From Thermoleophilia bacterium (GTDB taxonomy: Bacteria; Actinomycetota; Thermoleophilia; Miltoncostaeales; Miltoncostaeaceae): a DNA stretch of 49,145 bases. Positions 1 through 49,145 of this stretch are shown one piece after another; the stretch's first letter is position 1; each line of letters starts with the position of its first letter. A program made the position numbers and the translations under genes. The stretch spans positions 1-49,145 of the forward strand of contig JAGQUM010000009.1 of NCBI GenBank assembly GCA_020438485.1, given 5' to 3'. The notes beneath the pieces were generated by a model. It did no database searches and had not been told where the DNA came from. It saw only the letters and a list, made by a program, of their open reading frames with translations.

Positions 1-1
1 G

Positions 2-412
2 CTGCTGCACGACTTCGACTGGGAGCGTCACCCCACGCTGGAGCGGCACCCGCAGGACGGCGCGCCGGTGCTGGAGGGCCTCGGCTACCCGCCGTGGTTT
101 CGCAGGGCGATCCTCAGCCACGCCGACCACACGGGGGTGGCGCGCGAGACGCCCCTGGAGCGGCACCTGCACGCCTGCGACGAGCTGTCGGGCTTCGTCC
201 ACGCGTGCGCCCTGATGCGCCCCACGGGCCTGGACGGCATGGAGCCGCGCTCGGTGCGCAGGAAGATGAAGGACAAGCGGTTCGCGGCGAACGTCAGCCG
301 CGAGGACATCACGCGCGGCGCGGAAGAGATCGGAACGGACCTCGACGACCACATCGCGTTCGTCATCGCGGCGCTCGCCCGGCACGCGGCCGAACTGGGC
401 CTGCCGGGGTGA
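2..412 (+). CDS. HD-domain predicted hydrolase, C-terminal part (5' end outside window)
   Basis: The frame is open to the left edge, so only the last 136 residues are visible. A His-Asp pair sits at visible residues 3-4 (LLHDFDWE). Further histidines follow at 40 and 43 (SHADH), and an acidic pair at 60-61 (ACDELSGF). This pattern is typical of small HD-superfamily phosphohydrolase-like proteins, which bind metal through His and Asp; the real substrate is unknown. The first metal-binding His normally lies upstream, outside the window. The gene converges on the next one, with a perfect palindrome between them. The domain call is fairly secure; the function is not. Confidence 0.75.
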   Translation: MLHDFDWERHPTLERHPQDGAPVLEGLGYPPWFRRAILSHADHTGVARETPLERHLHACDELSGFVHACALMRPTGLDGMEPRSVRRKMKDKRFAANVSREDITRGAEEIGTDLDDHIAFVIAALARHAAELGLPG

Positions 413-436
413 GGCCGCGCCGCGGCCGCGCGGCGC

Positions 437-462
437 GCGGCGGTGGCCGCGGCCACCGCCGC
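437..462. terminator. 26-bp perfect palindrome between convergent genes
   Basis: The arms at 437-448 and 451-462 are exactly complementary around a GC centre, giving a very GC-rich hairpin in RNA from either strand. It lies between the convergent ends of the HD gene (stop at 412) and the malic-enzyme-like gene (stop at 474). There is no T-run, which is common for hairpins in high-GC actinobacteria. It probably acts as a bidirectional terminator. Confidence 0.55.
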
Positions 463-473
463 CCACACGGACC

Positions 474-1373
474 TCAGCGGCGGTTGAGTCCCTCGGTGGT
501 CGCGGCGCCCACGACGGCGTCGGCGACCGCGCCCGCGTGCCCGTCCGCCAGCGGCGAGCCGCCCGCGACGCCGGCCGCGGCGTCCAGCACGGCGGGCGTC
601 ACCTTGGTCGCCCGGCAGTCCAGCAGCCCGCGCAGGATGCCCGGCGCGGCCGCCACGTCGTCGCCACCGCCGGCCTTCGCGGCCTCCTCCTGAGTCAACA
701 CGGGGATGTCGAGGCGCGACTCGAGGCCGGTCTTCACGGCGGCCATCCGGTCGGGGGCCATGTCGTGCAGGTACACGGCCGCGAAGACCGAGCTGCAGAG
801 CGCGACGGTGTTGACGATCTCGTCGACGTCCTTCGCGTCGACCGGCAGCGGGAACGCGTCGATGCCGGCCAGCGACCGCATGGCGAACGCCTTGGCCTCG
901 CCGGCGGGCAGCGCGGCCTCGGCGCCGATGTCGCCCAAGTCCATGACGCGGGACCCGTCGGTGACCACCATCACGGAGTTGCCCTTGATCGTGTAGTCCC
1001 AGGCCTGGTCGAAGTCGTCGTGGATGGCCATGCACACGCGGGCGACGCCCGGGGTGTACGCCATCGCCAGGTCGTCGCGCGTCGTCAGTGACGTGCGGCT
1101 GCGCATGTCGAGCACGCCGCCGCGGTGCCCGTCGAGCGCCCGGCCCTCGGGGTCCACCGTCACGCCCTCCACGCCGGCCACGGCGTCGACGACCCGCTGC
1201 GGGTCCGCGGCGGTGACGGTGTAGTCGCGCACCATGCGCTTCTCGTTGTAACTGGCCACGCTCGTGTTGCCCACGCGCCCGCCGGCACCCTCGATGGCCT
1301 GTACCACGGCGCCGAACACGCCGGGCGCGTTCGGCGAGACGGCGCGGACGACAAGGCTCTGGGATTCGGGCAT
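474..1373 (-). CDS. ACT-domain/malic-enzyme-like protein lacking the NAD-binding domain
   Basis: This protein has 299 residues. Residues 1-80 look like an ACT ligand-binding domain. Residues 100-225 match the N-terminal catalytic domain of bacterial malic enzymes (AYTPGVA with Tyr106, TDGSRVMDLGDIGAEAALP, GEAKA with Lys161, AGIDAFP). At IPVL (223-226), where malic enzymes continue with an Asp-rich metal site and a Rossmann domain of about 200 residues, the chain passes within 20 residues to PGILRGLLDCRA (244-255), which resembles the normal C-terminal tail. The usual LED metal motif reads LHD. It is therefore unlikely to be an active malic enzyme; a regulatory or ligand-binding role is possible. 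A start at ATG 1373 is supported by AGAGG five bases upstream. Confidence 0.75.
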   Translation of the reverse strand: MPESQSLVVRAVSPNAPGVFGAVVQAIEGAGGRVGNTSVASYNEKRMVRDYTVTAADPQRVVDAVAGVEGVTVDPEGRALDGHRGGVLDMRSRTSLTTRDDLAMAYTPGVARVCMAIHDDFDQAWDYTIKGNSVMVVTDGSRVMDLGDIGAEAALPAGEAKAFAMRSLAGIDAFPLPVDAKDVDEIVNTVALCSSVFAAVYLHDMAPDRMAAVKTGLESRLDIPVLTQEEAAKAGGGDDVAAAPGILRGLLDCRATKVTPAVLDAAAGVAGGSPLADGHAGAVADAVVGAATTEGLNRR

Positions 1374-1412
1374 GGCTACCTCTTGGGGACGGTTTCCCGG
1401 GGTCGGCCCCCG

Positions 1413-1418
1413 ATCTTA
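1413..1418 (-). promoter_or_regulatory. -10 box TAAGAT for the malic-enzyme-like gene
   Basis: TAAGAT on the minus strand lies about 40 bases before the ATG at 1373. It would give a leader of roughly 33 bases containing the AGAGG ribosome site. No convincing -35 hexamer is visible. Confidence 0.45.
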
Positions 1419-1499
1419 GGGAACGCGTCCTCGTGGGCGCCTGCCGACGGTGGGGCGTTCATCCACCCGTGCGAGGGACCCTCGACCCCCGACGTGTCC

Positions 1500-2081
1500 C
1501 TACCGGTCGTCTGACGGGTCGTCGTGTCGCACGCGGCGGGCGACGCCGGCTCCGATGCCCCCCAGCACGAGCACGCCCGCCAGCCCCGAGAGCGCCACGA
1601 ACGCCGTGGGCACGCGGTCGCCCGGCGTGGCGACCGGGGGCGACGGCAACTCGGACGACGCGATGGCGGGCGCGGTCCGCGGGGCGGCGGCGGGAGCCGC
1701 GGCGGCCTTGCCCGCGGCGGGCCGCGCGCCGGGCGCGGACGGCGTGGAAGACGTGGACGGCGTGCGCTGGGCCGGCGTCCGCAGGGGCTCGGGGCGGGAC
1801 GTGACCGGCTGCACCGGGGACGGGGCGCCGCGCCGGTGGATGCCCGTGACCAACTCGCTCTGCCGGGCTCGGATGGCGTCGGCCGTGGCGCCGTAGCTGG
1901 CGCTGCGGGTGTGGTACGCGATCCTGAGTGCGCCGTTGAGGTCCTCGAGCGAGTAGGCGCCGTCGATGCGGCCGTCGGCGCGGTAGTCGGCGATCACCTG
2001 GGCGGGGGACGCGACGACGCAGGGCGCGGCGACGAGCGACGCGAGCGCGGCCAGGGCGGTTGTGCGAAGACGTGTGGGCAT
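1500..2081 (-). CDS. Secreted protein with Pro/Ala-rich linker and C-terminal membrane anchor
   Basis: I do not recognise a named family. The start at ATG 2081 gives MPTRLRTT followed by a hydrophobic stretch ending near VVASPA, a plausible Sec signal peptide. A GTG at 2096 would add five residues. After cleavage comes a short charged region (ADYRADGRIDGAYSLEDL), then about 80 residues rich in Pro, Ala, Ser and Thr, then one hydrophobic segment (FVALSGLAGVLVLGGIGAGV) followed by RRVR. The layout suggests an exported domain of about 60 residues tethered through a flexible stalk to the membrane, with a short cytoplasmic tail. It is divergent from the rmd operon. The function is unknown. Confidence 0.65.
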   Translation of the reverse strand: MPTRLRTTALAALASLVAAPCVVASPAQVIADYRADGRIDGAYSLEDLNGALRIAYHTRSASYGATADAIRARQSELVTGIHRRGAPSPVQPVTSRPEPLRTPAQRTPSTSSTPSAPGARPAAGKAAAAPAAAPRTAPAIASSELPSPPVATPGDRVPTAFVALSGLAGVLVLGGIGAGVARRVRHDDPSDDR

Positions 2082-2156
2082 CAAGGAATCGCGCACGCCA
2101 TCGGCGCGTGGGCCCGGGAACTCGAGCCCGTGCGCGTGCAGGCATGCGTTTCCCCC

Positions 2157-2162
2157 ATCCTA
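2157..2162 (-). promoter_or_regulatory. -10 box TAGGAT for the secreted protein gene
   Basis: TAGGAT on the minus strand lies between the divergent secreted-protein and rmd genes. The leader to the chosen start would be about 65-70 bases, longer than elsewhere in this window, so the assignment is tentative. Confidence 0.35.
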
Positions 2163-2205
2163 CGCCGGTCGCCGGTCGGTCGGGGTTCGGTTTGGGTCAA
2201 GCTTG

Positions 2206-2211
2206 TACGGT
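2206..2211 (+). promoter_or_regulatory. -10 box TACGGT, leaderless promoter of the rmd operon
   Basis: TACGGT ends six bases before the GTG start at 2218. Transcription would therefore begin at or within a base or two of the start codon, giving a leaderless mRNA. No ribosome site is visible before the GTG, which agrees with this. Confidence 0.6.
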
Positions 2212-2217
2212 GTACCC

Positions 2218-3174
2218 GTGAGGGTTCTGGTCACCGGCGCCACGGGCTTCGTGGGGCACCACCTGGTGCGCGAGCTCCGTACGCGCGGAGCTCGCGTGCA
2301 CGCGCTCGTGCGCGATCCCGCCGTCGAGCCCGTGCCGGACGGGGCGCAGGCTCACGCCGCCGACGTCCGGGACCCCGCCGCGGTCGCGGCCGTCGTCGCG
2401 ACCGTCGCCCCCGAGGGCATCGCCCACCTCGCGGGGGCCGCGTCGGTGGGGGAGTCGTTCGGCCGTCCTCTCGCGACGTGGGACGTCAACCTCAATGGGA
2501 CGCTGGCCGTGCTGGAGGCTGCCCGCGCCGCGGCCCGTCCCCCCCGGGTGCTGGTGGTGACCAGCGGCGAGGTCTACGGCAGGGTGCCGCTGGAGGACCT
2601 GCCCGTCACCCACGAGACGCCGCTGCGGCCCGTGTCGCCCTACGGGGCGTCGAAGGCCGCGGCGGACCTCGCCGCCTTCCAGTACCACGACGGGTACGGG
2701 CTCGACGTTATGAGGGTGCGCTCGTTCAACCACTTCGGCCCCAACCAGGACCCCCGGTTCGTCATCCCCAGCATCGCGAAACAGCTTGCCGAGGCGGAGC
2801 GCGAGGGGGGCGACGGCCCGGTGGAGCTCCACGTCGGCAACGTGGAGACCCGGCGCGACTTCACGGATGTCCGCGACGTCGTGCGCGCCTACGCGTTGCT
2901 GCTGGAGCGCGGGCGGCCCGGCGAGCCGTACCTGGTCTGCACGGGTCGTTCGCTGTCGATCCGCGAGGTGATCGACGGCCTTGCCGCGCTGTGCACGCGC
3001 GAGGTGCGGGTGATGAGCGACCCCGGGCTGCGCCGCAGCGGCGAGCAGAGCGACCTATATGGTTCACCGGAACGCGTCCGTTCCGACACCGGCTGGACGC
3101 CCACCATCGCGCTCGAGCAAACGCTCGCCGACACGCTGGAGTGGTGGCGCGCACGACCCGACACGGAGACATGA
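2218..3174 (+). CDS. rmd: GDP-6-deoxy-D-mannose (GDP-4-keto-6-deoxymannose) reductase
   Basis: This is a 318-residue short-chain (extended SDR) protein. A nucleotide-binding TGATGFVG lies at residues 6-13, Ser116 in VVTSGEVYG, and the catalytic pair Tyr142/Lys146 in SPYGASK. FNHFGPNQDPRFV and the late RRSGEQSDLYG region resemble Rmd/Fcl-type reductases that convert GDP-4-keto-6-deoxymannose to GDP-D-rhamnose. The next gene encodes the dehydratase that makes that substrate; its ATG follows this stop codon with no gap. The GTG at 2218 was chosen because it begins directly at the first beta strand (VRVLVTG) and lies six bases after a TACGGT -10 box. The stereochemistry of the product is inferred from family resemblance. 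Confidence 0.85.
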   Translation: MRVLVTGATGFVGHHLVRELRTRGARVHALVRDPAVEPVPDGAQAHAADVRDPAAVAAVVATVAPEGIAHLAGAASVGESFGRPLATWDVNLNGTLAVLEAARAAARPPRVLVVTSGEVYGRVPLEDLPVTHETPLRPVSPYGASKAAADLAAFQYHDGYGLDVMRVRSFNHFGPNQDPRFVIPSIAKQLAEAEREGGDGPVELHVGNVETRRDFTDVRDVVRAYALLLERGRPGEPYLVCTGRSLSIREVIDGLAALCTREVRVMSDPGLRRSGEQSDLYGSPERVRSDTGWTPTIALEQTLADTLEWWRARPDTET

Positions 3175-4149
<975 letters not shown>

Positions 4150-4163
4150 GCCCCCGACCGCCG

Positions 4164-6326
4164 GTGGTGACCGAGCCGGGCGGAGCCGGGACCGTCCCGC
4201 CCGCCGGAGAGGCCCGTCGGCTGGTCTCGCGGGCCATGGGAGTGCCCGGCGCAGCATGGGTCGTGTCGGGCCTCGCCTACCTCGCCTACACGCTGTACGT
4301 GTTCTGGCCCGTGCCGACGGCGCCGGGGCGGTGGCTCATCGGTGGTCCCGGGGACGCGACCGGTGAGCTCGCCCTCACCTACTACCGCGACGCGGCGGGC
4401 GCGTGGCCGCTCTCCGACCAGCTTACGCGCCTGGAGAACTACCCGTTCGGGCTTCCATTGCCGGGTGCGGTCAGCATCGGCCAGCTGGCCGTCGAGGGGC
4501 CGCTGCAGCTGATCTCGCTGGCCACCGGCGGGAACGAGGTGCTGGCGTACAACGTGATGATGATGCTCGCGATGGTCGCCACGCCCATGGCGGCCTTCGC
4601 GCTGGTGCGGTTCGTGGTCGGCGGCTCCTGGGCGCCGCTGCTGGCGGGGTTCGCGTACGGGTTCGCGCCGTGGCACATCATCCGCGCGGGGGGTCACCTG
4701 GCCCTCAGCCACATCGAATGGTTGCCGCTGATCGCCCTCGGGCTGCTGTGGCTGCTGGAGGGCGGCGGCGGCCGTGCCTGGGCCCTCACGGCCGTGGCGG
4801 TGGCCATGAACGCGTACACCAACTCGTACTTCACCTTGATGGCGGGGGCGATGCTGGTGGCGTTCGTGTGCGCCGACGCGTTCATCGGGTGGCGCACGCG
4901 CGCCGGGCTGGGACCGGTGGTGCGCCGGGTCGGGGGCCTCACGGCGATCCTCACGGTGACGTATCTGCCCCAGGTGCTGTGGCTTGCCACAAAGCGCGGC
5001 GCAGTGGACGACAGCCTGGCCGGCACGCGCGGGGCGAGCGACCTCCAGGTGTACGGCGCGCGCTGGTACGATTGGCTCCTGCCCCAGTGGGACCACCCGC
5101 TGATGGGGTCCGGGTACCCGGCGTTCCGGGACCGGCATCTGCATCTGTCGAACCACACCGAGAGCACGCTCTACGTCGGCGTCGTCGTGCTTGTGCTGGT
5201 CGCCGCGGGCGTCGCCGTGGTCTGGGGGGACCGCCTCGTCACCCGCCGCAGCCGCGCCGCGGTGTTCGCCGGGGCGATGGTGGTGGTCGGCGTGGTCACC
5301 GCGCTTCCCGGGCGCGTGTCACTGCTGGGGGTGGGGATCCCCACGCCCCCGGAGTGGATCCACGCGTTGTTCCCTTACTGGAGGGTCTACTCCCGGTTGT
5401 ACGTCGTCGTCGCCCTGGGGCTCGCCGTGCTGGCGGGCATCGGCATCGCGGCGCTCCTGGCGCGCCGGCGACCGGCGGTGTCCGCGGCGCTCGGCGTGCT
5501 CATCGCGGCCGCGCTCGCTTCGGACTTCTCGACCACGAGCACCCGGTGGGACTCCAGGCCCCCGCCGGTATACGGTGTGCTGCGTGGCCAGAGCCCCGGT
5601 GCGCGTGTGGAGTACCCGATCGTTTCCGCGTACGACCCCGCGCATTTTCGCTATATCGCGTACACGGAGGCCGCGGGTCGTCCGTTGATGAACGGCGGCA
5701 AGCCCGCGTCCTGGCAGGGTGGGTTGGACGGTCGCCTTCAGGACCCGTCTCGGCCCTGGGTGCTGCCGCTGCTGGCGCGGCTGGGCGTGCGGTGGGTGGT
5801 GGTGCACGACGACGCGTACCGGGCGCAGGGCGCGGCGCCGCCCCCCCTCCCGGCGGGGGCCCGCGAGGTGTACAGGGACGGCGCGTCGGCGCTGTGGCGT
5901 GTGCGGGCGGCAGCTCCGTCGGTGGTCGTCGTGCCCGCCGACAACTGGATGGACGCCGAGCCCCGGCCGGGGGGGTGGAGCCAGTGGCTGGGCTCCCGCG
6001 ATGGCGCGATGCTCGTGATGAACGACCTCGGTCGCCCCGCGCGCACCACCGTCACGACGACGCTCGGCAGCTTCGCGCGGCCGCGACGGTTCGCGTTCCG
6101 TGCGGGCGGCCGCACGATCTGGCGGGGCATCGTCCCCACCAGCCCCACCCGGGTGTCGTTCGCGTTCGTGGCGCCGCCCGGCACCTCCCGCATCGCGATG
6201 CAGTCACCGACGGCCCCGACGCGCATCGGGGACGTCACGTCCACGCCGGACCCCCGCACCGTCACCATCCAGATCGGTGCCGTCACGGTTCGCACCCCCG
6301 GCCAACCGGCGTTCACGCTGGGATGA
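4164..6326 (+). CDS. Large multi-pass membrane protein, GT-C-like glycosyltransferase
   Basis: This protein has about 720 residues and ten or more hydrophobic segments in its first two thirds, then a soluble C-terminal domain of roughly 200 residues (from about VWRVRAAAPSVV). The acidic GGPGDATGE loop just after the first membrane segment, and the NAYTNSYFTLMAG segment, resemble membrane polyprenyl-phosphate-sugar glycosyltransferases. The product may elongate or decorate the glycan on the outer face of the membrane. The start is uncertain: GTG 4164 or 4167, or ATG 4236; none has a good ribosome site. It is a distant relative of the gene at 10547. The exact donor and acceptor are unknown. Confidence 0.75.
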   Translation: MVTEPGGAGTVPPAGEARRLVSRAMGVPGAAWVVSGLAYLAYTLYVFWPVPTAPGRWLIGGPGDATGELALTYYRDAAGAWPLSDQLTRLENYPFGLPLPGAVSIGQLAVEGPLQLISLATGGNEVLAYNVMMMLAMVATPMAAFALVRFVVGGSWAPLLAGFAYGFAPWHIIRAGGHLALSHIEWLPLIALGLLWLLEGGGGRAWALTAVAVAMNAYTNSYFTLMAGAMLVAFVCADAFIGWRTRAGLGPVVRRVGGLTAILTVTYLPQVLWLATKRGAVDDSLAGTRGASDLQVYGARWYDWLLPQWDHPLMGSGYPAFRDRHLHLSNHTESTLYVGVVVLVLVAAGVAVVWGDRLVTRRSRAAVFAGAMVVVGVVTALPGRVSLLGVGIPTPPEWIHALFPYWRVYSRLYVVVALGLAVLAGIGIAALLARRRPAVSAALGVLIAAALASDFSTTSTRWDSRPPPVYGVLRGQSPGARVEYPIVSAYDPAHFRYIAYTEAAGRPLMNGGKPASWQGGLDGRLQDPSRPWVLPLLARLGVRWVVVHDDAYRAQGAAPPPLPAGAREVYRDGASALWRVRAAAPSVVVVPADNWMDAEPRPGGWSQWLGSRDGAMLVMNDLGRPARTTVTTTLGSFARPRRFAFRAGGRTIWRGIVPTSPTRVSFAFVAPPGTSRIAMQSPTAPTRIGDVTSTPDPRTVTIQIGAVTVRTPGQPAFTLG

Positions 6327-7354
6327 CCGCGCACCCCGACATCGTCTCCGGCCGGGTCTCGGTGGTGGTGGTGACATACCGCTGCGCAGGGATCGTGGGC
6401 CGCACACTCGACTCGCTGCGCGAACAGGCCTGGCCCGACGTCGAGGTTGTCGTCGTGGACAACGCGTCCGACGACGGCACGGTGGCACTGGTCCGCGACC
6501 GGCTCCCCGAGGCTGACGTGCACGAACTCGCCCGCAACCTCGGGTTTGCCGAGGCCAACAACGTCGGCGTGGCCGCGTCCAGCGGCGAGTTCGTCTTCAT
6601 GCTGAACCCCGACGCGTGGGTCGAACCGGACACGATCGGCCGTCTCGTGGACGCGTTGGGCGACCCCGGCGTGGGAGTGGTGGGCGGCACGGTGCGCCAC
6701 GAGGACGGCAGCGTGCAGGAGCGCGGGAACCTGCTGGACCGCACGGGGTTTCCGCTTCCCCGGCGCGGCGACGTGGCACCGCTGGAGCGTGACACGTTCT
6801 ACGTCGGCGGGTGCGCCCTGATGCTGCGGCGCTCGGACTGGGACCGGGCCGGAGGCCTCGACGGGCGCCTGTTCATGTTCTGCGAGGAGGTGGATCTGTG
6901 CTGGCGGATCCAGCTCCTCGACCGTGACGTTGCCGTAGTGCGTGACGCGGTCGTCTGGCACGTCGGCGGCGCCACGCTGGCCGGGGGCTATGCCAGCGGC
7001 GGGCGTCACCGCACATCCGCGCGGCGCATCTACCTGCGCGAGCGCAACACGCTGGCGATGGTGCTCGCGAACGCGCCCGTACGCGCGCTGGGCTGGGTCG
7101 CCCTGGGCTGGCTGGGGAACGTCGCCGAGGCCATGGTGTTCCTGGTCCGCGGCGAGTGGCGGATCTCGCTGCAGTACCCGCGCGCGTTGGCGTGGAACGT
7201 GGCACATCTGCCGTCCACGCTGGCCCGCCGGCGTCGCGTGGCGGCGTCGCGCGTGCGTCCCCATCGGGCGGTCCGCGGGTGGGCGCGGGGCAGCGCGAAG
7301 CTGGCGCTGCTGCGGTCCACAGGCGGTCTGCCCACCACCCGAGGTCGCGGATGA
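6323..7354 (+). CDS. GT2-family glycosyltransferase (rhamnosyltransferase-like)
   Basis: This 343-residue protein is a cytoplasmic, inverting GT-A glycosyltransferase. The N-terminal VSVVVVTYR strand is followed by VDNASDDGT (45-53), the acidic NPDAWVEPD (95-103) in place of the DxD, and EEVDLCWR (188-195), which carries the base region. RNLGFAEANNVG is typical of the rhamnosyltransferase-like branch. The C-terminal 130 residues contain hydrophobic stretches and basic residues that probably hold it at the membrane. ATG 6323 overlaps the upstream stop as ATGA, so it is translationally coupled to the membrane gene. With rmd and gmd in the operon, GDP-D-rhamnose is a plausible donor, but this is inference. 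Confidence 0.88.
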   Translation: MTAHPDIVSGRVSVVVVTYRCAGIVGRTLDSLREQAWPDVEVVVVDNASDDGTVALVRDRLPEADVHELARNLGFAEANNVGVAASSGEFVFMLNPDAWVEPDTIGRLVDALGDPGVGVVGGTVRHEDGSVQERGNLLDRTGFPLPRRGDVAPLERDTFYVGGCALMLRRSDWDRAGGLDGRLFMFCEEVDLCWRIQLLDRDVAVVRDAVVWHVGGATLAGGYASGGRHRTSARRIYLRERNTLAMVLANAPVRALGWVALGWLGNVAEAMVFLVRGEWRISLQYPRALAWNVAHLPSTLARRRRVAASRVRPHRAVRGWARGSAKLALLRSTGGLPTTRGRG

Positions 7355-8652
7355 GCATGCTCGGCAAGGTTCCCGGCATGGTGCGCTGGGCGATGGCCGC
7401 CGCCGGGGCCATGGTGGTGGCGACGGTGGTGAGCAACGCCGCCAACTACGCGTACAGCTTGGTCATGAGCCGGATGCTGGGCCCGGAGCGGTTCGGGGAG
7501 TTCACCGCGCTGCTCGGCGTGCTGATGATCCTGTCGATCGCCACCCAGCTGGTGCAGACGGTGGTGGCGCGCTACGTCACCGAGCTGCGTTCCGGCCGCG
7601 ACCCCGGCTCCGTCCCGGCCTTCGTCAACCGCCTCGCCCGGGTGATGGCCGTCGTCGGCCTGGCCGCGTTCGTGGTCAGCGTACCCCTCGCCTGGCCCGT
7701 GGCCGCCGCGCTGCAGATCGACCACATCGCTCCCGTCGTCGCGACCATGTCCGCGCTGGTCCTGGGTTTCGTCGTGCCCGTCGCCTGGGGGCGCTTCCAG
7801 GGCGAGCAGGCGTTCTGGCGGCTGGGCACCAGCATGGTGGTTCTCAATCTGGCGCGGGTGGCGGTGGGCGTCGCGCTCGTCGCCGTGGGGTTCGGGGTGT
7901 CGGGCGCGATCGCCGCCACCACCATTGCGACGGTCTTCGTGGCGGCCATGGTTCTGCCCGCGCTGCGCGCCCCGTCGTCGCCCTCGGCCGGTGCGGGCCC
8001 CGAACTCGCGACGCTGGCGCGGTTCGCGTTGCCCACGCTCGGCGCCCTCGTGGCGTGGGCCATGCTCACGAACTTCGATGTGGTCATCGTCAAGGCCATG
8101 GCCGTCCCGGCGGACGCCGGGTATTACGGGGCGGCGGCCACGGTCGGCAAGATCGCGCTGTTCCTGCCCACCGCCCTTGGGCTGGTGATCCTGCCGAAGG
8201 GCGCGGCACGTCATCACGCCGGGGTCGACTCGCGCGGCATCCTGCGCCGCACCGGTCAGGCGCTCGTGGTGGTGAGCGGCGCCCTCACGGCGATCTGCGC
8301 GCTGTGGGGCGACCGCGTCGTCCACCTGATGTTCACGTCCGAGTACGCGCCGGCAGCCGACCTGCTGGTGCCGATCGTCGTCGCCATGTCGTGCTTCGCG
8401 TTGGCGAACGTGATGCTGTTCTACTACCTCGGGGTGGGGCGGACCACCTTCAGCGTGGTGCTGATCGTGGCGATGGTGTTCCAGATCGCGCTGTTGCTGC
8501 TGGTGGCCTCGAGTCCGAAAGAGGCGGCGCTGGTCCAGATGGCCGTCGGCATCGGCATCGTGGCCGCCAACGAGGCCCTCTACGTGCCGCTCCTGCGGCC
8601 GCTTCCGAAGGCGCGGCGGGCCGGTGGCTCCGGGGACCCGCCGCCCGCCTAG
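7351..8652 (+). CDS. Wzx-type oligosaccharide flippase (MOP superfamily)
   Basis: This 433-residue protein has about 12 hydrophobic segments and no large soluble domain. The N-terminal half contains LVMSRMLGPERFGEFTALL, the signature of polysaccharide flippases related to Wzx and MurJ, which move lipid-linked oligosaccharides across the membrane. ATG 7351 overlaps the preceding GT2 stop (ATGA). It closes the rmd operon, so the likely cargo is the rhamnose-containing unit assembled by the upstream genes. The TAG stop shares its bases with the stop of the convergent methyltransferase gene. A polymerase (Wzy) is not obvious, although one of the large membrane proteins could serve. Confidence 0.85.
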   Translation: MSMLGKVPGMVRWAMAAAGAMVVATVVSNAANYAYSLVMSRMLGPERFGEFTALLGVLMILSIATQLVQTVVARYVTELRSGRDPGSVPAFVNRLARVMAVVGLAAFVVSVPLAWPVAAALQIDHIAPVVATMSALVLGFVVPVAWGRFQGEQAFWRLGTSMVVLNLARVAVGVALVAVGFGVSGAIAATTIATVFVAAMVLPALRAPSSPSAGAGPELATLARFALPTLGALVAWAMLTNFDVVIVKAMAVPADAGYYGAAATVGKIALFLPTALGLVILPKGAARHHAGVDSRGILRRTGQALVVVSGALTAICALWGDRVVHLMFTSEYAPAADLLVPIVVAMSCFALANVMLFYYLGVGRTTFSVVLIVAMVFQIALLLLVASSPKEAALVQMAVGIGIVAANEALYVPLLRPLPKARRAGGSGDPPPA

Positions 8653-9302
8653 GCCAGACGGGCCAAGAACACCAGTTGCGACGCCAGCAGCCCGGGCCGA
8701 AGGCGCGTGACCGCCATGCCGGGCCGCCCCACGGCGTACGACGCGGGGCCGATGTGTCGCTCGGCCTCCACGCGTAAACCGGCCCGCTCCAGCATCTCCC
8801 GCGCCGTCGCCCGGGTAAAGAACCGCAGGTGGGTGTCGTCGAAGATCCCCGTGCGCTCGTAACGCCACACGCCGCGCAGCAGCCGCAGGCGCGCCAGCGC
8901 GTACGCGATGTTGGGCAGCGACACGACCACCGACCCGCCGGGCGTCAGCAGGCCGACCAGGTCGCGCAGGACGGCGTCGGGCTCCGGGGTGTGCTCGAGC
9001 ACGTCGGCCAGAAGGACCTGGTCGTACGGGCCCTTGTCCGCGACGTCGCCCGCGTCGATCAGGGCCCGGACGTCGCCCTCCAGGACGTCCAGCCCCAGCG
9101 CGCGCGCCCGCACGCACGAGTCGGGATCGGGTTCGAGCGCCACCACTGAGGCCCCTTTTCGGTCGCGGGCGATCCCCGACAGGTAGCCGCCGGCTGCTCC
9201 CACGTCCAGGAGCCGGGCGCCCGGTTGCACCAGGTCGATCAGGGCCTCGTGCGTGCCGTAGCCGCGGCCGGAGCGCAGGCGATAACGGGGCTCGGGCGTC
9301 AC
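8649..9302 (-). CDS. Class I SAM-dependent methyltransferase
   Basis: This protein has 217 residues. Motif I is LLDVGAAGGY (31-40), the acidic residue that binds the SAM ribose is Glu57 in ALEPD, and LADVLEHTPEP (98-108) with the TPGGSVVVSLPN strand completes the methyltransferase fold. It resembles UbiE/COQ5-type (Methyltransf_11/23) enzymes common in glycan loci, so O-methylation of a sugar or processing of a glycan intermediate is likely. The GTG at 9302 overlaps the upstream GT4 stop as GTGA. Its stop shares the palindrome CTAG with the convergent flippase gene. Confidence 0.85.
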   Translation of the reverse strand: MTPEPRYRLRSGRGYGTHEALIDLVQPGARLLDVGAAGGYLSGIARDRKGASVVALEPDPDSCVRARALGLDVLEGDVRALIDAGDVADKGPYDQVLLADVLEHTPEPDAVLRDLVGLLTPGGSVVVSLPNIAYALARLRLLRGVWRYERTGIFDDTHLRFFTRATAREMLERAGLRVEAERHIGPASYAVGRPGMAVTRLRPGLLASQLVFLARLA

Positions 9303-10501
9303 GGGCAGACCTCTCGGTAGACGTCCGCCGTGCGACGCGCGACCGAGGGCAGGCTGGCGGCGTCGGCGGCGCGGCGGGACGCGTTTCGTAGCCGCGCGTT
9401 CGCGGCGGGGGCAAGGGCGTCGGCGATCACGCGGGCCGCGTCATCCGGATCGTGCGCGAACACCGCGCCGGGATCCGGCGCGAGGGATCCGAGCGCGCGC
9501 GACACGGCGACCGGCAGGCCGTACGCCAGCGCAAAGCCCATGGGGCCCGACGCGCCCAGCGCCTCGCGATACGGCAGCACCATGAGGTCGGCGGCCGCCA
9601 GGTACCCGGCGGCCTCGTCGTCGTCGACGAAGCCTCGCCAGTCGATGCCGCCGACGTCCTCGGCGGAGCGCTGCAGGTCGGCGTACGCGCGTTCGTACTC
9701 GGGTGTGCCACCCAGTCGCGGGTGGCGTCCCCCCGCGACCACCAGCGTCGCGTCCGGCAGGCGGCGCCGCACGCCACGCCACGCCTCCAGCAACAGCGGC
9801 AGATCCTTGTATCCGGTGACGAAACCGAAGAACAGCGCAACAGGGCCGTTCATTCCCCTGCGGGTGCGCTCGCGGTCGCGGTCGCGTGGGCGCGGGGAGG
9901 GCACGAGGAGGGGCACCACCCGGATGCGGTCCGGGTCGATGCCGTACTGGTCCACCAGCCGATCGCGGAACACGTCGCCGTGCACGATGGCGAGGTCGCC
10001 CGCCGTGGCTGCCGAGCCGATGAAGTGGCGCAGCGCGGCTCGAATCGCGCGGGGAGGGAGGCGCGAGCCGTTGTGGCGCGCGAACGCAGCGTCGACGTCG
10101 GCGAGGTCGGCGACGCCGTGCACCGAGACCACCGTGGCGCACCGGCGGCCGATGCGGCGCACGACGGGCGCGAACAGCGCGGCGCCGGCAGGCCCCCCGT
10201 AGAGGAACACCTCGTGCTGGGCGTGGCACACCTGGGGGCGCGTGCGGGTGACCGACCCCGGCGCCAAGGCGAAACGCGGCCCCCCGCTCCAACGGCGCAG
10301 CACGGGCACGCCGTCCGCGGCCCACGCGACGCCGGGGGCGGCCGGGTCCGCCTGCGCCACGACCGCCTGGCGCGTGACCCCGGCCTCGGCCAGCGCGGGG
10401 ATGAGCATGGCGGCGTACGCCGGTACGCCCGGGGACTGCGCGCCCGGAACCGGGTACGGCGTGAGGTGCGCGACGGACGGGGTGGCGGGGGCGGGGCTCA
10501 T
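9299..10501 (-). CDS. GT4-family glycosyltransferase
   Basis: This 400-residue protein has the two-domain GT-B layout. The N-terminal domain contains SVAHLTPYPVPGAQSPGVP and an HAQHEVFLYGG segment. The C-terminal domain opens at VALFFGFVTGYKDLPLLLEA, contains TLVVAGGRHP, and ends in the nucleotide-sugar region VLPYREALGASGPMGFALAYG. These enzymes transfer a sugar with retention of configuration in the cytoplasm. The DRDRERTRRG stretch is an unusually charged linker between the domains. The ATG at 10501 lies nine bases after a minus-strand TAGAGT box, implying a leaderless transcript. Confidence 0.85.
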   Translation of the reverse strand: MSPAPATPSVAHLTPYPVPGAQSPGVPAYAAMLIPALAEAGVTRQAVVAQADPAAPGVAWAADGVPVLRRWSGGPRFALAPGSVTRTRPQVCHAQHEVFLYGGPAGAALFAPVVRRIGRRCATVVSVHGVADLADVDAAFARHNGSRLPPRAIRAALRHFIGSAATAGDLAIVHGDVFRDRLVDQYGIDPDRIRVVPLLVPSPRPRDRDRERTRRGMNGPVALFFGFVTGYKDLPLLLEAWRGVRRRLPDATLVVAGGRHPRLGGTPEYERAYADLQRSAEDVGGIDWRGFVDDDEAAGYLAAADLMVLPYREALGASGPMGFALAYGLPVAVSRALGSLAPDPGAVFAHDPDDAARVIADALAPAANARLRNASRRAADAASLPSVARRTADVYREVCP

Positions 10502-10510
10502 CGGGGGGCG

Positions 10511-10516
10511 ACTCTA
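10511..10516 (-). promoter_or_regulatory. -10 box TAGAGT, near-leaderless promoter of the GT4 gene
   Basis: TAGAGT on the minus strand ends nine bases before the ATG at 10501. It faces away from a second -10 box on the plus strand exactly 17 bp further along, so each box occupies the place where the other promoter's -35 element would be. Confidence 0.55.
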
Positions 10517-10533
10517 CATGCACCCCGGATCGC

Positions 10534-10539
10534 TAGGCT
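10534..10539 (+). promoter_or_regulatory. -10 box TAGGCT, leaderless promoter of the membrane GT gene
   Basis: TAGGCT ends seven bases before the ATG at 10547. No ribosome site is present in the intervening bases, so a leaderless mRNA is likely. Confidence 0.6.
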
Positions 10540-10546
10540 CGGCCCG

Positions 10547-12388
10547 ATGCCCGCGCCCGACACGCACCCCGCGAGGGACGCCTCCCCCGCGCGCGACCGG
10601 GTCGACCTCGCGAGGCGCGCGTTGCCGCACGCCGCGGCCGTCGCGCTCTACGCGGCCCTGGCCGTGTGGCTGACGTGGCCGCTGTCCGCGCATCTCGGCG
10701 ACCACGCGCTGGGCATCGCCGGCGACAACCTCGGCGGAGTCCACACGCTGTACTGGTTCGCGAGGGAGGTGACGTCGGGCCGCTATCCGTGGAGCATGGA
10801 CATGGCGGCGTGGCCCGGCGGCGGCGTGGTGTTCCACCCGTCGCCGCTGATGGAGCTGCTGTCGGTGCCCATCACCGTCGCGTGGAACCCGGTGGCGGCG
10901 TTCAACCTGCTCACACTGGCCAGCTTCACCGCGTGCGGCTACACGGCGTTCCTCCTGTGCCGCCACCTCACGGGGTCGGTTCCCGCGTCGCTCGGCGCCG
11001 GTGCGCTGTTCACCGCCAGCGGACCGCACCAGTTCGACCTGCTGTTCAACACGAACGCCGTGTGGGCGCTGCCGTGGCTGTGCCTCGCGTGCCTGCGCTG
11101 GCGGGGGCGCCCAGAGCGCTGGTGGGAGGTCGCGCTGGCCGCATCCTGCCTGGCGCTCAGCAACTTCTACTTCGCCGGGTACTACCTGCCCCTGGTGTTC
11201 CTGGCGTTCATCCCGTGGCGTCGCTGGCGGGACGTGACGTGGGTGGCCTCCACGGTCGCGGCCGTCGCCACCACGCTGCTGGTGACGGCGCTGGCCTACG
11301 TTCCGCCGCTTCTGGCCGCCAGCGACGCCACGCGCGGTCAGCTGCGGGCCACCGCGGCACTGGCCGACTCGCGCCCGCCCACCGAGCTCTTGGCACTCGT
11401 CATCGGCTCACCCCTGCACCCCCGCCTGGGTGGCATGTTCGCCGCGTGGGCCGACGGCCTGGATCCCGCACAGGCACCGCTGGCGGGCAGCGCCTACCTG
11501 GGCCTCGTGGTGATCGCTCTGGCCGTCCTGGGGGCGCGGCGCGCGGCCCGCAGCGGGCCGTGGCTTGCGCTCGGCGGGGCGGCGCTGGTGCTGATGCTGG
11601 GTCCCGAGCTGCTCGTCGCGGGTCACCGGCTCATGCCGCTGCCGTACGCGCTCGTGGACCACATCCCGGTCCTGAACTTCCTGCGCGCGCCGGGCCGCTT
11701 CTACTACCTGGTGTCCGTTTGCATGGTCGTGATGGCCGCGTTCGGGCTGATGCGCGTGGCGGGCTGGGCGGCGCGCGCCCCGCGCGGAAGGCGCCTGGCC
11801 CCCGTCGCTCCCGTGGCCGCGGTGGCCCTGGTGGCCGCCGCCGGCGTGTACGACAGCCTGTTCCGCGCCCCCGTGCCGCTCACGGCCGTGTCGCCCCCGG
11901 CCGCGTACGCGCGATTGAAGGCCCTGCCCGCCGGCACGGTCCTGGCCGAGGCGCCGGGTGGCGGCTTCAACGACTACCAATGGCTGGCCTACCAGTACGC
12001 GCACGGCAAGCCCCTGGTGAACGATCCGTCGCCGCGGACGACGTTCACGGAGCCCATCCCCCTGTACCAGAACGCATTCCTACGGTTCACGGTGGCCGGC
12101 CCCGACCCGCGCGAGATCGACTCCGACGAGGCCTACGCGAAGGCCCACGGCGGACGCCGCGACCCCGTCCGTGTCGCTGGGGCGAGGGAACTCGGGCGCC
12201 AGGGCGTCGGGTACGTGGTGCTGCACGCCCGCACCATCTTCGCGTGGCCGTCGCCCGAGGACCCCGGATACGTGCGGTACCGCCACTACCTCGAACGCTA
12301 CCTCGGGCCCGCCGCGTACGAGGATCCGGACGTGGCCGTGTTCGCGCTGCCAGGCGGCCCCGGGCCGGCGGCGCTGCGGCACGGGTGA
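10547..12388 (+). CDS. Multi-pass membrane protein, GT-C-like glycosyltransferase
   Basis: This 613-residue protein has about 10 hydrophobic segments between residues 20 and 450, then a soluble extracytoplasmic region. GDNLGGVHTLYWFAREV, just after the first membrane span, places an acidic loop where GT-C enzymes have catalytic Asp/Glu. HIPVLNFLRAPGRFYYLV is a segment recurring in uncharacterised actinobacterial membrane glycosyltransferases. It is related in layout to the gene at 4164. It probably uses a polyprenyl-phosphate sugar outside the membrane. ATG 10547 was chosen because of the leaderless promoter seven bases upstream; the open frame continuing upstream is antisense to the GT4 gene. 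Confidence 0.75.
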   Translation: MPAPDTHPARDASPARDRVDLARRALPHAAAVALYAALAVWLTWPLSAHLGDHALGIAGDNLGGVHTLYWFAREVTSGRYPWSMDMAAWPGGGVVFHPSPLMELLSVPITVAWNPVAAFNLLTLASFTACGYTAFLLCRHLTGSVPASLGAGALFTASGPHQFDLLFNTNAVWALPWLCLACLRWRGRPERWWEVALAASCLALSNFYFAGYYLPLVFLAFIPWRRWRDVTWVASTVAAVATTLLVTALAYVPPLLAASDATRGQLRATAALADSRPPTELLALVIGSPLHPRLGGMFAAWADGLDPAQAPLAGSAYLGLVVIALAVLGARRAARSGPWLALGGAALVLMLGPELLVAGHRLMPLPYALVDHIPVLNFLRAPGRFYYLVSVCMVVMAAFGLMRVAGWAARAPRGRRLAPVAPVAAVALVAAAGVYDSLFRAPVPLTAVSPPAAYARLKALPAGTVLAEAPGGGFNDYQWLAYQYAHGKPLVNDPSPRTTFTEPIPLYQNAFLRFTVAGPDPREIDSDEAYAKAHGGRRDPVRVAGARELGRQGVGYVVLHARTIFAWPSPEDPGYVRYRHYLERYLGPAAYEDPDVAVFALPGGPGPAALRHG

Positions 12389-12420
12389 CGCCGCCGCGGG
12401 GGGCCCGGGGACCGGCCGCG

Positions 12421-12426
12421 TATGCT
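12421..12426 (+). promoter_or_regulatory. -10 box TATGCT, near-leaderless promoter
   Basis: TATGCT ends nine bases before the ATG at 12436, in a very GC-rich gap of 47 bases after the preceding stop. It would start a short operon of two GT2 genes. Confidence 0.55.
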
Positions 12427-12435
12427 GGACGTCCC

Positions 12436-14226
12436 ATGCACGCCCGCACCACGCCCGGGGACGCGCCGGCCCCCGCCGGACAGCCTCCGTTCGCCCCCCG
12501 CCTGTCGGTCGTCGTGCCGGCGTTCAACCAGCAGGGCTCGATCCGCGAGAACCTCGGCACCATCGAGCGGCGGCTGGAGACGCTGGGCGTGCCGTTCGAG
12601 ATCGTGGTGGTGTCCGACGGCTCCGCCGACCGCACGTACGACGAGGCCCGGCGGCACGAGAGCCCGCGCGTGCGGGTGCTGGACTACCACCGCAACCTCG
12701 GCAAGGGCTACGCGCTGCGCACGGGGTCGCGCGAGGCGCGCGGCGCGATGATCGCGTGGATCGACTCGGACCTCGACCTCGACCCCGCCGCGCTGCGGGG
12801 GTTCGTCGACCTCATGGACGCCGGCGACGTGGACGTGGTCATCGGGTCCAAGCGGCACCCGCAGTCGGTGGTGGACTACCCCGCCAAGCGGCGCGTCTAT
12901 TCCTGGATGTACCAGCAGCTGGTGCGCGTGCTGTTCAGCCTGGACGTGCGCGACACGCAGGTGGGGATGAAGCTGTTCCGGCGCGAGGTGCTGGACGAGG
13001 TGCTGCCGGTGGTGCTGGTCAAGCGCTACGCGTTCGACCTCGAGATGCTGGCCGTCGCGACCCACTTCGGGCACCGCCGCATCGTCGAGGCACCCATCGT
13101 CCTGGACTACCAGTTCTCGGGCACCGGGGTGAACTGGCGGGCCATCGCCACCGCGCTCTGGGACACGGCCGCTGTGTTCTACCGGCTGCGGATCCTCGGC
13201 TACTACGACCGCAAGCACCGTCTGGCCGCCCGCATCGCGCGGTTCGGGCACCCCGCCGTGCCCTCCCTGACCGTCGTGACCCGCGCGCCAGCGTGGGACG
13301 ACGCCACCCGCGCCCGCGTGGACGCGCTGGTCGACCGGACGCCCGCGGGCACGAACGTGCGCGTGGTGGTCGACGTCCCGGCGGCCTCGCACGCGTCCGC
13401 CGACGGCCTCGTGGTGGCCGCCTCCGGCGGCCCAGGGGGCCTGCTTGACGCCGCCATCGCCGCCACCACGGACGTCGTCGCCATCGTGGACGGCGAGTCC
13501 TGGCCCAGCAGCCGCTGGGCCGACGCCGCGCTGCAGGCGTTCGCCGACCCGGGCGTGGGCGCCGTGGTCGGGCCCATCGTGCCCCGCTTCGACGGCGAGA
13601 TCCTGCGCGACGCGGCCGGCGTGCTCAGCGAGTCGCGCATCGGCGTGGGCGGGGCCCGCACCCGGCACCACGTTGGGGCGCTGGGGGAGGTCGACGAGCA
13701 CCCCGCGGGGAACCTGTTCATCCGCACGCCCACGCTGCGCAGCGTCGCCGGGGCGGGCGACGCCGAGCTGCTGGACCTCTGCGGCCGGGTCGCGGCCATC
13801 GACCAGTCGGTGATCTCCAGCCCCGACGTCGTGGTGACCACCCGCCCCGAGGAGCCGCTGTTCGCCCCGTACCTGGGCCGTCTGTTCGAGATGGGACGCG
13901 GTCGCGGCGAGCGGATGCGGCGGGGCGAGCGCGTCCGTCCCCGGCACCTGCTGCCGCCCGCGCTCGTGTGCCTGGTGGCGGTCGCCCCGCTCGCCATGGG
14001 CCGCCGCGGCCCCGTGGGCCGCGCCGTGCGGCTGGGGCTCGGCGCGTACGGACTCGTCATCGCGGGCTTCGCGGGCACGCTGATGGTGCTGCACCGGCGG
14101 GTCCGGCTGGTGGCCGTCACGGTGGCCGGGGCGGTGGCGTCGCATGTGTCGTTCGGTGCGGGGATCCTCGCGGGGCTGGCCGGCCTCGCCGCCCGCGCCC
14201 GCGGGCGCGACGGCATCGGCCGCTGA
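12436..14226 (+). CDS. Double GT2 membrane protein: polyprenyl-phosphate sugar synthase domain plus degenerate GT2 domain
   Basis: This protein has 596 residues. Residues 20-260 are a DPM1-like GT2 domain: LSVVVPAFNQ, VVSDGSADRT (59-68), WIDSDLDLDP with the DxD, VIGSKRHP and DTQVGMKLFRR. Such enzymes make polyprenyl-phosphate-linked sugars. Residues 270-470 form a second GT2-like domain in which the acidic motif reads IVDGES and the usual ED base motif is absent, so it may be inactive. The C-terminus has two or three hydrophobic segments (from about LLPPALVCLVAVAPLAM). The whole could couple sugar charging of the lipid with recognition of a second substrate; that is inference. Confidence 0.8.
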   Translation: MHARTTPGDAPAPAGQPPFAPRLSVVVPAFNQQGSIRENLGTIERRLETLGVPFEIVVVSDGSADRTYDEARRHESPRVRVLDYHRNLGKGYALRTGSREARGAMIAWIDSDLDLDPAALRGFVDLMDAGDVDVVIGSKRHPQSVVDYPAKRRVYSWMYQQLVRVLFSLDVRDTQVGMKLFRREVLDEVLPVVLVKRYAFDLEMLAVATHFGHRRIVEAPIVLDYQFSGTGVNWRAIATALWDTAAVFYRLRILGYYDRKHRLAARIARFGHPAVPSLTVVTRAPAWDDATRARVDALVDRTPAGTNVRVVVDVPAASHASADGLVVAASGGPGGLLDAAIAATTDVVAIVDGESWPSSRWADAALQAFADPGVGAVVGPIVPRFDGEILRDAAGVLSESRIGVGGARTRHHVGALGEVDEHPAGNLFIRTPTLRSVAGAGDAELLDLCGRVAAIDQSVISSPDVVVTTRPEEPLFAPYLGRLFEMGRGRGERMRRGERVRPRHLLPPALVCLVAVAPLAMGRRGPVGRAVRLGLGAYGLVIAGFAGTLMVLHRRVRLVAVTVAGAVASHVSFGAGILAGLAGLAARARGRDGIGR

Positions 14227-15128
14227 ACAGACCGGGGCACGGCCCGCCGGCCGGGGTCGAGCTGGACGTCGTGATCGTCACGCACGAGTGCGCGGCGCAC
14301 GCGGCGGCGTGCCTGCGGAGCCTCGGTGCGCAGCGGGCCGACGTGGCACTGTGCGCATGGGTGGTCGACAACGCGTCGGCCGACGGTACGCCGGATGTCG
14401 CCGCCGCGCACCCGTGGGCGGCGGTGGAGCGCAACGACGTCAACCGGGGCTTCGCCGCCGCGTGCAACCAGGGTCTGAGGCGCGGCGCGGCGCCGTTCGT
14501 GCTGTTTCTCAACCCCGACACCGTCCTTCCGCCGGGTGCCCTGCGCGCGTGCCTGGCCGAGTTGCGCCGCAACCCGGACGTGGCGGCCCTGGGCCCCCGG
14601 CTGGTGGACGCGCACGGCCGGTTCGACCCTCGCTGCCGGCGTGGGTTCCCGACGGTGTGGGGAGCCGCCTGCTTTCTCACGGGCCTCGACCGGGTGCTGC
14701 CCGATCGCCGTTCGCGGTCGTACACCATGGGGTGGCTGTCCTCGATGCGCGCCACGGACGTGGCGGCGCTGAGCGGTGCGTTCATGCTGTGCCGCCGCGG
14801 CGCCGTGGAGCGCGCCGGGGGCTTCGACGAGCGGTTCTTCATGTACGCCGAGGACATCGACCTGTGCGTGCGCCTGTCGGGGGCCGGGGGGCGGGTGCGG
14901 TACTGGCCGGGAGTCGACGTGGTCCACGTGGGCGGAGGGTCGGGCCGCAACGCCGCGTCCCGGGCGGCGTTCTTCCGCACGATGGCGCCGCTGATCCGCC
15001 GGCACCGGCCGGGCCGCGCGACGCCGCTGGTCGCGGCGGCCGTCGGCGTGGCGGCCGAGGCGATGCTGACGATGGAGCGGATCGCGGCCGCGCGGACGCG
15101 AAAGGGGCCCCCGCGGCTGCCCGCCTGA
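14223..15128 (+). CDS. GT2-family glycosyltransferase, probable CTG start
   Basis: This is a GT2 enzyme of about 301 residues. LDVVIVTHECAAHA is the first strand, VVDNASADGT the nucleotide loop, LNPDTVLPPG the acidic site, and MYAEDIDLCVRLS the base region; it belongs to the rhamnosyltransferase-like branch. Between the preceding stop and the first strand there is no in-frame ATG. The only upstream options are CTG 14223, which overlaps that stop as CTGA, or CTG 14262. GTG 14271 would cut into the first strand, and a GTG at 13968 would imply a 259-base overlap. CTG 14223 is used here with limited certainty. The fold call is secure. Confidence 0.8.
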   Translation: MNRPGHGPPAGVELDVVIVTHECAAHAAACLRSLGAQRADVALCAWVVDNASADGTPDVAAAHPWAAVERNDVNRGFAAACNQGLRRGAAPFVLFLNPDTVLPPGALRACLAELRRNPDVAALGPRLVDAHGRFDPRCRRGFPTVWGAACFLTGLDRVLPDRRSRSYTMGWLSSMRATDVAALSGAFMLCRRGAVERAGGFDERFFMYAEDIDLCVRLSGAGGRVRYWPGVDVVHVGGGSGRNAASRAAFFRTMAPLIRRHRPGRATPLVAAAVGVAAEAMLTMERIAAARTRKGPPRLPA

Positions 15129-15173
15129 GGTCCACGTCCGCTCCGTGCGCCTGTGGTGCCGTACCGGCATCGC

Positions 15174-15179
15174 TACGCT
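15174..15179 (+). promoter_or_regulatory. -10 box TACGCT upstream of the epimerase operon
   Basis: TACGCT lies about 45 bases before the proposed ATC start at 15223. A transcript starting near 15186 would carry a leader of about 37 bases with a perfect GGAGGT at 15211-15216. This promoter position argues against the GTG at 15145 as the real start. Confidence 0.5.
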
Positions 15180-15210
15180 TCGGCGCGCTCATTTGTTCCG
15201 GCACGCAACC

Positions 15211-15216
15211 GGAGGT
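15211..15216 (+). promoter_or_regulatory. Ribosome binding site GGAGGT that points to an ATC start
   Basis: GGAGGT is the best Shine-Dalgarno match seen in the window. It stands six bases before an in-frame ATC (15223-15225), with no ATG, GTG or TTG at suitable spacing. Confidence 0.6.
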
Positions 15217-15222
15217 CACTCC

Positions 15223-16170
15223 ATCTCATCCCCACAGCCCATCGCGCGCGCCGTCGTCACGGGTGCCGCGGGTTTCGTCGGCAGCCATCTCGTACGCGCC
15301 CTCGCCGAGGGCGGGACCGCCGTGGTCGGGATCGACAACGAGCGCTCGGGTGACTGGGGCCGCGTCGACGTGCCCTGCACCCGCGTGGACGCCGACATCG
15401 CCGCGGTCGACGCCGACGGCTTCCGCGACCTGTGCCGGGGCGCCGACGTCGTGTTCCACTTGGCCGCGGAGAAGTACAACTCGTCGAAGTCCACGCCGCA
15501 GCGGGTGATCGACGCCAACATCACCGGCACACACCGCCTGTATGAGGGGGCGGCGCGGGCCCGTGTGCCGAAGATCGTGTTCACGTCGTCGCTGTACGCG
15601 TACGGGGGCCTGGGACCCGACGCCATGTCCGAGGAGGACATTCCCACGCCGACAACGATGTACGGCGTGTCGAAGGTCGCGGGCGAGGACATGCTGCGCG
15701 TCGCACAGCGCGACCACGGCATCGAATGGGCGGTGGCGCGTCTGTTCTTCGTCTACGGCCCGCGCCAGTACGCGGACGGCGGCTACAAGTCGGTCATCCT
15801 CACCAACTTCGAGCGGATCGCGCGTGGCGAGGCGCCCGTCGTGTTCGGCGACGGGGAGCAAGCGCTGGACTACGTGTTCGTCGACGACGTGGTGCACGGC
15901 CTGCTGGGCATGGCACGGCCGGGCTTCACGGGTATCGTCAACCTCGGCTCCGGAAGGGCGGTGTCGGTCAACGAGCTCACCGCACTGATGATGGACGTCG
16001 CGGGCAGCGACGTGGCCCCGGTCACCGGGCCCGCCGACTGGACGGCGGGGACACGACGTGTCGGCGACGTTGCCCTGGCGAAACGGCGGCTCAACTGGAG
16101 CGCCGGCACCGACATGCGGTCCGGCCTGGAACGCGTATGGAAATGGATGACGGAGGCCCCCCCCGCGTGA
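15223..16170 (+). CDS. NAD-dependent sugar epimerase/dehydratase (extended SDR), apparent ATC start
   Basis: This protein has about 315 residues. TGAAGFVGSHLV (from residue 13) binds the cofactor, TSSLYAYGG holds the catalytic Ser region, and TMYGVSKVAGED carries the Tyr-Lys pair. FFVYGPRQYADGG and FVDDVVHGL are typical of UDP-glucose 4-epimerase-like enzymes. The substrate is probably a UDP- or dTDP-hexose; the exact sugar is not predictable from sequence. The only start with a good ribosome site is ATC at 15223. In-frame alternatives are TTG 15193 and GTG 15145, both without ribosome sites and the latter upstream of the predicted promoter. It heads an operon with the GT2-CapK fusion, a second epimerase and a membrane protein. 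Confidence 0.85.
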   Translation: MSSPQPIARAVVTGAAGFVGSHLVRALAEGGTAVVGIDNERSGDWGRVDVPCTRVDADIAAVDADGFRDLCRGADVVFHLAAEKYNSSKSTPQRVIDANITGTHRLYEGAARARVPKIVFTSSLYAYGGLGPDAMSEEDIPTPTTMYGVSKVAGEDMLRVAQRDHGIEWAVARLFFVYGPRQYADGGYKSVILTNFERIARGEAPVVFGDGEQALDYVFVDDVVHGLLGMARPGFTGIVNLGSGRAVSVNELTALMMDVAGSDVAPVTGPADWTAGTRRVGDVALAKRRLNWSAGTDMRSGLERVWKWMTEAPPA

Positions 16171-17438
16171 GCATCGATCTGAGCGTCGTCGCGCCCTGCC
16201 TCAACGAGGAGGCCAACCTTCCCCTGCTGGTCGACCGGCTGATGGCGGCCTCCGCCGAGGACGGGGTGTCGCTGGAGGTCGTGCTGGTCGACGACGGCAG
16301 CACGGACGGCACGTGGGGGGTGATCCAGGAGCTCGAGAAGGCCCACCCCGGCGTGGTGAAGGGCGTGCGCCACTCGCGCAACATGGGCATTCCCGCCGGC
16401 TGGCGTTCGGGGACCGACGCCGCGTCGGGTGCGTACGTGGGCTTCATCGACTCCGACCTGCAGAACCCCCCCGAGGAGATGCTCACCCTCCTGCGGCGGC
16501 TGCGCGAGTCGAGCTACGACATCGCCCAGGGCACGCGGTCGAGCATCGGGCGCCTCAAGGACTCGCGCCTGGCCTTCTCCCGGGCGCTGAACGTGATCCT
16601 CAACACCACGTTCGGGATGCGGGCGACCGACAACAAGTCGGGCTTCGTCGTCGGACCCCGCGGGGTGATGGACGACATCCTCCGCCACCGGGGCAGCTAC
16701 AACCACTTCCAGACATTCATCGCGGTGTCCGCGGTGTCCAAGGGGTACTCGATCCTGGAGGTCGAGACCCTGTTTCAGAATCGCAACGCCGGCGAGTCGT
16801 TCCTCACCACGCGGTCGTGGGCGGTGTCGCGCGAGGCGTTCGCCGACCTGCCGCGGGCGTTCGTCGAGTTCCGGGTGCGTTCGCATCGGCGCCGCCGCGG
16901 GGCCCTGGGGCCGATGCGCAACCCCCGCCAGGCCGTCCGGCACCCGTACCGCGGCTGGCGGCGCGTGTGGTTCGAGGCGTTCTTCGCCACCATGCCGGCG
17001 CACAAGTGGCTCATCACCCGCCGCGCCCGCGACATCTACCTGGAGCTGCAGGGCTCCCAGTGGTGGGGACGCGACCAGATCGCCGACCTCCAGCTGGCCA
17101 AGCTTCAGCGCCTGGTGCAGCACGCGTACGTGCACGTGCCGTACTACCGCCGGGCCATGAACGAGGCGGGCCTGAGCCCCCACGATGTGCGCACGCTCGA
17201 CGACCTGCGGCGCCTGCCGATGCTGACCAAGGACGACGTGCGGCGGCACCTGCACTTCGACCTGTTCGCCGACACGCACCGCAAGCGCGACATGCACCGC
17301 ATCTCCACCAGTGGGTCCACGGGCGAGCCGTTCACGTGCTACGCCGACCGGCACCAGCTCGAGGTGCGGTTCGCCACCACGCTGCGCGCCCTCGAGTGGA
17401 CCGGGTGGCGGTTCGGCGACAAGCAGGCGCGCCTGTAG
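16167..17438 (+). CDS. GT2 glycosyltransferase fused to the N-terminal half of a CapK/PaaK-type adenylate-forming enzyme; ends at in-frame TAG
   Basis: This frame encodes 423 residues. Residues 1-235 are a GtrB/DPM-like GT2 domain: LSVVAPCLNEE, VLVDDGSTDGT (39-49), FIDSDLQNPPEE (93-104), DNKSGFVVGPRGV. From about residue 270 the chain continues without a break into a CapK/phenylacetate-CoA-ligase-like protein: DLQLAKLQRLVQHAYVHVPY and the phosphate loop STSGSTGEPF (380-389). The frame stops at a TAG (17436-17438) after KQARL and then continues in the same frame. GTG 16167 overlaps the epimerase stop (GTGA) and has GGAGG ten bases upstream. An internal ATG at 16992 could give a separate CapK. 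CapK-type proteins occur in capsule loci, where they are thought to activate carboxylic acids. Confidence 0.78.
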   Translation: MSIDLSVVAPCLNEEANLPLLVDRLMAASAEDGVSLEVVLVDDGSTDGTWGVIQELEKAHPGVVKGVRHSRNMGIPAGWRSGTDAASGAYVGFIDSDLQNPPEEMLTLLRRLRESSYDIAQGTRSSIGRLKDSRLAFSRALNVILNTTFGMRATDNKSGFVVGPRGVMDDILRHRGSYNHFQTFIAVSAVSKGYSILEVETLFQNRNAGESFLTTRSWAVSREAFADLPRAFVEFRVRSHRRRRGALGPMRNPRQAVRHPYRGWRRVWFEAFFATMPAHKWLITRRARDIYLELQGSQWWGRDQIADLQLAKLQRLVQHAYVHVPYYRRAMNEAGLSPHDVRTLDDLRRLPMLTKDDVRRHLHFDLFADTHRKRDMHRISTSGSTGEPFTCYADRHQLEVRFATTLRALEWTGWRFGDKQARL

Positions 17439-17453
17439 CATCAGACCCTCGGC

Positions 17454-18368
17454 ATGTCGCGCAGCCAGGTCATTCGCGAGCGGATCGATGCGTTCTTCAT
17501 GCGGCGGCTGTTCATTCCGGCTTTCGAGATCAGCCCCGAGACGCTCGAGTCGTTCGTGCGCACCATCCGCGAGTACCGCCCCGTGCTGCTCGACGGATAC
17601 GCCGAGTCGCTGAACTTCCTGGCCACGTACATCCGCCAGGGCGGCGACCCGGGCTTCCAGCCGCGCGGCGTGATGTCCTCGGCTCAGGCCCTGCCCGGCA
17701 ACATCCGCCAGGTCATCGAGTCGGGCTTCGGCACCGAGGTGTTCGACAAGTACGGCAGCCGCGAGTTCTCGGGCATCGCGTACGAGTGCCGCGAGGGCCA
17801 CGACCACCACGTGATGGACGAGAGCTACATCGTCGAGCTGCTGGTCGACGGCCGGCCGGCGAAACCCGGCGAGATCGGCGAGATCGTCATCACCGACCTC
17901 AACAACTTCTCGGTGCCGCTCATCCGTTACCGCATCGGCGACCTCGCGGCCGCCGTCGACCAGACCCAGCCGTGTCCCTGCGGCCGGGGGCTCAGCCGTA
18001 TCGGGCGCATCGAGGGACGCACCCAGGCCATCGTTCACTGCGCCGACGGCACATGGCTGCCCGGTTCGTTCTTCGCCCACTTCTTCAAGGAGTACGAGCA
18101 CATCCTGCGCCACTTCCAGGTTGTGCAGGAGACCAAGGGCGCGTTCACGCTGAAGGTGGTAAAGAACGCCCAGTTCAGCGAGAAGGGCTTCGACGAGATG
18201 ATGACGGCCCTGCGCGAGTACACCGGCGCGGACACGACCGTCGACGTGGAGTACGTGGACGAGATCCCCCTGGTGCGCACCGGGAAGCGTTCGCCCGTGG
18301 TGTCCACCGTGCGCGAGGACTTCCAGCGGGTGGGCGTGCAGGAGACGGATCGGACCACCGCGCGATGA
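17454..18368 (+). CDS. C-terminal part of the CapK/PaaK-type enzyme, separated by an in-frame amber codon
   Basis: This frame encodes 304 residues, in the same frame as the preceding gene and starting 15 bases after its TAG. It supplies the rest of the adenylate-forming fold: DKYGSRE (98-104), LIRYRIGD (156-163) and CPCGRGLSRIGRIEGRT (174-190), where a conserved hinge and Gly-Arg region are expected. The four codons between the TAG and this ATG read HQTLG. Restoring the TAG to TGG would give RLWHQTLGMSRSQ, a sensible uninterrupted sequence. ATG 17454 has no ribosome site, so separate translation is doubtful. The sequence is otherwise intact. It may be a recent pseudogene, a sequencing error, readthrough, or a genuinely split enzyme. 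Confidence 0.7.
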   Translation: MSRSQVIRERIDAFFMRRLFIPAFEISPETLESFVRTIREYRPVLLDGYAESLNFLATYIRQGGDPGFQPRGVMSSAQALPGNIRQVIESGFGTEVFDKYGSREFSGIAYECREGHDHHVMDESYIVELLVDGRPAKPGEIGEIVITDLNNFSVPLIRYRIGDLAAAVDQTQPCPCGRGLSRIGRIEGRTQAIVHCADGTWLPGSFFAHFFKEYEHILRHFQVVQETKGAFTLKVVKNAQFSEKGFDEMMTALREYTGADTTVDVEYVDEIPLVRTGKRSPVVSTVREDFQRVGVQETDRTTAR

Positions 18369-19333
18369 GCGGCCAGACGGCGCTCGTCACCGGCGTCGCC
18401 GGGTTCATCGGCAGCGCCACGGCCCGGCGGCTGCTGGACGACGGCTGGCGCGTCGTCGGCGTGGACTGCCTCACGGACTACTACGACGCGGCCCAGAAGC
18501 GGGCGAACCTCGCCACGCTGGAGGGGCGCGACGGGTTCGCGTTCCGCCAGGATGACCTCGCCATCACCGACGTCGGCGGCCTCGTGGACGGCGCCGATGC
18601 GGTCATTCACCTGGCAGGTCAGCCGGGGGTGCGCGCGTCGTGGGGTGCGAGCTTCGCCCCGTACCTCGAGATGAACGTCCTCGTCACCCAGCGCCTGCTC
18701 GAGGCGGCTCGAGTCGCCGGGGTGGACCGCTTCGTCTACGCGTCGAGCAGCTCCGTCTACGGGCGAGCCGAGCGCTACCCCACCCGCGAGACGGACCTGC
18801 CCGCGCCCATCAGCCCGTACGGCGTGACCAAGCTGGGCGGCGAGCACCTGGCCCGCCTATACGCCGCCAACTTCGGGGTGCCCACCGTATCGCTGCGCTA
18901 CTTCACGGTGTTCGGGCCCGGGCAAAGGCCGGACATGGCGATGCACAAGCTCATCCGCAGCGCGCTGATGGGCACCCCGTTCCCGCTCTACGGCGACGGC
19001 TCGGCGGTGCGGGACTTCACGTTCATCGGCGACGTCGTGGACGCGAACGTCCGCGCCGCCACGCGGCCCGGTGTGGAGCCCGGCACCGTGCTCAACATCG
19101 GGGGCGGCAGCGACGGCATCACCATGCGGGAGGTCATCGATGTCGTCGCGCGCGAGGTCGGAGTGGCCCCGCGGCTGGAGCGCCACAAGGCCATGCCCGG
19201 CGACCCGGCCCGCACCGGTGCCGACACCGCCCGCGCCCGCGAGGTTCTCGGGTGGGTGCCGGGCACGGACGTGGTCGAGGGCATCGCGCGGCAGGCCGCG
19301 TGGCAGCGGCATCTGCTGTCGGTCACCGCGTGA
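18365..19333 (+). CDS. NAD-dependent epimerase (UDP-glucose/UDP-glucuronate 4-epimerase-like)
   Basis: This 322-residue extended SDR has TGVAGFIGS (9-17), a YYDAAQKRANL loop (39-49) that often contacts the nucleotide sugar in GalE/Gae-type enzymes, ASSSSVYG with Ser128, and SPYGVTK with Tyr152 and Lys156. RYFTVFGPGQRPDMAMHK is characteristic of UDP-glucuronate or UDP-galactose epimerases. It probably interconverts C4 epimers of a UDP-sugar for the locus. ATG 18365 overlaps the CapK fragment stop as ATGA, which implies that ribosomes do translate the fragment upstream. Confidence 0.88.
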   Translation: MSGQTALVTGVAGFIGSATARRLLDDGWRVVGVDCLTDYYDAAQKRANLATLEGRDGFAFRQDDLAITDVGGLVDGADAVIHLAGQPGVRASWGASFAPYLEMNVLVTQRLLEAARVAGVDRFVYASSSSVYGRAERYPTRETDLPAPISPYGVTKLGGEHLARLYAANFGVPTVSLRYFTVFGPGQRPDMAMHKLIRSALMGTPFPLYGDGSAVRDFTFIGDVVDANVRAATRPGVEPGTVLNIGGGSDGITMREVIDVVAREVGVAPRLERHKAMPGDPARTGADTARAREVLGWVPGTDVVEGIARQAAWQRHLLSVTA

Positions 19334-20484
19334 GCGAGGCCGCGGAGGCCCGGCGGGCGCGCCCCGGGCGGCTGGCTCAGTCGCCCTGGTTGTGGGGCCT
19401 TCTGGGGCTGGCCGTCAGCGCGGTGCTGATGTGGTTGGCGATGCGCAACATCAACTTCGACGTGTTCTTCTCGACCCTGGAGCACGCCGACGCTGCCGAG
19501 ATGGCGCTCGCGGCGCTGCTGGTGGCCGCGCCGTGGGCGGTGCTGGGCCTCCGGTGGAGGGTCGTGGCGCGACGGATGGGGCCACCGGGCGCGTTGCGCA
19601 TGGCGAGCCTGGTGTTCCTCGGCGCGGCGGTCAACAACAGCCTCCCCGGCCGGCTGGGCGACGTCGCCCGCGCCGTGTGCCTGGCACGCGACACGCGCCG
19701 GTCGGCGGCCGAGGCACTCGGGACCATGGTGGTTGACCGCATCGCCGACATCATCTTCTTCACCGCGTGCCTGGGGCTGACCTACACGGTGTTTCCCCAC
19801 CAGCGGTGGCTGGTGTGGGTCGCGGCCGCATCCGTCGTCGCCGTCGTCGCCATGATCGCGATCGTGGCCGCCGTCGTCGCCTACGCACGACGGCCGCACG
19901 CGTCCCGGCACCGGTGGGGGGCGGTGGTGACGCGCGCCCTCGGGCGCCTGTCGGACGGCCTCACGTCATTGCGCTCGCCGCGCGATGTCGCGCTGGTGGT
20001 GCTGTTCACGGCGCTCGCGTGGGGGGCGCTGTCGCTGGGCAACCTGTTCGGGGTGCGCGCGCTGGGCATACACCTGTCGCTCGTGCAGGCCGTCTTTCTC
20101 ACCACCGTGATCTCGCTGGGGACGGCCCTGCCGTCCCTGCCGGGGTTCGTCGGCACGTACCACTGGGTGGCCAGCACGGTGCTGCAGGGCTTCGGCGTGC
20201 CTCCGACGCAGGCCTTCGCCGCGGCCGTCGTGTTGCACGCCCTGGGTTTCCTTCTGACGACGCTGATCGGCGCGCCCATCATGCTGCGCGAGGGCATCAC
20301 CGGCAGCGGGCTGCGGTCGCGTGCGCGCTCCGTGGCCGCGCCCGGCGCGTCAGCCCTCGCGGCCCCGCAGGATCCTCGCGGGGACGCCGACGACGGTCAC
20401 CCCCGGGTCGACGTTCCGGACGGCGACCGCCCCTGCGCCCAGCACGGCGTCGTCGCCGACCCGGAGCCCCGGCAGGACCACTGA
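19330..20484 (+). CDS. UPF0104/lysylphosphatidylglycerol-synthase-TM-like membrane protein
   Basis: This 384-residue protein has about eight hydrophobic segments. FLGAAVNNSLPGRLGDVARA and the MVVDRIADI segment match the conserved core of the UPF0104/LPG_synthase_TM family, which includes flippase-like AglD proteins often found beside polyprenyl-phosphate glycosyltransferases. TALPSLPGFVGTYHW is another family motif. The role is probably in lipid-linked sugar handling. GTG 19330 overlaps the epimerase stop (GTGA). The last 45 residues are hydrophilic, low in similarity, and antisense to the end of the convergent acetyltransferase gene, so the ORF end may be an extension past the natural end. 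Confidence 0.8.
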   Translation: MSEAAEARRARPGRLAQSPWLWGLLGLAVSAVLMWLAMRNINFDVFFSTLEHADAAEMALAALLVAAPWAVLGLRWRVVARRMGPPGALRMASLVFLGAAVNNSLPGRLGDVARAVCLARDTRRSAAEALGTMVVDRIADIIFFTACLGLTYTVFPHQRWLVWVAAASVVAVVAMIAIVAAVVAYARRPHASRHRWGAVVTRALGRLSDGLTSLRSPRDVALVVLFTALAWGALSLGNLFGVRALGIHLSLVQAVFLTTVISLGTALPSLPGFVGTYHWVASTVLQGFGVPPTQAFAAAVVLHALGFLLTTLIGAPIMLREGITGSGLRSRARSVAAPGASALAAPQDPRGDADDGHPRVDVPDGDRPCAQHGVVADPEPRQDH

Positions 20485-20994
20485 CCCCGCGCCGAGGTCG
20501 GCCCCCTCGCCGATGGTCACGAAGCCGGAGATCCGCGAGCCGGGCGAGAGGTTGACGAACCGCCCGATGGTGGCGTCGTGCCCGATCGTGCAGCCGGGGT
20601 TGATGGAGACGTAGTCGCCGACGACGATGTCGGCGGTCAGCGACGACATGGGAAGGGCGAGCAGGCCCGTGCCCAGGGTGACCCGGGAACCGATGCTGAC
20701 CGTGGGGTGGACGAGGGACGCGAACGCGCCCCCGTGCTTGTGCACCGCGGCTACCGAGCGGCGGCGGATGGGTGGTGAGCCGATGGCCGGCACCGCCTTC
20801 ACGTCGCCTGCGCCGGGAGTCCCGAACCACGACTCGTCGCCGAGCACGGGGAGGTCCGCGATCTCCTCGCCCGCCCGCAGCGAGATGTCGACAAAGCCGA
20901 CGACCTCGATGTCCATACCCGTGGCCCGGAGCGCCTCGGCGGTCGCCACGGCCTCACGCGCCAAGCCGCTGGCGCCGAGGATGGCGACCTTCAC
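20350..20994 (-). CDS. NeuD/PglD-like sugar O- or N-acyltransferase (left-handed beta-helix)
   Basis: This 214-residue protein begins VKVAILGASGLAREAV, the Rossmann-like nucleotide-sugar-binding domain of NeuD/PglD. It continues with hexapeptide repeats (HPTVSIGSRVTLGTG, ADIVVGDYVSINPGCTIGHD, IGEGADLGAGSVVLPG, VGDDAVLGAGAVAV) that build a trimeric beta-helix using acetyl-CoA. It ends VVGVPARILRG. GTG 20994 overlaps the aminotransferase stop (GTGA), so the pair probably aminates and then N-acetylates the same nucleotide sugar, as PglE/PglD do for UDP-diNAc-bacillosamine. The 3' end overlaps the convergent membrane gene by 135 bases. Confidence 0.87.
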   Translation of the reverse strand: MKVAILGASGLAREAVATAEALRATGMDIEVVGFVDISLRAGEEIADLPVLGDESWFGTPGAGDVKAVPAIGSPPIRRRSVAAVHKHGGAFASLVHPTVSIGSRVTLGTGLLALPMSSLTADIVVGDYVSINPGCTIGHDATIGRFVNLSPGSRISGFVTIGEGADLGAGSVVLPGLRVGDDAVLGAGAVAVRNVDPGVTVVGVPARILRGREG

Positions 20995-22112
20995 CCCCCG
21001 GCTCCGACGTGCGCCCGGACGCCGCCAACCACGCGCTGGATGTCGTCGTCGGTGATCTGCGCGAACAGCGGGAGGTTCAGCACCCTCGCCGACGTCTCCT
21101 CGGCGCCGGGAAGCGGTTGCGGGGGGTGACCGTACTCGGGGATCGCCTGGCGGTACGTGGGAATCGGGTACAGCGACCGGGTCTCGATGCCCTCCATCCG
21201 GAGCTCGTGCGCGAGCCGGTCGCGGTCGTCCACGAGGATCGGCAGCGAGAACCATGCCGGCGTCGTACCCGGGAGGGGGTCGAGCAGCGTCACGCCCTCC
21301 ACCTGTTCCAGGAGGCGGTAGTACGAATCGGCCGCGGCGCGGCGGCGCGCGCACAGGTCCGGAAGCCTGCGGGCCTGCACGACGCCGATGGCGCCCTGGA
21401 AGTCGGTGATCCGGTGGTTGAAGCCCAGCGTGTCGTGCACGTACTTGCGCGCAGGTACCTCGCCCTGCCCGCGGTAGCGGCGCGCGCGCTCGGCGAGTTC
21501 GTCGTCGTCGACGAAGACCATGCCGCCCTCGCCGGTGGTGATGATCTTGGCCGAGTGGAAGCTGGTCGTCGACACGCGGCCGAGCGCCAGGGCCGAGCGA
21601 GCGCCGTGAAACGTGCCCAGGGACTGGGCGCCGTCCACCAGGAGCGGCACGCCATGCTCGGCGAGCGTGCGCTCGATGGGCGCGTAGTCGATGCAGAAGC
21701 CACAGTAGTCGGCGGTGACCAGAGCCCTCGTCGCCGGGGTGATCCTGCGCGCGACCTCCGCGGGATCGATGTTCAGCGTCCGAGGATCCACGTCGCACCA
21801 GACCGGCCTCGCCCCCGTGCGGACGATGCAGTTCACCGTGGCGATGTACGACAGCGCCGAGACCAGCACCTCGTCGCCGGCGCCGACGCCCAGCAGCCGC
21901 ATCGCCACCTCGAGCGCGTCGGTGCCGTTTGACACCGCGATCGCGTGCGCGCGCCCCGTGTAGTCCATGAGCGCGGCCTCGAACTCGCGGACGCTGCGCC
22001 CCATCGACAGGCGGGTAGCGGCGATGGCCTCGCGGGCCGCGTCGGCCTCGTCCTCGCCGACTGGGGGCCTCGCCCACGGTACGGTGACGGGCGGGTATTG
22101 CGTTGCACTCAC
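20991..22112 (-). CDS. DegT/DnrJ/EryC1/StrS-type sugar aminotransferase
   Basis: This 373-residue PLP enzyme has SNGTDAL (61-67) binding the cofactor phosphate, LLVDGAQS with Asp160 against the pyridine nitrogen, and SFHSAKIITTGEGG with the Schiff-base Lys189. The C-terminal YPIPTYRQ is typical of the family. It transfers an amino group, usually from glutamate, to a keto-sugar nucleotide. The segment TADYCGFCIDY, where many family members have a YG-H sequence, is unusual. The start is GTG 22112, about 33 bases after a TAGACT box. It is coupled to the acetyltransferase downstream. No 4,6-dehydratase for its substrate lies adjacent. Confidence 0.88.
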   Translation of the reverse strand: MSATQYPPVTVPWARPPVGEDEADAAREAIAATRLSMGRSVREFEAALMDYTGRAHAIAVSNGTDALEVAMRLLGVGAGDEVLVSALSYIATVNCIVRTGARPVWCDVDPRTLNIDPAEVARRITPATRALVTADYCGFCIDYAPIERTLAEHGVPLLVDGAQSLGTFHGARSALALGRVSTTSFHSAKIITTGEGGMVFVDDDELAERARRYRGQGEVPARKYVHDTLGFNHRITDFQGAIGVVQARRLPDLCARRRAAADSYYRLLEQVEGVTLLDPLPGTTPAWFSLPILVDDRDRLAHELRMEGIETRSLYPIPTYRQAIPEYGHPPQPLPGAEETSARVLNLPLFAQITDDDIQRVVGGVRAHVGAGG

Positions 22113-22145
22113 GATGGGCGGTCCGGTCTCGGAAACGGTCGGGAG

Positions 22146-22151
22146 AGTCTA
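22146..22151 (-). promoter_or_regulatory. -10 box TAGACT for the aminotransferase/acetyltransferase operon
   Basis: TAGACT on the minus strand lies 33 bases before the GTG at 22112, in the short gap after the GtrA stop. It gives the pair its own promoter rather than relying on readthrough from the GtrA operon. Confidence 0.45.
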
Positions 22152-22162
22152 GTGCGCCCGCA

Positions 22163-22600
22163 TCACCGCGGCCGTTCCCGGAAGACCCACACCCGGAACG
22201 CCACGAAGCGGAGCACCGTGGCCAGCGCCGCTGCGCCGATGATCGTCGCCAGCTCCACGGCGTGTCCCGCGCCGGGGGCGACGAGGTGGAGCACGAACAG
22301 GGCCGACGCGGTGATGGCCAGCTGGACCCCGAACAGGGCGAACCCCCATGTCTGATGGCGCATGGCACCGCCCGGGCCGCGGACGTTGAACGTGAACCGG
22401 CGGTTGGCCGCCGTGTTCGCGTATGTCGACACGATCAGCGCGATGACGTTCGACGCCTGCCCGCCGAGGTGGCCGCGAACGAGGAGGAAGGCAAGCGCGT
22501 ACACGACGTTCGACGCGACGCCGATCAGGGCGAACACCACCAGTTCCCGGCGCAGCCGGCCGGGCCGGTGCGCGGGCGGGTCAGCCGGTGCGGAAATCAC
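22163..22600 (-). CDS. GtrA-family membrane protein (polyprenyl-phosphate-sugar flippase)
   Basis: This 145-residue protein has four predicted membrane segments. FALIGVASNVVYALAFLL and the basic ANRRFTF after the second segment are the GtrA family signature. GtrA proteins are thought to flip undecaprenyl-phosphate-linked glucose or similar monosaccharides to the outside for GT-C enzymes. It starts at GTG 22600, which overlaps the end of the upstream GT-C-like gene by 20 bases. That partner would use the flipped sugar. The family call is secure; the sugar is unknown. Confidence 0.88.
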   Translation of the reverse strand: MISAPADPPAHRPGRLRRELVVFALIGVASNVVYALAFLLVRGHLGGQASNVIALIVSTYANTAANRRFTFNVRGPGGAMRHQTWGFALFGVQLAITASALFVLHLVAPGAGHAVELATIIGAAALATVLRFVAFRVWVFRERPR

Positions 22601-24008
22601 GTAGCCAGTCCGAGAGCACGTACGCCGCCGGCAGATACAGCACCAGCGTCACAGCCAGTGCGATCCACGCACGCTTCAGCCGCTCGCGGGTGGCGAACCA
22701 TCCCGCCAGGATGGCGAGGCCGGTAAGCGCGGGCAGACCGTACCGCGCCTCGACGTGCGGCAGCGCGTGGACCGCGAGCCACGCCGCGGCCGTGAGGGCC
22801 AGGGCCAGGACCGCGGCGCGCGCGCCGGGCCCGAGCCGGCGAAAACGCATCGCCGCCGTTACGGCCCCGGCGATCCCCAGCACCACCAGCGCGTGGTTGA
22901 TCACGAACACCCACCAGGGGGCTCCGTCCGGGATCGAGGTGTTGTAGACGTACGGCGCGTCCTGGTCGACGAGCGCGAAGTACTTGAGGCCGACCAGCGC
23001 CAGCCCCTGGACGGGCTCGTCGGTGTACCACCTGAGGATGCCGTCGCCGTACCGCTGGGCGTCCTCGAGCGTCAGGAACGGGTTGCGGTATGTCACCGCG
23101 CCCGACACGTCTCCCACGCCGGTGACCCACTTGAGGATCGTCACCCCCACCCGGAACTCGGGGACGGCGGACGACGTGGGGAGGTCGAGGTTGCCGGTGC
23201 CGAAGTACCAGTGGGTCATGAGGAACTGCGGCACTCTCCACGCCAGCGCCACGACCCCGGTGAGCGCCGCCACCGCGGCCGTCAACCCCGCCCCCCCCGC
23301 CAGGCGGGCGTCGCCCGAGCGGAAGCGCAGCCACGCGTGGGCGCCCGCCACGGCCACCGGGATCACCGCGACGTGGGGGTTGTCCGGCCGGATCAGCACT
23401 GCCATGCCCGCCATGCAGGCGGCGGCCCCGTACCAGCGCCAGCGGTGCGCCGGGCGGGCCTCGGCCAGCAGGCTGGCCGCGGTCACGGCCAGCGTGAGGG
23501 CCAGCGAGAGCGTCTCGGTGAGCACCTCCACCACGAGGATGTACGGGAACGGCAGCACCAGGAGGGCGACGGAGATGCGGCGCGCCGCGCGGCGGCCGCC
23601 GGACGCGACCACGGCCCGCTCCAGGAACACCACGGACGCGACGTACGCGATGAACTGCACGACGGTGACCGCGGCCCTCAGGCCCTCCCCCGTGAGACCG
23701 ATGGCCGTGAACGGGGTCAGGAACCCGGGATACCCGGCGAGCCGGACGCTGAACAGCGTGTCCCACACCTCGCGGGGCACCGACTCCTCGGGGATGGCGC
23801 CCGTCATCAGCTGCGCCATCCAGATGTAGCCCCGCGTGTCGTGCTCGAACGCGATGGAGCGGGCCCGCAGGAAGAACGCAAGCGTCCACGCTGCCGCCAC
23901 GAGGACGGCCAGGAATAGGCTGCGGTTCGGCCCGCGTAACCACCCGCCGCGTGCCGTGCCGCCAGGCGATCCAGTGGTCCTTTCGCTGTTCGCCGCCCGC
24001 CGGAGCAT
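22581..24008 (-). CDS. GT-C-like membrane glycosyltransferase (ArnT/PMT-like)
   Basis: This 475-residue protein has a hydrophobic segment at about 29-47 and then ARSIAFEHDTRGYIWMAQL, an acidic loop like the catalytic first extracytoplasmic loop of GT-C enzymes. About ten more membrane segments follow. Multi-pass proteins of this kind move a sugar from a polyprenyl phosphate to an acceptor outside the membrane. It is followed by the overlapping GtrA gene, and a GtrB-like GT2 is encoded divergently at 25224, so the three may form a Gtr-type module. ATG 24008 lies eight bases after a TAATCT box, implying a leaderless transcript. Confidence 0.8.
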   Translation of the reverse strand: MLRRAANSERTTGSPGGTARGGWLRGPNRSLFLAVLVAAAWTLAFFLRARSIAFEHDTRGYIWMAQLMTGAIPEESVPREVWDTLFSVRLAGYPGFLTPFTAIGLTGEGLRAAVTVVQFIAYVASVVFLERAVVASGGRRAARRISVALLVLPFPYILVVEVLTETLSLALTLAVTAASLLAEARPAHRWRWYGAAACMAGMAVLIRPDNPHVAVIPVAVAGAHAWLRFRSGDARLAGGAGLTAAVAALTGVVALAWRVPQFLMTHWYFGTGNLDLPTSSAVPEFRVGVTILKWVTGVGDVSGAVTYRNPFLTLEDAQRYGDGILRWYTDEPVQGLALVGLKYFALVDQDAPYVYNTSIPDGAPWWVFVINHALVVLGIAGAVTAAMRFRRLGPGARAAVLALALTAAAWLAVHALPHVEARYGLPALTGLAILAGWFATRERLKRAWIALAVTLVLYLPAAYVLSDWLRDFRTG

Positions 24009-24016
24009 CGGGCCGG

Positions 24017-24022
24017 AGATTA
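24017..24022 (-). promoter_or_regulatory. -10 box TAATCT, leaderless promoter of the GT-C/GtrA operon
   Basis: TAATCT on the minus strand ends eight bases before the ATG at 24008. It is divergent from the TAGAAT promoter at 24085-24090 on the plus strand. Confidence 0.6.
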
Positions 24023-24084
24023 CCCTGCTCTTCCGCGGCCGAGTCGCCGGCCCGGACAGGGCGCCGGGCAGGGCCGGCGTTCAC

Positions 24085-24090
24085 TAGAAT
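24085..24090 (+). promoter_or_regulatory. -10 box TAGAAT for the 24121 operon
   Basis: TAGAAT lies 30 bases before GTG 24121. The leader would be about 24 bases and includes GGGGAG at 24110-24115, five bases from the start, so this is a conventional ribosome-site-led promoter, unlike its divergent neighbour. Confidence 0.55.
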
Positions 24091-24120
24091 CCCCGGGCTC
24101 GCGATCGCCGGGGAGCCGCC

Positions 24121-25227
24121 GTGGACACGCACAACGACATCGGCATGGTGGACTTCGTCGCCCAGTGGGACGACGTCGCCGATGACGTGACCGACGCGGT
24201 CAGGCGGGTGGGCGCCAGCGGCTGGCTGGTGCTCGGTGGCGAGGTTCAGGCGTTCGAGGCCGACCTAGCGGTGGTGTTCGGCCGTCGCCACGCGGTGGGA
24301 TGCGCCAGCGGTCTCGACGCCATCGAGCTGGCGCTGCGGGCCCTCGGGGTCGGCCCGGGCGAGCGGGTCGTCACGACGCCCCTCACCGCGTTCGCGACGA
24401 CCCTGGCCGTGGTTCGGGCGGGCGCGATACCCGTCTTCGTCGACACGGACCCGTCGGGGCAGATGTGCCCCGACGCCACGCGTGCGGCGGTGGCCCGCGG
24501 GCCGGTCGCCGCGGTGTTGCCCGTCCACCTGTACGGCCACGCGTGCGATGCGCCCGCCCTGCGCCGCATCGCCGACCAGGCCGGCGCGCCGCTCATCGAG
24601 GACTGCGCGCAGGCGATCCTCAACCCCCGGGCCGGCGGCACGGGCGCCGCAGCCGCGGTGAGCTTCTACCCGACCAAGAACCTGGGCGCGTACGGCGACG
24701 GCGGCGCCGTGCTGTTCGACGACGATGCTCCGGCCGACGCCGCCCGCCGCATGCGCAACTACGGCCAAGCCGACCGGTACGAGCACGTCGCGCTGGGGAT
24801 GAACTCGCGACTGGACGAGGTGCAGGCCGCGCTGCTGCGCACCGCGATGCTGCCCCGCCTGCGCGCCGCCACCGCCCGGCGCCGGGCCATCGCCGAGCAC
24901 TACACGTCGGCGCTCCGGCACCCGGACGTCAGCGTCGTGGCCCCGGCGGGTGAGAGCGTGTGGCACCTGTTCCCCGTGCTCGTGCGGGGCGATCGCGCGG
25001 CGTTCCAGGACCACCTGAGACGCCACGGCGTCGCGTCGAACGTGCACTACCCCATCCTCTGCCCCGACCAGCCCGCGCTCGCCGGCTGCGATTTCGAGGT
25101 CAGCGGTGACCTGGTGAACGCGCGACGGCTTGCCCGGGGCGAGGTGTCACTGCCCCTGCACCCCCACCTGTCGGACGCGGACGTCGACCGCGTCGTGGCG
25201 GCGTGCAACTCCTGGGCCCCGCGGTGA
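24121..25227 (+). CDS. DegT-family aminotransferase, FdtB/QdtB-like
   Basis: This 368-residue PLP enzyme has GCASGLDAIELAL, LIEDCAQA with Asp161, and SFYPTKNLGAYGDGG with the Schiff-base Lys186. These motifs resemble FdtB/QdtB, which aminate C3 of dTDP-3-keto-6-deoxyhexoses. The assignment is strengthened by the operon, which also encodes a fused acetyltransferase (FdtC-like) and ketoisomerase (FdtA-like) at 26186. The expected product is a dTDP-3-amino-3,6-dideoxyhexose; galacto or gluco configuration cannot be decided from the sequence. GTG 24121 has GGGGAG five bases upstream. Confidence 0.88.
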   Translation: MDTHNDIGMVDFVAQWDDVADDVTDAVRRVGASGWLVLGGEVQAFEADLAVVFGRRHAVGCASGLDAIELALRALGVGPGERVVTTPLTAFATTLAVVRAGAIPVFVDTDPSGQMCPDATRAAVARGPVAAVLPVHLYGHACDAPALRRIADQAGAPLIEDCAQAILNPRAGGTGAAAAVSFYPTKNLGAYGDGGAVLFDDDAPADAARRMRNYGQADRYEHVALGMNSRLDEVQAALLRTAMLPRLRAATARRRAIAEHYTSALRHPDVSVVAPAGESVWHLFPVLVRGDRAAFQDHLRRHGVASNVHYPILCPDQPALAGCDFEVSGDLVNARRLARGEVSLPLHPHLSDADVDRVVAACNSWAPR

Positions 25228-26186
25228 CGCGCGAGGGCGTGCCGTGCAGCGTCGTGGTCCCGGTCTACGGCAACGCCGAGTCCGTCCCGGACCTGGTGGA
25301 GAGCCTCGAGGGGATCGCCAGCCGCTGGCCGGGGATGGAGGCCGTCTTCGTCATCGATGGCTCGCCGGACGACTCGGCGGACCGGTTGCGGCAGCGTCTG
25401 GCCGGCTCGGCGATGACGTGGAAGATCGTCCACCACAGCCGGAACTTCGGCGCGTTCAACGCGATCCGCACCGGCCTCGGCGAGGCCTCGGGGCGCTACA
25501 TCGGCGTTATGGCGGCCGATCTGCAGGAGCCCCCCGAGCTGATGCACGAGTTCTTCCGCACGCTCGGATCCGGAGCGGCTGACGTGGTGGTCGGCCGTCG
25601 CTCCAGCCGCGACGACGGGCGGTCGAGCGACATGGGATCCCGGCTGTTCTGGGCGGGCTACCGGCGCTTCGTGCAACCCGAGATCCCCGCCGGGGGGGTG
25701 GACATCTTCGGGTGCACCGCGCAGGTGAGGGATGTGCTGCTGGCGATGCACGAGTGCAACTCGTCCCTGGTCGCGCAGCTCTACTGGGTGGGGTTCCGCC
25801 GCGCGGAGGTGCCGTACGACCGCCAGACGCGCCAGGTGGGAACCTCGGGCTGGACGCTGCGCAAGAAGATCCGGTACCTCGAGGACAGCGTGTTCTCGTT
25901 CACCGATCTTCCGATCCGCGCGCTGTGGGGCGTCGGCACCTTCGGGTTCCTCGTCAGCGTGCTGCTCGCCGTCGTGATCCTCGTCGCGCGGATCACGAAC
26001 GCGATCACCGTGCCCGGCTACGCGGCGACGGCGCTCATCCTCCTGCTGGCCGTCGCCATCAACTGCATCGGCCTGGGGATCATCGGGTCGTACGTCTGGC
26101 GGTCGTACGAGAACACGAAGCGTCGCCCGCTCGCGGTGATCTCGGGCCGGGAGGCCGGCGGCGCACGCGAGAACGGAGAACCCTGA
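25224..26186 (+). CDS. GtrB/DPM1-like GT2 polyprenyl-phosphate glycosyltransferase
   Basis: This protein has 320 residues. The GT2 domain contains [26 protein letters not shown], a [13 protein letters not shown] loop and [10 protein letters not shown] as the acidic site. [20 protein letters not shown] leads into two C-terminal membrane segments ([14 protein letters not shown] and [20 protein letters not shown]), the layout of GtrB/ArnC. Such enzymes load a sugar onto undecaprenyl phosphate at the cytoplasmic face. Its place between the FdtB-like and FdtC/FdtA-like genes suggests that it loads the amino-deoxy sugar made by them. GTG 25224 overlaps the aminotransferase stop (GTGA). Confidence 0.88.
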
Positions 26187-27133
26187 TGGCCGTGAAGGCC
26201 CATGCACAGGCGCTCGTCGAAAGCAACGACGTCGGGGACGGCACACGGGTGTGGGCGTTCGCCCACATCCTGCCGGGGGCGGTGGTCGGCCGCGACTGCA
26301 ACGTCTGCGACGGGGTCTTCATCGAGAACGAGGTCGTCATCGGCGACCGGGTGACGATCAAGTGCGGCGTGCAGGTGTGGGACGGGGTCACGCTGGAGGA
26401 CGACGTCTTCGTGGGACCCAACGCCACGTTCACGAACGACCCGTTCCCCCGCAGCCGCGAGCACCTCGACCGTTACCCCCGCACGGTGGTGCGGCGAGGG
26501 GCCTCCATCGGGGCCAACGCCACGCTGCTGCCGGGGATCGAGATCGGGCACGGCGCCATGGTGGGCGCCGGGGCGGTCGTGACCCGCGACGTGCCTCCCC
26601 ACGCCGTCGTGGTGGGCAACCCGGCCCGCATCACGGGCTACGCCGAGACCAACCGGGTCACCCCGCCGCCCGCCCAGGCGACGGAGGGCCTGCGTCGGGA
26701 CACGCTCGTGGAGGGCGTCACCATCCACCGGTTCGACCGGCACCGGGACCTGCGCGGTGCCCTCACGGCGCTCGAGACCGACGACCTGCCGTTCGTGCCC
26801 CGGCGCTGGTTCATCGTCCACGACGTCCCGTCGCGGGAGGTCCGCGGCGAGCACGCCCACCGCGAATGCCATCAGTTCCTCATCGCCGTTTCGGGCACGG
26901 TGTCGGTGGTGGCCGACGACGGCGCCCGGCGCGCGGAGGCCGTGCTGGACTCCCCCGACACGGGCATCTACCTGCCGCCCCTCACCTGGGGCGTCCAGTA
27001 CCGCTACTCGCCGGACGCGGCGCTGCTGGTCTTCGCCTCGCACGGGTACGACGCCGGCGATTACATCCGCGACTACGAGGAGTTCCTCTCGCTGAAGGGG
27101 CTCGCCCGCGGCGAGGGGGCCGATGGCGGCTGA
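26186..27133 (+). CDS. Bifunctional WxcM-like protein: N-acetyltransferase (FdtC-like) fused to 3,4-ketoisomerase (FdtA-like)
   Basis: This protein has 315 residues. Residues 1-150 are a left-handed beta-helix acetyltransferase with hexapeptide repeats ([35 protein letters not shown]) ending [14 protein letters not shown]. After a linker, residues 175-310 are a cupin of the FdtA/WxcM-C type ([35 protein letters not shown]). FdtA-type cupins shift the keto group of dTDP-4-keto-6-deoxyglucose to C3; FdtC-type enzymes acetylate the C3 amine. Together with the aminotransferase at 24121 this covers the path from dTDP-4-keto-6-deoxyglucose to a dTDP-3-acetamido-3,6-dideoxyhexose. ATG 26186 overlaps the GT2 stop (TGATG) with GGAG seven bases before it. 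Confidence 0.9.
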
Positions 27134-28796
27134 CCACGCAGCGCAACCCGCGGCGCGTGCCGCCGGGACCGCGCTCGCCGCGGCCCGGCGGTTGGCCGCA
27201 CGTCACGCGCTGACGCTGGCGATGGCCGCGGTGATGCTGGCGGCCGCCTCACCCCAGTTGCTGGGCGGGATGCGGGACGTCGGCACCATCGAGGAGTGGG
27301 GCATCTACCACCTGTTCGACACGCAGGGCGTCGTGTGGTGGACGTACACGAGCGACGCGCTGAGGCCGCACTCCATCCGGCCGTTCACCGTCGTTCCGCA
27401 CGGGGTCGGATACCTGTTGACCGCCGATTCGTTCGTGGGGCTGCAGGTTGTGCAGACCGTCTGCCTCGCTCTTCAGGCGGCCGCGATGACGTGGCTGCTG
27501 CGGACGCTCGGCGCCGGGCTGCCGCTCGCGGGCGCCGGCGGCATCCTGTTCGCGCTGTACCCGGCGCTCGACCAGGCGTTCGTGACCCGCTCGGTGCACA
27601 TCCACTGGACCAGCGCCTGCGTCGTGGGGGCCGCGGCGCTGCTGATGTGGATGACCCGGGACCGCGTCACCCCCCTGCGGGCGGCGGCCATGATGGGCGC
27701 CCAGGCCGTGGGCCTGATGACGTACGAGGCTCACTACTCGGTGGTGGTGTTCGTTCCGCTGCTGCTCTGGGCTGTCGCGGCGGGGGGCACGGGTCGGCGT
27801 ATCCGGCTCGGGCTGCTGTGGTTCGTGGTGCCCGTGCTCAACGGCATCCGCATCCTGCTGTTCATGGCGTCGGGCACGCCCGTGTATCAGGAGGGGATCG
27901 CGCAGGAGCAGGGCCGCAGCATCCAGGAGTTCGTCGACCTCGCCGGACGGGTCTTCCGGGGCATGGCGGCGGTCGTACGGCCCCCGTACGGCTGGGGCGT
28001 CGGGGCCGTGGCCCTGGCCGTCGTCGTCCTCGGCGTCGCCGTGGTGATCCTCGGCCGGGACGCGCGCGCCACCGCATCGTGGAGGACCATGGCGATCACC
28101 GGGGTGGTCGCCGCGCTCATCGCGCCCGTCTGCGCGCTCGTGTACGCCGCCCAGCCGGTCCATCTGCTGGACCCGCTGAGGATCTTCGCCGTCGCGTCCA
28201 TCCCGGCGACCGTCGCCACCGTCGCGCTGCTGGCTGCCGTGTCGCGGCGGGTCCCGTCCCTGGAGCTGCCCCTCGCCGTCCTGCTGGTGGTGGGTGTGGC
28301 CCTGGGGGCGCAGTCCCAGCGTTCCTACTGGCATGAACGCACGCAGGCCATCGAGCACACGCTGGGCGCGGTGAGCATCGCCAGCGCGGCCGACGGCGAC
28401 GACCGGCCCATCGTCGTGGTGGACGAGGCCCAGGTGACGGGCCGCGACGGCTTCACGCTCCCCGGCCTGCTGCTGGGGTCCGGCCTGAGCTACCTGGGTG
28501 ACCGCGCGCCCGTGGCCGCGATGTGCCTGGCGGGTCAGACCGAACCCATTCCGCCTTACCTGCCCGGGATTCCGCCGTGCGTCGCTACCCCCCAGGGCAC
28601 GCGCATGGACGGTGCGCCGCCCGAGCCCGACGCCCACGTGTTCGTGCTGCGCCGGTCCTCGCGGCCCTCGCGTCCGTCACCGGAGATCCTCGCGCGCCTC
28701 ACGTCACGGCAGCGCAACGTTCTGCGCTGCATCGGCGTGGACGGTTGCGCGGCCGGCCCCCACGGCCTCGTGGCGGTGCCCGAGCCGGCCCCCTGA
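27123..28796 (+). CDS. Multi-pass membrane protein, putative glycosyltransferase
   Basis: This 557-residue protein has about ten hydrophobic segments between residues 35 and 410. After the first comes an extracytoplasmic loop rich in acidic and aromatic residues ([15 protein letters not shown]). There is a soluble C-terminal region of about 130 residues with several Cys ([24 protein letters not shown]) that could form disulfides outside the cell. The topology resembles GT-C enzymes, although no diagnostic motif is clear. It overlaps the WxcM-like gene by 11 bases and closes that operon, so it is the natural candidate to transfer the polyprenyl-linked amino sugar to its acceptor. Confidence 0.72.
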
Positions 28797-28828
28797 CCAC
28801 GGGACGTGGCGGCGCCGCGTGCGGTCAG
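28793..28828. terminator. Imperfect hairpin spanning two convergent stop codons
   Basis: CTGACC at 28793-28798 and GGTCAG at 28823-28828 are inverted copies that contain the stop codons of the two convergent genes, with a GC-rich, partly self-complementary stretch between them. It may act as a short bidirectional terminator, but the stem is only six perfect pairs before mismatches. Confidence 0.35.
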
Positions 28829-30135
28829 CCCGTTCCGGCGCGTGGCCCGGCGAACCGCTCCAGCTGGGCCAGCGCCTCGTCGCACACCGGCAGGTCCGGT
28901 CGGGCGCCGAGCTCGCCCAGCGCCGTCCCGAGCCGGTCGATCGCGACGGACATCACCCGCCAGTCGTTGACCTGGCCCACGACGTCCAGGATGTCGCGCG
29001 CGTAGCGTTCCACGGTCTGGCCCTCCGCCCAGGCGCGCCCGCGCCGCCCGATGCCGGCCAGGGACTCCGGTGCGCTCAGGATCCCCCTGAGGGCGTCGGC
29101 CACGGCCTCCGGGGTGAAGTCCACCGGCCTGATGGCCGCGTCCTCGGGGATCTCGCCGAAGATGCCGCGGCGTCCCGCCAGCACGGCGCGCGCCGTCGCG
29201 AGCTGCTGCAGCAGCGATAGCGATCCGCCCTCGGTGCAGGGGAAACGCAGGTTCACGTGGACGTCCGCCCAGTCCAGGGCGGCGTGAAGCGCGTCGTGGT
29301 CGACCCAGCCGGTGAACTCCACGGTGTGTTCCAGGTGATGCTCCGCGACGAGGGACACGAGCCTCTCACCGTAGGTCGACCGCAGGTCGATGGGACCGGC
29401 CACGCGGTACGTGACTCGCCGTGCCAGCGCGGGGTCCGAACCCAGCACCTCGATGACGGTGTGGATCTGCTTGGGCTCGCCGACCCAGCCCAGCGACAGC
29501 AGCCGGAGCCGGTCGCCGGGCGTGATTGCCCGCGGCGGCGATGGCGGCAGGCGCACGTCGGTGCTGGGCAGCCACAGCCGCCAGACGGGGCCTCCCCATT
29601 CACCCTCGAGCCTGTCGATCTGCGCCTGGCAGTGGACGACCACGCCGAGGGCTCCCCGGACGGCCTCTCCGAGGAGCGGGTACCGGTCGCAGTCCTCAGC
29701 CGGCGGATAGCCCGTGGGGGAGGCCTTGACGGACGCCGTGAGGTGCTCGGCGACCCGCGGGCCGTGCCACCGCTCGACCATGCGGAAGTACTCGGTCAGG
29801 CGATGGCGAGCGAGGTCGACGTACGCGTGGTGCTGGGTGGAGTCGTGGAGCACGACGACGCCGGGCATCAAACGCGCGATGCCCATGATCGTCTCGTGGT
29901 TGGCCGCGGAGTTACCCAGGTGATACACGCAGACCGTGTCGGGAGCGAGCCTCTCGCCCGGAAAGTTCCAGCGCGTGTAGTGCACCACGGGCACCGTGGT
30001 GTCGAGCAGACCGGTCGACTCCGCGTCGACCCACAGCGTCACGTCCGCGTGGGGGGCGAGCTCCTCGACGATCTCCCGGCTGAGGCGGCCGATGGCGCTC
30101 TCGGGGCTGAAGGGGGTGAACCAGGCGATCTTCAC
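28825..30135 (-). CDS. GT4-family glycosyltransferase
   Basis: This 436-residue GT-B protein has the N-terminal domain KIAWFTPFSPESAIGRLSRE and VVHYTRWNFPGERL. The C-terminal domain opens at LRLLSLGWVGEPKQIHTVIE, followed by VEFTGWVDHDALHAAL and, at the donor-site position, CTEGGSLSLLQQLATARAVL. It is longer than usual and has a helical C-terminal extension of about 60 residues. It is the last gene of the wzt operon. GTG 30135 overlaps the preceding GT4 stop (GTGA). It probably acts on the exported glycan; donor and linkage are unknown. Confidence 0.83.
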   Translation of the reverse strand: MKIAWFTPFSPESAIGRLSREIVEELAPHADVTLWVDAESTGLLDTTVPVVHYTRWNFPGERLAPDTVCVYHLGNSAANHETIMGIARLMPGVVVLHDSTQHHAYVDLARHRLTEYFRMVERWHGPRVAEHLTASVKASPTGYPPAEDCDRYPLLGEAVRGALGVVVHCQAQIDRLEGEWGGPVWRLWLPSTDVRLPPSPPRAITPGDRLRLLSLGWVGEPKQIHTVIEVLGSDPALARRVTYRVAGPIDLRSTYGERLVSLVAEHHLEHTVEFTGWVDHDALHAALDWADVHVNLRFPCTEGGSLSLLQQLATARAVLAGRRGIFGEIPEDAAIRPVDFTPEAVADALRGILSAPESLAGIGRRGRAWAEGQTVERYARDILDVVGQVNDWRVMSVAIDRLGTALGELGARPDLPVCDEALAQLERFAGPRAGTG

Positions 30136-31178
30136 CGGGTGAGTTCCTCGATGACGTGGTCCCACGAGATGCCGAGATCGGTGACGCGCCGCTGCCCCGC
30201 GTCGCCCAGGTCGTGCGCTCGGCGCCGTGCCGCGTGCGCGCGGTCGAACGCCTCGCCCAGCGCCCGCGGGCTCGGTTCCGCCACCCAGCCCGTCTCGCCG
30301 TCGGCCACCAGCGCCAGCACCCCCTTCCCGCTGTCGGTGAGCGACACCACCGGCTTGCGCGCCTGGAAGGCCTCCAGCGTCACGTAGCCGTAGGAATCCT
30401 CGTCCAGTGGCAGGTACGCGCACGCCAGGCATCCGGCCATCCACGCGGCCTTCTCATCGTCGGTGACCCAGCGCGCGTGGACCTCCACCCTGTCGGCCAG
30501 CCCAAGGCGGTCGACGGCCTCGGCGAGGTCCCGCTCGTCGCCCGGGGTGTCGGGCGGGCCGGCGATGACCAGCCGCACCCCGGACGTGGTGTGCGCCATG
30601 GCCTCGACCGCCAGCAGCTGACGCTTCGCGCGCGACAGGCGGCTCGGGGCGAAGATGTAATCGCCCGCTTCGCGGGTGTGGAACAAATCGGGGTCCGGTA
30701 GCGGCGGCAGCAGGACGGTGGCCATCAGGCCGTTGAACGCCATCAGCCGGTCACGCGTCACGGTGGAGTTCGTGTAGATGCGACGGGCCTCGGGGAGGAA
30801 CTCGTCGTCGGCGCGGCGCACGGCGTCGCGCAGCGCGCGTCCCCACCCGTCGTGGGTGAATCCCTGCAGGCGCGTTCCCCACAGGTCGTAGGCCTGGCGG
30901 TACTGGTGGAGCATCCACAGCACCTTGTTGTCGTGCGGGATGTGGTACGCGGGGAACTTCAGCGCGATCACGCGGTCGGTGTTCTCCAGGCGCACGAGCC
31001 GGGCGCCGACGATGTGGTCCAGCAGCGCCTCGGGCCTGTCCGCGACGGCGGGGATGTTCACCGCGTACGCGTCGAACCCGCGGGCGCGGAGCTGCGCGAC
31101 CAGCGAGTCGGAGAGGATCTCGGCTCCCCCTCGGATGAACGGCTGCTGGACGTTGACGACGGCGATGCGGGAGCTCAC
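30132..31178 (-). CDS. GT4-family glycosyltransferase
   Basis: This 348-residue GT-B protein begins RIAVVNVQQPFIRGGAEILS, a glycine-rich acceptor loop typical of GT4. YIFAPSRLSRAKRQLLAVEA opens the donor domain, VRLVIAGPPDTPGDERDL follows, and YLPLDEDSYGYVTLEAFQ contains the EX7E-type donor site. GTG 31178 overlaps the upstream stop (GTGA) and its own stop overlaps the next start in the same way. It lies directly after a stand-alone GT4 N-terminal-like protein. Confidence 0.88.
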   Translation of the reverse strand: MSSRIAVVNVQQPFIRGGAEILSDSLVAQLRARGFDAYAVNIPAVADRPEALLDHIVGARLVRLENTDRVIALKFPAYHIPHDNKVLWMLHQYRQAYDLWGTRLQGFTHDGWGRALRDAVRRADDEFLPEARRIYTNSTVTRDRLMAFNGLMATVLLPPLPDPDLFHTREAGDYIFAPSRLSRAKRQLLAVEAMAHTTSGVRLVIAGPPDTPGDERDLAEAVDRLGLADRVEVHARWVTDDEKAAWMAGCLACAYLPLDEDSYGYVTLEAFQARKPVVSLTDSGKGVLALVADGETGWVAEPSPRALGEAFDRAHAARRRAHDLGDAGQRRVTDLGISWDHVIEELTR

Positions 31179-31660
31179 GAGGCCAGCTCCGCCGCCGCGT
31201 CGCGCCACGCCGCCGCGTCGCGGGGGATCCCCAAGACCGGGAACGCTCGCGAGTGCGTGTCCGCGAGCTGCGCCGCGAGGCCGGGCGAGCCGGCGTAGAC
31301 ACGGACGCATTCGGTGATCGCTCGCTGCTCGGCCGTGCGCGCGAACCGGGCCACGGCGGGGTCGCAGCCCGCGGGGTCGGGACGCGAATCGGCGTCGACG
31401 AACCAGGCCACCTTCCTGGGGTGCTGCGACAGGACGCTGGGAAAGCCCACCGCGATGAGCAGGTCGCCCCAGGGATCAAGGCGCCACAGCCGGATCGCCG
31501 TCGCGGTCTCGGTGAGCCGCTCCGATCCGGAGCCCGCGGGAACCCGGACCTCGCTGACCGTGTGGCCGTGGCGCTCGAGCTCCCGGGCCAGGCGCTCCGC
31601 GGCCGTTTCGTCCGTCCCTCCAACCCCGGGCGTGAACGTGGAGGCCACGATCACGTTCAC
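31175..31660 (-). CDS. Stand-alone N-terminal-like half of a GT4 glycosyltransferase
   Basis: This protein has only 161 residues. MNVIVASTFTPGVGGTDETA followed by ARELERHGHTVSEVRVP looks like the N-terminal Rossmann-type domain of a GT4 enzyme, with a glycine-rich loop. The donor-binding C-terminal domain is absent: the frame ends at a TGA that overlaps the GTG of the next, complete GT4 gene, and no remnant of the missing half is visible. GTG 31660 overlaps the methyltransferase stop (GTGA). The tight coupling on both sides argues for a kept, expressed small protein rather than debris. It may pair with a partner GT4 or be an inactive regulator; the function is unknown. Confidence 0.7.
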   Translation of the reverse strand: MNVIVASTFTPGVGGTDETAAERLARELERHGHTVSEVRVPAGSGSERLTETATAIRLWRLDPWGDLLIAVGFPSVLSQHPRKVAWFVDADSRPDPAGCDPAVARFARTAEQRAITECVRVYAGSPGLAAQLADTHSRAFPVLGIPRDAAAWRDAAAELAS

Positions 31661-32607
31661 GGGGCGCCCCTTTCCACCCGCACGCGCGACGCGTCGTCCG
31701 CGATCTGCGCGTTCACCAGGCCCGCCTCGGCGAGTGCCGCCGCCAGCGTCTCGGGGGCGATCGACGCTCGTTCGTCGAACACGGCGGCGTGCGGCGGCCG
31801 AGGCTGGGGCCTCTCGAACACGGCGACCCCCCCGGGGCGCAGCGCCCGGACGACGTTCTCCGCCGCTCGGCGGCGGTCGCGTCCCGGCAGCAGGTCGAAG
31901 CCTGCCGGAACCACGATTCCTGCCACGGAGGCGGTGCGCAGGTCGGCCAGGACCGCCGGCCAGGCGGCGCCGAAGGCGTTGAAGCCCTCGGCGGCGCACC
32001 GGCCGGCGGCCTCGTGGGACGCGTCCACGCCGATCGCGGCGATGCCCCGCTCGCGCATCCGCGCCAGCAGCGCGCCGTCCCCGCATTCCAGGTCAACGAC
32101 CGGCCCGGCGGCGAACGCCTCGGCCAGCGTGGCGACGTCGGCGCGCGAGGGCGACGCGTCCGGTGTCGCGGACGCGGCGGCCCGGCCGGCCGGGCCGTCC
32201 GCGGGCGCGGGCGGGCGGGTCAGCCGCTGCAGGCGCCGGACCGCGTACTCCAGCTCCTTGACCCTCCACTCCAGGATCCGGCTGTCGTTCTCCTGACGCA
32301 GGGCCGCCCGGGTCGTGGCCGAGTGGAACTGCTCGACCCGTTGCAGCAGCGGCTGCAGGGCCACCGCCGCCCGCACGCGCAGCGAGCGCTTGGCGCGGGA
32401 CCCGCCCGCCGGGATCCAGTCGGTACCCGTGGTGGGAAACGACGCCCGCATGGTCTCGATGTCCGCCGTGCGCAGCGGGTCGTCAAGCAGGCCGTCGGGG
32501 TCGTGCAGCGGGTCGAGTACGGACGGGTCGGACAACCGCGCGCCGAGCCGATCGGCAAAGGGCAGAAGCGTCCGCTCGGGTGCCGGGGTGTTGTCGCCCC
32601 CCGTCAT
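31657..32607 (-). CDS. SAM-dependent methyltransferase with N-terminal coiled-coil region
   Basis: This protein has 316 residues. Residues 65-135 are strongly helical and basic (AKRSLRVRAAVALQPLL, then RILEWRVKELEYAVRRLQRL), likely a coiled coil or membrane-contacting helix. Residues 160-310 form a compact methyltransferase fold (PVVDLECGDGALLARMRERG, AIGVDASHEAA, LRPGGVAVFERP). Motif I reads LECGDG, acceptable for the family. In ABC-transporter-dependent O-antigen systems, methyltransferases with coiled coils (WbdD type) cap the chain and set its length. This gene follows wzt and a small helical protein in the same operon, so a capping role is plausible. ATG 32607 overlaps the upstream stop (ATGA). 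Confidence 0.8.
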   Translation of the reverse strand: MTGGDNTPAPERTLLPFADRLGARLSDPSVLDPLHDPDGLLDDPLRTADIETMRASFPTTGTDWIPAGGSRAKRSLRVRAAVALQPLLQRVEQFHSATTRAALRQENDSRILEWRVKELEYAVRRLQRLTRPPAPADGPAGRAAASATPDASPSRADVATLAEAFAAGPVVDLECGDGALLARMRERGIAAIGVDASHEAAGRCAAEGFNAFGAAWPAVLADLRTASVAGIVVPAGFDLLPGRDRRRAAENVVRALRPGGVAVFERPQPRPPHAAVFDERASIAPETLAAALAEAGLVNAQIADDASRVRVERGAP

Positions 32608-32975
32608 CCCGGCCGATCGCCCGGCGCGGAGACGGGTCCGGGCGCTCGCAGGTCGCGGACCGTGTCGCGCAGGCGCTCCACCTCGCCCTCCAGCACGCGG
32701 CGCTGCGCGTACTCGTCGTGCAGGGCCTGGTTGAACTGCGCCACGAGGTCCTCCAGCACCTGACGCTCGAGCGTGATCAGCGTCCGCTTGGCGCGCGTGA
32801 TGAGGCCGCCCACGCGCGGCTTCGACGAGTACGCGGTCTCGGGGCGCAGCCGCACAACCGGCGGGCCGTCCGGCTCGGCATCGGCGCGGGCGATCTCGTC
32901 GTCGGCGGCCACGTCGGACGGCGACCGCGCGTCGAGAGCCGCCCGTACCCGGGCGTGCAACGGGTCGCCGTTCAC
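32604..32975 (-). CDS. Small helical protein coupled to wzt (paralogue of 36512-36853)
   Basis: This 123-residue protein belongs to no family I can name. After a polar N-terminal 40 residues comes RPETAYSSKPRVGGLI, then a long amphipathic, heptad-like helix (from TRAKRTLITLERQVLEDL to the end). It aligns without gaps, over about 65 residues, with the small protein encoded directly after wzm. The shared pattern RP-x2-A-x-S ... G-x2-IT-x-AKR ... L-x-DL ... Q-x3-AL-x-D-x2-A-x-RR resembles a helical region found at the N-terminus of many actinobacterial glycan methyltransferases. GTG 32975 overlaps the wzt stop (GTGA), and its own stop overlaps the methyltransferase start. It may be a tether or membrane-surface adaptor for the exporter. 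Confidence 0.75.
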   Translation of the reverse strand: MNGDPLHARVRAALDARSPSDVAADDEIARADAEPDGPPVVRLRPETAYSSKPRVGGLITRAKRTLITLERQVLEDLVAQFNQALHDEYAQRRVLEGEVERLRDTVRDLRAPGPVSAPGDRPG

Positions 32976-34174
32976 GCGGGCACGCTCCCCGTCCACGCAC
33001 CGGACACGGCGACGGGCCCGAAGCCCCGGCCCCGGGCGAACATCGTGAAGTCGGCCACGCGCTCGCGCTCGTGGAACTTCTGGCCGCCCGTCGTGGCCTC
33101 CAGCGAGACGTCCACGCTGAACCGCCCCTCCATGAGGGGGATTGCGTCGAGCGCGAACGCCACGCGGTGGGTGCCGACGAAGGGATCGGCCGCGGCAGGC
33201 TCGACTCGGTTGTCGGTACCGGCGATGAGCGCGCCGTCGGTGGTGCGGATGGTCATTCCCGTCGTGGTCGGCACCGGCTCGGTGAGCTCGTAGTCCACCT
33301 CGAGGCGGAACGGCTCGCCGGACATGAACCGGTCGGTCACGTGCTCGCCGTTCGAGAGCCGCACAGCGGTGATGCGCGCGGTCTTCCAGTCGGCGTCCTC
33401 GCCCACCTCGACGGCCCCGTGCTCCTCCCCCACCGCGGCGAGACCCTTGTGGTACGCCTCGCACACGGTCTGGGGGTCGCCGTCGGCCACGATGTTGCCG
33501 CCGCTCAGCCACACGGCGCGGGTGCAGACCGTCTGGACGGCCCACTGGGAGTGGCTGACGAACACGATGGTGCAGCCGTCGCGCTGGAACTCCGCGATGC
33601 GGGCAAGGCACTTGCTCTGGAACGCGGCGTCGCCGACGGCCAGCACCTCGTCCAGCAGCAGGATGTCCGGCTTCAGCTCCGAGGCCACCGCGAAACCCAA
33701 GCGCATGTACATGCCGCTGGAGTACGTGCGCACGGGTGCGTCGATGAACCCCTCGAGCTCCGAGAAGTCGATGATCCGCTGCATGCGGTCCTCGACATCG
33801 TCGCGCGCCATGCCGTGGATGGACGCGTTGAGCACCACGTTCTCGCGCCCCGTGAAGTCCGGGTGGAACCCGGCGCCGAGCTCCAGCAGCGACACCACGT
33901 TGCCGCCGGTCTCGACAGTGCCCGAGTCCGGCGGGAGGATCCCCGCCAGCAGCTTCAGCATGGTGCTCTTGCCCGCGCCGTTGGCGCCCACGACGCCCAG
34001 GGCGGTGCCCGGCTCGATCTCCAGGCTGACGTCGCGTAGCGCCCACACCTCGCGGTGCGCGCTGCGGCGCCGGCGCAGCAGCGTCTCCTTCAGCGTCTGG
34101 TTGCGCTCCAGCAGAAGCTTGAAGTGCCGCGAGACGTTGGTGAGCCTGATGCGGCCGGGTTCGAGGGCGTTCAG
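32972..34174 (-). CDS. wzt: Polysaccharide ABC transporter ATPase with C-terminal carbohydrate-binding domain, probable CTG start
   Basis: This protein has 400 residues from CTG 34174. The ATPase has GANGAGKST (63-71), the signature SSGMYMRLGF (152-161) and DILLLDE (170-176). About 150 further residues form a beta-rich domain (from about DWKTARITAVRLSNGE), as in Wzt proteins that recognise the capped end of an O-antigen. The first in-frame GTG (34048) would remove 42 residues that are clearly homologous to the family (RIRLTNVSRHFKL, RNQTLKETLLRRRR). Upstream of them the only possible start before the in-frame stop is CTG 34174, with AGGA six bases before it. It works with Wzm at 36850. Confidence 0.92.
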   Translation of the reverse strand: MNALEPGRIRLTNVSRHFKLLLERNQTLKETLLRRRRSAHREVWALRDVSLEIEPGTALGVVGANGAGKSTMLKLLAGILPPDSGTVETGGNVVSLLELGAGFHPDFTGRENVVLNASIHGMARDDVEDRMQRIIDFSELEGFIDAPVRTYSSGMYMRLGFAVASELKPDILLLDEVLAVGDAAFQSKCLARIAEFQRDGCTIVFVSHSQWAVQTVCTRAVWLSGGNIVADGDPQTVCEAYHKGLAAVGEEHGAVEVGEDADWKTARITAVRLSNGEHVTDRFMSGEPFRLEVDYELTEPVPTTTGMTIRTTDGALIAGTDNRVEPAAADPFVGTHRVAFALDAIPLMEGRFSVDVSLEATTGGQKFHERERVADFTMFARGRGFGPVAVSGAWTGSVPA

Positions 34175-34218
34175 CGGTGGTCCTGACGACGGCGCGGGTG
34201 GGGCGGTGCCCGCGGGCC

Positions 34219-34224
34219 ATCATG
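34219..34224 (-). promoter_or_regulatory. Possible -10 box CATGAT for the wzt operon
   Basis: CATGAT on the minus strand differs from TATGAT by one base and lies 44 bases before the proposed CTG start at 34174. It would produce a leader of about 38 bases carrying the AGGA ribosome site. It is weaker than the other -10 boxes. Confidence 0.3.
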
Positions 34225-34279
34225 CCACAGCGCCCGCCCGGGCTCCGGGGTTTGGGCCTGGCAGACTGCCCGGGCCCGC

Positions 34280-35485
34280 ATGGACGAGCCCGCCGCACAC
34301 CCCGACCGCTTCCGCCTCGCCATCGTCGTGCCGCGCTACGGGCCCGAGATCGGGGGCGGCATCGAGGCGCTCGCCCGCATGTACGCCACGCGGCTCGCCG
34401 CGCGCATGGACGTCACCGTCCTCACGACGTGCGCGCTCGACTACCGCACGTGGCGCGACCACCACCCCCCGGGCGAGAGCCGCGATGGGGACGCGACGGT
34501 GCTGCGCTTTCCCGTTCCCGAGCCCCGCGACGAGGCCACGTTCGACGCGCACTCGGCCCGGGTGCTGCCGTCCCCCGGGCGGGCGTCGCGTGCCGACCAG
34601 GAACGCTGGATGGACCTGCAGGGCCCCAACAGCCCCGGCCTGATGGCGCACCTGCGCGACCACGGCGCCGAGTACGACGCCGTCCTCTTCATGCCGTACC
34701 TGTACGCCACCACGGTCCGCGGCATCGGGCTGGTGGCCGACCGGGCCGTCATGCAACCCGCCGTGCACGACGAGCCCCCGCTGGCGCTGGGGATCTTCGA
34801 CGACGCGGTCGCCCACGCCCGTGGGTTCGTGTTCAACACCCCGGAGGAACGCGACCGTTTCGCGGCCCGTTTCGGGCGCGGCGCCGGCGACCCCGTCGTG
34901 GGTGCCGGCATCGACCCGCCGCCCGCCGCCGACGCCGCCCGCGCCCGGAATGCCGTCGGCGTCGAGGGTGATTACCTGCTGTACCTGGGCCGCGTGGACC
35001 CGTCCAAGGGCGTCGGCGCGCTGCTGGCCGCCCACGAGCGCCTGGTGGCCGACGTGCCGGGCGCCCCCGCCCTGGTCCTGGCGGGGGGCTCCGTGATGGA
35101 CCTGCCGGACCACCCGTGGCTGCGGTCGCCCGGCTTCGTGGACGACGCGACCAAGCACGGGCTCCTTGCCGGGGCGCTCGCTCTGGTCACCGCGTCGCCG
35201 TTCGAGAGCCTGTCGCTGGTGCTGCTGGAGGCGTGGTCGCACGGACGGCCCACGCTGTGCGCGGCCGGCACCGACGTGCTGGTGGGCCAGACCCGCAGGG
35301 CGGGAGGCGGCCTGTGGTTCGCGGATCCGGACGAGTACGTGGAGTGCGTCGACCTGCTGATGCGTCAGCCGCCGGTGGCGTGGGCGCTGGGCCGCCAGGG
35401 GCGCCGATTCGCGTCGGCGCAGGCGTGGCCGGCCGTGATCGACCGCCTCGAGGCCGCGCTGCGGGCGGCGTCGCCTACCCGGTGA
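34280..35485 (+). CDS. GT4-family glycosyltransferase
   Basis: This 401-residue GT-B protein begins RLAIVVPRYGPEIGGGIEAL, with TTCALDYRTWRDHHPPGE a little later. The donor domain starts at YLLYLGRVDPSKGVGALLAA, with LVTASPFESLSLVLLEAWSH as the donor site. It is a clear paralogue of the gene at 37693 (shared TTCA-D-TW, FMPYLYATT against FAPYLFGTT, HDEP). The two point in the same direction on either side of the wzm operon. It stands alone, divergent from wzt, and its last 11 bases overlap the end of the convergent GT4. No good ribosome site; a CAGACT box 12 bases upstream is a weak promoter candidate. Confidence 0.87.
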   Translation: MDEPAAHPDRFRLAIVVPRYGPEIGGGIEALARMYATRLAARMDVTVLTTCALDYRTWRDHHPPGESRDGDATVLRFPVPEPRDEATFDAHSARVLPSPGRASRADQERWMDLQGPNSPGLMAHLRDHGAEYDAVLFMPYLYATTVRGIGLVADRAVMQPAVHDEPPLALGIFDDAVAHARGFVFNTPEERDRFAARFGRGAGDPVVGAGIDPPPAADAARARNAVGVEGDYLLYLGRVDPSKGVGALLAAHERLVADVPGAPALVLAGGSVMDLPDHPWLRSPGFVDDATKHGLLAGALALVTASPFESLSLVLLEAWSHGRPTLCAAGTDVLVGQTRRAGGGLWFADPDEYVECVDLLMRQPPVAWALGRQGRRFASAQAWPAVIDRLEAALRAASPTR

Positions 35486-36515
35486 GGCGCCGCGCGAACG
35501 CCTCGATCTCCCCCGCCACGTCGCGGGAGCGGTAGCGCGCCACCCGGTCGCGCCCACGGCGGCGCATCTCGTCGCCCGCGCCGGGGTCGGTCAGGACGAT
35601 CCGCAGGGCCTCCGCGGCGAACACTGGGTCCCCGTCCGGCACCAGCAGGCCGCCGCCGTCGAGCGTCTCGGGGATCGCCGCGGCGTCGGCCGCGACCACG
35701 GGCAGCCCCATCGCCAGGGCCTCCAGCAGCGGAGCGCAAAACCCCTCGTGGGCGCTCAGCGACAGGTACGCGCCGGCGCCCGCGTAGCGCCGGTCACGCT
35801 CCGCGTCGCTGACCGCCCCGTGGAACACCACCCTGTCGGTCACCCCCAGGCGCCGCGCCAGCGCGCCCAGCGCGTCGCGGTAGCGCTCGAAGCCGTCCCA
35901 CGAGCCCACCACGTCGACGCAGGCGCCGGGCACCCGGCGCGCCAGCGCCGCGGCGGCCCGGACGACCGCGTCGATGCGTTTGCTCGGTACCACGCGGCCC
36001 ACCACCACGACCCGGGGTGAGCCCGTCGGGGCGGGCGTCCGCGGGGCGTCCGGCAGGTGCAGCAGCAGCGGGATGACGTCCACCGCGGCGGCGCCCGCCC
36101 GGCTCAGCTCCGCGGCGTTGTACGCCGAGTCGGCCACGCAGGCCCGGGCGGCGGCCACGAGGGCGGGGAGCGCGTCGCGCCCGCGCCGGCATAGCTCGGC
36201 CAGCCCGGGCTGCTCGGAAAGCAGCTCGGCGGGCGTGATGTTGTGGTACAGCACCGCGCGAGGGGTGTCGGACGGGAGCTCCAGGAAGCGCGCCGCGGCC
36301 CCGCTCCACAGGGAGTACCGCATCAGCACGGGCCCGGACGGCGTGAACCCGTCCAGCGGACGAACCTCACCCCGCAGATCGGGATGGATGTTCTCGGCGT
36401 GGATCTCCCCGCCGATACCGCGCCGCGCCAGCACGCGGCGCCACTCCAGGGCCTGCTGCGAAACGGCGTCGCGCGGCGCCATGGTGGCGACGAGCTGCTC
36501 GAGCCGCGGCGTCAT
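35475..36515 (-). CDS. GT4-family glycosyltransferase
   Basis: This 346-residue GT-B protein has HNITPAELL in the acceptor domain. VVVVGRVVPSKRIDAVVRA opens the donor domain, DRVVFHGAVSDAERDRRYA follows, and LSAHEGFCAPLLEALAMG is a textbook EX7E donor site. It is similar to mannosyl/rhamnosyltransferases of O-antigen loci. ATG 36515 overlaps the stop of the small helical protein (ATGA). It is the last gene of the wzm operon and converges with the GT4 at 34280. Confidence 0.88.
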   Translation of the reverse strand: MTPRLEQLVATMAPRDAVSQQALEWRRVLARRGIGGEIHAENIHPDLRGEVRPLDGFTPSGPVLMRYSLWSGAAARFLELPSDTPRAVLYHNITPAELLSEQPGLAELCRRGRDALPALVAAARACVADSAYNAAELSRAGAAAVDVIPLLLHLPDAPRTPAPTGSPRVVVVGRVVPSKRIDAVVRAAAALARRVPGACVDVVGSWDGFERYRDALGALARRLGVTDRVVFHGAVSDAERDRRYAGAGAYLSLSAHEGFCAPLLEALAMGLPVVAADAAAIPETLDGGGLLVPDGDPVFAAEALRIVLTDPGAGDEMRRRGRDRVARYRSRDVAGEIEAFARRLTG

Positions 36516-36853
36516 CCCCGGGGCTCCGACGACACCCGCGTGATCTCGCCGCGCAGCTCGGCGATGTCCCGGGCGATGCGGCGCCGGTCGGCCTGGGCGT
36601 CGAACAGGGCTCGCGAGAGCTGGTCGGCGAGGTCGGCCAGGAAGTGGTGCTGCGCGCGCACCACGAGTCGCTTGGCCGCGGTGATGGCGGGTCCCGCGCC
36701 GCGCGCCAGCGACCGGGCGCGGTCGGGGCGGACGCTCACCAGTCCCAGTGCGCCGTCGGGCGACATGCCGGCGCGCCGCAGCGCCGCCCGCTCGCGCACC
36801 CCCGCCATCAGCGCGTCCACGTCCACCACGCAGGGGGAGACCGGTAGCGTCAC
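36512..36853 (-). CDS. Small helical protein coupled to wzm (paralogue of 32604-32975)
   Basis: This protein has 113 residues, with no named family recognised. About 45 polar or mixed residues are followed by RPDRARSLARGAGPAI and then a continuous basic, amphipathic helix (from TAAKRLVVRAQHHFL) to near the end (IAELRGEITRV). It matches the wzt-coupled small protein without gaps over about 65 residues. GTG 36853 overlaps the wzm stop (GTGA) and its stop overlaps the GT4 start (ATGA). Each gene of the exporter is therefore followed at once by one member of this small family. A role as an exporter accessory, scaffold or length-control element is a hypothesis. Confidence 0.75.
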   Translation of the reverse strand: MTLPVSPCVVDVDALMAGVRERAALRRAGMSPDGALGLVSVRPDRARSLARGAGPAITAAKRLVVRAQHHFLADLADQLSRALFDAQADRRRIARDIAELRGEITRVSSEPRG

Positions 36854-37629
36854 AGCTCCACGGCGATGTCGCGCTCGAGCCTGCGGAACGTCCACCAGCC
36901 GAGCGCGAGGGACCCGAAGCCCACCACGGTGATGTAGGCAAGGATCTTCCAGGACGGCCACGCACCCCAGTACAGGCAGTCCTGCAGGGCAAGCACGAAC
37001 GGGGTCGGGAAGTTCACGAACTTCAGCACGTCCACCAGCCACGGCTTGCTGGTGGCCAGCGGGAACGTCTTGAACGTGTAGAGGATCGGAGTGACGAAGA
37101 ACCACGGCAGGATCAGGGCGTTCAGGATGTGCTCGATGTCGCGGAAGTACACGTTGAGAACCGACAGCGCCAGTGCGAGGCCCGTCACCAGCGCGATGCC
37201 GCACACCAGCACGAACGGCAGCAGCAGGAGCGTCAACCGGTCGCCGTCGTTCCAGATGAGCGCGGCGGGGATCAGGAGGGCCATCATGATCCCGGCGGGC
37301 AGGGCCTGGGACGCCATCGACGCGATCGGGACGATCTGTCGCGGGAAGCGCACCTTCTTCACCAGGTCCGCGTTGCCGATGAGGCTGCTGGACGCCACGA
37401 TGATCGCGCCGGAGAAGAACAGCCAGAACGCCTGCCCCACCAGCAGGAACTGCGGGTACCGGGGCATGGGGACGGCGGCGAACAGCACGGTGAACACGAG
37501 CGTGTACGCGAGCATCGCGACAAGGGGGTTGATGAGCGTCCACACGACGCCCAGCCACGACCCCTTGTAGCGGCCCCTCACCTCGCGTCGCAGCAGGTTC
37601 GCGAAGAGCTCGCGGGTGTGGGGCGCCAT
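36850..37629 (-). CDS. wzm: Polysaccharide ABC transporter permease
   Basis: This 259-residue protein has six hydrophobic segments. The N-terminal RELFANLLRREVRGRYKGSWLG and WTLINPLVAML are typical of Wzm/TagG permeases, as is ADLVKKVRFPRQIVP in the cytoplasmic loop. With Wzt (32972-34174) it forms the pore that exports completed lipid-linked polysaccharide. The start is ATG 37629, or GTG 37635, which lies seven bases after a TACACT box and would fit the leaderless pattern seen elsewhere. Wzm and Wzt are usually adjacent; here a GT4, a small protein and a plus-strand GT4 separate them. Confidence 0.92.
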   Translation of the reverse strand: MAPHTRELFANLLRREVRGRYKGSWLGVVWTLINPLVAMLAYTLVFTVLFAAVPMPRYPQFLLVGQAFWLFFSGAIIVASSSLIGNADLVKKVRFPRQIVPIASMASQALPAGIMMALLIPAALIWNDGDRLTLLLLPFVLVCGIALVTGLALALSVLNVYFRDIEHILNALILPWFFVTPILYTFKTFPLATSKPWLVDVLKFVNFPTPFVLALQDCLYWGAWPSWKILAYITVVGFGSLALGWWTFRRLERDIAVEL

Positions 37630-37642
37630 CAGCACGGGCGCC

Positions 37643-37648
37643 AGTGTA
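37643..37648 (-). promoter_or_regulatory. -10 box TACACT for the wzm operon
   Basis: TACACT on the minus strand ends 13 bases before ATG 37629 and seven bases before the in-frame GTG 37635. The second spacing matches the other leaderless starts. It is divergent from the TACGGT box at 37680. Confidence 0.5.
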
Positions 37649-37679
37649 GCCGCCCGCCGCGGCCCGGCCCCCGCGCCGG

Positions 37680-37685
37680 TACGGT
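37680..37685 (+). promoter_or_regulatory. -10 box TACGGT, leaderless promoter of the 37693 operon
   Basis: TACGGT ends seven bases before ATG 37693. It is the same hexamer as in the rmd promoter at 2206. Confidence 0.6.
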
Positions 37686-37692
37686 ATGGGAG

Positions 37693-38919
37693 ATGCGGCT
37701 GCTGATGGTGAGCCCCCGATTCGCCCCCGGCGTGTCGGGCGGGGCCGAGAACCTGGTGCGGGGGCTGGCCACGCACGCGCCCGCGGGCTGGGACGTGGAG
37801 ATCGCCACCACGTGCGCGCACGACCACCACACGTGGTTCAACGCGCTGCCGCCCGGCCGCGCCGTCGACGACGGGCTGGTGGTGCACCGCTTCCCCGTGT
37901 CCCCGCGCGACGCGTGGGAGCACGAACGCATCGCGGCGCACCTCGCCGCGGCCGGCGCGGTGCCGCCCGGGCAGGAGCTGCGCCTCATGGGCACCAGCGT
38001 CTGGTCGGCGGGCCTCCAGGAGTTCCTCGACGCCCGCGGCCGCGACTACGACCTCATCCTGTTCGCGCCGTACCTGTTCGGCACCACGTTCTGGGGCGCC
38101 CAGGCATGGCCCGGGCGCAGCGTGCTGATCCCGTGCCTGCACGACGAACCCCACGCGCACATGGCGTGCATGGGCGCGCTGTTCGGCGCCGTCGCCGGCT
38201 GCGTGTTCAACGCTCCGGCCGAGGAGCGGCTGGCCCGGCGCCTGTTCCCCGTCGCGTCCGGTGGCGTGGTGGGCATGGGCATCGATCCCGTGGACGGCCG
38301 CCCGGCGGCCCCGCCGCCCGCCGCGGTGGCCGCCCTGCCCGGCCCGTACCTCGTGTACGTCGGGCGCCAGGAGGAGGGCAAGCGCGTGGATGTCGCGGTT
38401 GAGTACACGGCCCGGCTGGCACGCGAGCGGCACCCGGGCCTGCACCTGGTGCTGATCGGCAGCGGCACGTACGCGGTGCCGCCCGCGGCGAGGCCCTACG
38501 CCACCCAGCTGGGGTTCGTCGACGACGACACGAAGCGCGCCGTGATCGCGGGCGCCGCCGCGCTGGTCAACCCGTCCGAGCTCGAGAGCTTCAGCATCGT
38601 GCTGATGGAGGCGTGGCGCGAGGGGGTGCCCGCGGTGGTCTCAGCGGGGTCGGACGTCATGGCCGAACACTGCGCCCTCTCGGGCGGCGGCGTCGCGTTC
38701 GCGGACTATGCTGGGTTCGCCGACGCGGTCTCCGCGATCCTCGACGATCCCGGTGGCGCGGCGCGCATGGGGGAGGCAGGCCGCGCATACGTCGCCCGCG
38801 AGTGGTCGTGGCCGGCGGTGACGGAACGCTTTCGCACCACCATCGAATCCATCTATGACCACGCCCAACGGGGACACGCCGCCGATGCCGAGGACGCTCG
38901 CGATCGTTCGCGCGCTTAA
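37693..38919 (+). CDS. GT4-family glycosyltransferase
   Basis: This 408-residue GT-B protein begins RLLMVSPRFAPGVSGGAENL. YLVYVGRQEEGKRVDVAVEY starts the donor domain and VNPSELESFSIVLMEAW is the donor site. It is a paralogue of the GT4 at 34280 and probably uses a related donor and acceptor. ATG 37693 was chosen because of the leaderless promoter seven bases upstream and the immediate first beta strand. It heads a plus-strand operon that runs to rfbC, with overlaps or very short gaps throughout. Confidence 0.88.
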   Translation: MRLLMVSPRFAPGVSGGAENLVRGLATHAPAGWDVEIATTCAHDHHTWFNALPPGRAVDDGLVVHRFPVSPRDAWEHERIAAHLAAAGAVPPGQELRLMGTSVWSAGLQEFLDARGRDYDLILFAPYLFGTTFWGAQAWPGRSVLIPCLHDEPHAHMACMGALFGAVAGCVFNAPAEERLARRLFPVASGGVVGMGIDPVDGRPAAPPPAAVAALPGPYLVYVGRQEEGKRVDVAVEYTARLARERHPGLHLVLIGSGTYAVPPAARPYATQLGFVDDDTKRAVIAGAAALVNPSELESFSIVLMEAWREGVPAVVSAGSDVMAEHCALSGGGVAFADYAGFADAVSAILDDPGGAARMGEAGRAYVAREWSWPAVTERFRTTIESIYDHAQRGHAADAEDARDRSRA

Positions 38920-39598
38920 CGAGGAGCGCACGGTCGGGGACGTCGTGGCCGATGTGCGCGCGCACATCCCGGGATGCGTCGTGGTGGTGGTGGACGACGG
39001 GTCGACCGACGCGACAGCCCCCCGGGCCCGCGCGGCGGGTGCCCGCGTCGTGAGCCTGCCGTTCAACCTCGGCATGGGCGGTGCCGCCCAGACCGGGTAC
39101 CGCATCGCGCGCGACGAGGGCTTCGACGCCGCCGTGCAGGTCGACGGCGACGGCCAGCACCCGGGGTCCGAGGCGGCGCGCGTCCTGGGGGCGCTGCTCG
39201 AGGGGCCGCACGACCTGGTGGTGGGGTCCCGTTTCCTGGAGGGGCGCGGCGACCTGTCGACACCCGCCCGCCGGTGGGGCATCCGCATCGCGTCGCACCT
39301 GCTGTCGGCCGTCATGGGGCGGCGGGTCACCGACGCCACGTCCGGGCTGCGGGCCGTGGGCCGTCGCGGCATCGCCCTGTACGCCCGCTCGTACCCCTGC
39401 GACTACGTCGAGGTGGAGGCCCTGATCCTGGCGGCCCGGGACGGCATGCGTGTGGCGGAGGTCCCGGTGACGATGCGCGCCCGCGAGCAGGGCAGATCCA
39501 CCATCCGGCCCGCGCACGCCCTGGTGTACGGGGCCCGGGTCGCCGTGGGCGCGGCGTCGCTGGCGGTCACCCGGCGCGCGGCGCCCGACCCCGGTTGA
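38885..39598 (+). CDS. DPM1-like GT2 polyprenyl-phosphate glycosyltransferase
   Basis: This protein has about 237 residues. LAIVRALNEERTV, VVVVDDGSTDAT, FNLGMGGAAQTGYRIA, and VQVDGDGQHPGSEA with the DxD are classic for dolichyl/polyprenyl-phosphate mannose synthase-like enzymes. VTDATSGLRAVGRRGIAL and the final RPAHALVYGARVAVG complete the family pattern. There are no C-terminal membrane segments. It probably loads a sugar on a polyprenyl phosphate for a GT-C enzyme. The start is ATG 38885, or ATG 38855 ten codons earlier; both overlap the upstream gene. The following DUF2304-like gene is its usual companion. Confidence 0.88.
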   Translation: MPRTLAIVRALNEERTVGDVVADVRAHIPGCVVVVVDDGSTDATAPRARAAGARVVSLPFNLGMGGAAQTGYRIARDEGFDAAVQVDGDGQHPGSEAARVLGALLEGPHDLVVGSRFLEGRGDLSTPARRWGIRIASHLLSAVMGRRVTDATSGLRAVGRRGIALYARSYPCDYVEVEALILAARDGMRVAEVPVTMRAREQGRSTIRPAHALVYGARVAVGAASLAVTRRAAPDPG

Positions 39599-39602
39599 GC
39601 CT

Positions 39603-39935
39603 GTGATCGTCGTCGCGCTCGCGTGCGTCGCCCTCGCCGGGGTGCTCGTGGCGCTCGTCGGCCGGCGCGCCATCGAGGAGCGCCACGCGCTGTGGTGGAT
39701 GGCCGTCGCCGTGGCATGCGGGGTCGTCATCGCCGCCCCGTCACGGGGCGCGCTGGCGCGCGCCGCCGACGTGTCACCCGCCGTGGTGGTGCTGGGGGTT
39801 GTCGCGGCGGGGCTGGGTGTGCTCCTGCTGGCCGCGTACGCCACGCTGGCGCGCCTGTCCGGCCAGACGCGGGCGCTGGCCCAGCGGCTGGCGATGCACG
39901 AGGAGCGGCACCCCCCCGAGGTCCCCGGCGGGTGA
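39603..39935 (+). CDS. DUF2304-like small membrane protein
   Basis: This 110-residue protein has three hydrophobic segments (VVALACVALAGVLVALVGRR, LWWMAVAVACGVVIAA, AVVVLGVVAAGLGVLLLAAY) and a polar helical C-terminus (ARLSGQTRALAQRLAMHEER). Its size, topology and position directly after a DPM1-like GT2 match the DUF2304 family, which commonly pairs with such enzymes and may help in membrane binding or flipping of the product. GTG 39603 follows the GT2 stop by four bases; its own stop overlaps the GT4 start as GTGA. Confidence 0.75.
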   Translation: MIVVALACVALAGVLVALVGRRAIEERHALWWMAVAVACGVVIAAPSRGALARAADVSPAVVVLGVVAAGLGVLLLAAYATLARLSGQTRALAQRLAMHEERHPPEVPGG

Positions 39936-41020
39936 ACGTCGCGTTCGACATGAGCCCCCAGTCGCTGGGGAACAAGGGTGCCGGCCGGTACACGCGGGAG
40001 CTGTCGGCCGCGCTGTCGCGGGAGGGGGGCGTGTCGCTCCAGAGAGTCGGCGTCTCGCAGCCGCGCACGCCGTCGGCCATGCACAACGCCGAGCGCGCGG
40101 CCCGGGCGATCCTGTCGTACCCGTTCGAGATCGGCCGCCAGGCGGCCCGCTCCGGCGCCGATCTGCTGCACCTCCCCGCGCCCATCGCGCCGGTGCGCGC
40201 GGCGATGCCCGTCGTCCTCACCATCCACGACGTGATGCCGTGGCGGCATCCGGGCGACTACGGGCGTGTGGCCCTGCGGCGTGAGCGGGCGTTCACGCGC
40301 CGCCTGGCGCGGTCCGCGCGACGCGTTCTGGTGCCGTCGCAGTTCACGCGGGGAGAGGTGATCGAGTACCTGGGCGTCGACCCTGACGCCGTGGCCGTCG
40401 TGCCGCACGGCGTGGACGGGCGGTTCCGTCCCCAGCCCACCGGCCTGGTGGGCCGCGCGCAGCGGTTCGGCATCCCGCCGGGGCCGTTCGTGCTGTGGGT
40501 GGGGACGTCCGAGCCCCGTAAGAACGCGGCGGCCCTCGAGGCCGCGTTCCGGCGGGTGCGCCGCGAGATGCCGGACGTCCACCTCGTGATGGCGGGCCCG
40601 TGGGCCGCCGACCCCTCGTTCGACGACGCGCCCGCGGCATCGGAGCACGGCGTCATCCGGCCCGGCGTCGTTACGGACGAGGAGCTGTCGCAGCTCTACA
40701 GCGAGGCCAGCTGCTTCGTGTTCCCGTCCCGATACGAGGGGTTCGGCCTGCCGCTGCTGGAGGCCATGGCGTGCGGCACGCCGGTGATCGCGGCGAACGT
40801 GGGGGCCATGCCCGAGGTGGTGGGCGACGCCGGCCTGCTGGTGGACCCCGACGACGAGGCCTCCATCGCGTCGGCGATTGAGTCGGTGCTGTCGTCGCCC
40901 GCCCTGGCGGCCGACCTGCGCCAGCGCGGCCTGGAGCGCGCGCGCGAGTTCACGTGGGCGCACGCGGCGGCCCGCACCGCCGAGCAGTACCGTCAGGTAC
41001 TGGGCGACGACGCCCGGTAG
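39932..41020 (+). CDS. GT4-family glycosyltransferase
   Basis: This 362-residue GT-B protein has NVAFDMSPQSLGNKGAGRYT in the acceptor domain and VVLTIHDVMPWRHPGDYG. FVLWVGTSEPRKNAAALEAA opens the donor domain, and FVFPSRYEGFGLPLLEAMAC is the donor site with its two glutamates. These features match mannosyltransferase-like (WbdA/MtfB-type) enzymes, but the donor cannot be fixed. GTG 39932 overlaps the DUF2304-like stop (GTGA). Confidence 0.9.
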   Translation: MNVAFDMSPQSLGNKGAGRYTRELSAALSREGGVSLQRVGVSQPRTPSAMHNAERAARAILSYPFEIGRQAARSGADLLHLPAPIAPVRAAMPVVLTIHDVMPWRHPGDYGRVALRRERAFTRRLARSARRVLVPSQFTRGEVIEYLGVDPDAVAVVPHGVDGRFRPQPTGLVGRAQRFGIPPGPFVLWVGTSEPRKNAAALEAAFRRVRREMPDVHLVMAGPWAADPSFDDAPAASEHGVIRPGVVTDEELSQLYSEASCFVFPSRYEGFGLPLLEAMACGTPVIAANVGAMPEVVGDAGLLVDPDDEASIASAIESVLSSPALAADLRQRGLERAREFTWAHAAARTAEQYRQVLGDDAR

Positions 41021-41022
41021 CC

Positions 41023-41030
41023 GGAGGAGG
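41023..41030 (+). promoter_or_regulatory. Strong ribosome binding site of rfbC
   Basis: GGAGGAGG ends seven bases before ATG 41038. It fixes the start of rfbC; the open frame extends 28 codons further upstream to 40954 inside the GT4 gene. Confidence 0.65.
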
Positions 41031-41037
41031 CGCGCGC

Positions 41038-41610
41038 ATGCAGATCGTCACGACCCGCCTGGAGGGCGTGCTCCTGGTGAGGCCCGCCGTGCACGGCGAC
41101 GAGCGCGGGTTCTTCGCCGAGACGTACCGGGAGGACGCCCTGGCCGACGCGGGGGTCACGACGCGGTGGGTGCAGGACAACCACTCGCGGTCCGCCCGGG
41201 GGGTGCTGCGCGGCCTGCACTTCCAGACCCACCCGGGGCAGGAGAAGCTGGTGCGCTGCGCCCGGGGCTCCATCTTCGACGCCGTGGTCGATATCCGCCG
41301 GGGCTCGCCCACGTTCGGGCAGTGGGAGGGTTTCGTGCTGGACGACCGCACGCTGCACGCCCTGTACGTGCCCGTCGGCTTCGCGCACGGCTTCTACGTG
41401 CAGTCCGACGTGGCGGACGTCGTCTACAAGTGCTCCAACTACTACGACCCGTCCACGGAGGCGGGGTTCGCGTGGGACGACCCTGACGTGCGGGTGGGGT
41501 GGCCCACCGACGACGTGCAGGTCTCGCATCGCGACGCGGAGGCACCGCGCCTGCACGACATCGCCGACGGCCTGCCGTTCACGTACGCCGGGCCGCCTCC
41601 AGCACGCTGA
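41038..41610 (+). CDS. rfbC: dTDP-4-dehydrorhamnose 3,5-epimerase
   Basis: This 190-residue cupin has DERGFFAETYR (from residue 21), the catalytic-His segment GVLRGLHFQ with His61, and YVPVGFAHGFYVQSD. It epimerises C3 and C5 of dTDP-4-keto-6-deoxyglucose on the way to dTDP-L-rhamnose. The partner genes rfbA, rfbB and rfbD are absent from the window, so they must lie elsewhere, or this enzyme serves a different 6-deoxy sugar. It is the last gene of the 37693 operon. Its 3' end overlaps the convergent GT4 by 32 bases. Confidence 0.92.
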   Translation: MQIVTTRLEGVLLVRPAVHGDERGFFAETYREDALADAGVTTRWVQDNHSRSARGVLRGLHFQTHPGQEKLVRCARGSIFDAVVDIRRGSPTFGQWEGFVLDDRTLHALYVPVGFAHGFYVQSDVADVVYKCSNYYDPSTEAGFAWDDPDVRVGWPTDDVQVSHRDAEAPRLHDIADGLPFTYAGPPPAR

Positions 41611-42679
41611 GGTAGCGCTCGGCGCACGCGTCCCACGAGTAGCGCGCCCTTGCGACGTCTGCCGCCCGGGCGCCCAGTGCGGCGCGGCGGGCGTCGTCCG
41701 CGTACAGGGCGTCGAGCTCGCGGGCCAGGCCCGCGGCGCCGTCGGCCAGCGCGAACGTGGCGGCCGCCCCATCCGTGGCCTCCACGTTCGGCCCGTGGTC
41801 GGACACCAGCATGCACGCGCCGGCGGCCATGCCCTCGATGATCACCGGGTGCGTGCCCCCGACCTCCGTCGGCGCGCACATCAGGCCGCAGCGGTGCACC
41901 AACTCGGCGTATCCGTCGCCGAACACGTAGCCGGTGAAGATCACGTCCGGGCCCGCGGCGGACCGCAGGCCGGCGACGTAGCGCTCGGCGTACGGCGCGT
42001 CGCCCACCACCACGAGCGGGCGTCCCGAGGCGGCCAGGCGCTGGGCCTCCACCAGCATGTGGGCGTTGTTCTCGGGCACCAGCCGGCCGACGAACAGCGT
42101 GAACCGCCCGGGCTCCACGCCCAGCCGCTCGCACAGCCCGCTGTCTCCGGGGTCGGGCAAGCGGGCGCCGTACGGGATGGCGGGGATGCGCCGCCCGTAC
42201 CGGGCCTCCAGGACGTCGGCGACGTCCTCGGAGTCGGTGATGGCGACGGTCGCGGCCGCGGGGGCGAACCGCTCGCACGCCCGGATGAAGGCCCGGGCCG
42301 GGGCGGGCCACTTGGCCCGCTCGCTGTCGAGGCCGTCGATCTGGAACACGGCGGGCACGCCCGCGAGGCGCGCGAGCGGCACCACCGGGGCGTTGCCCGA
42401 GATGAAGTAGAGGGCCACGTCGGGCCGCGCGCGCGTCACGGCGTGGAGTGTGGACGCGGCCGTGTGGACCAATGTGTCCAGGTACTTGTGACGCACCGTG
42501 GGGATGTGCACCAGGCGGGCCCCTGCGTACGTCTCGCGCCGCTGCGTCATGTGCGGGCGGCAGTACACGGTCACGTCGTGGCCCCGCCGGGTGAACTCGC
42601 GGGCCAGGTTCTCGACGGCCGTCTCGAAGCCGGAGTAGGCCGCCGGGATACCCCGCGTGCCCAGCATGGCGATCCTCAC
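41579..42679 (-). CDS. GT4-family glycosyltransferase with DUF1972-type N-terminus
   Basis: This 366-residue protein begins RIAMLGTRGIPAAYSGFETA and continues RGHDVTVYCRPHM. This start is diagnostic of the DUF1972 branch of GT4, which includes rhamnosyltransferases. FTLFVGRLVPENNAHMLVEA opens the donor domain and PTEVGGTHPVIIEGMAAG is the donor site. Retaining transfer of a deoxyhexose is plausible, given rfbC next door. GTG 42679 overlaps the preceding stop (GTGA). It is the last of four coupled GT4 genes. Confidence 0.9.
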   Translation of the reverse strand: MRIAMLGTRGIPAAYSGFETAVENLAREFTRRGHDVTVYCRPHMTQRRETYAGARLVHIPTVRHKYLDTLVHTAASTLHAVTRARPDVALYFISGNAPVVPLARLAGVPAVFQIDGLDSERAKWPAPARAFIRACERFAPAAATVAITDSEDVADVLEARYGRRIPAIPYGARLPDPGDSGLCERLGVEPGRFTLFVGRLVPENNAHMLVEAQRLAASGRPLVVVGDAPYAERYVAGLRSAAGPDVIFTGYVFGDGYAELVHRCGLMCAPTEVGGTHPVIIEGMAAGACMLVSDHGPNVEATDGAAATFALADGAAGLARELDALYADDARRAALGARAADVARARYSWDACAERYLSVLEAARRT

Positions 42680-43740
42680 GCGGGACGCCCCAGCGCCGCC
42701 CACCCGGCCTCGCCCATGGCCTCCACGGTGTACGCGGCGGCCCGGCGGGGGCCGAGTTCGCGGAGGCGGTCGGCCGCGGTGGGCTCCAGCGCGGCGCGCA
42801 GGGCCTCCGCGATCTCGTCCGTGGATGTGCCGGTCACGATCGCGGCGTCGCCCACCACCTCCGGCAGGGCGCCCCGGTTGCTGACCACCAGCGGGCAGCC
42901 GCTGGCCATGGCCTCGACCGCGGGAAGCCCGAAGCCCTCGTGCAGCGACGGGAACGCCGTCACGGCGGCGGCCCGGTACAGGTCGGCGAGGTCGTCGTCG
43001 CCCACCCGACCCAGCCAACGCACCCGCGGGTCGCGCAGCACCGGGTCGCTCGTGGCGCCGGGGCTGCCGGCCAGCACCAGGTTGAGGTCGTCCAACCGGG
43101 CGACGGCGCGCGCCAGCGCCGACAGGTTCTTGCGCGGGTTGACGTCGCCCACGGCCAGGCAGAACCGGCCGCTGACGCCGAGGGCGTCGGCCACGCGGGC
43201 GGCCGCGGCGCCGCCGTCGGGGCGGAAGCGGGGGTCGACGGCCGGGCTCACCACGCGGATGCGGTCGCCGGGCACGCCGAGGGCGTCCTCGATCTCCGCC
43301 GCGGCGGTGCGCGACAGGGCCAGTACGCGGTCGGCGCGGCGGGCGCTGAGGGGGACCAGCCGCTGCAGCATCACGCGGGCGCGAGCGGGCAGCCACTCGG
43401 GGTTGGTCACGAACGTGGCGTCGTGCACGGCTAGCGCGACGGGCGTGCGTCCGACAAACGGCCCGACGTAGGTGAACACCGCGATGTCGGCGCGGATGCC
43501 CGACAGCACCCGGGGGGCGCTGGCCAGCAGGCGCCGCGCGTTGTTGGGCGACAGGCCCGCGTGGCGCACCCGGAGATCCAGCCGGGCGAGCGCGCCGGGC
43601 TCCGCCACCAGGGCCCAGGCGTCGTCGCCGGGGTGGGCGGTCGCCGCCAGGCTGTTGGCCAGCTGGGCGGCGTAGCGGCCGTTGCCGGCGTCGCCGGCGC
43701 GGGGGGATGCCACCATGTGGCAGTCCACCGCGGCCCTCAC
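42676..43740 (-). CDS. GT4-family glycosyltransferase
   Basis: This 354-residue GT-B protein begins RAAVDCHMVASPRAGDAGNG, then has VALAVHDATFVTNPEWLPAR. CLAVGDVNPRKNLSALARAV opens the donor domain and FPSLHEGFGLPAVEAMASG is the donor site. It is close to the two following paralogues (43737 and 44822), which share the VDxxM opening and the HEGFGLP/AEGFGLP site, suggesting tandem duplication. GTG 43740 overlaps the upstream stop (GTGA). Confidence 0.9.
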   Translation of the reverse strand: MRAAVDCHMVASPRAGDAGNGRYAAQLANSLAATAHPGDDAWALVAEPGALARLDLRVRHAGLSPNNARRLLASAPRVLSGIRADIAVFTYVGPFVGRTPVALAVHDATFVTNPEWLPARARVMLQRLVPLSARRADRVLALSRTAAAEIEDALGVPGDRIRVVSPAVDPRFRPDGGAAAARVADALGVSGRFCLAVGDVNPRKNLSALARAVARLDDLNLVLAGSPGATSDPVLRDPRVRWLGRVGDDDLADLYRAAAVTAFPSLHEGFGLPAVEAMASGCPLVVSNRGALPEVVGDAAIVTGTSTDEIAEALRAALEPTAADRLRELGPRRAAAYTVEAMGEAGWAALGRPA

Positions 43741-44825
43741 GCGGCGGCCCCCCGAGCGCGGCCCGCGGCGTCGTACGAGGCGACCGTGCCGGCCACGCAC
43801 GCGTCCCACGTGAACGCGGCCGCGTGGTCGCGGCCCCGCGCGCCGCGGGCCGCCAGGGCGCCCGGGTCCGCCGTGGCCCGCTCGAGGGCGGCGGCGACGG
43901 CGGCGGCGTCCACCGGCTCGTCCACCACGACCGCGTCCCCGCCGCCGGCCTCCACCAGGGCCGGCGTGCGGGCCACCATGACCGGGCACCCCTGGGCCAG
44001 CGCCTCGGCCACCGGCAGGCAGAAGCCCTCGAAGCGCGATACGGACGCCAGCAGCGCTGACGACCCGTACAGGCGCCGCAGCGCGTCGTCGCCGACGAAC
44101 CCCAGTGCCTCGACCCCCGGGGTGGCGTCGACCAGTGCGGCGACGCGCTCGGCGTCGGCCCCGCCGCGCCCCGCCAGGACCATGCGCCAGCCCCGGCCGG
44201 CGGGTGTGCCGGCGAACCGGGCGAAGCCCTCGATCAGCGTCGGCACGCGTTTGCGGGGCTCGAACTCCCCCACGTGCAGCACCACGCGCTCTCGGGGCGT
44301 GTCGGCGGGCCCGCCCACGCCGATCCCGTCGACGCCCGTGTACACCACGTCGATGCGGTCGGCGCGTACTCCGTACAGACCGGTCAGGTCGTCGGCGGTG
44401 GCCCGCGACACCGCGATGACGCGGTCGGCACGCCGCGACGAGGCCCGGGTGAACACACGCGCGTAGGCCCGGAAGCCCGCGGGGTATGCCTCGGGCATGT
44501 GCTCCCACGACAGGTCGTGCACGGTCACCACGCGCGGGCACGGGGCCCAGGCGGGTGCCCAGTTGAACGTGCTGTGGATGGCCGCCGCGCGGTGGCGGGC
44601 CGCCAGGGCGGGCAGCGCGATGTGCGTCCACGCCAGGTCCAGCAGCAGGTTGCCGAGGGTGGTCAGCGCGTTGCGGCGGGGCAGGGGAGGGGGGCCGTAG
44701 ACCACACGCACGTCATGTTCGCCGGGCAGGCGCGCGGCGAGCTCGCGGGCGTAGCGGGCCCCGCCGGTCTCGCGGCGGCGGGCCATGCGGCAGTCCACCA
44801 GCACGGGCCCCGGGGCGCGGCTCAC
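43737..44825 (-). CDS. GT4-family glycosyltransferase
   Basis: This 362-residue GT-B protein has PVLVDCRMARRRETGGARYA, VVTVHDLSWEHMPEAYPAG, the donor-domain start VVLHVGEFEPRKRVPTLIEG, and SRFEGFCLPVAEALAQG as the donor site. It is the second of three related tandem GT4 enzymes that probably add successive sugars. GTG 44825 overlaps the stop of the operon's first gene (GTGA). Confidence 0.9.
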   Translation of the reverse strand: MSRAPGPVLVDCRMARRRETGGARYARELAARLPGEHDVRVVYGPPPLPRRNALTTLGNLLLDLAWTHIALPALAARHRAAAIHSTFNWAPAWAPCPRVVTVHDLSWEHMPEAYPAGFRAYARVFTRASSRRADRVIAVSRATADDLTGLYGVRADRIDVVYTGVDGIGVGGPADTPRERVVLHVGEFEPRKRVPTLIEGFARFAGTPAGRGWRMVLAGRGGADAERVAALVDATPGVEALGFVGDDALRRLYGSSALLASVSRFEGFCLPVAEALAQGCPVMVARTPALVEAGGGDAVVVDEPVDAAAVAAALERATADPGALAARGARGRDHAAAFTWDACVAGTVASYDAAGRARGAAA

Positions 44826-45922
44826 GCGAGCTCCAGGTAGACGTCGGCGACGGCGGCCGCGGCGGCGTCCCAGGTGAAGCCGGCCGCCCGCGCGCGGCCG
44901 GCGGAGGCGGCGCGGGCCCGGGCGGCGGGGCCGTCCGCCACGGCGTCCATCGCCCGGGCCCAACCCGCGTCGTCGTCGGGGTCCACGCGCGCGGTGGCCT
45001 CCGGCCCGGTCACCTCGCCAAGGGCGCGGTCCGTGCTGGTGATCACGGGGACGCCGGCGGCCAAGGCCTCCAGGGCGGGCAGGCCGAAACCCTCGGCGCG
45101 CGACGGCACGGCCACGGCGGTCGCCCCCGCGCGCAGGTCGCGCAGTTCGTCCGCGGTCACGTGCCCCCGCAGGTCGACGCGGGGTGCCAGCCCGGCGGAG
45201 GCGATGGCCCCGCGCAGTCCGGCGAGGCGCCGCCGCGACCACGGGCCGGTCAGGATCAGGCGCAGGTCGGGGTGGCGGCTCAAGGACAGGGCGCGGATGA
45301 GGACCTCGACGTTCTTGTGGGGCTCCAGGGCCCCCGAGTACAGCACGTACGGCGGCCGGGCCGCGGGCCGCGGGTGGCCTCCCGTGGGCGTCACGCCCAG
45401 GGGGACCATCCGCACCCGGGCCCGGTCGACGCCGGCGCGCCGCACCACATCGTCGGCGACGGACGCGCTGGTCACGATCACGCGCCGCGCGGCGCGCAGG
45501 CGCGCCAGGTAGCGCCGGTGTTGACGCCGCGTCAGCGCCCGGCGGGTGCCCCCCAACGTGTCGGGGAACAGCAGCGGGATCAGGTCCCAGCACGTCTCGA
45601 CGCACGCCATGCCCGGCGGTGGGCCCAGCTGCGGCTGGGTGGCGTGGAACAGCTCCAGGGGGGCGCCGCGCAGCGCGGTGCGGGCGGCGCGGGCGGGCAT
45701 GGAGTCGGGCACGTCGGCGCGGTCGAGCGGCCACCTGGGGGGGTTGATGCGCACAAGCCGAAAGCCCGCAGGGGTGGCGTCGCCGCTCACCAGCAGCGCG
45801 GGCCTCCCACCGGGCGGAAGGGCGGCGAACCCCGCCACCCAGCCGCGGACGGCGGCGCCGATGCCGCGCACGCCGTGGCCACCCGCCATGGGGGTCGCGT
45901 CCATGATCACGGCCGGCTCCAT
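44822..45922 (-). CDS. GT4-family glycosyltransferase
   Basis: This 366-residue GT-B protein has PAVIMDATPMAGGHGVRGIG, CVETCWDLIPLLFPDTLGG, the donor-domain start YVLYSGALEPHKNVEVLIRA, and PSRAEGFGLPALEALAAG as the donor site. It is the first gene of the four-gene minus-strand GT4 operon. ATG 45922 lies seven bases after a TAGATT box, with no ribosome site between, so a leaderless transcript is likely. Confidence 0.9.
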   Translation of the reverse strand: MEPAVIMDATPMAGGHGVRGIGAAVRGWVAGFAALPPGGRPALLVSGDATPAGFRLVRINPPRWPLDRADVPDSMPARAARTALRGAPLELFHATQPQLGPPPGMACVETCWDLIPLLFPDTLGGTRRALTRRQHRRYLARLRAARRVIVTSASVADDVVRRAGVDRARVRMVPLGVTPTGGHPRPAARPPYVLYSGALEPHKNVEVLIRALSLSRHPDLRLILTGPWSRRRLAGLRGAIASAGLAPRVDLRGHVTADELRDLRAGATAVAVPSRAEGFGLPALEALAAGVPVITSTDRALGEVTGPEATARVDPDDDAGWARAMDAVADGPAARARAASAGRARAAGFTWDAAAAAVADVYLELA

Positions 45923-45929
45923 TCGGGGG

Positions 45930-45935
45930 AATCTA
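45930..45935 (-). promoter_or_regulatory. -10 box TAGATT, leaderless promoter of the four-gene GT4 operon
   Basis: TAGATT on the minus strand ends seven bases before ATG 45922. It lies 21 bases downstream of the hairpin that closes the secreted-protein operon, so the two transcription units are insulated. Confidence 0.6.
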
Positions 45936-45956
45936 GTGGGCGGAGGCGGGCGCCAC

Positions 45957-45992
45957 GCGCTGACATCCCGCCCCGGGACGGGATGTCAGCGC
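45957..45992 (-). terminator. 14-bp perfect hairpin closing the secreted-protein operon
   Basis: The arms at 45957-45970 and 45979-45992 are exactly complementary, with an eight-base loop. The hairpin contains the stop codon of the gene at 45986. No T-run follows. It is the strongest hairpin in the window and separates the secreted-protein operon from the GT4 operon promoter. Confidence 0.65.
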
Positions 45993-47047
45993 GCCCGCAC
46001 GGCGCGCACGGGCGAGACGGCGGGAGCAAAGATCCAGCCGACGTCGACCGGCACCCCCACGCGCAGACGCAGCGTGAACGGGTCCACGCCCGGTGTGCGC
46101 GCCAGCACCCGGGCGACGCGGAACCGGCCGCCGGGGCCCGTGCGCACGCGGCGCCACGCCCGCCACCCGCGGCGCGGATCGAGGTACTGCAACTCCACGA
46201 ACTTCCCGGACACGCCCGGCGCGATCCGTCCCGTCACGGCGACCACGCCGGGCCGGCGGACGGCGCGGGTGACCCGGGCGAGGGTGACGCGGGGGCGGAC
46301 GCTCACCGGGAACGATGCCGTCGCCGCGCCGGTGCGGGCCGTCCACGTGCCCGGCAGGAACGCGGCTGCGGAGGTGCGGAACGACCCGTCTGCCGCGGCC
46401 CGCGCACGGCCGACGAGGGTGCCGGAGGGGTCGATGACGTCGATGGTGCGTCCGGCGGCACCCTGGTCCACGAACCCCGCGACGACGATCCGCCGACCGT
46501 AGCCCCCGGTGCGCCGCGCCGTCCGCATGCGGAGCCACCCGGCGCTCGCCGGAACCGCCGACGGTGGAGCCGCGGCCGCCGGCGGCGACGGGACGGGGGC
46601 CGCCCTGCCGTCCGGCGTGGGGGTCGGCGCGGGCGGCGCGGGGGCGGCCTGATCGGACCGGGGCGCCGGGGCCTCGGATGGCGCCGCGGGCGCGACCGGC
46701 GCGGACTCCTGCGAGTACGCGGTGGCGCTGGCCGACGACGGGTAGCGTGCCGTCACCCGCAGGCGTAGCGCGACGCCGCCGTCGGCCGCCGTCGGCGTGT
46801 AATCGGCGCCCGACGCGCCCGGGATGGCCTCGCACGAGGCACGGCACCGCTCCCACGCGTATGCCACCGAGGACGGCACGTCGGACCAGACCCCCGCGTA
46901 ACCGCGCGCGGGCGATCCCACCCGGGGGACGCCTCCGTCTCCCGGGTCGATGTAGGGGGACACCACCGGCGTGGGCGCCGCGACGGCGCTCGCACCCGTG
47001 CCCGCGAGGACAGCCGCCGCGGCGACGGCGCGCACGGCACCGGTCAT
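45986..47047 (-). CDS. Secreted protein with Pro/Ala-rich linker and beta-sandwich-like C-terminus
   Basis: This 353-residue protein begins with a clear signal peptide (MTGAVRAVAAAAVLAGTGAS, then AVAAP). Residues 45-110 resemble a small beta domain with two Cys (WERCRASCEAIPGASG) and YTPTAADGGVALRLRVTARY, a pattern recurring in actinobacterial surface proteins. About 60 Pro/Ala residues follow, then a beta-rich region of about 180 residues (GRTIDVIDPSGTLVGRARA, KFVELQYLDPRRGWRAWRRV). It is probably exported and attached to, or interacts with, the cell surface. ATG 47047 overlaps the upstream stop (ATGA). Specific function unknown. Confidence 0.7.
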   Translation of the reverse strand: MTGAVRAVAAAAVLAGTGASAVAAPTPVVSPYIDPGDGGVPRVGSPARGYAGVWSDVPSSVAYAWERCRASCEAIPGASGADYTPTAADGGVALRLRVTARYPSSASATAYSQESAPVAPAAPSEAPAPRSDQAAPAPPAPTPTPDGRAAPVPSPPAAAAPPSAVPASAGWLRMRTARRTGGYGRRIVVAGFVDQGAAGRTIDVIDPSGTLVGRARAAADGSFRTSAAAFLPGTWTARTGAATASFPVSVRPRVTLARVTRAVRRPGVVAVTGRIAPGVSGKFVELQYLDPRRGWRAWRRVRTGPGGRFRVARVLARTPGVDPFTLRLRVGVPVDVGWIFAPAVSPVRAVRAR

Positions 47048-48354
47048 CGGGCGCGCACCGGCACGCGAAGCGTGGCGCCGGCCACCGCGAGGCTGAGCGC
47101 GCCGCGCTGGGCCAGCCGCAGGCGGATGATGACGGCCCCGTCCGCGCGGACCCGTCCACGCGCGATGGTGATGCCGACCGAGTCACGCACGGCGACCCGG
47201 GTCCCCCGGGCCGCGGGACGCGCGCCGAGCATCAGCCGGCCGCGCAGCACGGCCCGCCGCCCGACCGTCCCGCGGATGACCACCGGCCGCCACCAACGCG
47301 CCCGCGCGGCACGCGCGGCGCGGGCCGCCCGGACGGGCCCGGAGACGGGCACGGCGGTGCTGGGCGACACGACCACGTGCGTGATGGTGCCCTGGGGCCC
47401 GCCGGCCCGGTCGCTCGGCGCGGCCCCGCCGGTGGAGGTGCGCCCGCCCGCGGTCGGGGCCTCGTCACCGGCGTTGCGAGCCGCGCTCGCCGGAGGTGTC
47501 CAGTTGAACGTCGTCGTGCGGCGCGCGGCGTTCCCGGCGCGGTCGCACACCGTCGCGACCAGCGAGTACGTCCCGGCGGGCCGTCCCGCCATGGGCAGCG
47601 GCAGGGTCGTGTCACCCACCAGCGAGCCGCTCGGCCCCGAGAACAGGACGGCGTCGGCGCCGGTCGGGGGGCGCAGCGTCACCGTGGCCTGGCACTCGTC
47701 CAAGCCGGAGAGGGCGTCGGTCGCGCGAACGACGAACGCGGCGGACGCGTCCTTTGCCACGTCGAGCCTCGTCACCGCAGGCACCGTCCGGTCGATGCGG
47801 ACGACCACGGGGGCCGGCTCGTCCGAGACATGCCCCACGGCGTCCACGGCGCGCGCCCGCACCACGTGGACGCCCTGGGTCTCGAGGCGGAACGCGTTGG
47901 GCCGATCCCCCCACCCGGCGTCGTCGACGTTGAACTGGTTGCGGTTCCATCCGGACCCCGCGCCGTCCCAGGATGCGCCGCTGCGGACCTCGACGCTCGG
48001 CGCGTTGGTCCAGCGATCGGTCTCCGACTCGAGGGCCGGGGGCGCCGGCGCCGTGCGGTCGACGTGGAACGTCGTGGAGCCCGCAACGGGGTTCCAGCCG
48101 GGCGCGTTGCGGTGAACCGTGACGGTGTGGGCGCCGTCGGCCAGGCCGCCGATCGGCAGGTGGCCGCCCACGCGCTGATCGCCGGGGTCGCCGAGTTCCA
48201 GTGGCGGACGGTCGTCGATCCACACCCTCAGCGTCCCCCGCGACAGGGCGTTGTCGCCCTGGTCGGCACCGAACTCGACGTTCTCGCCCGCGACCCAACC
48301 GGGGGTGGCCGCCACGGCGCCGACCCGCGGGCCGACGAGGTCCCGCACCATCAC
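47044..48354 (-). CDS. Ig-like multi-domain surface protein without its own signal peptide (probable second part of a split protein)
   Basis: This protein has about 436 residues. Repeated Ig-like beta domains are visible (VTVHRNAPGWN, TTFHVDRTAPAPPALESETD, PAPVVVRIDRTVPAVTRLDV, GTYSLVATVCDRAGNAARRT), then a Gly/Thr linker and a C-terminal beta region (VVIRGTVGRRAVLRGRLML). Such domains act outside the cell, yet the chain starts VMVRDLVGPR with no signal peptide. Its GTG at 48354 overlaps the stop of the upstream gene, which does have one and seems to end mid-domain. The two look like one protein divided by a -1 frame change. ATG 48351 is an alternative start. Confidence 0.68.
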   Translation of the reverse strand: MMVRDLVGPRVGAVAATPGWVAGENVEFGADQGDNALSRGTLRVWIDDRPPLELGDPGDQRVGGHLPIGGLADGAHTVTVHRNAPGWNPVAGSTTFHVDRTAPAPPALESETDRWTNAPSVEVRSGASWDGAGSGWNRNQFNVDDAGWGDRPNAFRLETQGVHVVRARAVDAVGHVSDEPAPVVVRIDRTVPAVTRLDVAKDASAAFVVRATDALSGLDECQATVTLRPPTGADAVLFSGPSGSLVGDTTLPLPMAGRPAGTYSLVATVCDRAGNAARRTTTFNWTPPASAARNAGDEAPTAGGRTSTGGAAPSDRAGGPQGTITHVVVSPSTAVPVSGPVRAARAARAARARWWRPVVIRGTVGRRAVLRGRLMLGARPAARGTRVAVRDSVGITIARGRVRADGAVIIRLRLAQRGALSLAVAGATLRVPVRAR

Positions 48355-48830
48355 CTGCGCAGGTCCACGGTCCACGCCGTGGCCGTCGGCAGCTTCACCC
48401 GCGCGACGATCTTCACCCCGATGCAGTGGCTGGGCGAGATGCCGGTCGGCCACGGGCCGAATCCGTTCGCGGTCCGGCGGGGCAGGGTGGAGTCGCCGTA
48501 CGTGCGGAACGTTCCGGCGTCAGTTTGTTCCTGGATGATCGCGCCGTCGCCGAGGCTGGGATGCCACGCACCCAGCAGGTACGAGAACCCCTCGATGTGG
48601 CTGCCCGCGTAGGGCGTGCACCAGCCGAGCGCGGCCCACGACCCGCCCGGGGCGTCGCGCGCCCCCGAGATGCTGGCCCCCGGCGCGTTCGGCGCGAGGC
48701 CGCCGGCCTGGGCCTCGGTGAACCGCGCGGGGACCTCGACGAGAGGCTGATCGGCCAGGGCGGCCGACGGCCCGGCGCAGGCGGCGGCGAGGGCCGCGAG
48801 GGTGGTTGCCATCCGGTGGCGACGTGACAT
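48351..48830 (-). CDS. Secreted protein, signal-peptide-bearing first part of a probable split Ig-like protein
   Basis: This 159-residue protein begins MSRRHRMATTLAALAAACAG and continues PSAALADQP, a good signal peptide with an ALA cleavage site near residue 26. The mature part contains WAALGWCTPYAGSHIEGFSY, TYGDSTLPRRTANGFG and ISPSHCIGVKIVARVKLP, with two Cys that could pair. The last residues TAWTVDLRR look like a beta strand broken off in the middle of a domain, and the next frame continues with material of the same type. ATG 48830 has AAGGA five bases upstream. It heads the three-gene operon ending at 45986. Confidence 0.7.
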   Translation of the reverse strand: MSRRHRMATTLAALAAACAGPSAALADQPLVEVPARFTEAQAGGLAPNAPGASISGARDAPGGSWAALGWCTPYAGSHIEGFSYLLGAWHPSLGDGAIIQEQTDAGTFRTYGDSTLPRRTANGFGPWPTGISPSHCIGVKIVARVKLPTATAWTVDLRR

Positions 48831-49145
48831 GTCGTTCCTTGCGTTCGCGGTGTGGTGGATCACGGGCCGGTGGGGCCCACGGAGATGGACGCCGCGCCGG
48901 CGGCGTCGGCGGACGGAGACGGAGGGGTGGGAGCGCGGGAGGGGGTGCGCGCCGGTGCCGGCGCGATGGAAGCGGCGCGCACCGGCGTCGCCGCGGGCGC
49001 GGGGACCGCGGCGGGGGCGGGCGCGGCCGGGCGGTGGAGGCTCCCGGGGGCACGCCGGCGGGAGTGGCGGAGTGACGGTGAGGCTAGGCGTGTGCATGCG
49101 TGCCTCGCGCAGAGGGCTGGTGATGGAGCTTGCGCAAGGAGGGGG
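48831..49145. other. Right-edge region with no confident gene; possible C-terminus of a secreted protein on the minus strand
   Basis: On the minus strand one frame is open from the right edge to a TGA at 48860-48862. It encodes a Pro/Ala/Ser/Thr-rich tail (RPAAPAPAAVPAPAATPVRA, then PSPSADAAGAASISVGPTGP), like the linkers of the neighbouring secreted proteins. It has no start codon inside the window, so it could be the end of another secreted protein. Open frames are common by chance at this GC content, so support is weak. A minus-strand TAGCCT at 49081-49086 could alternatively be a promoter with a long leader for the gene at 48830. Confidence 0.25.

Follow-up and report, generated by a model that had tools for sequence, protein, structure and literature searches.

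A malic enzyme-like protein without an NAD-binding domain, putative tyrosine donor of a split malic enzyme in the Miltoncostaeaceae

The window, that is the whole stretch of 49,145 nucleotides analysed here, carries a gene whose product is probably the tyrosine-donating, catalytically dead and 'prozyme-like' subunit of an obligately heterodimeric malic enzyme. This gene belongs to lineage B, one of two paralogous malic enzyme lineages of the family. We consider it likely that a single malic enzyme active site has been split by degeneration of these paralogues, lineage A giving the Lys, metal and NAD sites and lineage B only the Tyr arm, with the NAD domain of the donor graded from full-length through shrunken to lost; with the same likelihood, and jointly with this reading, the graded series would be a natural record of an obligate heterodimer arising from an entangled homodimer. 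That A and B physically assemble, that the pair is active and that the ACT domain has a ligand is what we infer from sequences and predicted structures. The features of the gene, all on the minus strand, are as follows.

474-1373, minus strand: ACT and malic N-domain protein without NAD(P) domain (lineage B, putative Tyr donor), 299 aa; open reading frame, PF00390 only
1380-1386, minus strand: Shine-Dalgarno-like AAGAGGT, 5' of the ATG; from the sequence
1158-1361, minus strand: ACT-like domain, residues 5-72; AlphaFold2 model, Foldseek matches to NikR, SerB2 and AF1403, weak Pfam ACT matches in relatives
978-1124, minus strand: putative swapped (entangled) arm (GG to GN), residues 84-132, containing YTPGVARVCMAIH; bounds from the GK..GN(F) motifs of PMC11944484, low model confidence for residues 77-125
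1056-1058, minus strand: codon of the catalytic Tyr106; Tyr present in 29/29 lineage-B proteins
696-977, minus strand: malic N-terminal core (d2), residues 133-226; Pfam, AlphaFold2 model and Foldseek
891-893, minus strand: codon of Lys161; Lys present here, missing in 14/29 lineage-B proteins
765-767, minus strand: codon of His203, which replaces the metal/proton-donor Glu; Glu gone in 29/29 lineage-B proteins
651-695, minus strand: linker in place of the NAD-binding domain; alignment
477-644, minus strand: C-terminal tail, PGILRGLLDCRA.., kept from the full-length ancestor; comparison with solved malic enzymes and relatives

The gene is an open reading frame of 299 codons with an ATG start, and a chance truncation at the contig edge could be discarded because start and stop both lie within the contig. 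According to the preliminary description of this DNA, the Rossmann (NAD-binding) domain is missing and the C-terminal tail of the family is kept, and both the Pfam search and the alignments to solved enzymes agree with this: PF00390 is matched at 55.1 bits (cut-off 23.1) and nothing else above cut-off, PF03949 is absent from the Pfam search of the protein and, when searched in its own genome, matches the other malic gene only. The malic N-domain (..RLDIPVL) runs into a linker of 15-17 residues, TQEEAAKAGGGDDVAAA, and then into the tail, and residues ~240-270 match the C-terminal end of solved enzymes as a separate short match in all three of the alignments printed; the nearest solved proteins are small bacterial malic enzymes, with 5cee as the best. 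The net loss relative to full-length enzymes is ~150 residues rather than the ~200 first estimated, and the C-terminus is ~17 residues shorter than that of the full-length paralogue. Tyr106 and Lys161, described as kept, are both found in the alignment, and of the metal-site acidic residues, reported as altered, the Glu has become His203 and the region of the second metal Asp (HDDQHGTA in relatives) is missing, but the adjoining Asp204 is retained. A ribosome site and promoter had both been called normal; the former is recognisable as the AAGAGGT 5' of the ATG, whereas a simple sigma-70 scan found no promoter.

The proposal of an ACT domain in front is borne out by the AlphaFold2 monomer model (mean pLDDT 84.5), which comprises an ACT-like first domain with beta-alpha-beta-beta-alpha order, the malic core and C-terminal helices. 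Foldseek superposes this model best on 5cee and MaeB, with a gap where the NAD domain is missing, and also links it to the ACT-fold proteins NikR, SerB2 and AF1403. At the sequence level the domain is below Pfam detection in the window protein, and a near relative (L017) matches ACT_4/ACT with an E of ~1e-5, just under the cut-off. The models show ACT-like domains in both paralogues A and B. An arm with YTPGV between the GK and GN motifs is present in the sequence of the window protein, together with the malic fold found by Foldseek; the arm is of low confidence in the monomer models of both A and B, and its predicted swap rests on the structures of relatives. The model of the lineage-A protein of the window genome matches MaeB 6zn4 and 5cee at 48-49% identity, and the same dimer is therefore expected.

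Nearly every genome of the family that bears lineage B also encodes a second, full-length ACT-malic protein (lineage A), the two genes being unlinked; the window genome is among them, which settles the question of whether a full-length malic enzyme coexists there. We tabulated the catalytic residues of 34 A proteins, 29 B proteins covering the motif and, as an outgroup, 15 malic enzymes that belong to other families within the class. They are intact in all 15 outgroup proteins. All 34 A proteins have the Lys, the metal Glu and the Asp, and the 33 that cover them have the second Asp, the GxGxxG glycines and the substrate Asn residues intact; by contrast, all 34 have another residue in place of the Thr of YTPGVA, just 7/34 retain the motif Arg and the catalytic Tyr itself is missing from 6/34, the A protein of the window genome included. 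The replacements of Tyr occur in both genomes of genus g1, to which the window genome belongs (Thr), in both of g6 (Gly, Ala), in g5 (Gly) and in g11 (Ala), which by parsimony amounts to 4 changes of Tyr state, or 3 if g1 and g6 share one. In B, the Tyr motif YTPGVAR is essentially invariant (Tyr, Thr or Ser, and Arg each 29/29), whereas the metal Glu is kept by 0/29 (Ser, Thr, Ala or His stands in its place), the N421- and N467-type substrate Asn are kept in no protein, the Lys is retained in 15/29 and gone in 14/29, and the NAD sites are often lost.

All six Tyr-less genomes carry B too (frame-broken in G015), and PF00390 and PF03949 searches of the window genome, G001, G005, G006 and G011 detect A and B and nothing else. 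Unless A works without Tyr, none of these five genomes has a complete single-chain malic enzyme; that a further complete enzyme is encoded at some other locus was considered and set aside, none being found by these searches. G015, with its broken B gene in a fragmented draft, is a less clear case. In the window genome the full catalytic set is present in neither single chain. The earlier suggestion that the window protein is an inactive partner of a true malic enzyme fits well as to the partnership, since a full-length gene coexists, but this partner lacks the catalytic Tyr and is hardly 'true', so that the data point to the Tyr-donating half of a split site and not merely to an inactive partner. 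In most genera A retains the Tyr as YMPGVA and might still be functional as a homodimer. Several genomes of g9 have A and no B was seen in them (they are fragmented draft assemblies, e.g. G021); B may be dispensable in those genomes.

The distribution of constraint along the two proteins is reversed. In identity windows computed with a single genome from each genus, or two in some cases, the mean pairwise identity of the 12-residue segment MAYTPGVARVCM is 1.00 in B but 0.55 in A, with the outgroup at 0.88, and in the core windows after it A is well above or equal to B. The same is seen within genus g1, between the window genome and G001 (CAUJCX010000020.1, a metagenome-assembled actinomycetote), the other genome of the genus: A has 16 changed residues in the arm, of 42 compared, and 7 in the core, of 99 (p = 1.8e-5), the corresponding counts for B are 6 and 22, and the reversal of arm and core between A and B is significant (Fisher p = 7e-4). 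In the A protein of G001 the Pfam malic match starts only past the arm. The NG86 pN/pS of the window gene, 0.48 overall and 0.32 in the arm, is upper-biased by third positions that are 97% G or C, and codon-position counts and arm/core contrasts were therefore used instead.

Among the genera, the NAD domain of lineage B is reduced to graded extents. In several genera of the family the orthologue is ~470 aa long and its NAD domain can be recognised; it has ~440 aa in g9 and ~420-430 aa in g2 and g6, in which the NAD domain is shrunken and without a normal GxGxxG; in g1 it is gone. In the window and in G001, G025, G012, G011, G005, G014, G004 and G015, one pair of sugar-nucleotide genes recurs, with the malic gene upstream of it and in divergent orientation, and this shared position confirms orthology. 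Relatives with a full-length gene at this place had been named as the sign of a private deletion; the other genera of the family do carry a longer gene in this syntenic position, yet the deletion is common to both known g1 genomes and is the end point of a graded reduction. In a tree of 70 proteins, A and B each form one clade (SH-aLRT 100), and g1, g2 and g6 form one supported clade within B, so the loss of the Rossmann domain in g1 adjoins genera with shrunken domains; from this we infer the order of steps from a shrunken to a lost NAD domain. Among 299 genomes searched across the class, no lineage-B-like match above ~45% identity lay outside the family, the malic copies inspected outside the family are intact, and so are the two second-copy malic enzymes of other families that were checked. 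Within B, the protein of G005 (L024) sits on a very long branch (1.36) and its sites are strongly altered, the A protein of the same genus being without Tyr and most of the motif (GAQGAARV). G018 has one A gene and two diverged lineage-B genes (L065; G018:C4:126720-127457 and 131801-132610), ~5 kb apart on the same strand.

These observations can be brought together in the following scheme. After an ancient duplication in the family, A would have retained the body with the Lys, metal and NAD sites and B the Tyr arm, so that an A:B dimer would have one live site, made of the A body and the B Tyr, and one dead site, made of the B body and the A Tyr. The parts of the dead site would then decay: on the A side the Tyr arm would be lost repeatedly, and on the B side the Glu, the Asn, the Lys and GxGxxG would erode and the NAD domain, dispensable in a dead site and hence open to being discarded, would shrink in the sister genera and be fully removed in g1. 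B would retain the arm, the dimerisation core and the ACT domain, which may relay a signal, such as an amino acid, to the live site. Complementary residue loss and reversal of constraint are what would be expected if the A arm and the B body were free to decay, and as far as sequences go the complementary degeneration of A and B fits an A:B heterodimer as expected. As for the comparison with prozymes, B is without catalytic residues and is conserved alongside A; the Lys161 and Asp204 still kept by the B protein of the window genome count against the scheme. If the scheme is true, it would show with unusual clarity how complementary loss turns a homodimer with composite sites into an obligate heterodimer, the intermediates being alive in sister genera, and would make the swapped-arm architecture of bacterial malic enzymes directly testable. 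Annotation pipelines would label A a normal malic enzyme and B a fragment.

In metazoan-type malic enzymes Tyr and Lys are in one chain and the site is not split in this way. The malic enzyme of Candidatus Phytoplasma (5CEE), the hybrid enzyme MaeB (6ZN4/6ZNG) and the Entamoeba histolytica enzyme share with the window protein the malic N-domain fold, the YTPGVA arm and the Lys motif, and have a composite site made of two chains (PMC7902834, PMC11944484): in MaeB, Y52 is supplied by the opposing monomer (PMC7902834), and in the E. histolytica enzyme the arm between GK46 and GNF92 is swapped and places Tyr65' (YTPGV) at 2.8 A from Lys120 of the other chain (PMC11944484). The entangled arm has been described as inherent to prokaryotic malic enzymes, and its purpose was termed unclear in the same recent structure paper (PMC11944484). 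However, these enzymes form homodimers, or hexamers of dimers, in which the two sites are equal, whereas in A and B the halves are apparently on two paralogues, one of them without an NAD domain. The alpha and beta subunits of plant mitochondrial NAD-malic enzyme are likewise two diverged paralogues, proposed to form a heteromer after subfunctionalisation, but, unlike B, they are full-length and both are said to catalyse the same reaction (PMC7573226). The trypanosomatid pairs AdoMetDC/prozyme and DHSc/DHSp, in which an impaired enzyme is activated by a dead paralogue (PMC3663545, PMC5201418), offer a likeness from unrelated eukaryotic enzymes; their activation is described as allosteric, whereas donation of a catalytic residue is proposed for A and B. 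A literature search, subscription titles aside, returned no description of an inactive or heterodimeric bacterial malic enzyme of the A/B type.

The main rival to a donated Tyr is that A does without this residue, which would only assist the last (tautomerisation) step, and that B is a regulatory pseudoenzyme, binding A through the dimer surface and the ACT domain for allosteric control and giving no catalytic residue. The loss of metal and NAD sites in B and the presence of ACT-like domains on both proteins agree with it, the Tyr of MaeB has been assigned to the final tautomerisation step, and regulation of a malic enzyme by an inactive domain is known from MaeB itself, the PTA domain of which is catalytically dead and serves regulation (PMC7902834), although this domain, unlike B, is fused, of unrelated fold, senses acetyl-CoA and gives no catalytic residue. 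We nevertheless hold this rival to be rather unlikely, as it leaves unexplained why conservation in B is highest in the 12-residue Tyr segment, why only that arm decays in A and why A has lost its Arg and Thr.

That the window gene is a decaying pseudogene or the product of a recent private deletion is very improbable. In its favour are the faster evolution of B than A, the stop codon missing at this place in G001 and a frame break in the B gene of G015. Against it, G001 has the same Rossmann-less form at 75% identity, an orthologue such as the preliminary description had proposed to look for and the only record found in a scan of 84,980 species genomes. Moreover, the G+C content by codon position of the window gene is 0.74/0.51/0.97 and the differences between the two g1 genomes by codon position are 62/43/101, an excess at third positions (p = 4e-6), which together indicate that the frame is under coding constraint; the Tyr segment is invariant across the family and the synteny is conserved. 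A private deletion or pseudogene was rejected on these grounds, and the selection check that had been proposed, with this constraint and the arm/core reversal, upholds the view of an intact frame that is not in decay. As to the two lesions, the B gene of G001 (L055, G001:C20, ~6440 and below, minus strand) lacks a stop codon at the point where the window gene ends, and its frame, 583 codons from stop to stop, continues antisense across the neighbouring HD-domain-like gene, and that of G015 (L020, G015:C179) has a frame-shifting deletion just before the Tyr motif, in a fragmented draft in which A is without Tyr; both may be assembly faults or real lesions.

It is just as improbable that B is a free-standing malate or amino-acid sensor unconnected with catalysis by A, as might be read from an isolated gene with an ACT and a substrate-type domain and no NAD domain, for B has neither a signalling partner nor a conserved operon, all B proteins are without the substrate-binding Asn and metal Glu, and the decay of the A arm would be unexplained; the only thing that speaks for the ligand sensor initially put forward is the ACT domain, and this is present in both paralogues.

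The neighbouring genes were also considered as functional partners of the malic gene and were not retained, as the flanking sugar-nucleotide genes look unrelated. At 2-412 on the plus strand, convergent with the malic gene, the window has a gene for an HD-domain-like protein, the 5' end of which is cut by the contig start; this neighbour is also present in G001, and in none of the other genera examined was it detected next to a lineage-B gene. On the other side, the region 2218-9400 contains genes that, named from their translations only, encode an NDP-sugar reductase, a GDP-mannose dehydratase-like protein, a glycosyltransferase and a flippase-like protein, and is probably a surface polysaccharide cluster, the first two sugar-nucleotide genes of which are syntenic across the family.
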